Below the pieces are notes generated by a model, which was not told the DNA's origin, did not search any database, and saw nothing but the letters and a program-made list of their open reading frames with translations. Source: Salvelinus alpinus (Eukaryota > Chordata > Actinopteri > Salmoniformes > Salmonidae). Taken from it: a stretch of 64,000 nt of DNA. Numbering within the stretch: position 1 is the stretch's first letter; each line of letters opens with the position of its first letter. This document shows positions 1 to 64,000 of this stretch, one piece after another. Both the position numbers and the translations under genes were made by a program. The stretch is from NCBI RefSeq assembly GCF_045679555.1, contig NC_092090.1, positions 28,944,202 to 29,008,201 of the forward strand. Reading direction: 5' to 3'.

Positions 1-1890
1 TACATTATATTTCCTTGTTTTGTCCCATAAATTGAAATTCTGCGAACTATTAGAATTTTAGCAACCAGGACATGGCAGAATGTATTGAGGAATAGCAACT
101 TTTCGTAAGTTTCTTCTTAAGTATAAAGTTAAGGAAAAAATGGCACTTAAAATGAATTTCTTCTCAAGAAGGTTTTGTGAGTCTGGGCCCTGGAGTCTAG
201 TCTGTCTGTGTGGCTGGCCCCCTTTGGGTTGGTCCATGGGGTAGGCAGTAGACCAGACCAGTCTGCTGGAGATGCACAGAGAAAGCCAAACTAGTCAACT
301 AGAGTAATCTGTTGGATGCTTCTGCTCCCAGACAAAGACAATGTTCCCCTCTGCAGCCAAATACCAAGTGATAGAAGATGAGAGGATCCTGAGTTGGTAG
401 TGCTGTAGCTACTTAGACTATCGACGAAATCTGATTTCTATAACTGTCACAAAACATAGGAAATAGCAGCAATCCTTTGTAATCGATTTAGATCAAATGT
501 CTCCATGCCAATAGAATTGTGGCTGACACTGTGGCAATGAAAGGCAATACTGTACTGTCTTTATCTGCCTTAAGTATTACATCTGAAGGTCGGTTGAAGG
601 TGTGGTTGGTTGTAATGATAGATCTGTCTGAACACTCAGAATCCCTCCGTCACAAGCGACCTCTGCTGAGAAGTAGTTGCATAATAATTGAAATGATTTA
701 GCAGCTAAACTGAGTGGATTTAGTGCAATCCATTTTTTTTTAAACTGACAAGGAATAAATCCAGATGAAATATGAGTGCTTGTCCCATAAACCAAATCCC
801 CTCCGTAATAAACAGCTGTCCTGGGTTATGGATGTGACTGTTGCTTAACCTGACGTTGCAAAGAGGGCTTTGATCAGGATTTCTGCTCTGTCCAGATTGC
901 ACTGACTATCCTGATCTTTTTCCAAACCATCTGCCATATTTGCATCACTTTGGCCAGTTTTTCTTTTTTTTAATTACATGTTTGAGTCCAAACAGGGTAT
1001 TAGAAAATGGACAAACATTTGGTCCCCTCATGTTTCCTTTAGTTACTTTTCAGGGCATAAATTATGTCCATTCTGGTCACCAGATCAGTAGATTAATTGG
1101 TTTAGCCTGAATTATATTCCTGGTACTTGTGATGCATACTAATGACTGTATGTGATTCAGAGTGTAATGGATGAAGGTCAAGGTCTTTCTGTAGCATTCC
1201 AATGAGTCACGCTGTCACTAAAGACTTCAGAACAGCTTTGGAATGGATAGCATTTATATTCTAGAATCGGAAGCAATCTTATACATGCGGAAGAGAGGAA
1301 TCAAACTTGACCAAAACAATGGAAATGCCATGGAAACGCCACACATGCGTCCCCTCGTGGGGTATGGATCAAGAATCTCCTCATTGCCGCTCGTCAAATG
1401 TAGTCTACATTTGGGCTATTGTTTATATGTTTATATCACACTTAGGTTGGGATCAAAATCTGAGTATAATGCTGGTATGGATGTCATCCCCAAAACATGT
1501 TCATATCATCGTTACCAATGCTACCATCTTCGTTACCAATGCTACCATCTTATATACAGTATAGCATTTAGCAAAAAAAAAATCTAAACCCGAAAAGGAC
1601 AACTTCTTAATATTATGCAGCGAAAACACATATCTAAATCGAAATTTAGTAACCACGTTGTGGGCATGTTCGAACACATAGACCTACATCATGACGTAAT
1701 TGACAAATATCCACTAGGTTAGATCAGCCTTTTTCTATTCCCCACGGTCTGTGTTCCATTGATCTCTTTAATGCATGTAATGTAGTTTACGAAATCTCAA
1801 TTAGTAAGGCTGGTTTGAATGCTCACTTTAACTAAATACAGGAAGCATAATATAAATCCCATCGTTTCCTACTCTATGTGCGTAGTGACT
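1..1890. other. Intergenic, no gene recognised
   Basis: Short open frames here (longest about 114 codons at 1243-1587) lack homology I recognise, splice context or domain motifs. The only structure seen is a 22-bp unit duplicated in tandem at about 1508-1551. Confidence 0.5.
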
Positions 1891-1976
1891 TCCGAAAGTA
1901 TTCTCACCCCTTGACATTTTCCACATTTTGTTGTGTTACAGCCTGGATTTAAAATTGATTAAATTGATATTGTGTG
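1891..1976 (+). mobile_element. Tc1-type transposon fragment, left part
   Basis: The segment reads like the terminal repeat of a common salmonid Tc1 family (reads 'ttgacattttccacatttt' followed by a 'gttacagcctggattt'-like stretch). It stops where a LINE has inserted. The same family appears to resume near 4568, so the two pieces are probably one fragment split by the LINE. Confidence 0.6.
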
Positions 1977-4567
1977 TCAAATCAAATCGAACTTTATTTG
2001 CCAAATGTGCCGAATACAACAAGTGTAGACTTTACCGTGAAATGCTTACTTACAAGCCCTTAACCAACAGTGCAGTTCAAGAAGAAGAAAACATTTACCA
2101 AATAGGCTAAAATAAAAAGTATTCATAAAAAGTAACACAATAAGAATAAGAATAACGAGGCTATATACAGGGGGCACCGGTACCGAGTCAGTGTGCAGGG
2201 GTACAGGCTAGTTGAGGTAATCTGTACATGTAGGTGGGGGCGAAGTGACTATGCATAGGTAACAAACGAACAGCGAGTAGCAGCAGTGTACAAGAGTGGG
2301 GGGGTGTCAATGTAAATTGTACGGTGGCAGTTTTTTATGAATTGTTCAGCAGTCTAATGGCTTGGGGGTAGAAGCTGTTGAGGAGCCTTTTGGTCCTAGA
2401 CTTGGCGCTCCAGTACTTGGCGCTCCGGTACTGCTTGCCGTGCGGTAGCAGAGAAAACAGTCTATAACTTGGGTGACTGGAGTCTCTGACAATTCTATGG
2501 GCTTTCCTCTGACACCGCCACTACCCTCTGTAGCGCCATACAGTCAGATGCCGAGCAGTTGCCATACCAGGCGGTGATGCAACCGGTCAGGATGCTCTCG
2601 ATGGTGCAGCTGTAGAACCTTTAGAGGATCTGGGGGCCCGTGCCAAATCTTTTCAGTCTCCTGAGGGGAAAAAGGTATTGTCGTGCCCTCTTCACAACTG
2701 TCTTGGTATGTTTGGACCATGATAGTCAGGATGCTCTCGATGGTGCAGCTGTAGAACCTTTAGAGGATCTGGGGGCCCGTGCCAAATCTTTTCAGTCTCC
2801 TGAGGGGAAAAAGGTATTGTCGTGCCCTCTTCACAACTGTCTTGGTATGTTTGGACCATGATAGTTTGTTGGTGATGTGGACACCAAGGAACTTAACTCT
2901 CAACCCGCTCTACTACAGCCCCGTCGATGTTAAAGGGTGCCTGTTAGGCCCACCTTCTCCTGTAGTCCACGATCAGCTCCTTTGTCTTGCTCACATTGAG
3001 GGAGAGGTTGCTGTCCTGGCACCACACTGCCATTTCTCTGACCTCCTCCCTATAAGCCGTCTCATCGTTGTCGGTGATCAGGCCTACCACTCTTGTGTCG
3101 TCAGCAAACTTAATGTTGGTGTTGGAGTCGTGTTTGGCCACGCAGTCGTGGGTGAACAGGGAATACAGGAGGGGTCTAAGTACACACCCCTGAGGGGCCC
3201 CAGTGTTAAGGATCAGCTTGGCACATTTATTGTTGCCTGCTCTTACCACCTGGTGGTGGGTGGCCCGTCAGGAAGTCCAGGATCCAGTTGCAGCGGGAGG
3301 TGTTTAGTCCCAGAGTCCTTAGCTTAGTGATGAGCTTCGTGGGCACTATGGTGTTGAACACTGAGCTGTAGTCGATGAACAGCATTCTCACATAGGTGTT
3401 CCTTTTGTCCAGGTGGAAATGGTGGTGTGGAGTGCAATTGCGTCATCTGTGGATCTGTTGGGGCGGTATGAGAGTTGGAGTGGGTCTAGGGTGTCCGGGA
3501 GGATGCTGTTGATGTGAGCCATGACCAGCCTTTCAAAGCACTTCATGGCTACCGACGTGAGTGCCACGGGACGGTAATCATTTAGGTAGATAACCTTCGC
3601 TGTCTTGGGCACAGGGACTATGGTGGTCTGCTTGAAACATGTAGGTATTACAGACTCGGTCAGGGAGAGGTGGAAAATGTCAGTGAAGTCACTTGACAGT
3701 TGGTCCGCGCATGCTTTGAGTACACGTCCTGGTAATCTGTTTGGCCCAGCAGCTTTGTGAATGTTGACCTGTTTAAAGGTTTTGTTCACATTGGTTACCG
3801 AGAGCATTATCACACAGTCATCCAGAACAGCTGGTGCTCTCGTGCATGTTTCAGTGTTGTTTGCCTCGAAGCAAGCATAAAAGGCATTTAGCTCGTGTCA
3901 CTGGGCAGCATGCGTATGGGTTTCCCTTTGTAGTCCGTAATAGTTTAAGCCCTGCCACATCCGACGAGCATCAGAGCCGGTGTAGTAGGATTCAGTCTTA
4001 GTCCTGTATTGACGCTTTGCTTGTTTGATGGTTCATCTGAGGGCATAGCGGGATTTCTTATAAGCATCCGGATTAGTCTCCCGCTCCTTGAAAGCGGCAG
4101 CTCTAGCCTTTAGCTCGATGCGGATGTTGCCTGTAATCCATGGCTTCTGATTGGGATATGTACCTACAGTCACTGTGGGGACGACGTCGTCGATGCACTT
4201 ATTGATGACACTGTGGGGACGACGTCGTCGATGCACTTATTGATGAAGCCAATGACTGAGGTGGTGTATTCCTTAATGCCATTGGATGAATCCCGGAACA
4301 TATTCCAGTCTGTGCTAGCAAAACAGTATTGTAGTGTAGCATCCGCGTCATCTGACCAGTTCCGTATTGAGCGAGTCACTGGTACTTCTTGCTTTATACT
4401 TTTTGCTTGTAAGCAGGAATCAGGAGGATATAATTGTGGTCAGATTTGCCAAATGGAGGATGGGGGAGAGCTTTGTATGCATCTCTGTGTGTGGAGTAAA
4501 GGTGGTCTAGGATTTTTTCCCCCCTGGTTGCACATGTGACAGGCTGGTAAAAGTTTGCCTACACTGG
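1977..4567 (-). mobile_element. 5'-truncated CR1/L2-type LINE
   Basis: This non-LTR retrotransposon lies on the minus strand, with its 3' end at low coordinates in the tail motif typical of salmonid LINEs (caaatcaaatcgaacttta). Reverse-transcriptase pieces are readable in separate frames. 3388-3813 holds the fingers region, with a 'NDYRPVALTSVAMKCFERLV' block. 2944-3249 holds 'GAPQGCVLRPLLYSLFTHD' followed by an intact FADD catalytic box and 'NVSKTKELIVDYRR'. 4033-4236 is the linker upstream of the RT. The apurinic endonuclease and ORF1 are missing, so the copy is 5' truncated and dead. Two internal tandem duplications are present: a 139-bp unit (2588-2865) and a 38-bp unit (4171-4246). The exact ends are uncertain by about 10 bp. 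Confidence 0.85.
2588..2865. repeat. 139-bp tandem duplication inside the LINE
   Basis: Positions 2588-2726 are repeated almost exactly at 2727-2865. The start codons of the shadow frames at 2640 and 2779 lie exactly 139 bp apart, and the intervening sequence matches. Confidence 0.9.
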
Positions 4568-4768
4568 CTCACTGGCCTACACACAATGTCCCATAAAATC
4601 AAAGTGTTTAGACATTTTTACAAATTAATAAAAATGAAAAGCTAAAATGTCTTTAGTTAATCCATATTTAACACCTTTGTCATGGGAACGCCTAAAAAGT
4701 TCAAGAGTAAAAATGTGCTTAACAAGTCACATAATAAGTTGCATGACCTCATCTATGTACCCTGCACA
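4568..4768 (+). mobile_element. Tc1-type fragment resuming after the LINE
   Basis: The stretch starts with 'ctcactggcctacacacaat', which reads as the continuation of the Tc1 fragment that ends near 1976. It runs up to the next transposon at 4771. It carries no open transposase frame. Confidence 0.5.
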
Positions 4769-4998
4769 TACAGTTGAAGTCAGAAGTTTATATACACCTT
4801 ATCCAAATACATTTAAACACAGTTTTTCACAATTCCTGACATTCAATCCTAGTAAAGATTCCCTGTCTTAGGTCAGTTAGGATCACCACTTTATTTTAAC
4901 AATGTGAAATGTCAGATTAATAGTAGAGAGAATGATTTATTTCAGCTTTTATTTTTTTCATCACATTCCCAGTAGGTCAGAAGTTTACATACACTCAA

Positions 4999-5989
<991 letters not shown>

Positions 5990-5995
<6 letters not shown>

Positions 5996-6020
5996 TAGGG
6001 TTAGGGTTAGGGTTAGGGTT
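5990..6020 (+). repeat. Interstitial telomere-like (TTAGGG)n array
   Basis: About five tandem copies of the vertebrate telomere hexamer, written here as gggtta, sit at the junction between the transposase remnant and the cargo of the Tc1 element. Confidence 0.9.
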
Positions 6021-6700
6021 TCTACCACACCGCTCGCGTCGCGTGCATTGCAAAATATATTTAGAAATCTGTGTTATTCAATTATTGCGCCAACGAGCGT
6101 CTGCGTTGCCAAGGGCTTAAATAGAAATCGGTTCTATTTCTGACGCAGATCGCGCTGCAAGTCCTGTCTCTCCCATCTCCTCATTGGTTTGTAGAAGCAG
6201 TTACCCACGTGCCATCTCCTCATTGGTTATACCCACGTGGGTGACTGAAGACGAACGAGGTCAGTGGCGGTAATGCACCTAATTTATGAAAGTTGCCAAT
6301 CGCAATATAAAGTCAAGAGAAGAAAAGGCCTGGATGGAAGAGAGATGACTAGAAACGATTCGGTTGACCGTTTTATGTGTGGATTAATTGTCGGAGTAGA
6401 GGACCTTGGGCATTTCAGGTAAAATAACAACTCAATGTTTATATCCCAGGACAAATTAGCTAGCAACAGCAAGCTAGCTAAATAGGACAAATTAGCTAGC
6501 AAGTGCAAGCTAGCTAGCTAAATTGCCATACATGTTTAATGCTTTTTGACCTGTCCACAAATTAATGTAATTGGTTCAGAGTTTGTTTTGATATTTTAAC
6601 CTGCGTGTTGTGATCGCGTTTGGTGTGGGGGGACAAAATAAATTTATGCTATGATGGCGCACGATGGCGCACGCGCGCAGCCGGTTTGGATTCCGTGTGA
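6021..6700 (+). promoter_or_regulatory. Promoter/first-exon-like cargo inside the Tc1 element
   Basis: This block is absent from the other Tc1 copies in the window. Two near-repeats of 'catctcctcattggtt' (inverted CCAAT boxes) lie at about 6175-6225, with two CACGTG E-boxes beside them. A TATA-like 'atataaag' lies near 6305-6312. It is followed by an ATG at 6345 and 24 open codons ending in a splice-donor-like 'cag|gtaaaa' at 6419. The downstream part has nheI-like gctagc palindromes. This layout resembles a captured Pol II promoter with a first exon. Promoter function is inferred, not shown. Confidence 0.45.
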
Positions 6701-6729
6701 GTGTATGTAAACTTCTGACTTCAACTGTA

Positions 6730-7244
6730 TGTAGTTGATCCATACAGATCCATACAGTTTGGTCATCAATGTTTTTAGCATAGATTTAAGATTTTGTCAT
6801 TTAATAGGATCTCTATGGTTTTTACCAAAAGCATTATGATGCATACATTATGAGGCATTTACATGACATCACATAATGAAATAGAAGCAGACAGAATGAT
6901 CGGTAATTCAGTGATTCTACAGGTTCCACATTAGCCTACCAAAGCACTGAATTAGGAATACTAATTTAAAGGATCTCTATGCACAAATTAACATATTATA
7001 TGCATTGGGACAGCACAATATTAGCAGGGATGCCGACACTCCAAAACACAAAAGCAGGGAAAATAAACATAGTGGAATATAAAGGGGCCATTGGCATGTA
7101 AAAGGACAGCTTGCTTCTTTCGGGCCTAAAATTAAGAACATTTGCACAAAATTATAGGAGGAGATCCTGACGCAGTTTTGTGGCTAAGAGTATTATAACA
7201 CCTTTTCATTGATGGGTATAGTCAACACAGACAACAGGGATTTA
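6730..7244. other. Intergenic, nothing recognised
   Basis: AT-rich sequence with no open frame, RNA gene or recognised repeat. Confidence 0.4.
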
Positions 7245-7356
7245 TAGGGATTTTTTTTGCACTATTGGTTAGAGCCTGTAAGTAAGCATTTCCCTGTAAG
7301 GTCTACTACACCTGTTGTATTCGGCACACGTGACAAATAAACTTTGATTTGATTAA
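7245..7356 (+). mobile_element. LINE/SINE 3'-tail fragment
   Basis: The stretch 'gcactattggttagagcc' through 'aaataaactttgatttgatt' is the plus-strand version of the tail that ends the LINE at 1977. Only the tail is present, as expected for a heavily 5'-truncated insertion. Confidence 0.65.
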
Positions 7357-7784
7357 ATATATCAACATAGTCCTATTCAAATTTCTCTCTCAATATTTCA
7401 GTCAGAGGCTTTCAGTATTATTCATGATGTATTATTCTTTCCTGCTGAATTTAACGAACTATATCGTTGACGCAAATATAATTTTATATATATAATAACA
7501 TTTGACCTTGCTAGAGCAGGTTCAGTAATCTAATGGGACGCAATTTAAATTAAGTATCTAATATCCTCAATTCAATGAATGGACCACAGGAACGGAATAC
7601 AATATGACATTTTATGAAATAGTTTGGGGAATCCTTTGAGCCTTTGAGCCAGATGGTGTGATGACAGGTAGCCCTATGCGGTGCTGCTGGCATCAAAACC
7701 CCCCTGCTGGGAGAAAGGAGTTCCAGTTACGTGCCTTATAAGGTTATTATAGCTGGTGGGGAGGTAGAGTTGTCTGTAACTTTT
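7357..7784. other. Intergenic, nothing recognised
   Basis: No gene, tandem array or inverted repeat is visible here. Confidence 0.4.
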
Positions 7785-8340
7785 TAGAACATGGTTAAGG
7801 TTGATTCAGTGGTACTCAGTGATGTGTTGTGTTGGATTTGCCCCAAACATATCGCTTTGTATTCAGGACATAAAGATCATTTCTTTGCCACATTTTTTGC
7901 AGTTTCACTAGTGCCTTATTGCAAACAGGATTCATGTTTTGGAATATTTTATATTCTGTATAGGCTTCCTTCTTTTCACTCTGCCTATTAGCTTCTTACT
8001 GTGGAGTAACTACAGTGTTGTTGATTGATTCTCAGTTTTCTCCTATCACAGCCATTCTACTCTGTAACTGTTTTAAAGTCACCATTGGCCTCATGGTGAA
8101 ATCCCTGAGTGGTTTCCTTCCTCTCCAGCAACTGAGTTAGGAAGGACACCTTTCTTTGTAGTGACTGGGTGTGTTGATACACCATTCAAAGTGTAATTAA
8201 TAACTTCACAATGCTCTTTTTTTATACCCATCTACAAATAGGTGCCCTTCTTTGCAATGCATTGGAATACCTCCCTGGTCTTTGTGGTTGAATCTGTGTT
8301 TGAAATGCACTGCTCGACTGAGGGACCTAACAGTTAATGG
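7785..8340 (-). mobile_element. Tc1-family fragment, minus orientation
   Basis: The text resembles the middle of a widespread salmonid Tc1 family whose reading frames have decayed (stretches such as 'ggatttgccccaaacatat' and 'tcaccattggcctcatggtg'). It ends where the next element starts, at 8343. Family assignment is from recognition only. Confidence 0.5.
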
Positions 8341-8628
8341 TACAGTTGAAGTCGGAAGTTTACATACACTTAGGTTGGAATCATTAAAATTCGTTTTTCA
8401 ACCACTCCACAAATTTCTTGTTAACAAACTATAGTTTTGGCAAGTCGGTTAGGACATCTACTTTGTGAATGAAACAAGTCATTTTTCCAACAATTGTTTA
8501 CAGACAGATTATTTCACTTATAATTCACTGTATCACAATTCCACTGGGTCAGAAGTTTACATACACTAAGTTGACTGTGCAAAGTGGTGATCCTAACTGA
8601 CCTAAGACAGAGAATTTTTACTAGGATT

Positions 8629-10240
8629 GTCGTGTCTTTGGCATCATTAAAACTGAAGACTTATTTATCAAATAACTCTCTGTAATTATTATTACGCGAT
8701 TAAACTGATCATGTAACTGTAATTAACTAGGAAGTCGGGGCACCAAGGAAAATATTCAGATTATAAAGTTATAATTTTCCTAATATAACTTTCAGATATT
8801 TTAATATCTGATCAATTAGTCTTCGAATTAATGAATTATTATTTACCTCACGTTAGTCTCAATCCAAACGTCGTAAATTGTTGGTTATCTGCACGAACCC
8901 AGTCTTCACTATGAGTCATCCATACATCAATTGTCTTAAAATAATTTATTTACTAACTAAGTACTCACAGAAATACATAACAAACAAACAATATATGGTT
9001 ACAAAGAAATTATAGGGGGATGTGCCCTAGTGGGCTAAACCGGTATGGCGGCTTGTTAGACAGAGTGATAATTATAACAATTGAAATGCTAATCCTTTGC
9101 ACATGAACGCTCACTCATTCGGGAACAATTGCAATCAATATATATATTTATGCTCAGTGTGTTGTCGGGATCTCTGTTGAAAAGTTTGTTTCTGTTGGAG
9201 AGTCTGTCCGCTCTCTCTCTCTGTCGTGGTTAGAATGGATAGTTCAGAGTGACATTCATTCATGTCGTTATAGAATAGATGTTTCAGTGGTTGTCGGTCT
9301 TCGCGTTCAGTGATACTGAATTCCTAGCTGCAGACTAGTAATTAATATCAAAGACTTGTTCTTATTCTGTCGGTATCGATAGTCTAAGAGTTTAACCACG
9401 TGGTATGGTTAAAAGATTCAGCCATCTACTCAAATCTTAGCTTATACTCAGGTTTATGGTCTTTACTCAAACCTTGGCCCTCTCGTGGTAAGCTGGTCTG
9501 CAACCTTTAGCCATCTCGTAATTGAGGTAAGCTCGGTCTCCTCTCAAACCGTGGCCCTCTCGTTATCAAGGTAAGCTGGTCTGCAACCTTTAGCCATCTC
9601 GTAATTGAGGTAAGCTTGGTCTCCTCTCAAACCTTGGCCCTCTCGTTATCGAGGTAAGCTGGTCTGCAATAGAAAACCCGGGTGGGGTTTTATTCGGAAG
9701 AGCAGAAAAGGGCCTGTCCCATGACGCCAGACCATAACTGTGCTCATGGGCGGTCCTCTGATTTAGTTAAACTTCAAAGGGAATTGGAGTTTCCTTCATT
9801 TAACAGTCCAAAATCACATTACATAATTTCACAAACAGTATCATCCTCACTCATTCATCTTATACAACAGTTAGATGTAAACCTCATAACTGAGGCTATT
9901 GTATAAACAGCGTTATGGCTTATGTGGCCGTATTGTCTCCCATGAGTTTCACAAAATTGTACCAAACGGACCAGTTCGTAGCTGGATTCTTCACCGATCT
10001 TTTATACCTTCTCCAGAACATAAATGTTGTTTGGTTCTCCAGTTCTGTGAGGTGGAAGAAATGCCTTTGTTCTCTCTATGAAACTCACTCTCTCTCTATA
10101 CTGTGGCCATGAGGAGATAATCTCCTCCAGGAATTTACGACCTCTCTAACCACAGCAGCCTGGTTGTAGGAGACAGAGAGAGATGGTGCCGAGGTAGGGG
10201 GATGGTGCTCGCGGTGTTCAAAGAGGGCAACGTCATGGCA
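8629..10240. mobile_element. Probable solo LTR inserted in the Tc1 element
   Basis: The Tc1 core is cleanly interrupted, with 'gatt' at 8625-8628 repeated at 10241-10244, as a 4-bp target duplication. The insert starts gtcgtgtc and ends catggca; the right end fits the CA rule, but the left base is ambiguous. It has no gag or pol frame and is a single-copy block, so a solo LTR is the best fit. It contains an internal tandem repeat at about 9478-9669. A different non-coding element cannot be excluded. Confidence 0.5.
9478..9669. repeat. Tandem repeat within the LTR-like insert
   Basis: Two diverged copies of a roughly 90-bp unit containing 'gccatctcgtaattgaggta' and 'aaccttggccctctcgttat' follow one another, with a partial third copy at the left. 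Confidence 0.75.
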
Positions 10241-10311
10241 GATTAAATGTCAGGAATTGTGTAACTGATGTATTTGGCTAAGGTATATGTAAACTTCCGA
10301 CTTCAACTGTA

Positions 10312-11187
10312 TCTCATGGCCCGCTGCCCTGTTTTCCCCAACTTTTAAACTAACCCTCAAATCCTTTCAAATAAAGCAAGGTTCATAATGACTCAAATGA
10401 GCACTAGGTCTAAAACATAGGCAACAAATGTGAGCTGGTAGATTAGTCAACCCAGACTGGAGAGGATGAAATTTGATTTCAACAATTGGATTTCCAAGAA
10501 AATTTCCAGTGCAATGATCCCACAGGAAATATGGAGTTAGCTGGCTGCTACACACTATAGTGGCCTGGCTCTCTGGGTGGATCTGTAAAAACACCTAGGG
10601 GTGTTCAAGTACTATGATCAGTGACTGAACTAGGTAAGATTCCAGGTAATTTTCAAGACATATTTCCCAGAAACTTTCCAGGTAATTTACGAGGAATTTT
10701 TCTAATTGCCACAAATTAACTGCCAGATATCATACATTTAGTTCAAATAAACACATTTCTGAAGTGGGAATTGCATTGAATCAAATTATTAATTTACAAT
10801 GATTTGCCGCCCATAAGGGCAGGGTGCTGCTAGTAACTATTTGCTGTAGTGGAATTAAGAAAAGTCAACCCAAGCATCCTGGCACTCTCCTGCTAATGGC
10901 TTGGAGTGAAGATTGTCACTCTGAAATGGTACTGAAATGGCACTGTCGGTAGTCACTTTAAAAAAGGAAATCACTGCTGCCAAAAGTATTGATCATGTTC
11001 AAGCAGCGGTCATTTTAAAGTGTTTATAACATTCTCACATTTATACACCTCATCCATCAAATAGTGAGTAGGGAGATGTTGATGTTTTACAAAAGGAACT
11101 GCCTGAATGTTAATTACTGATCCAGAATGAGCACAGACAACACAGGCAAATGATGACCCAGGATAAACAAAGTCAGTCAACGATCCT
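10312..11187. other. Intergenic, nothing recognised
   Basis: Only short chance frames are present, with no splice-flanked coding block or structured repeat seen. Confidence 0.4.
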
Positions 11188-11292
11188 AGGGCTGGTTTCA
11201 CGGACACAGATTAAGCCTAGTCCTGGACTGAGAATCTACAATGAACATGCCTTTTAGTCAAAGGCTAAATACGGATCCAGGAAACTGGCCCT
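11188..11292. mobile_element. Short inverted-repeat element (MITE-like)
   Basis: It opens with 'agggctggtttcacggacac' and closes with the near-inverse 'tccaggaaactggccct'. The interior 'ttaagcctagtcctggact' is also partly self-complementary with its right side. A half copy of the same family lies at 39,518-39,572. Confidence 0.6.
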
Positions 11293-11784
11293 CAGTGTGC
11301 TACATTATGTACTGTACCCTACAGTAGCGTTGCAGCTGTAGAGACCGCAGAGCAGGACAGTGCTGGTCTGGGCATTAATCAGCAGCAGTCTGTCTGATGG
11401 CAGATAGTTACCAAGGCAGCCACTGTGCCCAGCCCCAGACTCTCCTCAGGAAGATGCAAGGTTATTTACGCTAGCTCCGAAGGTCCCCCTGCCTTCGACA
11501 AAGCATGTTTATCTTGTCTAAGTCTCCAGAGCTAGCCCCCAGAGTGGGCATCCTGGCTCGCCTCGGCCTCTCACAGGGATATTAACAAGACGGAAACAAG
11601 CAGAACCGGCTTTGGGTGGAAAATCCATCTCCTGGCCTACCATCTGTGGAAGAGGGAGGAATTGGCACATGGTGTTTGTGCCAACAGTAGAGTGCCCTGG
11701 TGGCACTCCAGAGGACGGATGGATCGACATGGTTTAACTCAACGATGAAAGTGTTGTTTAAAGCAAAGACAGCATTAAAGAATA
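11293..11784. other. Intergenic, nothing recognised
   Basis: No coding or repeat structure is recognised. Open frames on the minus strand at 11518-11791 have no domain or splice support. Confidence 0.4.
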
Positions 11785-12322
11785 AGTTCACTTTATTTTA
11801 ACTATATCTCTATTTTGGATGTAAATGGTATGTTATAGAAGAGTCCAGACACTTTTTTTGTGATTTTAGTTGGTTTTGAGAAACTTACCCCAACCAGCAA
11901 CACACTTCCTCATGATCATTCTCCAGTGCCAGGGCTTAGCTAAAACATGAACAAAAGCTATATAAAACACCAAAATACATCCTGTTAGAAATTGCAACGC
12001 TCTCAGTATAGTGATGCGGGTCTTTAGATGTTGTAAACATGAAATTGTGTCATTCTGAACTTTATCTGCAATGTTATATTCCATTTTGTGCGACTCGGGC
12101 CATACTTTTCCGTGTCTATGTACACATTGAAATATTACAGCTGGATAGGGGAAACCGCTCGAGTTGCACAAAATGGAATATAACATTGTTTTATCTAAGC
12201 CCTGGCACTGCAAAACGAGTATGGGGAAGTGTATTGCAGGTTAGGGTAGATTTAAAAAAAGGTCTGTGCTCTTCTATAACATTTACATCCAAAATACAGA
12301 TTTGGTTCAAATAAAGTAAACT
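11785..12322. mobile_element. Nested foldback element
   Basis: The outer arms pair 'ttcactttattttaactata' with the inverse at the right end, and 'ttttggatgtaaatggtatg' with 'ataacatttacatccaaaat'. Inside, 'aatgttatattccattttgtgc' pairs with 'gcacaaaatggaatataaca', and 'cagtgccagggcttag' pairs with its inverse. The whole 538 bp could fold as one long hairpin. No transposase is present. Confidence 0.75.
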
Positions 12323-13118
12323 TCGTCTTTGAGTTAAGTTTTGTTTTGTGAAGTTCAAGACTTTATTATCCACCTCAGGCTTTTCCTTTGTGTGCATGTG
12401 TGTGTGTGAACATGCGTGTCTCTGTGAACATGCATGTACTGTGTGTGTACATTTTGTGCCATGTACATTGTGACAGGTGCGCATTATGGTGAACACAACC
12501 ACAGGATGGCTGACCCATGTGTGTCTCAGTGGAACTATTCAAACAGCAGCAATAGGATGGATTCAGAGTGATATTAGTCCCTCTGCCTTCGCCAGAACAG
12601 CAACAGCTTTATTCATTACAAGAATGCAGTGGGAGGTTTAATGTAATAATTATTTGCCTCCTCGTCTGCATTAGGCATAACTAATCAGACAAACATCGCC
12701 TCAAATAGCTTTCTTTTCAGTGTAAGAAACTCTGAGTTTGCTAGTAAATGTTTTAACAAGTTTGCAAGCAGGTCGGGACTGCATTTTGTTCATATGTTCA
12801 AACCAAGAGGACTGGCTCGGATCAGTGTTTTGGATTAGCCCTTTGATGTAGATGATAGGGTTTATAGAGAGAACTTTAGTCTTATGATAAAACATGAGCA
12901 TGGGCAATCACTCAAACAACACTAATGACTGTTGTACCCACCCTATTAGCTATGATTGTGTTTGTTTCTTCACAAACATACTTGTTGGTTCTCATCAATT
13001 ATGAATCATCTGTGTGATTCTCTGTTGCCACTGTGAGGGGAGACAGATATGGAGTTTCTCCCCATCGCTTTGGATACCGTTCATTCTGTTAATATAGAGC
13101 GGCTAGAGATGCAAAGCT
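12323..13118. other. Intergenic, TG-rich patch only
   Basis: A degenerate TG/CATG-rich tract lies at about 12392-12460. Nothing else is recognised. Confidence 0.4.
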
Positions 13119-13778
13119 GTTTGATCTGTCTCCTGGTATGATGATTAGAGGAACGCATGAGGACTTCTTAAAACAGCAGGTCTGGAAGAGGACAGAAGTG
13201 TTTGATCTGTCTCCTGGTATGATGATTAGAGGAACGCATGAGGACTTCTTAAAACAGCAGGTCTGGAAGAGGACAGAAGTGTTTGATCTGTCTCCTGGTA
13301 TGATGATTAGAGGAACGCATGAGGACTTCTTAAAACAGCAGGTCTGGAAGAGGACAGAAGTGTTTGATCTGTCTCCTGGTATGATGATTAGAGGAACGCA
13401 TGAGGACTTCTTAAAACAGCAGGTCTGGAAGAGGACAGAAGTGTTTGATCTGTCTCCTGGTATGATGATTAGAGGAACGCATGAGGACTTCTTAAAACAG
13501 CAGGTCTGGAAGAGGACAGAAGTGTTTGATCTGTCTCCTGGTATGATGATTAGAGGAACGCATGAGGACTTCTTAAAACAGCAGGTCTGGAAGAGGACAG
13601 AAGTGTTTGATCTGTCTCCTGGTATGATGATTAGAGGAACGCATGAGGACTTCTTAAAACAGCAGGTCTGGAAGAGGACAGAAGTGTTTGATCTGTCTCC
13701 TGGTATGATGATTAGAGGAACGCATGAGGACTTCTTAAAACAGCAGGACTGGAAGATGACAGAAGTGTTTGAACTGCT
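13119..13778 (+). repeat. 81-bp tandem array, open in one frame
   Basis: An 81-bp unit is repeated about 8.2 times. The first seven copies look identical; the eighth carries a few substitutions and then decays. Because 81 is a multiple of three and the unit has no stop, the plus strand is open from 13138 to 13797 (219 codons), repeating a 27-residue unit that begins MMIRGTHEDFLKQQVWKR. I do not recognise the unit. The identity between copies points to recent expansion. No splice sites or promoter tie it to a gene, so I list it as a minisatellite, with coding capacity possible but unsupported. Confidence 0.85.
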
Positions 13779-14198
13779 GTTTGGACAACCATTTTGAGCT
13801 GACCAGCATTCGACTGATCTCTGATGATTTTTTTGTTTGAAATGTCCGAACCCCGGCCAACTTTAGTTTGTGGTAAAAGTATTCTAGACACATTTTATTG
13901 ATAAAATGTAATGTAATAAAAATCTGATAAAAATACTGTTCGTTGACGCTAGTGAGGTTTGAGGCCAAATAAGGACCAGGCTATCGCACTGAAGGAGGCA
14001 GGTGTAGGCCTGATATTACAGTAGTACAGTCAGAATTTAAAATTGTGATTTAAAAAAATATATATAGTAAATATAAAACGATAACATTTGTGTGCCATTT
14101 TGGGGTACAAATCATTCTTCTCAAACCACCCACTTATGTCTATCCTTTCTTCCACTGCATCTCCTTGAAAGCTTCTGTTGCTGTGATCATCTGGAGAC
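13779..14198. other. Intergenic, nothing recognised
   Basis: This links the 81-bp array to the left edge of the PEPD duplicate. No feature is seen. Confidence 0.4.
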
Positions 14199-14616
14199 GC
14201 CACCCACTCAGCAGCATCTATTTCCTGTTTCTCTCTCACTGGCAGCTTTTTCTGTTTTAATTAAACCTTCATCTGGGTGGCTGAAGAGTGTAAAAAATCT
14301 GAGTTATGATAGCAGCGCCGCTCGCCACCCCACTATCTGCCTAATTGACTGCACCGCGTCTCCACGAACGACGCCTCCCCTGGTTTGCTTTGGGAGGAGA
14401 GACTGAGCTTTCTGCCTTTCTTATCTCTCTTTTTTTCCCTTTATCTCACTTTTTCCTCACCCTCTCTCCTACTGTAGCTGGAGGCTGCTGGCTTTTTGTT
14501 GAACTCTCCATGTTGCTCTTATATGTCTAACAAACTAACACTGCTCTCTGCTGATATTTTTATCAAGCTGGAGAGCGAGGAAATCCAACAGCTCAGGTTT
14601 ACAGTAGGATGTACAC

Positions 14617-15069
14617 GTAACTGCCTAAATAACGGAAACACTGACAAAAGTGTGCAAATAGGGCGGGCCACCACGAGCCTCCAGAACAGCTTCAATGCGC
14701 CTTGGCATAGATTCTACAAGTGTCTGGAACTCTATTGGAAAGATGTGCCACCATTCTTCCATGAGAAATTACATAATTTGGTGTTTTGTTGGTGTTGGAA
14801 AACGCTGTCTCAGGCACCGCTCTATTGGGTTAAGATCTGGTGACTGATACAGGTGTAGGATACACCTGATACAGGTGTATGCTACTTTGAGACCCCTCTT
14901 TTAAAAATCACTGAGATCTAGCCATGGTAGCCAAAATACTGGGCATACTTATACATGACCCTAAGTATGATGGGATGTTCATGCTTAATTAAATACAACT
15001 CAAGAACCTGCTTTCAATATACGTTATATCCCTAATTTCCTGAAGTGTTTCATTTATTTTGGCAGTTAC
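14617..15069. mobile_element. Tc1/mariner-type non-autonomous element
   Basis: The terminal inverted repeats 'gtaactgcctaaataacgga' (14617) and 'tttattttggcagttac' (ending 15069) enclose 453 bp of decayed sequence, with no open transposase. It is absent from the matching intron of the functional PEPD gene, so it inserted after the duplication or was lost from the gene. Confidence 0.75.
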
Positions 15070-15390
15070 ATTACCTGTAGTTGTTGGCTCAGGTTTAGTT
15101 ACTGCCGAGACAACAGATTACCTGCTGTGAAAACGTTTACTCTTCTGTTTACATCAACTTGAATTTCAGCGAGTTGATTGGTGAATAATCACTCTTTCAG
15201 TCTCACAAGATAAAAACATGAATATAGATGGAGATTTTCAAGGTGGGAGATGTATGTTTTCATCTCCTTTCTGAGAACATCTTCTTCTGCTCTGTATGTA
15301 AAGGGGTAAAGAGGATAATGTCCTACCAATAGGTTAATTGCTATATCTGTAGTTTTGTGTGTTCCTCACATCAGTGCTTTTCTGTTGCAG

Positions 15391-15459
15391 CCTGTTCCAG
15401 CACTACTGCTACTCCAGTGGGGGAATGCGTCACACCTCCTACACCTGTATCTGTGGAAC
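15391..15459 (+). pseudogene. PEPD exon 10 copy
   Basis: The 69-nt copy keeps the acceptor 'tctgttgcag' and the donor 'gtaagg'. It is nearly identical to the functional exon at 32,461-32,529; the visible change turns a His codon in CYSHGG into Ser. It remains open in frame. Confidence 0.9.
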
Positions 15460-16142
15460 GTAAGGCACTTCCCCCCCTCACTTCACAAAATTTATAGTGA
15501 ACATAATCTATAATTCATGAAATTCATCTTCTTTTACCACTTCAATGGGCCATTGACAATGGTAATAGCTATGACCACTATTCCGTTTTGAAGTTGCCTC
15601 AGCTATCTTTACAAAGCGACATCCCAGCTAGTGTGTTTTATGTCTTTCTCCATTTTGTTTACTACAAGTTACAGCATTGCTTTCTTCTAGGACATCCTTC
15701 AAGCCACTGTAACAGTCCCAAGCCCTCAGGTTTTCAGTTCAAAGCTCTACAGTTCAACTGTATCATCAGAACATGCAGCTGGCAGTAGAGATAACATTTA
15801 GGATTCAGGGGAACTGGCACTGTATGCAGGGACCGGGGTGTCTTGACATTTTGGAGCCCAAGCTTTACTGTACTGTTTGTGCCACTGGCAGATCCAGTTC
15901 CTCTCTGCTGGTCCAGGACTGCTACTCCTGGTGGTGAACAACATCAGTCTATTTTGGATTAAATGTTTTTAAGTAAATATGATGATTACAGTTTGGCCTG
16001 TAAACTGTTGTTATAATGAGCTTCTCTTTTTCTTAATTTAAGAAAAAAGTATGAGGGTGATTTTGCACAAATGTGGTTCTATTTTTTTACTTGACTCGCA
16101 TGTCCACTATCTTGATGATAAATGTTTTTATATATTCAACAG

Positions 16143-16214
16143 AGGACACAAATCAGTTCTGTACTATGGTCATCTAGGAGCTCCCAATGACAAGTCTATA
16201 GTGGATGATACATG
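16143..16214 (+). pseudogene. PEPD exon 11 copy
   Basis: It aligns to 32,705-32,782 with many substitutions and two codons fewer (72 versus 78 nt). It is still open in the expected phase, reading GAPNDKS near its centre. The donor has drifted from gtaagt to gtgaat. It is much more diverged than the exon 10 and exon 13 copies. Confidence 0.8.
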
Positions 16215-17053
16215 GTGAATCAGCAATCACTGTATATACTGTACCTCAGTTGATCCAGCCAGGGGTACTAGGACCACTGGGGGTACTTGGCCTATCCACT
16301 TGAGAAGACTCATGAGACCATAGGCCTAATGGTAAATTGCACATGAGGGGGTACATCAAGGGTACTCCTGGCAGAGCAAAATTCAGTTGGTGGTACAGTG
16401 ACAGAAAAAGGTTGGGAACCACTGCACCTTACTGTTACATTTTGCTCCTATTTTCTCCTCCTTTGTTTTATACCACAAGGCAATCAAAATATTCTGGGGT
16501 TTTCATGTAGTTTAGCTACATTTGGTATCAAGAAATATTCTTAGAGATCCATTGTTTCTCAGTTTTAGATTGACAGTACAGTACTGTATCCAAAGAGAGT
16601 TACACCTCCCCCTGCTGTCCATACTATAGTTGTGTCTTACTGTTGTTTTCCCCCTGTTATTTTAGGAAACATGATGGATGCAGTGCTGTCCCTGATGTGA
16701 TCTGACCCTGGATTCAGTCATCATATAGCCTAGCCCTAGAGTGTGATTGAAGCTGTAAGATGTTTCATTATATATTTAATATGAGCTATTATTACATAAA
16801 CAGTATAGGTTGTATGTGGCAAAGTGGCAGCTTTAATACCAGTTGAATGATAGGGCAACATTTAGATTTTTGCCAAAATAGATATACCCAAACATAATTA
16901 TTTTACATGAGATGGCCGTAAACAATAACATAGTTTTAGAAAGGTCTGGAACTCACCTTTATGGTAAAATAGTTATAAATGGCTGAGGTGTACTCACTTT
17001 TGAGAACATAAGCTCAAGTACAAATATTGTGAAAATATGAAAATGTGATTTTA

Positions 17054-18457
17054 TACTGAACAAAAATATAAACGCAACATGTAAAATGTTGGTCCAATGT
17101 TTCATGAGCTGAAATAAAATATCCCAGAAATGTTCAATACGCACAAAAAGCTTATTTCTCTCAAATATTGTACACAAATGTGTTAACATCTTGGTCAGTG
17201 AGCATTTCTCCTTTGCCAAGATATTCCATCCACCTGACAGGTGTGGCATATGCATTGGGAGAAAAGGCCACTCTAAAATGTGTAGTTCTGTCACACAACA
17301 CACATTCCTGCCCACCAGAACTGTTGCTAGAGAATTGAATGTTAATTCCTCTATCATAAGCTACCTCCAACGTAGTTTTAGAGAATTTGGCAGTACGTCC
17401 AACCTGCCTCACAACCACAGACCACGTGTAACCACACCAGCCCAGGACCTCCACATCCGGCTTCTTCACCTGCGGGATCGTCTGAGACCAATCACCCAGA
17501 CAGCTGATGAAACTGTGGGTTTGCACATCTGAAGGATTTCTGCACAAACTGTCAGAAACCGTCTCAGGGAAGCTCATCTGTGTGCTAGCCGTCCTCACCA
17601 GGGTCTTGACCTGACTGCAGTTCGGCGTCATAACCTACTTCAGTGGTTAAATGCTCACCTTCGATGGCCACTGGCATGATGGAGAAGTGTGCTTTTCACG
17701 GATGAATCACCGTTTCAACTGTACCGGGCAGATGGCAGACAGCGTGTATGGCTGTGTATGGCGTTGTGAGGGTGAGCGGTTTGCTGATGTCAACATTGTG
17801 AACAGTGTCCCATCGTGGTGGTGGGGTTATGGCATGGGCAGGCATAAGCTATGGACATCGAACACAATTGCATTTTATCAATGGCAATTTGAATGCACAG
17901 AAATACCGTGAGGAGATCCTGAGGCCCATTGTCGCGCCATCACCTCATGTTTCAGCATGATAATGCACAGCCCCATGTCGCAAGGATCTGTACACAATTC
18001 CTGGAAGCTGAAAATGTCCCAGTTCTTCCATGGCCTGCATACCCACCAGACATGTCACCCATTGAGCATGTTTGGGATGCTCTGGATCAACGTGTACGAC
18101 AGCGTGTTCCAGTTCCCGACAATATCCAGCAAGTTCGCACAACCACTGAAGAGGAGTGGGACAACATTCCACAGGCCACAATCAACAGCCTGATCAACTC
18201 TATGTGAAGGAGATGTGTCGCGCTGCATGAGGCAAATGGTGGTCACACCAGATACTGATTGGTTTTCTTAACCACTCCCCTACCTTCTTTTTAAGGTATC
18301 TGTGACCAACAGATACATATCTGTATTCCCAGTCATGTGAAATCCATATATTAGAGCCTAACGAATTTATTTAAATTGACTGATTTCCTTATATGAACAG
18401 TAGCTCTGTAAAATCTCTGAAATTGTTGGATCTTGCATTTATTTTTGTTCAGTGTAT
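17054..18457 (+). mobile_element. Tc1-like transposon with broken transposase
   Basis: The ends 'atactgaacaaaaatataaa' and 'atttatttttgttcagtgta' are inverted repeats, in a TA context. The 1.4 kb interior carries a transposase on the plus strand in three frames: a DNA-binding part (17,191-17,532), a middle part with frameshifts (17,651-17,911), and a catalytic C-terminus (17,929-18,207). It lies within the duplicate's copy of intron 11. Confidence 0.88.
17191..18207 (+). pseudogene. Tc1 transposase pseudogene
   Basis: The helix-turn-helix region reads 'ELNVNSSIISYLQRSFREFG'. The C-terminal part has 'FQHDNAQPHVARIC', with the second catalytic Asp, and 'PPDMSPIEHVWDALDQRVRQ', with the final Glu. 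The segments lie in different frames, with a stop after 17,532, so the enzyme is dead. The family normally encodes one protein of about 340 residues. Confidence 0.85.
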
Positions 18458-18552
18458 ATGGTTTTATTTTTTTCTGATTCAACAAAGTGGGGCAATAGGA
18501 CTTGAAATGACTGAAATGCTTTCTAAATATAGTACCAATCAAATAATTTTTC

Positions 18553-18998
18553 ATCTCAACATGAAAAAATACGAAATAATTAGAAGATCACTTTCTCTTG
18601 ATTACAGAATTTAATATAATTGAAGATCACTTTCTCTTGGTCACACTTTGTGCTTAAAGCTGACGTTGTAATGAGTATGCACACATTTGAATGGTGTCTC
18701 TGTGCAGCTCAGTGGACATTTAGGAGAAGATTTCCTATGACCGAAACGACTTACTATAAGATTTCACATTTCTTATAGCTGTAAAATAAATAGCATCATA
18801 CTTAGTGACAGTACCATATTGGCACTATTTTATATAACTGTCGACAGAGAATTTGCTCCTAAATTCAAACACCATTAAAATGTGTGCATACTCATGACAA
18901 TTTCAGCTTTAAGCACAAAGTGATTTCATCCTTCTGTGACCAAGAGAAAGTGATGTTTAAATTATATTAAAATATTTCATATTTTTTCATGTTGAGAG
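18553..18998. mobile_element. Foldback element
   Basis: Arms of roughly 130-150 bp are inverted copies: 'ctcaacatgaaaaaatacga' with 'tttttcatgttgag', 'cactttctcttggtcaca' with its inverse, and 'gagtatgcacacattt' with 'aatgtgtgcatactc'. The left arm carries an extra internal duplication of 'agatcactttctcttg'. No frame is coding. Confidence 0.8.
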
Positions 18999-19002
18999 CT
19001 CT

Positions 19003-19383
19003 AAATTGCTGAGAAAATCACAGCAAGATGAAACCACAATGGCTGGACTCGCAAGACTGTCACCGCTCATTTGTCGTCTCTCAAGCTGGGCTCACTCGCT
19101 CAGAGGAACAGATAATCAATTCTTTGTCTGGATAGGCCAGAAAATGTGACAGGTCACTCCCTATGCAAATGTCGGTCTGAAACCTGACACTTCAAGTCAG
19201 CTCTGCTTAGAGAGTGGAATCGGAGAGCAGACAGATGGGTCTTTTTGGCATTATTTGTCAGTCAGAACTGGTCCAGAACCGCTGAAAGACTAAACATCTA
19301 TGAGGCTATTAAAAAGATGATGGTGTTTGAAAGGGGAACTCTTGGACAGCCTCTTTAACATACCCACTGGATTCTTCATGAAC
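19003..19383. other. Duplicate-intron remainder, nothing recognised
   Basis: This lies between the foldback element and the LTR element. It carries no gene and no clear match to the functional PEPD intron. Confidence 0.35.
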
Positions 19384-19388
19384 GTTTG

Positions 19389-19814
19389 TGTAAAGGGTTT
19401 CTTCCTGGGGTGAAGGAGAGGACCAAAATGCAGCGTAGCCAGTGCTCAACATGTTTAATTATAAGAACAAGTGAACACTACCAACAACTTACAAAATAAC
19501 AAACGTGCAAAACCGATACAGACCTATCTGGTGCAGAACACAAACACAGAGACAGGTAACAAACACCCACAAAAGCCTACTGCCTATGGCTACCTTAAAT
19601 ATGGCTCCCAATCAGAGACAAATGAATGACAGCTGTCTCTGATTGAGACCCAATCTAGGCAGCCATAGACATAACTAGACAACCTAACAAACACTATCCC
19701 ATACAACACCCATAGACTAACCAAACACACACAACATACAATGCCCACCCCAACTCACGCCCTGACCAACTAAACATAATCAAAATAACATAAAAATAGG
19801 TCAGGAACGTGACA
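19389..19814 (-). repeat. 3' LTR
   Basis: This 426-bp copy lies at the low-coordinate end, so it is the 3' LTR in the element's orientation. It lacks the 'tacaca'-type 6-bp addition seen in the other LTR. Confidence 0.9.
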
Positions 19815-22131
19815 TAACCCCCCCCTCAAGGTGCATACTCCGAACGCACCACCAAAAGTCTAGGGGAGGGTCTGGGTGGGCATCTGTCCACGGTGGTGGC
19901 TCCGGCTCTGGACGCTGTCCCCACACCACCATAGTCACTCCCCGCTTCCGTATCCCCCACCCAATGACCACCCTCCAACTAAACCCACCTAACTGAAGGG
20001 GCAGCATCGGGATAAGGGGCAGCACCGGGAAAAGGGGCAGCACCGGGATGAGGGACGGCAGCTCCGGGCTGAGGGACGGCAGCTCCGGGCTGAGGGACGG
20101 CAGCTCCGGGCTGAGGGACGGCAGCTCCGGGCTGAGGGACGGCAGCTCCGGGCTGAGGGACGGCAGCTCCGGGCTGAGGGACGGCAGCTCCGGGCTGAGG
20201 GACGGCGGATCCTGGCTGGCTGACGGATCCTGGCTGGCTGACGGATCCTGGCTGGCTGACGGCTCTGGCTGGTCATGGCTGGCTGACGGCTCTGGCTGGT
20301 CATGGCTGGCTGACGGCTCTGGCTGGTCATGGCTGCCGGAAGGCTCTGGCTGATCCGGTCTGGCGGAAGGCTCTGGCTGATCCGGTCTGGCGGAAGGCTC
20401 TGGCTGATCCGGTCTGGCGGAAGGCTCTGGCTGATCCGGTCTGGCGGAAGGCTCTGGCTGATCCGGTCTGGCGGAAGGCTCTGGCTGATCCGGTCTGGCG
20501 GAAGGCTCTGGCTGATCCGGTCTGGCGGAAGGCTCTGGCTGATCCGGTCTGGCGGAAGGCTCTGGCTGATCCGGTCTGGCGGAAGGCTCTGGCTGATCCG
20601 GTCTGGCGGAAGGCTCTGGCTGATCCGGTCTGGCGGAAGGCTCTGGCTGATCCGGTCTGGCGGAAGGCTCTAGCTGCTCCGGTCTGGCGGAAGGCTCTAG
20701 CGGCTCCTGTCTGGCGGACGGCTCTAGCGGCTCCTGTCTGGCGGACGGCTCTGTAGGCTCATGGCAGACGGGCGGCTTTGCAGGCTCATGGCAGACGGAC
20801 AGTTCAGACGGCGTTGGGCAGACGGGCAGTTCAGGCGCCGCTGGGCAGACGGGCAGTTCAGGCGCCGCTGGGCAGACGGGCAGTTCAGGCGCCGCTGGGC
20901 AGACGGGCAGTTCAGGCGCCGCTGGGCAGACGGGCAGTTCAGGCGCCGCTGGGCAGACGGGCAGTTCAGGCGCCGCTGGGCAGACGGCAGACTCTGGCCG
21001 GCTGAGACGCACTGTAGGCCTGGTGCGTGGTACCGGAACTGGAGGTACCGGGCTAAGGACACGCACCTTCAGGCTAGTGCGGGGAACAACAACAGGGCAC
21101 ACTGGACTCTCGTGGCGCACTCTAGGCCTGGTGCGTGGTACCGGAACTGGAGGTACCGGGCTGAGGGCACGCACCTTAGGGCGAGTGCGGGGAGAAGGAA
21201 CAGTGCGTACAGGGCTCTGGAGACGCACAGGAGGCTTGGTGCGTGGTGCCGGAACTGGAGGCACTGGGCTGGAGACACGCACCATAGGGAGAGTGCGTGG
21301 AGGAGGAACAGGGCTCTGGAGATGCACTGGAAGCCTGGTGCGTGGTGTAGGCACTGATGGTACTGAGCTGGGGTGGGAAGGTGGCGCCGGATATACCGGA
21401 CCGTGAAGGAGGACACGTGCTCTTGAGCACCGAGCCTCCCCAACCTTACCAGGTTGAATGGTCCCCGTAGCCCTGCCAGTGCGGCGAGGTGGAATAGCCC
21501 GCACTGGGCTATGCAGGCGAACCGGGGACACCACCTGTAAGGCTGGTGCCATGTACGCCGGCCCGAGGAGACGTACTGGAGGCCAGATACGTTGGGCCGG
21601 CTTCATGGCATCCGGCTCGATGCCCAACCTAGCCCTCCCAGTGCGGCAAGGTGGAATAGCCCGCACTGGGCTAAGCACGCGTACTGGGGACACCGTGCGC
21701 TTTACCGCATAACACGGTGTCTGACCAGTACGACGCCCTCTCACTCCACGGCAAGCCCGGGGAGTTGGCTCAGGTATCCAACCCGGCTTCGCCACACTCC
21801 CCTTTAGCCCCCCCCCCCCAAGAAATTTTTGGGTGAGCCTCTCGGGCTTCCAGCCTCTCTTACGTGCTGCCTCCTCAATCCACCGCTCCTGGGCTGTGGC
21901 TGCCTCCTTCTTCTCCCGAGAACGGCGATTCTCTCCAACCCTTCCCCAGGGTCCTTTTCCATCCATGATCTCCCAAGACCATTCCTCCTGTGTCCAGTTG
22001 TCCTGTGTACTGGGCCGCTGCTGCTCCCCGTTGCTACGCTGCTTGGTCCGGGTTTGGTGGGTGTTTCTGTAAAGGGTTTCTTCCTGGGGTGAAGGAGAGG
22101 ACCAAAATGCAGCGTAGCCAGTGCTCAACAT
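19801..22131 (-). CDS. 776-codon proline-rich repeat protein of the LTR element
   Basis: One uninterrupted frame starts in the 5' LTR, crosses the whole interior (751 codons exactly) and stops a few codons into the 3' LTR. Residues 1-21 are LTR-coded. A charged segment follows (about 35-120), including 'SREKKEAATAQERWIEEAAR'. Next come proline/arginine-rich imperfect repeats of the type VPRTRPxVRxxSPVPPVP. Then come short tandem repeats: seven of a 9-residue PVCPAAPEL unit, about a dozen of PEPSARPDQ, then SASQDP, and about eight of LPSLSPE. The end is a Trp-rich tail. No gag zinc knuckle or enzyme motif is visible. It may be a gag-like remnant or a novel structural protein. The family is unrecognised. 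The conserved frame through so many repeats is notable, but may follow from repeat units in multiples of three. Confidence 0.6.
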   Translation of the reverse strand: MLSTGYAAFWSSPSPQEETLYRNTHQTRTKQRSNGEQQRPSTQDNWTQEEWSWEIMDGKGPWGRVGENRRSREKKEAATAQERWIEEAARKRGWKPERLTQKFLGGGGLKGSVAKPGWIPEPTPRACRGVRGRRTGQTPCYAVKRTVSPVRVLSPVRAIPPCRTGRARLGIEPDAMKPAQRIWPPVRLLGPAYMAPALQVVSPVRLHSPVRAIPPRRTGRATGTIQPGKVGEARCSRARVLLHGPVYPAPPSHPSSVPSVPTPRTRLPVHLQSPVPPPRTLPMVRVSSPVPPVPAPRTKPPVRLQSPVRTVPSPRTRPKVRALSPVPPVPVPRTRPRVRHESPVCPVVVPRTSLKVRVLSPVPPVPVPRTRPTVRLSRPESAVCPAAPELPVCPAAPELPVCPAAPELPVCPAAPELPVCPAAPELPVCPAAPELPVCPTPSELSVCHEPAKPPVCHEPTEPSARQEPLEPSARQEPLEPSARPEQLEPSARPDQPEPSARPDQPEPSARPDQPEPSARPDQPEPSARPDQPEPSARPDQPEPSARPDQPEPSARPDQPEPSARPDQPEPSARPDQPEPSARPDQPEPSARPDQPEPSGSHDQPEPSASHDQPEPSASHDQPEPSASQDPSASQDPSASQDPPSLSPELPSLSPELPSLSPELPSLSPELPSLSPELPSLSPELPSLSPELPSLIPVLPLFPVLPLIPMLPLQLGGFSWRVVIGWGIRKRGVTMVVWGQRPEPEPPPWTDAHPDPPLDFWWCVRSMHLEGGVMSRS
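20041..20215. repeat. 21-bp tandem repeat
   Basis: About eight near-identical copies of agctccgggctgagggacgg plus one base, coding LPSLSPE on the minus strand of the LTR element. Confidence 0.9.
20338..20690. repeat. 27-bp tandem repeat
   Basis: About twelve near-perfect copies of a 27-bp unit containing 'ctctggctgatccggtctgg', coding the 9-residue PEPSARPDQ unit on the minus strand. Confidence 0.9.
20800..20990. repeat. Second 27-bp tandem repeat
   Basis: About seven copies of a 27-bp unit containing 'cagttcaggcgccgctgggc', coding PVCPAAPEL on the minus strand. Confidence 0.9.
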
Positions 22132-22499
22132 GTTTAATTATAAGAACAAGTGAACACTACCAACAACTTACAAAATAACAAACGTGCAAAACCGATACAT
22201 ACCTATCTGGTGCAGAACACAAACACAGAGACAGGTAACAAACACCCACAAAAGCCTACTGCCTATGGCTACCTTAAATATGGCTCCCAATCAGAGACAA
22301 ATGAATGACAGCTGTCTCTGATTGAGACCCAATCTAGGCAGCCATAGACATAACTAGACAACCTAACAAACACTATCCCATACACATACAACACCCATAG
22401 ACTAACCAAACACACACAACATACAATGCCCACCCCAACTCACGCCCTGACCAACTAAACATAATCAAAATAACATAAAAATAGGTCAGGAACGTGACA
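22068..22499 (-). repeat. 5' LTR
   Basis: This 432-bp copy lies at the high-coordinate end. The long minus-strand frame begins within it, at 22,131. Confidence 0.9.
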
Positions 22500-22792
22500 G
22501 TTTGTCTTAGAGGTTGAAAGTTGAGCAGGTTTTAAATATTGATACACAGAAGATGGATCCTTTAGTCTTGTAGCCCTGAGTGGCTCTCCCATGGGTTTAT
22601 TCATAAACATAGCACAGCTTGACTGTATTTGAACCTGAGGCAGGCTGCCGTGTGCATAGGGATACTGATGGAGATTTAAAGTGGCTGTGTGGAGCGCCCA
22701 TGGTGACACAACATGAGCACCTTTGAAAGGCAAACCGCCTCCGCTCAAAACTTTTATTCATTCTGATGTGCATGCTGGGAACAATTTATTAT

Positions 22793-22870
22793 CTGTTTGA
22801 CATGGGTGGAGAAAGCACTCTGAGGCTTTGCTGAAGTCATCACAGACCATCATGGCTCTCATTAAACACA
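22793..22870 (+). pseudogene. PEPD exon 12 copy, internally deleted
   Basis: The start 'ctgtttgacatgggtggag' and the end 'atggctctcattaaac' match exon 12. The middle, which carries the second metal-binding Asp, is deleted, and the acceptor AG is lost. This alone would inactivate the duplicate. Confidence 0.8.
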
Positions 22871-23004
22871 TGCATACTTACAAATATGTCTAAATCAAGT
22901 GTCAGCTCCTTTCATCCATATATGCTTGTGAGCAAATCAAATGGGCTATGCCTTTAATAGTGAATACTAGATCCAGTCCACAGTACACAAGTCTTGTGTT
23001 TCAG

Positions 23005-23189
23005 AAGTCAAGTGGACAGAGATGCACCGTCTGGCTGACCGGGTTCACCTAGAGGAGCTGGTGAAGATTGGGATCCTGCGTGGGAGTGTGGAGGACATGC
23101 TGCAGGTCCACATGGGCTCTGTCTTCATGCCCCACGGCCTGGGACACCTGCTGGGCATCGACGTGCACGACGTGGGCGGATATCCAGAT
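23005..23189 (+). pseudogene. PEPD exon 13 copy, nearly intact
   Basis: All 185 nt are present, with the same acceptor (tttcag) and donor (gtcagt) as 33,730-33,914. Only about three base differences are visible, none opening a stop. It retains the HGLGH motif with the metal-ligand His. Confidence 0.9.
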
Positions 23190-23229
23190 GTCAGTACTTC
23201 CTGAACCATCCAGGGTGAGACACTGGTTT

Positions 23230-23971
23230 CGGTCCAAACACTTAAAAGACACACCCTCGTCCACTTACCCTCGCATTATGCCCTTGGGGGATTCCCCGTC
23301 GCCATCTTGGAGGGCTGTCCAAATGATTAGCCAAGCAAGGGAAGTTTACAACGTAAACCCCTCAGCCCTCGTTTTTAGATAGGCGTTTGCAAGTGTACAA
23401 TTATGTTCACTCCAGGGCCTGAAACAACCCATAAATCAAGTCGGTGAAAACTTTAAAAAAATATCAATGGAGAAGTCAACATACAATTGTAAGTAAAAAC
23501 GAATGCAAATACGTTAGAAATGGTGCTATTAATGCACATGACGGCACAAACACGTCTCAGTAAATATGTTTTTGTCTGGTTATCTTTTTGAAATTGTAGA
23601 AAGAAAAAAAAAATCCTTCTTCAGAAGTTCCAGCTAGGCTTGCTAACGTTAGTTAGCTAATTCATTTGCTAGCTATCATACAGTAGGCGTATATTAATAA
23701 TTATATATTTAATATAAGTAGACATGCACTCATAATTGACTGTAGCGCATATAAAGCACCCACAACCTACCCGTGGCTGAAAACACAATCATCACGGGAT
23801 GAACGAGTGATGAATTTCCGGCCAAGGGTGGTCTATTTAAAAATCATTCCTCCCTCCCTCGCCCCTTGCCTTGCAAGTGTATACTCGTCAGACGTCATGA
23901 TACGCCATCAGAAGTGTCCACTTAATTAGAGGGCTGAGGGGATAGGGTGTGTCTTTTAAGTGTTTGGACCG
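23230..23971. mobile_element. Terminal-inverted-repeat element, no transposase
   Basis: A 28-bp end starting 'cggtccaaacacttaaaaga' at 23,230 is matched by its inverse ending at 23,971. The 742-bp interior has no coding frame. I could not identify a target duplication, so the superfamily is open. It starts about 30 bp after the end of homology between the PEPD duplicate and the gene. Confidence 0.75.
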
Positions 23972-24491
23972 CAAAAACGGATTAATTAGAGTCTCAATTA
24001 AAGGTGCAGTCTGTCATTTCTCTGTACTCTGTAGCATCCAGGCAGAGTACAAAGCACAAGCAACTCATTGATATGTGAATTATATTTCTAAGTTATAGCA
24101 GTAGTTCTAATGGTCTGTATGTATGTCTGTTGTTGTCTAATGGTGTATGTCTGGTGTTGGTCAGGATGTGGAGCGGGGTCCTTGTCAGGGAAATAACATA
24201 TGCATTTACACTGGCTAGGAAGTATATGCTGTATCGAGTACAGTACTGATCTGTATCTTCTGATATTGATTTAGCGGTGGAAAGTACAACTTTACTGCCT
24301 GTACTTATCTACCTAGTACACATTAACATGGGTTATTAGATTATAATTACACTGTAATAAGGTCTCAAATGGGTTACATTCATCTGTGCAGTTGAGACAA
24401 ATTCACCCCACTGCCCTCCTAATCCAAGTGGGCATATCAGTAATAGTCAATATTGTTAGGGCTGGGATGCATTTTCAATATATGACAGACA
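23972..24491. other. Intergenic, nothing recognised
   Basis: No gene or ordered repeat was recognised. Confidence 0.35.
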
Positions 24492-24578
24492 GGCAGCCCA
24501 ATTCAGATATTTTTGCCACTAATGGGTATTTTGCCAATCAGATCAGATCTTTTGACAAAAGATCAGAATTGGGCTGCC
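24492..24578. mobile_element. Short inverted-repeat element (MITE-like)
   Basis: It opens 'ggcagcccaattcagat' and closes 'atcagaattgggctgcc', with internal pairing around 'gatcagatcttttgac'. It is 87 bp long. Confidence 0.7.
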
Positions 24579-25096
24579 CGTGTAAATGCAGCCTCAGTCA
24601 CACAGTGTCTGCAAATGCTTTCTTGAACCTTGAACTAAGTGTTGAAATAATTGCTGCTTCTGATAAAAGAAAGGCCATAAAAAGTTACATAACTTGTGTG
24701 GGATGGGCACTAGAACAGTCTTCTGTAGAAGTTCTCAGTGAGAAAATATATCAAGAATATTCACTGAAGAGTGACAATGAAATTGAGAATGAAATAACAC
24801 GTCAAAAGTTGGTTCATAATAAAAACTAAAAGCTGAACAGTATATATATCCAACACAAACATATATTGTGTGATGTTTACTGATAAAAAAAAAAGTGGAT
24901 TTGAAACTGAAACAACTCCCTGGGGGGTTTCTGAAAGACAGTTATAAAGACCTTGCAATGCAATACAATCCTAACATATATTTCAAGTTAGTGGATCAAA
25001 TAAATGGCCATACTATTTCAAGCATCATTCAGGTTCGCCGCTTGATATCACATAATGCCGACATACATTTTGAAACATTTTGATCAGCACTCACTC
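24579..25096. other. Upstream flank of PEPD, nothing recognised
   Basis: A 147-codon plus-strand frame (24,386-24,829) overlaps the small inverted-repeat element. It has no recognisable domain, so it is treated as chance. Confidence 0.4.
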
Positions 25097-25141
25097 GCTT
25101 TAGCCAAAATCAGCTGATCGGCTTCACAAGCGAAGACAAGT

Positions 25142-25151
25142 GTCACATGAC
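25142..25151. promoter_or_regulatory. Palindromic E-box (gtcacatgac) at the PEPD start
   Basis: A 10-bp near-palindrome with a CACATG core lies 20 bp upstream of the proposed PEPD start codon. This matches the M-box/CLEAR type bound by MITF/TFE/USF bHLH-zip factors. Binding is inference from sequence alone. No TATA box is seen nearby. Confidence 0.35.
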
Positions 25152-25170
25152 ACTTCCAGTCTTAAGCAAC

Positions 25171-25187
25171 ATGGCTGCACGACAGGA
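25171..25187 (+). CDS. pepd: PEPD coding exon 1 (17 nt)
   Basis: ATG GCT GCA CGA CAG GA precedes a strong donor, gtgagt. The two leftover bases need one base from exon 2, whose acceptor (tgtag) is followed by a single A before the conserved PVYWLG frame, so the join gives GAA. This fits the family pattern of a tiny first exon starting MAA. Confidence 0.85.
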
Positions 25188-28100
25188 GTGAGTATATATT
25201 CTGTTCTGTATTATTTCTATGGTTTATCTTTGTGTTAAGCGTACTTGGCCACTGATTCTGAATTGAACAAATTATAATGCATAAATTGTTAGCTCGCTAG
25301 CTATCTGCATAAACCTGATCATCTAAGCTAACTCTCGTTAACGGGGCTAGCTGTCAAACATAAGAAAAGAGCGGCGTACTCTTTGCAGGCTGGCAGTCAG
25401 GCATCAATCAGCAACTTTGCCAGGTAACTAACTAACTAAGCATGTCTAACTTGAAATTTATTCGCAAAATAGGGAAAAAATGGGTGGTTTCAGCTCCAGT
25501 TTGTGGATAATATTAGCTAGTCTCTCGACAGATGGGTTGTTTCTGAAATAATTGCCATGGACCTCACGATACGATATTATCACGATACTTACAGTAGCTA
25601 GGTGCCGATACGATATGTACTGAGATTCTATATGTATCACGATTTATCACAATTCGATGTTAAATAAATATTGCTCACTATATGTCTGCGGCAGAGGGAC
25701 AGGAGAGAGGCATAATAATAATAAACTCATTTTGATTAGTCAAGTGCTGAAAACATGTTGCCTCACCATTTAAAAGTAAGATTGAAGACAAACTAACATT
25801 ACAGAAAAAATACCGAAGTTTTTCGCAGATACATCCAACATTAACTACATTGCATAAAAAAGAAAGAATCGATACTTGCAGTCATAGAATTGATATATTG
25901 TCAAAAATAGTATCGCAATACTCTACTGCAGTGGTCACCAACCTTTTCTGAGTCAAGATCACTTTTGCAGTCAAAAAACAAGCTGAGGTCTACCACTCAG
26001 ATTATTTTAATAACATGTAAGCCTTTTCAACATGAATAAAAACAGTTCTGTAGGAATGAAGTTTGTGCAGTAGGCCAAAAATATTATCACAGCATATTGG
26101 CTATATGTGCTTGGCCTGCCAATATTGTTCTTCTAAGACCATATTATATTTAAAAACTCGAGCTTTGATAACAAAATAGATCAGTTGTACCACTTGCGAG
26201 GCACAGCTGAGCATAAATTGAAGTAATTCACTTTTTATTTTACTGGACTGATGGTACCTGCATCTGATGGTCAGTCTCAGGGGAGAGAGGGAGAGAGCAG
26301 CAGAGGGTTCACCTCTCACTGTCCCTGCTCTCTCCATTCGTCCGGTGAAACTGGCCAGAGAGAGGATGCCGTCCTACCACTGATGGCAAAACTCGAGTCA
26401 CACCACATTACTTTTGCCTCATTCACAAATTCATGTTCCTATGACTAGAGAATGTGAAATATTCCTCAATATTAAAATAGACATTACGAGATGCTAATAA
26501 TAAAAACGCAGGCCTATCGATACACTTGGCTACTAATTAATTGCAGCTGTGGCGCGAGAGGAAGTAGGGAGAAGCGTGTTTTGTAAAAGGTGTAAAAGGT
26601 TTTTCTGTATTCTTTGACAGTTTATCTCTGGTCATGGTTTTAAGTTATGAAATCTCACGTAGGCTAGTATCACACTTTGCTGTGGGGTCGTGGAAGCCTT
26701 ACTAGGCATGGTAATCAAATGTTTAGCTATCTAATTGGCCAGCGCACTTGATTTAACGACAGCTCTTCTGGTCCGCCGGGTACGTGGAGTTTGAAATGGT
26801 TCAGAACAGTTTGCCTACCTGGCATGCAGGGCTTCTGATATAGAGGTGATATGATGCATTATACTCTATCCTCCTATCATAGCTCTTGTTTAAATATACT
26901 ACATCTCTAAAACAGAAAGTGCACATTGAAACCCACTCACATGATCACAGAAGTGTTTAGACATCTTATTGTTGAGTTGACAATCTGAGGCAGGTTGGTG
27001 ATCAACAACTCTGTTTAGTGACCTTTGATCATGTAAATCTGTCTTTGTTGTTACTAAATCACACTAGTAAGGGAGCACTCTCCAGAGATCAAGTGTTATC
27101 TTTACCACACACTGGGGATCATTGAAACCAGATCCATTTTGGGCAATACTGTTCTACAGTTTGTGCAAAATCATATTTTTTTGTTGAGTGTAAAACTCTT
27201 GAGTCCTAAAAATGGTCAACGTCTATGTCCTCACCACTTCTGCTAAAGTTTCACAAAAAATTGAACTTTCATAACTGTGTGCAGTATAATGATAAACAAC
27301 GATTTGTTTTTTACATTTTATATTTACTAAAGGGTTTGTAAGTATTTTTGTCGATTATTGTTTTAGAAAGAATCAGCCGAACTGAAACAAAGGCAGGCAT
27401 TTGTGTTAGCTAACTGAAAATAGAAAACTACTAGACAGTAATGTACAACATATTAACCCATTTCCCAATGCTGTCTTTCTGTAGACCTGTGTATTGGCTG
27501 GGTAAAGACACCCTGAGAGTGTCAGCAGCCCTGTTTGCTGAGAACCGGCAGCGACTGTGCCAAGGCCTGAAGGCCAAGGATGGGGTGGCCCCCAAGTCTG
27601 TAGTCGTGCTGCAGGGAGGGGAGCAGAAGCAGAGATACTGCACCGATACAGACATGCTCTTCAGACAGGTACATGTTTAATAACAGTCAATTACAGATAT
27701 GCCATTTAGAAGACTCATTTATCCTAAAGCGATGTGCATACATTTTCATATTGATGACCCCAGCGGGAATTGAATCCACAATCCTAGCGTTGCTGTACCA
27801 GCTGAGCCACATAGGATCACGCATTAATGAGATGGATGGAGGTGTGACTGAGCAGACCCTGGCTGACTCTTTTGACTCATGTGGTTCTTTTTTGTAGGAG
27901 TCCTTCTTCCATTGGGCTTTTGGAGTGACTGAAGCCGACTGCTACGGAGCCATCGACGTGGACACTGGAAAATCCATCCTCTTTGTCCCCAAGCTGCCTG
28001 AGAGCTATGCAACCTGGATGGGAGAGTGAGTCAGTGACTGTAACTCAAACTATATGTGAATGTGATCAGCCTCAGGAGACAGCCTACCACTTTCAGCATC

Positions 28101-31100
28101 ATGGATTCACAAGAATACTCCTTAGGCCTTCTCATTAAAACCGATTGTGTCATTGTCTGTTGACAGGATCCATCCGCGGGAATACTTCAAGGAGAAATAC
28201 GCCGTCGATGAGGTGCAATACACCTGTAATGTAAGTTAGTGTGTCATGTTTGAATGCACATACTGTACACCTTACCCATCTTTGTAGTGTTGTAGCTTAG
28301 CTTGTGATCTTGTAGCTTCACTCATTTCCCTCTATTTGATAGTGTCAGTTCTCTCTGATCCCTCAACACTTCTGCCTTTCTGTCTGAACTCTTACAGATT
28401 GCTGATGTCTTTTCCAAGATGAAGCTTGGAGCTCTTCTCACTTTGGTATGTCCTTAATATATCATGTTGATGCTATGATAGTGGTTTACAGTAGGAATTC
28501 ATTAGATAAAGTATAATTTTAAGAGACTTGAAAGTGGGCCTGGTAATTATATTATGTTTCTTCCAGCGTGGACAGAACACAGATAGTGGGAGTATCTGCC
28601 GCGAAGCCTCCTTTGAAGGAATCAGTCAGTACGTTTAATTGGCATCAATTGATATCCATTTGAATCAAACTGGTATTTCTAATTTATTTGGTTGAATGTT
28701 TTACCTTGATAAATATGATCTTGTGTCTTATATTTCAGATTCCAAGTGAACAACACTCTTCTGCATCCAGTCATTGTGGAATGGTAAGTACTGTATGATA
28801 CTATATCCAGCTCGTAACCATTGGTTGCTGCTGCTTTTCTGTTATGTGGAACTATTTTTGTAAAGCCTTATTAGTCTGTGGCTGTTTCACACTGAGTCAT
28901 CTGAAGTGTTGACTGCATCTATAATGTGTAGAGATTTTTTTTATATATTTTTTTATTTCACCTTTATTTAACCAGGTAGGCCAGTTGAGAACAAGTTCTC
29001 ATTTACAACTGCGACCTGGCAGAATCATTAAGACATAAAGGGTGGTAGAAACCATGACCAAGAATAGAATCAGAAAAACACCTCACTAACAATATGGTAA
29101 GAAGCTGATTTTCCTGAAAGATCAAGAGGAGAGTGTAAGGCTCCTCCGGCAGTGAGGAATGGATGAGTAATACAGGTATTATTTCTGCATTCATTATGAG
29201 ATACCAAATATAAAGCACATACATACATACACACATACACACATACACACATACACACATAAACACAGAGCTTTAGCTTTCATCATCATTCTTTTGTTTA
29301 TGGCTGGGTGCTATAAGCCAGTGTTTGTGCATGATAGAATTAAGCAAAAAGGCCAGAGGGGGTGCGGTATATGACCAATATACCACAGCTAAGGGCTGTT
29401 CTTATGCACAACGCAATGTGGAGTGCCTGAATACAGCCCTTAGCCGTGGTATATTGGCCATATACCACAAACCCTGAGGTGCCTTATTGCTATTATAAGC
29501 TGGTTACCAACGTTATTGCAGTAAAAAGTTATGTTTTGTCATACCTGTGGTATACGGCCTGATATACCACGGCTTTCAGCCAATCAGCATTCAGGGCTCA
29601 AACCACCCAGTTTATAATATAGAAATACACACCTGGCATATTGATCTAAGAGGCCCTTGACTCCTTGTTCCTTTTCTTCCTGCAGCCGACTGACTAAGAC
29701 TGACATGGAGCTGGAGGTCCTGCGATACACTAACCGGATTTCCAGTGAAGCCCATAAAGAGGTAAAATCCTGCAGGACAGACAGACATACCTGCCACAGG
29801 GGGAGAAGGAGCTCCAGATTCTGACTCATCTCATTTGATCTGTGCATTTTGGATTTTAGGGGACCAAAAGTATTGGGACAAATTCACTTATGTGTATTAA
29901 AGTAGTCAAGTTGAGTATTTGGTCCCATATTCAAAGCACGCAATAACTACATCAAGCTTGTGACTCTTCAAACGTGTTGGATGCACTTGCTGTTTGTTTT
30001 GGTTGAGTTTCAGGTTATTTTGTGCCCAATATAAGTTAATGGTAAATAATGTATTGTGTCATTTTGGAGTCACTTATTGTAAGTAAGAATAGAATATGTT
30101 TCTAAACACTTCTACATTAATGTGGATGCTACCATGATTATGAGTAGTCCTGAATGAATCGTAAATAAAGATGAGTGAGAAAGTTGGACGCACAAATATC
30201 ATACCTCCCAAAAAATGCTAGCCTCCGCTGTTATTGTAATGTTGAGAGGTTAGCATGTCTTGGGTGTATGATATGTGTGTGTCTGTAACTTTCTTCCACA
30301 TCATTATTCACAATTCATTCAGGACTATCTGTAGTCATGGTAGCATCCACATGAATGTAGAAGTGTTTAGAAACATATTCTATTCTTATTTACAATAAAA
30401 GTGACTCCAAAATGACACTACTTTATTTACTATTCCTTTATATTGGGCACCACATAATCTGAAACACAACCAAAACAAACAGCAAATGCATCCAACAAGT
30501 TTCTAGAGACACAAGCTTCATGTAATCATTGCGTGCTAGGAATATGGGACCAAATACTGAACTTTTGACTTCTTTAATACACATGTACAGTTAATAAGTT
30601 AATTTGTCCCCTAAAATGGGGGGACTATACAAAAAGTTCTGTAATTTCTAAACGGTTCACCTGATATGGATGGAAATGCCCTCAAATTAAAGCCGGGAGT
30701 CTGCACTTTAACCAAAGTGCTGGAGTACAGAGCCAAAACAACCAAAAATGTGTCAATGTCCCAATACTTTTGGAGCTCGCCATGTTGTTATATCATGAGT
30801 AATATATTAATATAATCAAAGCTAAAAGAATACATCTCAGAGTCATCATTGCCCACTTGCAACCTTGTATATCACAGGCACAGCCAACCTGAAGTGCTGT
30901 TGTCTTTCTCCTCAGATCATGAAGCATGTGAGACCTGGACAGAAAGAATATGAAATGGAGAGGTGAGTGGAGCTTTTTATCATGAAGGGTATGCCAGCTA
31001 TATTGAACTGTTTGTACCGTATAAAAGTATATTGTATGACGAAAGGCTATGTGGTGTACTATGTCCCGTCTGACCATAAAGGTGATGGTAAAACAGTACG

Positions 31101-34100
31101 TTCCTTATCTATCAAGGTGTGTTCCTCTGGATAAACTACATTCACAGCACGTCTAATCTGATCACTACTGAAGTCATAAGTATTCACTTAGTGTTTTCAA
31201 AACAAATTCACTTAGTGTTTTCAAGTAGTCAAAAGTGTAGTATTTGGTCCCTTATTCCTTGCATGCAATGACTACATCAAGCTTGTGACTAAAATCATGT
31301 TGGATGCATTTATTATAAGTAAGAATAGAAGATGTTTCTAAACACTTCTATATTCATGTGTTATCGTGAATGAATCGTGAAAAATGAAAAGGTTAGAGGC
31401 ACAAAGATCATACTCACCCCACCCCCCCCAAAAAAATGCTATCCTCCCCTGTTATTGGTAATGGTGAGAGGTTAGCATGTTTTTTTTTGTAGCCTCTGAA
31501 TGGCATCTCACTGATTATTCATGAATCATTCATGATTTTTCTTAATCATGGCATTATCATGATTTATTTAAAGTGTTCAGAAATATCTTATCTACTCACT
31601 GTGAATGATGACTAATCATTTTATTTCTGTTACTATTGGGCAAAACATAATCCAAAACACACTACAAATGCATCCAATGAATTTGTGGCGTCACAAGTTT
31701 GATGTAGTCGTTGCATGCAAGGAATATGGGACCAAATACTACACTTTTGACTACTTTGATACACTGTAAGCGCATTTGTCCAAATACTAATAATGACTTC
31801 ACATGGGGGGGACAATACATTAAGTGCTTTCATTTCTAAATGGTTAAACAGATACATTTTGCATGAAAATACCCTCAAATAAAAGGTGACGTTCTTTACT
31901 GTCACCTCATGTGAAACATTTGATCTCAAACCTAAAATGCTGGAGTATAGAGCCAAATGGAAAAAATGGCATCACTGTACAAATACATATGGAGGGGAGT
32001 GTATTTTACGATGTAGCAACAGCCACCCACTGAGCTGAATCAATTTCCTGTTTCTAGCTGGCAGCTTTTTGTGTTTTTAATTAAACCTTCATCTGGGAGG
32101 CTGAAGAATGTAAATAATCTGAGCTACTATAGCAGCGCCCCTCGCCAGCTCACTATCTGACTAATTGACTGCAGCAAGAACGTGCAGCAGAGAATATGTA
32201 ATCACTGACTCAAGTCTCCAGTGAATAGACCAATAACCAAGTGAAGATGAGTCCAAATGCTTTTATTATACTATCCTCCAGTTAAGTATCAGGCGATGGA
32301 GATCTTCAAGGTGGGAGGTTTAGATGACTCCCTTGTATTCTAGGCTAACCAATATCAAAAAGGAGGTTAACCCTTGATTACACTTCCTCCTATATTGTCA
32401 TTGTTAGAGCTGTGGAGCTTCTTGTGTACGGTCGCTCATGTCAGTGCTTTTCTGTTGCAGCCTGTTCCAGCACTACTGCTACTCTCATGGGGGAATGCGT
32501 CACACCTCCTACACCTGTATCTGTGGAACGTAAGGCACTTCCCTTTGCTACACAGAAATGGGTTAATTTAATGGAGAACATATCTGAAATGCGTGACATC
32601 ATCTGTGTTACATTTTGACGTACAGAAATGAGGTGCTATTGTTCTATCTGACGTGTGTTGAGTGCCTCTATAATGACCTACTCGTATGCTTAAATCTTCA
32701 ACAGTGGAAACAACGGCTCAGTCCTGCACTACGGCCATGCAGGAGCTCCCAATGACAAGACCATCGATGACGGAGACATGTGGTAAGTCGGCGATCATTT
32801 CACATGATGTGAAGTTATTCCACTCCTTAATTGTCCTTTTTGGGTTGTTTGCTTGGTTTTATTAGATTCTGTGTTCATTTTGTCTTGGATTTGTATATCA
32901 AAAACACCTGCAGTGATCTGTTGTTTTGTTTAATGGAATACTGAATACTCAGAGCTACACCTCCCCTGCTGTCATTAGTATAGTAGGGTGTTGTTTTGTT
33001 CTCCCTGTCAGCTGGATCCACTGAGTGGCTCTCCCATGGGTTTACTCATAGATGGAGCACAGCTTGGACTGGGTTTGAACATAAGTCAGGCTACTGTGTG
33101 CATAGGGCTACTGATGGAGATTTAAAGTGGCTGTGTGGAGCGCCCATGGTGACACAACATGAGCACCTTTGAAAGGCAAAACTTGTATTCATTCTGATGT
33201 ACATGCTGTGAACAATTTCTCTGATTTATGTTTGGAAATAATGATGCCGGAATGGCTGTAGAGCCCTCTGGGTGAGCAGTAACACTGATCTAACTGTGAC
33301 GTGTGGTTTTTCCTTGCAGTCTGTTTGATATGGGGGGAGAATACTACTGCTACTCCTCTGACATCACCTGCTCCTTCCCAGCCAATGGAAAGTTCACTCC
33401 AGACCAGAAGGCCATCTATGAGGCTGTGCTCAAGTCATCACGGGCTGTCATGGCTGCCATTAAACCAGGTATGATCCTACTGTCCACAGGCAGGATTGAG
33501 GAAGCATTCACTGAACATACAGTACATACTTAGCTTGGTTACAAGGAAGGATTATACATTTAATATATTAATTTCTATGGTTTGACTAATATTGAGTTGT
33601 TGAAGTCTGAAGACTACCACAGAACATGCCATATCCTCACCACCAGTCATTATCACCTGCATATTAGGCTGCTTTGAAACTTTTAACCTAAGATTTAAAA
33701 ACCTGACTGAAGGTGGTCTTGTGTTTCAGAGGTCAAGTGGACAGAGATGCACCGTCTGGCTGACCGGGTTCACCTAGAGGAGCTGGTGAAGATTGGGATC
33801 CTGCGTGGGAGTGTGGAGGACATGCTGCAGGTCCACATGGGCTCTGTCTTCATGCCCCATGGCCTGGGACACCTGCTGGGCATCGACGTGCACGACGTGG
33901 GCGGATACCCAGATGTCAGTACCAGAGAGATAGATACAGTATTCTATTCATCAATGATCAGTGCTACAGAAAGTTCTAAATACACTTCCAAAAAGACATA
34001 TGTCTCTATCCTTCTAGACAAAGCTAACGTCCGTGTCATGCTGCTTGTTCTTGGTTACACAGGGTATTGAGCGCGTCAACGAGCCCGGTCTGAAGAGCTT

Positions 34101-34630
34101 GAGGATGGGCCGTCTGGTGCAGGAGCGCATGGTCCTGACTGTGGAGCCTGGTATCTACTTCATCAACCACCTGCTGGACCAGGCCTTGGCCAACCCAGCC
34201 CAGAGCTGCTTCATCAACAATGAAGTGCTGACCCGCTTCCGCAGCTTTGGAGGGGTACGTTTACCTATCCACAGACAGTTTATACTCATTAGTTTATGTG
34301 CTGGTGTTACTGTCAACGTTAACCACCCAAAGCTTGCACATAGAGACCCCTTTGTCTCAATCTACTCCATGGCAGCAAATAATATACACATTATGCTGTT
34401 CTGTTAAGTCTTCTGCTATAACTGCTCCCCCCTGACAATTATCTACTGTTTATTATTAACCTTGGCTCTGACCCTCATGTGTCTTACTGGATGTTTTCCC
34501 CTCCTCTCTCCAGGTCCGTATTGAGGACGACATTGCGGTGACTGCCAGCGGAATGGAGCTGCTCACCTGTGTCCCTCGTACAGTGGAGGAGATTGAGGCT
34601 TTCATGGCCGACTGTGGAAAATCCTTCTAA
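25171..34630 (+). CDS. pepd: Prolidase (Xaa-Pro dipeptidase), 15 exons
   Basis: This cytosolic M24-family dipeptidase cleaves X-Pro and X-hydroxyproline dipeptides with Mn2+. Coding exons: 25171-25187, 27485-27668, 27898-28025, 28167-28230, 28398-28445, 28567-28628, 28739-28783, 29686-29761, 30916-30962, 32461-32529, 32705-32782, 33320-33468, 33730-33914, 34063-34254, 34514-34630. All introns are GT-AG and all phases join, giving 486 residues (human about 493). The start ATG was chosen because exon 1 (MAARQ plus GA) joins exon 2 in phase to give [11 protein letters not shown]. The N-terminal aminopeptidase-P-like domain spans about 18-155 and the pita-bread catalytic domain about 185-460. Metal ligands are at the family positions: D276 (LFDMGG), D287 (SSDIT), H370 (HGLGH), E412 (TVEPGIYF) and E452 (VRIED). 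The gene appears intact. Introns 2 and 7-9 carry several transposons. Confidence 0.96.
25188..27484 (+). other. PEPD intron 1
   Basis: At 2.3 kb this is the largest PEPD intron. A stretch at about 25,550-25,930 with repeated 'cacgatacgatattatcac'-like text resembles a dispersed salmonid repeat, but I could not define its ends. No other gene is visible. Confidence 0.6.
27682..27815 (-). mobile_element. tRNA-derived SINE-like fragment in PEPD intron 2
   Basis: Read on the minus strand, 'tggctcagctggta' resembles a tRNA A box and 'ggattcaattccc' a B box. They are followed by a non-tRNA body ending near 27,682. It is degenerate, and the tRNA parent cannot be assigned with confidence. Confidence 0.5.
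28950..29020 (-). mobile_element. SINE tail-like fragment in PEPD intron 7
   Basis: 'cacctttatttaaccagg' followed by 'gttgagaacaagttctcat' is the inverse of the tail type that ends the SINE at 46,376-46,561. Only the tail region is present. Confidence 0.5.
29219..29266. repeat. Microsatellite (acacat/acac)n
   Basis: About 48 bp of repeating acatac/acacatac units lies in PEPD intron 7. Confidence 0.9.
29351..29618. mobile_element. Dispersed non-autonomous DNA element in PEPD intron 7
   Basis: The interior holds inverted stretches: 'ggtatatgaccaatatacca' with 'ggtatattggccatatacc', and 'gctaagggctgtt' with 'cagcccttagc'. It reads like a very common salmonid MITE ending 'accacccagtttataat'. 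It has no coding capacity. Confidence 0.65.
29863..30783. mobile_element. Foldback element A in PEPD intron 8
   Basis: The ends 'accaaaagtattgggaca' and 'tgtcccaatacttttgg' are inverted. Arms of about 370 bp pair across a centre near 30,250; for example 'tgtttctaaacacttctaca' at 30,09x is inverted at 30,36x. The right side has about 130 bp not matched on the left. No transposase is present. Confidence 0.85.
31188..31998. mobile_element. Foldback element B in PEPD intron 9
   Basis: This is a diverged second copy of the element in intron 8: shared 'gtagtatttggtcccttatt'-type arms, 'actacatcaagcttgtgact', and the right-hand 'aatgctggagtatagagcc' block. The ends are more decayed. Confidence 0.8.
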
Positions 34631-35095
34631 ATAACGTCGCTCATATCCAAGCTGATCTAACCAAATGGTATTTTCACTCCTAAATGTGGAGAGAATATCT
34701 GTTTTCTGATGTAAGAGATGCAGTTTCTCTAATGATATCTTGCCTATCTACATTATGCCATATATAATCAGTAATGGATGCATTAGATGCACAACTTTCC
34801 AATCTTGAAAGGTGTCTGTTTAATCTCAGTGAATGCAGTATCAGTAGCCTAACACTAGTACACAAATGCAGGTTAAACTGCCTATACTATTTGAAGCTCT
34901 TCGTGATAAAGATGATTATTGTGAAAATTAAGAGAAATGCAGTGAATTAAACTGCTGTGGCCATCTTGCCACGTAAAAACAGTGTTGACGGTTGACTATT
35001 TCAGTGCCTGGTTAATTGCTTTGACTGTGCGTAATAGATACTTTATTTTCTTGGACGTTTATACAATTCTCATAAAATACAGTGCAATTTAAGTA

Positions 35096-35101
35096 AATAA
35101 A
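35096..35101 (+). terminator. PEPD poly(A) signal
   Basis: A canonical AATAAA lies 466 bp after the PEPD stop codon, in AT-rich 3' sequence. It is the first canonical hexamer seen downstream of the stop that fits a terminal 3' UTR. Confidence 0.6.
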
Positions 35102-35139
35102 CCCCTTAATTTGCAGTTTTGCGTTCTGTGACATTTGTA

Positions 35140-36411
35140 GATTGTGCTTCCATTTGTAAATGCCAGGGAACATAAAGTGTCATGGAACAGTGGGTTGGTT
35201 TACTACAAATTTGTAGTAATACTTCCGGTCTTCACTAGATGGGGTCCTTAAGTCATTCTGAAGTTCATGTAGCTCCGGTAAGAAGAGTTTCCTTGTATCG
35301 ATGCCCTTATTCGTTACAGATTTGATTCACACCACCAGTGAACTGGTGTTCAAATAAATGGAATGACTACAAATATACACTAAATAAGTATAAACAGACA
35401 TTTATTTACCTATTCTCTCCAAAACTGCCAATCAAACCTTGCCCATTTCAATTATGAAATAGTGTACAGTACATTGCAGATGTTTGCATTTGAATACCAA
35501 ATACTAAAGTATAGCATTTGTCATAATGCATTTGTCATTATGCATTTGTCTGATAAAAAAAAAAAAAAATTGTGTTAATCATTAACTTAAATACTTGGCA
35601 GTTGGCAAATTCAGTTAATTCCCTTTAACTCAAAGTTGCATTGAATACACTGTATTATCATGTCTTTAGGTATAGAGAGTCCATCCCAGACGTAGCATCT
35701 CATTACACATACAATACATACAGGATGAGAACACATCAACCATGATAAATATGTCCTCAACCTTTTCTTACAGTGAATGTTAATAGGATGGATGCAATCA
35801 AAAAGGAACTCATTGCTCTTGAGGTACAATACAGGATAAAGGACAAAGTAGTGGGGCATAATACTTTACTGGCATGGTCAATTTATCACCTTTGTTTAGA
35901 TGTTTACCAGGCCTACGTGAGTAAAAGTTTCAATTTACTCAAATGTACTTTAAAAAAATATATATTTGTGAAAATTGTGGTACATTACTGCAGTTATAAA
36001 GTGTCATGAATATCCCGGTATCCTTTTAGTGAATTAATGTTTCAATCTCCACATGCACATAAAAATGTACAATGGCGTAATCTTTTTATCTCACGCAAAT
36101 ATAGTAGTTATTTTACCTTCTCTTTAAGAAGTATAGTGTTCTAGAACTTCTAACCATCTGCTTTAACCATCCAGTGGGCTCTGGAATGCCTACATCCCTT
36201 TCCTAGGCAGCGATTGGTGGAGAGGTAACAGATGTTTTAACCCTGCAGCCAAAAGGGGCCACTGGTGCCGATAAACCAACGCCCTCCCTGGGGACCCCAA
36301 CAAATAAATAAAGAGGGCTTTCTGTTCTGTTCAGTCACTGGGAGGACCTGCTGAATTGCCTTCAGTTCAGCAACTTCACTCACTCAATCATATACATATA
36401 TATATTATATA
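35140..36411. other. Intergenic between PEPD and the Tc1 element
   Basis: AT-rich sequence with a poly-A run near 35,556. No gene or defined repeat is recognised. Confidence 0.4.
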
Positions 36412-37281
36412 CAGTACCAGTCAAAAGTTTGAACACACCTACTCATTCCAGGGTTTTTCTTTATTTTTACTATTTTCTACATTGTAGAATAATAGTGAAG
36501 AGATAACTATGAAATGACACATGGAATCATGCAGTAACCAAAAAAGTGTTAAACAAATCCAAATATATGTTATATTTGAGATTCTACAAAGTAGCCACCC
36601 TTTGCCTTGACAGATTTGCACACTCTTGGCATTCTCTCAACCAGCTTCATGAGGTAGTCACCTGGAATGCATTTCAATTAACAGGTGTGCCTTGTTAAAA
36701 GTTAATTTGTGGAATTTCTTTCCTTAATGCGTTTGAGCCAATCAGTTGTCTTGTGACAAGGTAGGGGGGTATACAGAAGATAGCCCTATTTGTCAAAAGA
36801 CCAAGTCCATAGTATGGCAAGAACAGCTCAAATAAGCAAAGAGAAATGACAGTCCATCAATACTTTTAGACACAAAGGTCTGTCAATCTGGAAAATGTCA
36901 AGAATTTTGAAAGTTTCTTCAAGTGCAGTTGCAAAAACCATAAAGTGCTATGATGAAACTGGCTATCATGAGGACCGCCACAGGAAAGGAAGACCCACAG
37001 TTACCTCTGCTGCAGAGGATAAGTTCATTACAGTTACCAGCCTCAGAAATTGCAGTCCAAATAAATGCTTCACAGAGTTCAAGTAAAAGGCACATTTCAA
37101 CATCAACTGTTCAGAGGAGACTGTGTGAATCAGGCCTTCATGGTCTTTTTGGTAAGTACATGATTCCTTGTGTTATTTCTTAGTTTTGATGTCTTCACTA
37201 TTATTCTATAATGTAGAAAATAGTAAAAATAAAGAAAAAACCTTTAATGAGTAGGTGTGTCCAAACTTTTGACTGGTTCTG
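36412..37281 (+). mobile_element. Internally deleted Tc1 element
   Basis: The ends 'cagtaccagtcaaaagtttg' and its inverse near 37,262-37,281 are flanked by TA. The 870-bp copy keeps only the start of a transposase: a DNA-binding segment at 36,895-37,086 reading 'SRILKVSSSAVAKTIKCYDE' and 'RHRKGRPTVTSAAED'. It then shifts frame and lacks the catalytic domain. Confidence 0.88.
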
Positions 37282-37404
37282 TATATACACAGTACATACA
37301 CACAGCAGTGATGCAAAATATATGATACACTACAACGACACATGAACATTTTGGAGCTTAATTTGTTAGCGGGTTGCTGTGTAAAACTGGTGAGCTGTCA
37401 CTTG

Positions 37405-37588
37405 GGGCTATATTCAATCCGTATCGCAGAAGTTCAGCGTTACAGCGTGATTGAAATTTAAAGGCAATGTTCCGTATTAGCGGAGACTGTATAGGTAAAC
37501 ACTGCATATGTTGGCTCAATCAGAAATTACCTTAACATTTATATTGCGTCATCTGTAACGCTTCACCGGCACAGACTACATAGAGCCA
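37405..37588. mobile_element. MITE-like remnant
   Basis: 'ggggctatattcaatccgta' and 'tagagccat' form weak inverted ends around a body ('gttacagcgtgattgaaatt') that I recognise as a dispersed salmonid repeat. Confidence 0.45.
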
Positions 37589-38098
37589 TAGATCTGGACT
37601 GAGCAATTACTGTTTGACACGTCCTCCTGTGAAATAGTGAAATCTTTGGTCAACTAAACTGCTGTGTAGGAGAGTATTGAACAGAGCCCTCATGATGCGT
37701 AATTGGGGATGATTTAAGAGCAAGCTTGGGCAACTTCATACTACAAGTAGTTAATTAGATCATAAATATTGTGGATTTTAAAGCGTAAAGAAGCTTATTA
37801 AAATGTGTACAGTCTATACATTATGCAAAACAAACAGAGTCTTGCTCTCCTTTCCAACAGTATCTTCCTCTCCTTTGATGTAATCCAAGAGAGCCATGGT
37901 AGTCAAGAGTCTCATCACAGATGCGGTAGCAGTCCTTAGTTGTAAGAAAGATAACTCCCTCACACAATATTACCTCTGCACCTTGTTTATTCTGTCAACG
38001 TTTCGGCCAAAGACCTTATTTAAGACCTTAACCTATTCAGGTGAATGGCAGCGGCAAACTGCTTCCCACGAAACACAACAAAAACCCAGACAGGAACT

Positions 38099-38104
38099 TT
38101 TATT
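38099..38104 (-). terminator. Candidate THSD4 poly(A) signal
   Basis: AATAAA on the minus strand lies about 380 bp after the THSD4 stop. A second hexamer lies near 37,985. Which is used cannot be told from sequence. Confidence 0.35.
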
Positions 38105-38484
38105 GGAGGGGATTCTGGTTACAGACCATAAATTGGTCGGTTTGGTGTCCTGCTTATCATCTCGCCTCACCAGAGCTCCTCCACTCATAGCCCTGTTAGT
38201 CCTTCACAACCATCCTCCAAGAACCATTCCGTTTCCCGTATTGCCCATTGGCAATCTCCTCACAAGCCAAAAACAAGTTGGGCTTTCACTTCCTTTCTTT
38301 GCAGTCTTTCAGTTTTTCAGTCTGTATTTTCAGCACTCATATTATAGTGTCCAGTCAGTGTCCACCCAGAGTCAGGTTCTAGGCTGTCCTCTCCACTGTG
38401 GGTCAGTGTGTTTGGCCCAGGGACTGAGGGCCTGCTCTGGGTGCTGTGTCAGGCCCACTAGAGGTCTGAGGCCTGGGGAGGGGG

Positions 38485-41400
38485 CTAGCTGAGTGCCCTG
38501 TGTTGTGACTGTCTGTGGGCCACTCGTGTGCAGGAGGCACAGCAGGTTGTCTTGTAGTAGTCGTACACACAGAGACGTGCCTGGACCACCACATTGCAGT
38601 TGAAATACTTGTCTCGACAGTTCTCGTCTGAAAAACAATCATAATCATAATATCAGTGATTTTAAGTTTTAGAAATCTTTAAGTATTTTCACAAGTCTTC
38701 TGTATGGAATAAGATTTTCATAAATGTTGAACCATTTTAGACTAAAATCCCCTCTAACCCCCATTAAAACTGTCTGACAGTAGTTAGGACCAGACCAGCC
38801 ATCATTAACCAATCCAACTGTATGACATTCCAGAGTTGGTGCCTTGGCCACAGATCCATGTTTACTATACAGTAGTAACTGACCTATGTGTGGGACGCAG
38901 GGCTCTGGGTTGCACTCCTCTCTCTCCACTGGTTTCAGCTCCTCCTCACAGCCCTCACTGGAAAGCATGCCATCAGACAGACAGCGTACCTCCCTCACAC
39001 GGAAGCCCCCCTCACATGTCTTAGAACACTGCAGGGACAGGGACAGAGAATACAGTTCAAACCTCATTCTCTTCAATTACGCTTTCAAGAGAGTGTATTT
39101 CACAACTCCACATAAAAGCGTGTGTCTGTTTTTTCATGTGTGAGTGTGCGCATGTGTGGGCATGTGCGTGTACAGTTACTCACAGCGCTCCAGTCTGTGT
39201 GGTACCACATGGCCCCGCAGGGCTTGAGGTGGCAGCTCTGCTGATTAAGAGGCTTGTCTAGAGAAGAACATTCGTAGGGCGGCATTACATTGAACCCCTC
39301 ATCAGACTTCATCAGACACACCACTGCCCTCTGCTGGCTGCCCAAGCCACACTCTGTTGAGCACTGGGGGAAGGAGAAAAGACCATAGGTAATACTACAC
39401 ATGGGCATGACATGAGACATCGGAACTGTTTCAACATGTTTTGTTTTCTTTAAGAAAAAGAAAAAGGTATCACTGGCTCAGTTGATTGGCCGAGTTATAG
39501 AAGGTACACCTTACTTAGAGGGCCGGTTTCCTGGACAGAGATTAAGCCCTGTCCTGAACTAAATATCTATTTAAAATGGAAATAATGGACAATGGATTTG
39601 TAACATCTGAGACTTCCTCTTTCTGTCCTGGGGTAAGAAATGTTTTTTTGGGGTGGGGATAGGTAATACAACACTGACATGAGACATCAGTAAAAATGTA
39701 AGTAATGGGCAGGAGACATCTGTAAAATCAGCAGCAAATCCTCATCCTAATCTTTCCCCAGATGTGTCCCTGCAAGCCCAGTTTGACCAGGCGTTGTCCT
39801 GTCTTACCTGACTCCAGGGGGCTGTAAACCACTCGATGCGACTCTCACAGGGGCCGTGATTACAGACCTGAGAGTCAGTGGGGCGCTCATGGCCACACCC
39901 CTCCAGAGGCAAGCTGCTGATGTGATTGGTCAGGCACAGAACGCCACGGGTCCGGATGCCCATCCCACACTCAGCAGAACACTGCAGAGAGCAAAGACAT
40001 GGTAAGTGACAAGGAAGATCAGTGTATAGGGCACTTTCAAAGGTCATTTCCAATTGAGCTCATATGCAGCGTTTACTGTGAATGGGGAACATTGCCTTTA
40101 AAAGGTGCAAAGCTGACAAAGCGCTATCTGATTGGATCCCGGCCCTAGTATCACCCTCGTTTTTAACAGTAGTATCAAGTCAATTTGTATTCAATTATAA
40201 TCTTGCATCTACAATACTGTAGTAGTAATCCACTGTAGTAGTAATCCAATCAAGTACAACAATTACTACAGTATTAGGTTAGAAAAGTGTTAGACAGTGA
40301 TGGTGAGAGTCCATGTCCTCAGTCCTACACATACATACCTTATTCCCCCACTCAGTGAAGAACCAACTTTTAGCACAGGGCCCCATGTCACAGTTCTCAT
40401 TGTCACTGGGTCGCAGCTTCATGTTGCACTCCTCGTCCGACACAAAGTCTCCCACGTTGCTGACACAGTGCACCTCCCTGGTCCTCTGGCCCACGCCACA
40501 GGGAACAGAGCACTGGGGAAACACAGGAGGGACAGTAAAATACTATAGGGGTTGTGTTCAGTTCATCTCACACTGTAAACATGGGTCAGTTCTCTCTGAT
40601 GAATGTAACCTGTTGTCTGTGAAAACAACTGGGAAAATGCTCCATAGAATACTTGCTTGGGTTTAATTTATGATAAGGAATGTTAGAAACTTTAGAGGAA
40701 TGATAACATTTATCTAATTGGGGTTCATGTACTTTCTGATACATTATTTTAATACAGTATGGAGTATGTTAAATCTTGTCCGAGTACTTAGAACTTTTGA
40801 TTGAGCCTGCCTCAGATGGGTGGGGTAGGTTTACACTTTTAAGACTATTCTAACAGTTCCATGTCCCGAGCAAGCTCAAACAAGTGCAGCTAAAGTATTT
40901 GAAACAAATACTATTTGAAGCATATTGATTGACAGCTGTCACTCACGACGCTCCACTCGGTTCTTATCTGCCACTCGCTGCAGATTTTCAGCTGGCAGGT
41001 GCTGGTGGTCTCAGGCTGCTCCAGGTGGCGGCAGCGGCTGGTGTGGACGTTGAGGGTCCGGTTGGCATACACCTGCCTGCACAAGACCTGGCGGTGCTGC
41101 ATACCCAGGCCACATGTCTTACTGCACTCCGACCACTCACCAATGTCCCAGCTGCACAGTAGGACACACAAGGCCCCATGTTCAGAGGGACACAATAGCT
41201 TTGTGGTCCCAACATAGCTAATAAAACATGTGGTCAATTGTCCAATTAGATTCTAATTATGATCTAATTATTAAACTATACATTTGACGGGTCAGGAACT
41301 TTTCATAAAAATGCTAAAGCTCTGTGTATGTATTGAACCAGTGTGTGTAGTGTCTAAGAGCCCTGTATGTAATGTAAGTGTGGTTGAGACAGAGGGGTCT

Positions 41401-44400
41401 CTCACAAGGCAGGGCAGGACTGAAGGTTGCAGGGCTCCTCCTGTGAACTGGGCCTGGTGCTGCTGTCACACTGGTTCTCTGGTACCTGCTCATGGCTCGG
41501 TCTGTGGACACAGCGGAAGATGGTGTACCTGCTACCTGAAAACCAATACACAGAAGAGCTTTAGATTTTCATGCCTCAATACTGCATCTTCACTACTCAC
41601 TGTGGGAATCTGTTAAACCTAGTTGATCAACTAGTATGAATTAGAGGTTGAGACCTCTTGGGGCTTCAGTTCAGACAAAGATGCATGCCATGTCTTACCT
41701 CTGCCACAGGAGGCGCTACACTCTGTTGCCCCAGACAGTTTCCAGTTGTATTCTCTCTGACGTTTGGGTGGATGGACCGCTGGCACCTGCTTGTTGGGTA
41801 CCTGGGGAGGGTATTTGCCCACTCCTGCTGGATCGTACCCCTCCTGGTTGGGGTTGCCCCGGTGGTCATTCCCACTTTGCCCATGCAGAGTGTTCCCTGG
41901 GAGATCGAACATGGTATTTCAGCCAACAAAACCAGGGGAAACTCAGTCATTGAGATGCAGCGCCATCAGTGGTTGTGACCCCCTCCCTTTGTGGACTAAT
42001 AGTTCATTTAGGCCATACAGTCCCAGTCAGATGCATCAGTAACTATGGGGAGCCTCACCTCCAGGTCTGTGGTCGGGGTGCTGTGGAGGGTTGTCAGAGG
42101 GAAGGATGAATTCATAGCTCACTCCTGGGTTGGGCTGCTGGTAGATCACCTGAGGACAGAGCAAAAATTATTCAGTAAACAAGTTAATTACAATGTAATG
42201 TGCCAGTGTAAACTGCCAGATAAATATGTGCCAATATGAGCTACATTTTATTGTACATACAAGTTGACTGGTTACATACATAAACATCCAGGATCTCATT
42301 GGTTGGCCCTTCAGCCAGGAAGGACTCCCCGGCGGTGCTGGTGACCTCATTGGGTCGTCGGTAGGTGAACATGGTGCCCACCCCCTCATACTTCCCTGGC
42401 CGGTCAATGGCCCAGTTCCCATTGATGATGGAGCGACCTGAGCGGCTTTTCAGAGCTGCAGACAGACCATGAGTTGACTGTTAATAAAACACACATTGAA
42501 GGAAAACTATCTTTTGTAATTTGTTTCATTAGTCCATTGTTGACATAGTCCCAAAATGTTTGCTTGTCAGCACTCAAGTTTTCAAGATATGTAACTTTTC
42601 TGTAATGTTTTTCAGATGGCTTGTTGCCTTAACCATGGAATTCTCCAATGTGGCTGTAGAGTTGAGAGATTCAGCTACACAATTAACATAAACCTTTGCC
42701 AGCTATTTACTAACATGTTTGCTCATTTACAAAAGACACTGCTTTTTTCGGAGGATTTCTGTATTTTGAAAGGAGTGAGCTATTTTCATATTAAATGCTG
42801 AACTTCCTGCTTTACAGGAAGTTTGGGGGCACTCAATATGGCCACCGGTCCCCCATCAAAGAACAACAACTTGAATGGGAATGTCCATTCTAGTAGCTAT
42901 ATTTCTATGAGACAGACAGCAACCCATCCTGTCACCATCAGCTCTACTGTGCTTAGACAGACAGGAAATAATGCTGACAACCACTCTGCCATAATTGTTG
43001 TTTAATCTGAAGCGGTTTTAACATAATGAGCAAAACCGTTAAAAGTGAGCTGTGTAATCACCGCTAACTGAATACATTTCGTCACATGTATCTTCAAAGC
43101 CATGTCTTTGGTAAATGAGCAAACCTGTTAGTAAAGAGCTGGCAAAGCTTTATGTTCATTGTGTAGCTGAATCTCTCAACTCTACAGCTACATTGGAGAA
43201 TTCCATGGTTAGGGCAACAGGCTGTCCGAAAAACATTATACAAGTACCATTAAGACTACTAAATATAAGAGTGTTTGGACAACTAAAAGCACATATTAGG
43301 CATGCAGAAATAAACTAGAACAGAAGTCTATTGAGGAGAGTGGGGCAAACATCAGGGGATAATGGTAACGATAAGTAGTTCCATGGAAGAATCCTCGGTC
43401 CTGTTTATCCCCAGGATGTTGCATCACAGCAAGCTTTTACCCACTGATATATGAACTCTTCCAACAACAACGCCAAACGACGCAGGAACAGCAGTCACTG
43501 AAAGGAGCCATTGTTCACGCATACTCTAGATTTCCTGCTTAGGTGCTTACTCACTGAGTAAGTATTGTGTAGGGGTTGAGTGGGGACTCATATTAAAAAA
43601 GCAAGGCATAACTTGGCACCTCCAGTTAGTAGTTTTGACTTAGAAAAGTAGTTTCAAAGCAGGTTCCATCGCTGGGCTCCGTCAGTAGTGGTGGTTTTCT
43701 AGGCAGCAGTGAAATTCCTCACCTTAATTAAAAAGGATGGGAAGGCTGGAGGAAAAGGTCCTCTAATGAAAGCTTGTTTATATACTTTCCCCTGAGGGAA
43801 GCAGCCAGGCCAGGGGAAGTGGGGGCCAGGCACTCCCTCTCTCTCCCTTTCTCTCTCTCTCTCTCTCGCTCTCTGTCTCTCTCTTTCTCACCTTTCTCTC
43901 TCTCTTCCTTTCTCTCTCTCTCTCTCTCTCTCTCCCAGACCCACTGCTATGCTATGGCATGGCTCTCATTAAACCAATGTCTCCAACAATAAAACACTGA
44001 CATTCCAGAAGTCATTCCTGAAAATAGACCCACTTCTGTGTCACACTGTTATGCTCCTATAAAGACAAGATCTTATTTATTCAATGAATTACAGCGAAGG
44101 GCTTTTTAAAAATAAAAGATTGTAACCAGAAGTGCACTGTGTGGTTACTTACTACTGACAACATAGAAATGCTCACATCCAAAATTCCGGAAAAATCCCT
44201 CCTGCTCTGTATTTGAGCTGCCTTTTAATTAAATGAATCAAATCAATTTAACAAGCAGCTGTTCCCTGCTGCCTGATACCAGGCTCACAGCACGGATGTA
44301 GCAAGACATGACCTAAATGATATTTTAAAAAAATAGCTACTGCTGTCAGATGTTTTATAACCTGAAGCTTATCTTTAAATTGTGACTTTTTATTAGTACC

Positions 44401-47400
44401 GTTAATGTAATATGAAACATAATCTAACATGCGGTTGAAGGGGAAACCTAAAATTGTTATTGCATGTGTCATAGCTCATGGGCCTGATTCAGGCAGAGAT
44501 GTATGGAGCCTTAAGGGGCAGTGGATAAAGAGCTGGTAACTCTGTACTTAAACAGAGGTGGTTTGGAACCATGCTTGTGTGTTGAGTAACCTTGCCTCAG
44601 ACATGAAGACTTGCCTCCCAAGCTACCCACTGGGCACACACTGGTTGAATCAACGTTATTTCCTCATCATTTCAATGAAATTACATTGAAACAATGTGGA
44701 ATAGACGTTGAATCTGTGCCCAGTGGGTAATGTCTAGGCTTTAGCTGGAGCGGGCGAACACAGTCTGACACGGGTTAAAACACTGGTCAGTCATAGTCCT
44801 ACTCACCCAGGTAATTCCTGCTCTTCACCGTCTCGGTGACGTTGATCTTGATGGCTCCCTCTGGGATCTCCACTATCTTGTGGTAGCCCACCTTGTTCAG
44901 GCTGTGCTGCTGGAAGAGCCCTGACACCAGCTTACAGGCCGTGTTGTCCCCGCCACACACTCCACACTTGTCCATCACCTTGCCTGAGCCCAGGTACTCA
45001 TCACAGCCAAGACTCTGTCAGAGAGGGAGAAGGAGGTCAAATGAGGGGACAGAGGACATGTATAGCACCTCACTAATCAATACCGGTACATTACAAACAG
45101 TACAGTACACTTTTTGTTGTAAGCAGAGGGACTGTAGGATTTTTGAGGTGAAGCAATTTTCAACTGTTGAGCTACTGAGACATCTGTTTTAACAGGCAAC
45201 TGTTTTACCACTGAAGTGCATGGAAAAGTAAATAACATGAGCAACCTCATTAATCAAGTAAAGAGGGGAGAATAAGAGATAATAAACCAAAGCCTATCCA
45301 GCATATTCATAAACAAACCCATGTTATTTCACCTCTCTAACTCCCTGACCTGCTGCACATAATTAACTACCATAACACAACAACCAATTAGCCTGAGCCA
45401 GCTTCATTCCAACAACAGGCATATTCTTGGCACGATGCTGGAGTAGTAATGGCTCCCAATGCAAATCCTCGGGGGTGTTAGCTTTCTCTGTCACATTGGC
45501 ACTCTTAAATTACAGGAAGCCTGGATAAGGTTAGTATAGAACACTCAAATCAGAAGTCGATAAATCCAGCCAATTCAGACGTAAAAGTAGCTCGCTGTGT
45601 TGGGACTGATCCCAGCAGGCCACCGTACTTCTATAATTCCAGACCCCTGGGCAGTGGAGAGTAGACACTGGTGTGCCAGGATCAGGATACGCCCTCAGTC
45701 CGCCACCACTCGAACCGAAGGAACGACCAAGGGAGGAGTCAGCAGGGGACAAAAAAGTTGTTTCGTTTTAATGACACAAAGCTCCTCTGTGATTCGACTG
45801 CTGCCAACGTTACTCTTTAGTCAGTCAGTATCTTTCAGGGAATGTTACGTTCAGCAGTCCAGTCAATAATCCCCCCCGTTCCTAGACAAAAGTCAGTCAC
45901 AAACAATTTCCTCCCAATCCCAAACCAGGACTAATGGGGATCTTGCCTTGCTAAACCGGCATATTTTCTCAGACCAACTGTATATATTACGTCCCAACAA
46001 AAAATATTACACAACATTTTATGTGTGGTCCTTAAGCACGGGACATAACTATGCTTACATAGAATAATCACACAAACAAATGAAGAGCAGTCTACAGTGG
46101 AAATTAAAAAGGGTTTTGCTGTAGATTCATGCGCTCTCAGCGGACTTAGTTCTTCCTGGAGCTGTGGTAAGACAGTCAGCTGCAGGCTGGATGCAGGCTG
46201 GGACATGGGGCTGGAACAGGGGAGATGGTTGCCAGGCCAGGGCTAGGGGTGGACTGAGGAGATTGGGGTAGGCTCAGGAGACAGAAGCCTGGCTCTCGCC
46301 CACCCATAGCAGCGAGGTCTGCATCGGGCCAACACTCCACCCAGGCCAAAATAAATACACACCACCTCGTTCTACTGGTTCCCGAGTGGCGCAGTGGTCT
46401 AAGACACTGCATCTCAGTGCAAGAGGCATCACTGCAGTACCTGGTTCGAATCCAGGCTGCATCACATCCGGCCGTGATTGGGAGTCCCATAGGGCGACGC
46501 ATTGTAAATAAGAATTTGTTCTTAACTGACTTGCCTAATTAAATAAAGGTTAAATAATAAATTCTACACAGGAAATAAGCGATGAGAGAGGGAATAGCAA
46601 ACCAATAGCCCTGAGAAATGACCAAACAGGGCAAATGTTATATTGGCCAATGTGGAATTATGGATAAAAACGTATCTACAGTAGCCTATAGGCACTCAAA
46701 TGTAAGATTGGTACATGATGAAAACCAGATTGTTCCGTATGAGTTTACACATTATTATATTTTCATACATCCCATGTACAGTACGCAAGGCTATCACAAA
46801 CAATTGGGATACCAAGTGAGTAGTATCTGTCTTCTCAATTTTCACCATAAAACACCCTGACTTTAAGCAACAACATTATCACAGATATCATTTCAATGTT
46901 TAGCCTTAATCCCAGGAGAAAGAAAACTGTCCCTTCCTTCCCCTCATAAACTACAGCTTGACAAGCTCGGCGAGTAATGGTTATCTGTGGCCGTTTGCCT
47001 GGGAAAAGCTCTGAATCACTATGTGTTAACGTGTGAATGGAGAGTCACATAATTTATTACCAGTAATCTGAGTAATCCGTCAATGTATGAAATATCATGT
47101 GACTAAGAGGCATCAGGAGTGTTTTTAGAAAAATTGTGCAATAAGGTTTTCCAAGCCTTTTAATATGGTAAAATGGCTTAGGGCATGGGAGCTATACAGG
47201 AAGCATTGAAGGAATGTGTGTGGGTATGATTTGATATCACTGTACAGTACATCTTTCAAATCATAAACTGTCAAAACAGACTTTGGAGAACAGATGATAC
47301 CCCATGCAAAACAGTGAAGCCAGCAGTCATTTGTTTCCCAAACCTGAAAATAGTCACCCAGGCTGTCCTTGATATATCAAATATAAATGGTCCTGCATCA

Positions 47401-50400
47401 CGAATCCATCAACATGAGGTGTCTCACTGAACCAAGTTTGGAGTGATCCTAGTTTTTCCCTTTCAAGGGGATCCACAGTATTTAAGTGCTCAATTTATTA
47501 AAAGACCACATCATTGCTTTTTTCTAATCTGCTCTCTGTGGGTGGTTTATAATTATGCTTGGCGCTGGACAACATCCCCTTTCAGTAGAACTATAATGGG
47601 CCTTTAAATGTCACTAAAATCCAGCTCATCTGGAAATGGTTAGACGTGTCAGGATGGTAGTCAACTACCAGTCAAAGTGAGGAACGTCGGATGAAAACAA
47701 CATTAGCCTTCCAATAAACCCCAGCAGTACTTTTCCAGATAAAATAGATGTAAGGTCTTGTGCTTTTAGGAATTGGCTTGTCATGATAGGGATAATAATC
47801 CCTTGTTGAGTTTAATTGAATTTATGAAATTCTACACAACTGAACCAGCAGACTATTGGTCTCTTTCCATCATACCAGTAACCACTTTATAACAAATGTT
47901 TGAGTTTGCATCCATAAGGTTATTAGATACCCTTAAACTACTGTCTCACTATGATGGTAAAGCTATCCCAATTCCAAGCCTGTCCTCAGCTGTGCACAGA
48001 GGCTCCTCTTCTCAGAAATCAAGGTATGGGAGCTTTAAAATAAGTGCCTAATGCACTTTAATTGAGTGGGTAAAGAAGGAATGAAAAAACAACATTTATT
48101 TCATTACAAACATGCACAAACTGTCAATAAACAGTTGCAAAGACACTCTATGTCACTTGATCCTTTTCCCACAGGCTTGGCGCAGGTTACACTTGCCTTG
48201 CAATAATGCTGCTTTTAACTATGTGGGGGGCCTTGGTTTGTGGTTTCCCACAAGGAATGAATATGAATATAAAAATGAGTGGTCACAGTGACTTTATGCT
48301 GGAGTTAACAGGAATGTTGGAAACATCTTAGTCCTTAAGTCGACAAGCCCCCATCTTTCTTTGACTGTAAAGACTTCGGGCTAGAATCTATTAGATCTGC
48401 GCTAGCTAACACCCGCATAGAGATTGTTTTGGCGGTATTGGAGGTGGAACTACGTTAGAGTTGACAGATCCACAAGTGGCTCCTTGCATTAGCTTATCGT
48501 GGCAACGAAATCACCTGATTTTATAATCCGACAAATCCAATGCAGCCGCTTTACAAGTTCAAACACTCAAGTGCGTGATGTTCTATTGTCTACACCTTGA
48601 TTAGACTGATAGACTATAAATCCCCCCCATACAAATGAATATGAAAACATGCATTAGAAGCCTACACTTTCTATCGCCGTTTTGAACTTCTAACGCAGTG
48701 GGGATAATAAGGAAGTGGTTTGTGACACACCACAGTTACACCTGCAACACCGCCAAAACATCTGCTATGCGTATGTCTGCCAATGCCGGTTAACACTAGT
48801 TCTGACTGAATCGTGGCCTTCATCCACCCCAAATGAAGTTATAGATGTGGTTGAAAAAGTCATCAGTGGACTGACTGCTAGGGTTTCTCACAGGCGTGGG
48901 ACTGGGACCCTGGGTTCAAATGGAGACTGTTTGTGAGTGGATGTTTAGACAGAGAAATCCACTAATGACAACGAGATTTAAGCTAACGAGTGATTGACAT
49001 TAACATGTACAGACAGCTGTACTGTATAGGCCTATCAGGGAGCACTATGGCACACAAATACATCCAGATTCATGCAGCTGTTTCAGGAGCCCCATATACA
49101 CAAATGATCCATTATCAACCACACACTCTGCATATCAGGGACTCCAGACACTTTTATTCAGTCATTGCTGTAACTGATCCTAGACCATAACTCTTCTGAT
49201 CTCTGCCATGTCCATGGCTTGAGGTCAGAACATACTTGGGTCTTGTCAGAGCTTAGACTAGGGGTTCCCACGATATTATACTCTGGGTGCCATGCCAGAC
49301 CCACCAGCCTGGAAACCACCAGGGATAACTGACTGAAGCTTAACTTCAGAAGGGTCAGGAAGGTAGATCGCTCAATAAGTCCCTGAGAAAGCACCAAGAC
49401 TGCTCACTGAATGCATGAATATATTAACACACTTAGACCCTTAACACTATTACAGGGTACATAAACTTTGAGTACACAAACTTAGATATGTTTCAAGGTT
49501 GAAATCTTGCATATTATTTAACATAACATCTAATATTTTAACACCTAACATGTTGTCTCAACATGTTTATCAAATAACAACAAACTAAATGAATGCTGCA
49601 TTAATGGAATACATATTAATAACAATAACAGGCTCTAGAATTAAGTGTCAGCTAAATGGTTTGGCCTCGCTTCACCAATTACATTAAATTCTTATGAGAA
49701 TATCTTCAGATTAAAGGAATTCTCCCTTTATTTTCAAATGATAACACTCCACTTTGACATAAAAGAAACACACACACCCTGTCGACCAAATTTACGACCA
49801 AAGAGTAACAGAGGTTGTTTTGTGAACATTATGAGAACATTTTCAACTCTTCACTTGCTGTACAGCCAGCAAAGAGCTCTGCTGGAGCGTTGCCATTGCT
49901 GTTATCAAGACTTGGCTTGCCATGATACTCATCTGGAAATGTAATATTTACATTACTGGGCTTCCAAGCTGAGAATTCTGGGGCAATGTCATACCAGATA
50001 ATAATTCATAGCGGAGGTGACCTTACAGCAAGATGGCCACCGAATGGAAATGACATTATGCTGAAATCTATAGAAAGCTCAATGACTGACCACAACTTCA
50101 ACATGAAAAAAAGATGAGTGGGGATCATTGAGTGGGGATCATTGAGTGGGGATCATTATCAAAAATGTGACTCGTTGCTCTAGAAGAAATTGTAGTAATA
50201 AATAGTAAACTGGGTCATATTGTATATTAGAAGTGCTGGCAATTAGAAATATGTGGGTTCTAAACTTTTAAAATCAAACAGAACGCAAGATATTATGTCT
50301 ACATAATCTTACATCAAATCTTACAACTCCCCAGTGCACAAAATAATACTTACATTCAATAAACATAGTTAACTACTACTGATTGGGTTGGAAAGACGAA

Positions 50401-50959
50401 GGTATAGATCGATAGAAATGACAAAATAACATCCCCTCTGAGACTGATTATGGTTTCTATCTACCTACCCACTCACTGAGGATGCCTTCACTGTCTGCCT
50501 GGTTTGAAATCGCAGAGCACTTTGGCACTGTGGTCAAGGAAATTAACGAGACCTTCTGACCTTCCTTGACTGTGATGTGAACGGCTAGAAGTGCTCTCAC
50601 CCTGACATCCTGTCAGTCTCCCAAATTAGACATGCGATAGTGGTACAGTATCATAAGGGCTTGGTGTAGACTTGAAGTTAGACATGCCATAGTGGTATCA
50701 TCTGGGGTCGCTGTACGTATGGTACGCCAGCCAGCTACCGCTGAGTCTCCCAGGCAGGCAGCCTGTCAGGATGTCAGGAAGCGGTGTAGCTTGGCTTTGG
50801 AGCGGGCAGCAAACCTCAGCTATGCGTCAGTCATTCCATTCATTTAATTCCATCTCCATCCATGTACGCCTTCCTTCCTGTCTGTTTAAACACTACAGCA
50901 CAATGAGGTGGAGGTGCTCTCTGCCACAGCAAGCAAGCAAGCAGGCAGACAGACAGACA

Positions 50960-51001
<42 letters not shown>

Positions 51002-54000
51002 CATTCAGGACAGAGGCTCACTCTACTATGTTCATTACTGTATGATGAGCTCAACTTCTGACTAAAGGCTAAAGGTCTTCTAATGGGAAAGGGAAAGGGG
51101 GATACCTAGTCAGTTGTACAATGCCTTCAATTGAAATGTGTCTTCAGCATTTAACCAAACCCCTCTATGCTGCTGCTGTTGTTGAATAGTATTCACAATA
51201 TAGGTATAAAATAAATGTGATTATTTAGAAAATAACAAAATGCTCAATTCCATCAGCTTTTAAATTGTTACCAAGGCTAGGACTAATGCAAACCTGCTGA
51301 GTTGAAACACTGGCCAGCTTTTAGAATAGGACCATACTGGCATCCTGTACATCATTAGAACATACAGAGCCACATGTCCCATATAATAGTGTCTGTTTGT
51401 GTTTTATCACTGATTCCTATTTCATTTCTCACACAGAATCCAGTATAACGTCATAGTATAGCATGACAACCCACCACCTCCGTTCGGTTGGTCGGTCCAT
51501 GTGAAGTGCATGTGGCCGACCGTTGGCAGTGGCAAAGGCCACAAGCATCTGTCTCCCACATGGTGAGATGCTGTGTTCCTTTCTACCTTCCCTTTAGAGG
51601 CTCCTTTATCAGAACAGTGTTTAATGAGGGTGAGGTCGCTAACAACACACACTGCCTTCAACACAGTCAGCACTGGAAACACATCTGCAGCTGTGGTGGA
51701 GGTTGGCTACTGTAGTGCTGGGGACTGCTCAGTGATCACAAGGTGAAAGGTGATTTTCAATTGCATACAGTATAATGAAGTCACTTTGTAAACTACATCC
51801 ATCAGACATTCAAGGGCAACTCCCAATGAATAGTGCTAGACCTGTTATGGTACTGTACAACTTCCAATACCAATTGACATTTCCATATCAGATTGCAGCA
51901 TTAAAAGGAGATTAGGAAATATAGCCATTCTGGCTGCTATGACAGAAGAGAGGGAAAATTGGCAGCCTTCAACAAAGAACTAGAAAATCCATTTATGTCC
52001 TATAACCTTTCCATGCGTGTGCACTTTTTAAAACATTTTGCTTCACAAAATTAAATAGACAAATGGACCATCACAATCCGTCTGTAAATGGTAGAATGGA
52101 AGACATACTTTCAAGAATCACAGACTTTCCTCTGATTTCATCTCTGGAACTTGTATCATAGATGTGTTGGGAAGTCAACCAAGCCAAGGCAATACTCTGA
52201 GTTTGGAACCACTAAAAGAAGCACAAACTCTTGGTTTTCTTGGACCAGACAGTGATAACTCATGGGTTCTTTCCCACTACATGGCGTTTCCCAACATAAA
52301 TCATGTGTCAAACCCCAAGTGGGTATCCAAAACAACCAGGAATAATGACTGAACTGTGGGGATAACTCTTCCCACAGAGGAGTAGGGCTATTGGGCTCCT
52401 CCATCCATTTTAAAGAAACCCTCTACTGTAGCAGGTCACATCAGCACAGGATACAATACAGGATAAAGTGGTAATAACATGGTAATAGTATGGCAACAAG
52501 CTAAAGTAACTTGAATACTTTTTGTTGCTCCGGATAAGATAGGGGTCCTCAACAGTGAAGAGTAGAGTGATATATACTGGTCATGACTGAGGGATGTTTT
52601 CCCGACAGTGAAGAGTAGAGTGATATATACTGGTCATGACTGGGGGATGTTTTCCCGACAGTGAAGAGTAGAGTGATATATACTGGTCATGACTGGGGGA
52701 TGTTATCTCAACAGTGAAGAGTAGAGTGATATATACTGGTCATGAATGGGGGATGTTATCTCAACAGTGAAGAGTAGAGTGATATATACTGGTCATGACT
52801 GAGGGATGTTTTCCCGACAGTGAAGAGTAGAGTGATATATACTGGTCATGACTGGGGGATGTTTTCCCGACAGTGAAGGGTAGAGTGATATATACTGGTC
52901 ATGACTGGGGGATGTTTTCCCGACAGTGAAGGGTAGAGTGATATATACCGCTCATGACTGGGGGATGTTTTCCCGACAGTGAAGAGTAGAGTGATATATA
53001 CCGGTCATGACTGGGGGATGTTCTCTCAACAGTAAAAAGGCCTCACGTACCCCACAAACTTCTCAAACCTCTCTGCCAGCCTGAGGCCTCAGGTCAAGGG
53101 CACAGCAGCCTCATAAATGCCCACTGCTTGTCTCTGAAATAGCACAAACCGTGTTGATTCTACAGTCTTTAAAACACTGAGGGTTTCCTCTGTCATCAGT
53201 ATCTGTTTGTAGAGGATCTGTGTTGGGAACATAATGAATGGATATTAAAAAAAGTGCCTAAATACAGGGTAAGGGACAACTTAAGGACACACCTACATGT
53301 TTACATGTGGAAATGAAAGATGCCCTATCGTGAGAGTATTATGGAGGGAACACGTAATCCTATACAATCATTCTCTAAGACACCAATCTCAACTCCTGCC
53401 AAATGACCAAATGCAGCTTCACCTGACATCATACATTTTTACAGAGATGTTTAGCAGAAGACAAAGCAAACCGGTTGCATGGACTCCATTCATTCACATG
53501 TAACATTTTGGTCACAATTACTTTCATCAAGGCACATGACCTTGATGAACAGATCAAACCAGGATACTGTACACACAGAACTAGAATGAGATATTCTATT
53601 TCTATGACTGTACATCACCTGTCTGCAGCAGTATCACAGTGATGTCACAGCCATGTAGTCAATCATTTACACACACATGGAGCTCTGCCAATCTATGCCC
53701 AATTACAAGCCAGACATCCCCCTTTAGAGTTTCCACAGTTATACTAAGTGCAACTTTGAAGGGCACTTTCCTTTATAGCTATATAACAGCCTGCCTTATA
53801 TGTGCTACAGAGTCAACAGCACAGACTGACAAAGCTGCTTAACAGTGAAAACAGTCACACAGTAAATACCTAATCTGATCCCTACTTCCTCCTCATGATC
53901 TATAGTCTGCAGTCATAGCCAAGGCATGAACTAACTTATAACTTAACCTATCTATTAGAATCAGACTATAAACTTACAGTTCAGCTGCTCGAGAATTACT

Positions 54001-54300
54001 TAAGACGAGCACCGGGCTAAACAGGCTAATTACATTCATAATACAGATTTATACAGGTCATAGTTTTAGAGGGAGTCCCTCTTATGTCTGTTTGGGACGT
54101 GTAAAGGTGCTGGGACTGGGAGCGATGAGTAGCCAGTCCCAGACGGTCAGTCTCAGCCCAACCTGTGGAAAAGCAGAGAGAGGGTCCATAGTAAGACCAT
54201 GGTATGGTTTAAGTCTTACCTGTGACCACGGGTTCCCCTGCGCAGTCACAAACATGTGGAGGAGGCAGACAAGCAGCAGAAGAGCCAGACCTGATAGCAT
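38485..54300 (-). CDS. thsd4: THSD4/ADAMTSL6, secreted TSR protein, short form
   Basis: This is a secreted matrix glycoprotein of the ADAMTS-like family; THSD4 binds fibrillin-1 and promotes microfibril assembly. Exons in transcript order: 54300-54220, 45014-44807, 42455-42280, 42149-42059, 41896-41699, 41535-41406, 41151-40947, 40512-40339, 39981-39808, 39363-39184, 39028-38884, 38627-38485. All are GT-AG and all phases join (about 634 residues). Order: signal peptide; Cys-rich part (CGVCGGDNTAC); spacer (SGRSIINGNWAIDRPGKYEG); a linker; six thrombospondin type-1 repeats with WSxCS(x)TCG-like motifs, including WDIGEWSECSKTCGLGMQ; a six-Cys PLAC domain (CCASC). The N-terminal TSR and following region of the long form are not found, so this fits the short isoform. 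Exons for a longer transcript may lie beyond the window. Confidence 0.93.
42602..43239. mobile_element. Foldback element in THSD4 intron 2
   Basis: Arms of about 140 bp are inverted copies: 'aaccatggaattctccaatg' with 'cattggagaattccatggtt', 'gtagagttgagagattcagc' with 'gctgaatctctcaactctac', and 'aacatgtttgctcatttac' with its inverse. The loop of about 350 bp is non-coding. Confidence 0.85.
43833..43935. repeat. CT-rich microsatellite
   Basis: An imperfect (ct)n tract with ttt interruptions lies in THSD4 intron 2. Confidence 0.9.
44625..44728. mobile_element. Short MITE in THSD4 intron 2
   Basis: It opens 'acccactgggcacacactgg' and closes 'tgtgcccagtgggt', with inner pairing of 'ttgaatcaacgtt' and 'gacgttgaat'. 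It is 104 bp long. Confidence 0.75.
46376..46561 (+). mobile_element. tRNA-Leu-like SINE in THSD4 intron 1
   Basis: The head 'ggttcccgagtggcgcagtg' with A box and the B box 'ggttcgaatcc' are tRNA-derived. The tail is 'cttgcctaattaaataaagg'. The insertion is flanked by a ttctac target duplication (46,370-46,375 and 46,562-46,567). The middle of the body appears shortened relative to the usual family form. Confidence 0.85.
46568..50940. other. THSD4 intron 1, central part
   Basis: Apart from three copies of a 14-bp unit, gagtggggatcatt, near 50,114-50,157, no coding block, RNA gene or defined element was recognised. Confidence 0.45.
50932..51003. repeat. Tetranucleotide microsatellite (caag/caga/cagg)n
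   Basis: Consecutive caag, caga and cagg blocks lie in THSD4 intron 1. This looks like a stepwise-mutating tetranucleotide array. Confidence 0.95.
52551..53027. repeat. 53-bp minisatellite, nine copies
   Basis: Nine copies with an exact 53-bp period each contain 'cagtgaagagtagagtgata' and 'tactggtcatgactggggga', with a few single-base variants. It lies in THSD4 intron 1, 1.2 kb downstream of the signal-peptide exon. Confidence 0.95.
54220..54300 (-). CDS. thsd4: THSD4 first coding exon (signal peptide)
   Basis: Twenty-seven codons from ATG, MLSGLALLLLVCLLHMFVTA then QGNPWSQ, end at a gtaaga donor in phase 0. The next recognised exon (45,014) also starts in phase 0, giving Q-SLGCDEYLG. The hydrophobic core and the small residue before Gln make a good signal peptide with cleavage near residue 20. 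The 9.2 kb intron before exon 2 is the weak point: another exon could lie within it. Confidence 0.7.
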
Positions 54301-54439
54301 TCTCTCATTTGGCCAAGAACTATTGACCAGCAGCTCTCAGTCATGCATTCAGACAGGTCCAGTTGAAAACGGTAGCTGCTCCTGGCTGTTTCGCCTTGCC
54401 CCTGTAGTGCAGTGAACGCCAAAACCACTACTCTGCTGA

Positions 54440-54447
54440 TCTTTATG
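54440..54447 (-). promoter_or_regulatory. TATA-like box upstream of THSD4
   Basis: On the minus strand gcataaag lies about 140 bp upstream of the THSD4 start codon. It is weak, and is listed only because an internal promoter is expected for the short isoform. Confidence 0.2.
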
Positions 54448-55349
54448 CACAGCCTTGTAAACTGAGCTGGAGGAGGCGCAGCTGGGGAGGCTGGGTCATT
54501 TAAGAGGAAAAGTTAGGGGCGGGAGGGGGGAGGGAGAGAGAGAGAGAGAGAGAGAAAGGTATATCTGGGAAGAAAGATGATTAGTGGAGAGATGTTTAAA
54601 TGAAAAAGGAAATATTTGGGAAGGGAAGAGGAAGAGTATTTATTGTTTATGAATGGTGGAACATGAAGCCTCCTACTGTGTAGTCAACAATGGACAGGTG
54701 TTGGTGAGACAACTCAACTGGATACCTTTGCTGAGCATTATTTAATAGGACTTGATGGAATACTATTGCAATGTAATCTAGACTACTGACAATGGAACAC
54801 AGCAGACAGCCAAAGAAAAGTAACATAACAGCCCAAAACACTTTGTGGTCAAGTGGACATTCTAACACTGAAATAGACTGACTACGGACTGCATTTCATA
54901 TTCTTAAACATGGAGAAACCACAAACTCTGCAACAATACGATCCCTTTGCACTCACTCTTATACAAGCATACTCAAGCACTTAATTGCGAGCCACGTCGC
55001 AAGGAAGGCTGGGAGTAAAGAAGCCGAAGCCAAAAAGACTGAACTCATCATATGGTTTTCCTATTTCTGCACCATTGTTTCCACAACATTAAACACTAAT
55101 TCATCAAGACACACTGTAGTTAGGAGTGCGCTCTTCATCAGACTATGACAGTTGGTTATCACATAAAAGTATATGACCATAGTGGGTGCATCACGACATT
55201 GTGGATGTATTTGATTCGTAGACAAAGAGCATTTTTGCAGCCATGTTCACTTAATCAATAATCAGATTTTAAAGCGGTACAAGGAGACCATAACAGGCAC
55301 ATGCAGCAAACTACTGTATCCACTACAATTCTGTATTTCAGCTGGGCTA

Positions 55350-55388
55350 TGAGGAGAGAGAGAGAAAAGAGAGAGAAAGAGCGAGAAA

Positions 55389-55442
<54 letters not shown>
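55350..55442. repeat. GA-rich microsatellite
   Basis: An imperfect (ga)n tract of about 90 bp, with aaag interruptions in the left part. Confidence 0.9.
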
Positions 55443-55446
<4 letters not shown>

Positions 55447-56920
55447 CCAGCAGGCTGTTAGTGGACATAGCATCTTCTTTGGGCCGCAGGTGCTTACACA
55501 CCATTAAGAGAAAATTGGCTTTTTTAGCACCAAAAATGGCCTGTCCCTGTTAAGCAAAGCCAGCAGTGAGTCACTGCATAATATGAATGAGAGTACTGAG
55601 AACACTGAACAGGATAACAAGTCATATCAGCACCTATTGAATGCATCCAATTCCATTACATCTCCAATTGTGTTTAAATCTTTCACAGCGACAAGCAAAG
55701 GCATCATTGACAGACAAAAAGCCAGAAAGTTTAGATAGTGGCGTCTCAACACCTGGACTTGGCTTGGCTTCTGCTGGCACTCTCTTGTCTTTCCCCGCTC
55801 GCTCGCACTCTCTCTCTATCTCCCAGAGGCAGACTGACTGACAGCCAGTGACTGAGCAGTGAGCAGCAACACAACAGCTGTACACATGTTTACAGGGAAC
55901 GTAGTGTATGGGGAAGAGAGCTTTCAACAGCATACCTATCTCTATAATCTCAGACACATCAGATACTAATGCCCTCCTGATATACTGTATACTAATCTGG
56001 ACTGATATTGAACAGTACGCTTAACACCCTGAGGCCCGCTGCTGGGACCTGCTGGATCAGACAGACTGAAAAGTAAAGCATGTCCTGGTTCTGGTTGGAG
56101 TTGTGTTTCCTTCAACATATGGGTCAGGTCAGCAGCCTTGGCTCCCAATGTCTGATTCCTGAAGTCTCCTACCCACACACATCCACCAGAGACATGCACT
56201 AGCCTACAGCATCAGGTGGTCTTACCATTACCGTATGGTATTATGATGCATTACAAAGGGATTCATACAATGGATGTATTCATGTTTGCTTCCCATTTAC
56301 TGTCATATTTCCATCATGTCTTTTTCACATCCTGTCAATTTGAGCAGACATATTCAAAAACCATTTTCTAACCAAACACTACTCTGGATTTCAATTCAAT
56401 CTGTTTTATATTTAAAAATTCTTTCTCCATATTACTATACATTTCAAACCCGAAACCCAAACATGAACTGCTTGTACATTAGAAAGACCTATTGGAGTGG
56501 ACTGTGTCAGGAAGAGCACAGTTTGAAGATCGAGCAGTAGAGCAGAAAGAGAGAAAAAAACAGATTTTTGTGCATCTGGGATACATATTAGCTGCAGCAA
56601 GGCCAGGCATGTAGGTCCCTTGATTGTTTCCTTCAAGCAATGTCTTTGACTAAGGAAGGCAGAGAGTGGGTTGTTAATGAATAGAACAGGTGAGAGTGTG
56701 AGGATAATGAGGGGTGTGGTGGAGGTGAGGTTAGGGATCGGGGAACATAGCTGCAATCACTATTTATTATTTGGCCTGTTTGGCTCATAAAGCCAGCTGT
56801 CTGTGCATAACAGGGTCATCCTGTGGGGAGGACAGTGGTACGGAGATCCACGGTATGCTACATTATCACTGGAGGTTCATTGTGGGGCATGGGACTGTGA
56901 CTGACTGACTGACTGATAGA

Positions 56921-56985
56921 GCAATGTGCCCCAAATGGCACCCTATTCCCTTTATAGTGCACTACTTTTCACCAGAGACCATAGG
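56921..56985. repeat. Short dispersed repeat fragment
   Basis: 'ccccaaatggcaccctattc' followed by 'tatagtgcactacttttcac' is a text I recognise as dispersed in salmonid genomes. The parent element is unknown to me. Confidence 0.4.
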
Positions 56986-56991
56986 CATATA

Positions 56992-57300
56992 CAGTGCATT
57001 CTGAAAGTTTTCAAACCCTTGACTTTTTCCACATTTATGCTACAGCCTTATTCTAACATTTCCTCATCCATCTACACACAATACCCCATAATGAAAAACA
57101 AAGCGAAAACACGTTTTTTGACATTTAGAGCCCGGACTTGAACTCGATCGAACATTGCTGAAAATAGCTGTGCAGCAACGCTCCCCATCCAAGCTGACAG
57201 AGCTTGAGAGGATCTGCAGAGAAGAATGGGAGAAACTTCCCAAATATATGTGTGCCAAGCTTGTAGCATCATACCCAAGAAGACTCGAGGCTGTAAGGTT
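56992..57300 (+). mobile_element. Deleted Tc1 fragment
   Basis: The left end 'cagtgcattctgaaagtttt' follows a TA. The interior jumps to the transposase C-terminus ('SPDLNSIE'-type region, then 'ERICREEWEKLPKYMCAKL' at 57,155 onward). The catalytic core and right end are missing. Confidence 0.75.
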
Positions 57301-59290
57301 GACCTCTGGGGGCAGCCCACCTGCAGCACTGATGACACATAAACTTAGACACGACAAGTAAGTACCAATGCACTTACCCCCTTTTTCACACACACATGCA
57401 GCACACACACGCTCACACAATGAATCTCCCTCTCAATTGACCATAAATTCCTGCCATTCAGGGAACCTTGACCACTCATTGAATGGCCTTCAGATGAAAC
57501 AAACAAACTATTGAAGCTTCAAATCCATTCAACTAGCTCCTCAATTGACATTGACAACCACCCAGACAACAGCCAATCCAATCACTGTCAACAGCAGTCA
57601 GTCAGTGTGTGTGGCTGCTGACTGAATGTAAAGAATAACACTGTATGACCCTATAGGGTCCCCTCATAAATCTGTTCACCTCTCAGGTACGGCTGCACTA
57701 TGACCCATAACCACATACTACCAAAACTATAATATTACTTAGACTATGGTATAGTGAACTACAATCACCACAGGATACCAAAAACCAATCACTAGAGGAG
57801 TTCACCATCCTTGGTCAGTCTCCCAGAAAACTAAAAAAGAGTGTTAGATTTTTTTCTATTGACTCATAACAAAGACTGATGAGAGAGTATTAGTATATAA
57901 CCTGCCGAGTACTGTACTGTTAGAGATACTGTTCCAGTCGAAAGTGACAGTTTAGCACTCGTTTCAACCTGGCAGAGGAAGCAACAGCAGTCAGAGAGTC
58001 TTTAACACTACCTTGGCAGTATTCTGTTCCGCTCCACTACCTGTCCCCAGAGGTGTGTACTATAGTTCAGGTCTATCTTGCACTCATGTATGGCTTGTTC
58101 AAGCTCAGTGGAGCTGACAGCTCCCATAGTACAAAGGAGCCATATATTTCAGCTGAATACCAGGGGCAGGAAATGAGCATGGAGGTCCGGGGGCTGTGAA
58201 GGCCGTAGAGACCAGGGGATGTTTCACACAGTGGAGAAGCCTGGACAGGCAGCCTGCGTCTTTTTTAGAAAGTCAAGCCAGACCATCAACAGCTGTCACA
58301 GACAGTAAGCAGTCAGCAAATGGATGAGTCCAAATTGTTCGACCCTTTGGTAGTGATACATGTAAATGAACATATTATTTATTTCAAAATTGAATCGTGA
58401 TGGAAATGTTAAATGCACATAATTTTGTACAGTGTACTGTATTTAGAGTAAATCTCACTTTATCTACCAGACAAAGCATCAAACAGGGAAAACATCTCAG
58501 ACTTCAGAGACACAGAGCTAAAATTTATTTATTGTATTCAGAGGAAATTAGTCTTCCTAAATGTAAAAGAAAGGAGGTGGAGACCGGAACTAACAGGGTG
58601 TTGGAAATGCATCAAGTTTGAGTCCTATTGAAAGCAGACACTTTCTGTTCACAGCGTGAAGGATTTAACGTGCACCTACTCAGAGGGTCAAAGACTCCCC
58701 TGTCTCCAGACACATCCTTTATGAGCTCTGTGCTCAACCCCTGAGAATTGGTCAGCAGAAGTCTGACCCACAGATCCAGCCGGCACATTAAAGGCCAGTC
58801 ACTCAGAACGAAACAGGTGGACCAGGGCTGAACGGGACCAGGGAGGCTGAGATGACACACTTAGGGGAGAATCCTAACTTCTGCTTAAATCAAATGTTCA
58901 CTTAGTCTCCCATTGACATCAATGCATGACTAAAATGTGATTTAAGTGGAAGTTAGGTTTCGCCCCTTCAAATATCATCTCCTTCTCATCTGGCTGGCCT
59001 AAACCATATTCTGTCCAGTAACACCTCTACTTTAACATGCATGGCATTCTACAGTGAAAGAACAAGCTACCTGCTGTATTTCACTGATTCACACATGTTG
59101 TCTGTCGTATTGGGAATTATTTACAGCATGTATACTAACTCACCCAATCACTGACTGTTGTTGTTTTGGTAATCAGTGACTGTATTGGAGGGGGGGGGGG
59201 GGGTGATTTCACCACTTTTCTGAGTATATAACCAGCTTCTCAGGCTCCCTCTCAATGCGCTTCATTCTATAACTAGAGGACTCCTGATAT
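57301..59290. other. Intergenic, nothing recognised
   Basis: Only short chance frames are present. A poly-G run lies at about 59,190-59,202, just before the LINE. Confidence 0.4.
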
Positions 59291-59613
59291 CTCCAGGAGT
59301 GATAAGTATAATTTTTGTCTTTATCTGCTGTTGTCTAGTACTGTCTTTTTGCTAGCTAGGGCCATCTACTTTAAGTGCGGTCTGTCTTCCCAGTAGCTTA
59401 CGTGGTGTGTGAACTGCTGACTGCTCATAACTTGCAGATGATTGTTGACACATCAACCAGGATTAAGGGGCAGGGCAATTTATGACTGTTGTTGGGTAAT
59501 CAATGGCATATTGGAGAGGGAGTGGTTTCTCCTTTCCTAGGTATTCAGCAATTAGTACCGAGAGATGTGTGATTTCTGAAAGACTACAGTAGCTCTACTA
59601 GAGTCACTTTCAT

Positions 59614-59731
59614 TGATAACTTTGACACCTTATGGAAACAGAAGATACACTACAGGAATGACGGAGTCCATCCAAATCATCTTGGCTCGTGGACTCTGTC
59701 CACGAATTTCAAGGCTGCGTTGAAACAATGA
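59614..59731 (+). pseudogene. LINE ORF1 C-terminal remnant
   Basis: The frame reads DNFDTLWKQK then 'NDGVHPNHLGSWTLS', ending at TGA. The DGVHPN block resembles the Asp/His end of an SGNH-type esterase, as found in ORF1 of some CR1-group LINEs. The N-terminal part of the domain is not readable. Confidence 0.6.
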
Positions 59732-59773
59732 CTGGTAAATTATCCAAGACCAGCTCAGTTAATCCCTACCATT

Positions 59774-60725
59774 GTGACAATGAGTCGTCATAATGCTGCA
59801 TCAAATGTACATGATCTTAGGGGCATTGGCAAACACAATGTAAGTAATTTTATTTATGTACCCCTAATTGCACCCAATACATCTGTTAATCCAACAGCTA
59901 TTGTAAGCAGTAATCATGAGCCTATAAACCAGAGTTACACTGTTAGCACTGAGGCAGTGTGCAATAGTAGGAAGGCCACTTTATGCAGCTCACCCTGCAC
60001 TATCAGCTCCAATGTAAATAGCATGAGTAAGTCTACCTCTGATAAGCTTCCCAGTAAAGCATTTAAAACAATCAAGCAACCCAGAAAAGTGCTAAAAATA
60101 GCCCATATTAACATGGGTAGCCTAATAAACAAGGTCCATGAAGTCAATAACTTGCTTGTAACAGAAGACATTCATATTCTGACTATCTCTGAAACTCACT
60201 TAGATAATACCTTTGATGATACAGTGGTAGCAATACATATAACATCTACTGAAAAGACAGAAATGCCAACGGAGATGGTGTTGCTGTCTATATTCAGAAC
60301 CACATTCCTGTAAAGCTTAGAGACGATCTAATGTTAAATACTGTTGAAGTAATATAGCTACAGGTTCATCTGTCTCACCGAAAGCACATTCTTGTGGGAA
60401 GCTGCTATAGACCACCAAGTGCTAACAGTTAGTATCTGGATAATAATATGTGTGAAATGCTTGATAATGTATGTGATATCAACAGAGAAGTATATTTTCT
60501 GGATGATTTAAATATTGACTGGCTATCATCAAGCTGCCACTCAGGAACGAAATTTTAATTGTTACCTGTGCCTGCAACCTAGATCAGGTTGTCAGTCAAC
60601 CAACCAGGGTAGTTACAAACAGCATAGGAATTAAATCATCAACATGTATTGATCACATCTTTACTAACGCTGCAGATATTTGCTTTAAAGCAGTATCCAA
60701 ATCTATAAGATGTAGTGATCACAAT
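59774..60725 (+). pseudogene. LINE ORF2, endonuclease part
   Basis: From about residue 110 it reads 'KIAHINMGSLINKVHEVNNL' and 'HILTISETHLDNTFDD', the start of an apurinic-type endonuclease. A frameshift near 60,240 moves the rest ('NGDGVAVYIQNHIPVKLRDD') into another frame, and further stops follow. It ends at the TA where the Tc1 element inserted. Confidence 0.8.
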
Positions 60726-60728
60726 ATA

Positions 60729-62280
60729 CAGTTGAAGTCGAAAGTTTACATACACTTATGTTGGAGTCATTAAAACTCGTTTTTCAACCACTCCACACAT
60801 TTCTTGTTAACAAACTATAGTTTTGGAAAGTCGGTTAGAACATCTACTTTGTGCATGACACAAGTCATTTTTCCAACAATTGTTTACAGACAGATTATTT
60901 CACTGATAACTCACTGTATCACAATTCCAGTGGGTCAGAAGTTTACATACACTAAGTTGACTGTGCCTTTAAACAGCTTGGAAAATTCCAGAAAATGATG
61001 TCATGGCTTTAGAAGCTTCTGATAGGCTAATTGACATTTGAGTCAATTGGAGGTGTACCTGTGGATGTATTTCAAGGCCATCAAACTCAGTGCCTCTTTG
61101 CTTGACATCATGGGAAAATCAAAAGAAATCATCCAAGACCTCAGAAAGAAAATTGGAGACCTCCACAAGTCTGGTTCATCCTTGGGAGCAATTTCCAAAC
61201 AACTGAAGGTACCACGTTCATCTGTACAAACAATAGTATGCAAGTATAAACACCATGGGACAACGCAGCCATCATACCATTCAGGAAGGAGACGCATTCT
61301 GTCTCCTAGAGATGAACGTACTTTGGTGAGAAAAGTGCAAATCAATCCCAGAACAACATCAAAGGACCTTGTGAAGATGCTGGAGGAAACAGGTAAGAAA
61401 GTATCTATATCCACAGTAAAACAAGTCCTATAGCGACATAACCTGAAAGGCGGCTCAGCAAGGAAGAAGCCACTGCTCCAAAACCACCATAAAAAAGCCA
61501 GACTACAGTTTGCAACTGCACATGGGGACAAAGATTGTACTTTTTGGAGAAATGTCCTCTGGTCTGATGAAACAAAAATATAACTGTTTGGCCATAATGA
61601 CCATTGTTATGTTTGGAGGAAAAAGGGGGAGGCTTGCAAGCCGAAGAACATCATCCCAACCGTGAATAACGGGGGTGGCAGCATCATGTTGTGGGTGTGT
61701 TTTGCTGTAGGAGGGACTGGTGCACTTCACAAAATAGATGGCATCATGAGGCAGGAAAATTATGTGGATATGTTGAAGCAACATCTCAAGACATCAGTCA
61801 GGAAGTTAAAGCTTGGTCGCAAATGGGTCTTCCAAATGGACAATGACCCCAAGCATACTTCCAAAGTTGTGGCAAAATGGCTTAAGGACAACAAAGTCAA
61901 GGTATTGGAGTGGCCATCACAAAGCCCTGACCTCAATCCTATAGAACATTTGTGGGCAGAACTGAAAAAGCGTGTACGAGCAAGGAGGCCTACAAACCTG
62001 ACTCAGTTACACCAGCTCTGTCAGGAGGAATGGGCCAAAATTCCCCCAACTTATTGAGAGAAGCTTGTGGAAGGCTACCTGAAACATTTGACCCAAGTTA
62101 AACAATTTAAAGGCAATGCTACCAAATACTAATTGAGTGTATGAAAACTTCTGACTCTGGGAATGGTGATGAAAGAAATAAAAGCTGAAATAAATCACTC
62201 TCTCTACTATAATTCTGATTGTGAAAAACTAAGTTTAAATATATTTGGCTAAGGTGTATGTAAACTTCCGACTTCAACTG
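60729..62280 (+). mobile_element. Full-length Sleeping Beauty-like Tc1 transposon
   Basis: The 1,552-bp element has outer ends 'cagttgaagtcgaaagttta' and its inverse, an inner direct repeat near 60,937, and TA duplications at 60,727-60,728 and 62,281-62,282. It splits the LINE endonuclease/RT gene with no other loss. It carries a full-length transposase frame. Confidence 0.92.
61110..62132 (+). pseudogene. Tc1 transposase, full length with three stops
   Basis: A single frame of 341 codons runs from MGKSKEIIQDLRKKIGDL to the final TAA at 62,130, the 340-residue length of the Sleeping Beauty-type family. The N-terminal paired-like domain includes 'KVPRSSVQTIVCKYKHHGTT'. The catalytic triad is in place: D at 61,566 (WSDET), D at 61,839 (QMDNDPK) and E at 61,944 (NPIEHLW). 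In-frame stops at 61,431 (TAG), 61,581 (TAA) and 62,055 (TGA) inactivate it. No frameshift is apparent. Confidence 0.9.
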
Positions 62281-62282
62281 TA

Positions 62283-63994
62283 ATAGCAATATCTAGGAAA
62301 ACCAAAGTTCCAAAGGCTGGGCCTAATATAGTGTATAAGAGGTCATACAAGAAGTTTTGTTGTGATTCATATATTGATGATGTAAAGAATATTTGCTGGT
62401 CTGTGGTGTGTAATGAGGAGCAACCAGACACTCCACTTGACGCATTTATGAAACTACTTACTCCAGTTACTAATAAGCATGTACACATTAAGAAAATTAC
62501 TATAAAAACTGTTAAATCCCATTGGATTGATGAGGAATTGAAAAATTGTATGGTTGAGAGGAATGAGGCAAAAGGTATGGCAGCCCAACTGATTGGCAAA
62601 CGTACTGCAAATTAAGAAGTCATGGTACAAAAAAATAAAAATAAATACACTATGAAACAAAGATCAATTATATAAAGAATGATAATAAAAAGCTTTGGGG
62701 CACCTTAAATGACATTGTGGGAAAAAAAGCCAACTCGGCTCCTTCATTCATTGAATTAGATGGCTCATTCATCACAAAGCCCACTGATATTGCAAACTAC
62801 TTTAATGACTTTTTCATTGGCAAGATAAGCAAACTTAGCGATGACATGCCAGCAACAAACGCTGACACTACACATGCAAGTATATCAGACCAAATTATGA
62901 AAGACAAGAATTATACTTTTGAATTCCATAAAGTCAGTGTGGAAAAGGTAAAAAAATTATTGTTGTCTATCAACAATGACAAGCCACCGGGGTCTAACAA
63001 TCTGGATGGAAAATTACTAAGGATAATAGCAGACAATATTGGCACTCCTATTTGCAACATCTTCAATTTAAGCCTACTAGAGAGCGTGTGCCCTCAGGCC
63101 TGGAGGGAAGCTAAAGTCATTCCGCTACCCAAGAATAGTAAATCACCCTATACTGGCTCAAATAGCCGACCAATCAGCTTGTTACCAACCTTTAGTAAAC
63201 TTCCGGAAAAAATAGTGTTTGACCAGATACAATACTATTTCACAGTAAACAAATTGACAACAGAATTTCAGCATGCTTATAGGGAAGGACACTCAACAAG
63301 GACAGCACTTACACAAATGACTGATGATTGGCTGAGAGAAATTGATGATAAAATGATTGTGGGGCTGTCTTGTTAGACTTCAGTGCAGCTTTTGACATGA
63401 TCGATCATAGTCTGCTGCTGGAAAAACGTATGTGTTATGGCTTTACACCCCCTGCTATAATGTGGATAAAGAGTTACTTGTCTAACAGAACACAGTGGGT
63501 GTTCTTTAATGGAAGCCTCTCAAATATAATCCAGTTAGAATCAGGAATTCCCCAGGGTAGCTGTTTAGGCCCCTTGCTTTTTTCAATTTTTACTAACGAC
63601 ATGCCACTGACTGAGTAAAGCCAGTGTCTATGTATACATGTCAGCTACTACAGTGACTGAAATGACTGCAACACTCAACAAAGAGCTGCAGTTGGTTTCA
63701 GAGTGGGTGGCAAGGAATAAGTTAGCCCTAAATATTTCTAAAACTAAAAGCATTGTATTAGGAACAAATCCTAAACCTCAACTAAATCTTGTAATAAATA
63801 ATGTGGAAATTGAAGTTGAGATGACTAAACTGCTTGGAGTAACTCTAGATTGTAAACTGTCATGGTCAAAACATATTGATGCAGTGGTAGCTAAGATGGG
63901 GAGGAGTCTGTCTATAATAAAGCAATGCTCTGCCTTCTTAACAACACTATCAACAAGGCAGGTCTATTTTTGTCGCACCTTGACTACTGTTTAG
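62283..63994 (+). pseudogene. LINE ORF2, reverse transcriptase part
   Basis: The frame resumes cleanly after the Tc1 element (AISRKTKVPKAGPNIVYKRS). The RT blocks are 'NDKPPGSNNLDGKLLRIIAD', 'NSRPISLLPTFSKLPEKIVF', then after a one-base shift near 63,360 'LLDFSAAFDMIDHSLLLEK', then 'GIPQGSCLGPLLFSIFTNDM'. The next expected block, the catalytic YADD, is absent: the text passes from SVYVY straight to MSATT at about 63,630-63,640. The thumb region (KLALNISKTKSIVLG) follows in another frame. Confidence 0.85.
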
Positions 63995-64000
63995 TCGTGT

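Follow-up and report, generated by a model that had tools for sequence, protein, structure and literature searches.

The complete LTR element at positions 19389-22499 of the window (the whole stretch of 64,000 nt that was analysed) probably belongs to a large family of non-autonomous LTR elements which have a Tf1/sushi-type self-priming layout and depend on an autonomous element for copying in trans. It is read in sense on the minus strand, is short and has no enzymes of its own. Its transcript would fold back, the first 10 nt of the predicted RNA pairing with a primer site, and the 5' end would then be cleaved and extended by the reverse transcriptase of the partner, the cDNA being integrated with a 5-bp duplication. 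An ATG in U5 opens a protein part of about 105-120 residues, from which a long proline-rich extension may sometimes be reached via an unstable poly-G tract, and this short protein, at times with the extension, would most likely bring the element's own RNA into the particle of the partner. Template switching would exchange LTRs between families.

The element, its copies and its possible partner

The first-pass annotation had described a complete insertion, and each of its parts was confirmed: the paired LTRs of 426 and 432 nt, which are one substitution and a 6-nt gap apart, their minus-strand termini (TGTCACG at the start, TTTACA at the end), the GTTTG duplication on both flanks and the purine tract (Table 1). 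The 776-codon minus-strand frame, said to run from LTR to LTR over the 751 interior codons (2253 nt), was likewise found at 22131-19801, opening with an ATG in the U5 region of the sense 5' LTR and ending within the sense 3' LTR. A Pfam search of this 776-aa frame gave no match, gag and chromovirus pol included, which supports the proposed non-autonomous status without pol; paired LTRs, target duplication, purine tract and many copies are also those of non-autonomous LTR retroelements in general. The repeats, described as nested, are real but succeed one another (54/108, 27, 27, 18, 21 and 18 nt), and growth in multiples of three agrees with the periods of the well-matched arrays, both those of the window and those of three sister elements. 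Frames other than that of 776 codons are also long across the repeats. The observation was real, and its interpretation is partly supported.

Table 1. Features of the element, in window coordinates.
Feature	Positions	Strand	Remark
Target-site duplication, sense-upstream copy	22500..22504		GTTTG on + strand
5' LTR in sense orientation	22068..22499	-	432 nt
TATTTAA, TATA-like box	22274..22280	-	~25 nt before predicted transcript start; putative promoter role
Predicted transcript start and self-primer GTGGGTGTTT	22240..22249	-	covariation with primer site
Upstream ATG, uORF of 10 codons	22198..22200	-	from sole LTR-LTR substitution; absent in other copies read
ATTAAA, polyadenylation-like signal	22133..22138	-	immediately ahead of leader ATG
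Leader ATG in U5	22129..22131	-	A at -3; opens 776-codon frame
U5 arm GCTACGCTGC of second RNA stem	22109..22118	-	within leader codons
U5 arm TTGGTCC of second RNA stem	22099..22105	-	
Predicted primer site AAACACCCAC	22057..22066	-	1 nt past 5' LTR end into interior
Interior arm GGACCAAGCAGCGTAGC of second RNA stem	22033..22049	-	
N-terminal coding part	21820..22131	-	104 codons: U5 leader and conserved W-rich, charged part
Poly-G run	21808..21819	-	12 nt here; joins or breaks the two frames
Basic proline/arginine-rich stretch	21372..21807	-	ahead of short repeats
54/108-nt repeats	21004..21371	-	
27-nt repeats	20790..20987	-	PAAPELPVC
27-nt repeats	20244..20753	-	PSARPDQPE type
18-nt repeats	20206..20272	-	PSASQD
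21-nt repeats	20036..20218	-	PSLSPEL
18-nt repeats	19996..20054	-	PLIPVL type
Conserved C-terminal coding part	19815..19993	-	
Polypurine tract TTGAGGGGGGGGTTA	19815..19829	-	
3' LTR in sense orientation	19389..19814	-	426 nt; frame stop at 19801-19803
Target-site duplication, sense-downstream copy	19384..19388		GTTTG on + strand

Candidate copies number in the thousands in the 2.37 Gb genome. Among ten complete copies read, nine carry a target duplication, nine have a stop-free frame of 669-778 codons at the same place, and only five have no stop between the U5 ATG and the far end (776, 774, 712, 708 and 687 aa). All ten share one compact form that is common to the sister families, and seven have identical LTRs, suggesting that the element spreads in such a form. 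Between sister families the N-terminal parts differ by about one third, and near-identical interiors were found between different LTRs, which points to swaps of LTRs among families by template switching.

An autonomous partner with this LTR was not found in a search that covered 11 loci (L018-L028, with 12 LTR matches and L028 partly masked), two of which (L024 and L025) hold the short interior, the rest showing by eye no gag-pol-like frame between two LTRs. The junction pattern with a changed interior occurs at six places, three of which, fetched at 4.2 kb, are short sister elements, the other three having been fetched at 0.8 kb only. Ten of 150 scored matches to the sushi Gag (PF16297) were read, and their LTRs look different from those of the element. 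No description of the element was found in the open-access literature searched, including the available parts of PMC3601003, PMC10085805 and PMC7599744.

Predicted self-priming fold at the LTR/interior junction

As in Tf1/sushi elements, where the RNA 5' end is complementary to a site adjoining the 5' LTR, the predicted RNA start GTGGGTGTTT is complementary to a site 1 nt beyond the end of the 5' LTR. This pairing covaries in 31 of the 32 copies read (GTGGGTGTTT/AAACACCCAC in 23, GTGGGTGGTT/AACCACCCAC in 8, with a mismatch in L040). A genome-wide pattern search found it kept at 1409 of 1474 long-LTR places, which are pattern matches and represent candidate members of the short element; both sides were changed in 699, neither in 710, and 29 and 36 were mixed, with 0 places returned by a reversed-pattern control. 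As the copies are related by descent, these covarying counts are not independent events. The pairing was also used for a prediction: the primer site of L084, AATCACCCAC, demands GTGGGTGATT, and when the critical base was left open in the search, A stood at 14 of the 15 places found ahead of an L084-like U5 anchor and G at one, L084 itself being missing among the places listed. The two segments can pair, and both sequence and covariation point to a self-priming layout of the Tf1/sushi type, from which we infer priming itself. Among the ten sushi-type Gag loci read in the same genome, a like layout is found in other letters (GCCGGATCGTT/AACGATCCGGC, 11 nt in three loci and 9 nt in a fourth); no fitting self-primer was found in the other six, five being without a match in the 560 nt searched and L063 having a misplaced 9-nt match.

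U5 also pairs with interior sequence directly beyond the primer site, and this second stem covaries. On 15 distinct rows, 95.4% of cells are paired compared to 23-43% in slid controls, and the covariation score exceeds all 500 shuffles; two statistics were weaker, since 47 of 500 shuffles had as many double-sided changes and 317 of 500 as many pair types. Four copies (L073, L075, L080 and L082) lacked the anchor for this row set, and 15 of 16 rows were used in the follow-on, L079 being one base short. The extension of the stem is missing in the hybrids L024 and L041, although the U5 of L041 is matched at 100% by each of the 40 places scored. The long second stem is absent in the four sushi Gag loci that have a fitting self-primer. 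For the window copy, the predicted fold is of unremarkable stability (z -1.2), and at minimum energy its self-primer is paired with a segment other than the primer site. Further duplexes between the 5' LTR and sequence next to the primer site are described for Tf1/sushi elements in the available part of PMC10085805, and one covarying duplex of this kind is present here. The self-primer and the second stem, both absent from the first-pass annotation, are located where LTR and interior meet and overlap the leader codons in part.

Regarding the LTR ends, the available part of PMC3601003 gives TGTYANR and CNTNACA as the sushi integrase motifs, and the ends of the element (TGTCACG and CTTTACA) fit them. 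The 3' motif of rGmr1, CGTNACA in the text available, fits sister LTRs as well, so that the LTR ends are not decisive for the group.

Coding parts on the two sides of the poly-G tract

When dN/dS was compared at both ends of the frame, as had been proposed, the N-terminal ~105 codons gave 0.25-0.42 vs. 0.8-2.6 in other frames in three of four contrasts, whereas the C-terminus gave 0.51-0.80, with another frame lower in two of six pairs. With the first 17 codons dropped, the N-terminal values were 0.37, 0.28 and 0.25 vs. 0.89-2.62 in other frames in the same proportion of contrasts; the fourth contrast, of WIN-type copies with L060, showed no frame signal (0.61 in frame, 0.64 and 0.68 out of frame). 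The sample comprised 4 of 32 WIN-type copies (WIN, L055, L035 and L024), L060 and 12 L061-type copies; L014 was excluded from the group contrasts after leader trimming, and L059 and L074 were excluded with broken frames. The suggested selection on the protein is clear in these alignments only for the N-terminal ~105 codons, which appear to be under frame-specific purifying selection in three of the four contrasts; for the C-terminus and the stretch after the G-run it is weak. N-terminal residues are also conserved across families.

The leader motif A.WS keeps its frame in 45 of 47 copies, which span five length classes, and no ATG lies upstream of the leader ATG in 31 of 34 copies (the R region was missing from what was fetched of 12 others, and L056 lacks an in-frame ATG). 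Leader conservation was rejected as pure protein evidence because the A.WS and RTK codons form arms of the RNA stem; the leader dN/dS, from 14 of the 45 leaders, was 0.72 vs. 1.28 and 0.87. A structure model of the 104-residue N-terminus contains helices only (pLDDT 59, pTM 0.26). Searches with the 776-aa frame and the N-terminal part gave nothing usable in Pfam (for eight N-terminal sequences, nothing but Nup153 at E 0.19 in one), solved structures or viral contigs; the best solved-structure matches, RNA polymerase II CTD heptads aligned to the PSLSPEL repeats, were dismissed as low complexity.

The idea that the long frame is maintained as a unit did not hold, as the poly-G tract shifts frames and 18 of 46 copies have the N-terminal and proline-rich frames in phase, about one third (binomial p 0.44 against 1/3; L048, omitted for an anchor mismatch, has a G-run of 12 that would be in phase, giving 19/47). 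Among WIN-type copies, 31 of 32 have a G-run of between 8 and 15 nt, L049 having nearly lost the tract, and the sister copies read carry one of 5 to 17 nt in the corresponding position. Of 30 loci, ten of them copies also read elsewhere, 27 have a longest open frame that goes from the tract or earlier to the fetched end. Nineteen aligned copies are free of internal indels over the first 280 nt of the proline/arginine-rich stretch (L061, with a deletion, was excluded from this post-G alignment), and dN/dS of the stretch was 0.44 in one contrast (Fisher p 0.06) and 0.92 in another; within groups the post-G part gave 0.85-0.90. Of 45 differences between 54-nt units, 20 are at third positions (p 0.08), and the C-terminal part carries an in-frame 12-nt indel. 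For the proline-rich part, and likewise for the C-terminus, the support for selection is weak.

Alternative readings and known systems

The near-random joining of the frames (18/46), the post-G dN/dS within groups, the length of other frames in the repeats and the third-position changes in the 54-nt unit all fit the reading of the frame as a by-product, in which GC-rich repeats with units that are multiples of three by chance stay open and the protein is neither made nor needed. This reading is already strained at the N-terminus by a dN/dS that is low in one frame only, in three of four contrasts, and the residues conserved across families, the in-frame leader in five length classes, the in-frame C-terminal indel and the lower C-terminal dN/dS in most pairs make it quite improbable. 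It also seems unlikely that the whole long proline-rich protein is selected and read from every copy by poly-G slippage in transcription, reverse transcription or translation: some constraint on each side of the tract, the G-run shared with sister copies and the frames open from the tract onwards fit such slippage, but the downstream constraint is weak and the tract length, down to near loss in L049, resembles neutral homopolymer drift. Finally, LTR ends and layout matching sushi-type elements could come from an autonomous element in decay or from the remains of an endogenous retrovirus, pol having been lost, which is very hard to reconcile with the Pfam results for the 776-aa frame and the N-terminal part and with a single compact form, common to sister families, whose LTRs are mostly identical.

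The preferred reading, a non-autonomous family copied in trans, may tentatively be extended to that of a vertebrate retroelement that is non-autonomous and has a protein family of its own, although we consider this rather doubtful. Its leader codons would double as an arm of the self-priming fold, one LTR segment being promoter, primer fold and coding start; the poly-G tract, by its variable length, would switch between a short protein and a long proline-rich one, and the protein would favour access of its own RNA to the particle of another element.

The usual view of non-autonomous LTR elements is that of passengers which code for nothing. A family that combined thousands of candidate copies with a selected protein, a self-priming layout and exchange of LTRs would allow tests of what a passenger gains from coding, and its covarying primer pairs would serve as a natural experiment in animal self-priming. 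The element resembles the Tf1/sushi chromovirus group (self-priming, 'pretzel' RNA) in its predicted 5'-end complementarity beside the 5' LTR, its second U5-interior stem and its LTR-end motifs, but no gag or pol was found in it, and it has its own protein and long proline-rich repeats; because its start codon is in U5, its second stem falls in coding sequence. With TR-GAG and other one-frame non-autonomous LTR elements of plants it shares LTRs, primer site, purine tract and a single frame without pol. TR-GAG is defined by a Gag domain in its frame, whereas none was detected here by Pfam, which a very diverged Gag could escape, and the element lies in an animal genome and has a self-priming layout. 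TRIM and LARD, thought to be moved in trans, are non-coding by definition, in contrast to an element with a coding part that appears to be under selection. A first-frame start codon inside the LTR, as in the element, is also found in Ty1 of yeast, which is tRNA-primed and has gag and pol.

Element, copies and frame continuity

Re-reading of the window bore out the LTRs, target duplication, purine tract and 776-codon frame described in the first-pass annotation; the repeat blocks, described there as nested, are consecutive, one after another. A search of the 2.37-Gb genome, in which the window was located at G000:C5, matched the LTR at 2582 places and the initial 278 nt of the interior at 2929; with 40 of each scored, these are numbers of candidates and not of verified copies. 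Among ten complete copies read, a 5-bp duplication was present in nine, an identical LTR pair in seven and a stop-free frame of 669–778 codons in nine. The frame starting at the ATG of the 5' LTR was open through to the far end in only five of them, the remainder being stopped after 32, 107, 119, 120 and 120 codons. In four of these five early-stopped copies (L012–L015) the stop lies at or just past the poly-G tract, around codon 105, with the tract out of phase.

This tract, at which the N-terminal part ends, measures 8–15 nt in 31 of the 32 copies of the window element's type (WIN-type) and is absent from the WIN-type copy L049. The N-terminal and downstream frames fall into phase classes of 18/18/10 among 46 copies (one row dropped), and the 18 in phase, the window copy among them, are as expected of an unconstrained homopolymer (p 0.44). 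Therefore, the long frame is not kept open as a unit.

Predicted self-primer and second RNA stem

The primer site starts one base after the LTR and its first letters are not TGG. A tRNA primer is unlikely where the initial TGG is missing, and is therefore unlikely here. Ten nucleotides of the site are complementary to LTR positions 251–260, about 25 nt beyond TATTTAA, where the predicted 5' end of the RNA (R) would act as a self-primer. Taken alone, this complementarity is moderate evidence, as a comparable match anywhere was reached in 233 of 20000 mononucleotide shuffles of the LTR. The pairing states T:A and G:C agree in 31 of 32 copies spanning several LTR types, L040 being the single mismatched copy, and this covariation decides in favour of the predicted pairing. 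The primer site of locus L084 called for a third state; in a search with the base left open, the predicted A was found at 14 of 15 places and G at one. Only the R side was read at these places, and L084 itself is absent from the set. For the long-LTR form, both motifs were found at the right spacing in 1474 places, which are motif-defined candidates for the short element, related by descent; R was A in 728, the primer-site letter was T in 735 and both held in 699, so that 1409 were consistent with pairing and 29 and 36 were mixed.

A second stem is predicted between U5 GCTACGCTGC/TTGGTCC and GGACCAAGCAGCGTAGC, directly beyond the primer site, with arms CCAATCCGC/GCGGATTGG in the sister element L060 and CCACTCTGC/GCGGAGTGG in the sisters L059 and L061. 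Over 15 distinct rows 95.4% of cells were paired, with four pairs changed on both sides; the covariation score exceeded all 500 shuffles, and pairing fell to 23–43% when the partner was slid. Two weaker measures, the both-side changes and the pair types, were unexceptional, being reached in 47 and 317 of the 500 shuffles, respectively. The minimum-energy fold (z −1.2) paired the self-primer elsewhere, a modelling result that speaks against a simple thermodynamic reading. Self-primer and second stem together have the layout that is described for Tf1 RNA as a pretzel (PMC10085805). At sushi-type Gag loci of the same genome, an analogous self-primer was detected within 560 nt from the LTR start in four of ten, with 11 nt of complementarity at three of them and 9 nt at the fourth, but the long second stem was absent from all four.

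Interiors at least 97% alike over their first 278 bases adjoin LTRs of several types and lengths. In L024 and L025 the match of the 5' LTR to the window LTR is limited to a 185-nt stretch at 75%, the 3' LTR matching at 96%, and L014 carries a segment from another interior lineage. Template switching between co-packaged RNAs would be the simplest account of such exchange.

Constraint on the encoded protein

A diverged sister set was obtained by the primer-junction pattern and a search with L061; in the N-terminal part, the window copy differs from L072 or L083 at 32–33% of aligned bases.

dN/dS by reading frame (L061-type, the group named after L061; the first 17 codons are the RNA-stem region)
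Part	Contrast	In frame	Other frames	In frame without first 17 codons
N-terminal	4 WIN-type vs 12 L061-type copies	0.42	0.91/0.86	0.37
N-terminal	L060 vs L061-type	0.33	1.44/1.29	0.28
N-terminal	Within L061-type	0.35	2.61/0.81	0.25
N-terminal	WIN-type vs L060	0.59	0.70/0.60	0.61
Post-tract	WIN-type vs L061-type	0.44	0.81/1.46	
Post-tract	L060 vs L061-type	0.50	1.48/0.93	
Post-tract	WIN-type vs L059	0.55	0.63/1.36	
Post-tract	WIN-type vs L060/L074	0.92	1.12/0.34	
Post-tract	Within groups	0.85–0.90		

Frame-specific constraint on the N-terminal part is clear in three of the four contrasts, but not in WIN-type vs L060. The first 62 interior codons are stop-free in 43 of 46 copies, and 45 of 47 copies, of five lengths, have in frame the leader motif A.WS, whose letters double as RNA-stem letters. 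In 31 of 34 copies no ATG comes between the predicted start and the leader ATG; any single leader free of an upstream ATG is weak evidence, since nine shuffled leaders lacked an ATG in 8–64% of cases. In the window copy, an upstream ATG was created by the sole LTR–LTR substitution.

Over the first 280 nt past the tract, WIN-type and L061-type copies differ by only about 6%, and the 19 copies aligned (L061, which has a deletion there, excluded) contain no internal indel; this similarity suggests exchange between families. For the C-terminus, six pairs gave dN/dS of 0.51–0.80 in frame and 0.66–2.79 in the others; two of these six had a lower value in another frame, and Fisher tests on two pairs gave p 0.058 and 0.085. 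Of the two explanations first offered for the open frame, selection on the protein holds for the N-terminal part in three contrasts; the downstream and C-terminal signals are weak. The other, repeat growth in multiples of three, fits the arrays with at least 82% matches (window, L059, L060 and L061), with periods of 18, 21, 24, 27, 54 and 108 nt; weaker rows overlapping these arrays have period 48 (78%) and periods 10 and 14 (63–68%). Third positions were in excess among changes between the 54-nt units (20/45, p 0.08), which is suggestive.

The short protein, an acidic leader plus a basic, helix-forming part, would act in cis, bringing its RNA to the particle of a partner; no usable relative was found among Pfam families or solved structures.

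Other features in the window and genome

Features and their coordinates (window positions unless a locus, L, or contig, G000:C, of the genome is named)
Feature	Position	Strand	Observation
LTR element	19389–22499	minus (sense)	
PSLSPEL heptads	20036–20218		match RNA polymerase II CTD heptads, E 5e-6
81-bp unit, about 8 copies	13118–13797		99% matches; open frame of 219 aa built from 27-residue repeats (MMIRGTHEDFLKQQVWKRTEVFDLSPG)
AGGGTT, 5 copies	5991–6020		telomere-like interstitial repeat
Open frames	59774–63376		possible non-LTR retrotransposon pieces, by resemblance (endonuclease-, reverse-transcriptase-like)
L024, L025	1–8501 each		5' LTR type unlike 3' LTR; adjoining simple serine/leucine repeats in long open frames
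Evenly spaced matches	G000:C7:76348457–76353669		about 2.5 kb spacing
Evenly spaced matches	G000:C28:39391054–39395429		about 2.06 kb spacing
Three matches	G000:C3:16446123, 16471513, 16496905		about 25.39 kb spacing

The likeness of the heptads to the CTD is probably low complexity, as three fully read sister elements carry other units. The even spacing on G000:C7 and G000:C28 is as in tandem LTR–interior–LTR–interior arrays, and that on G000:C3 suggests a tandem segmental duplication containing the element.
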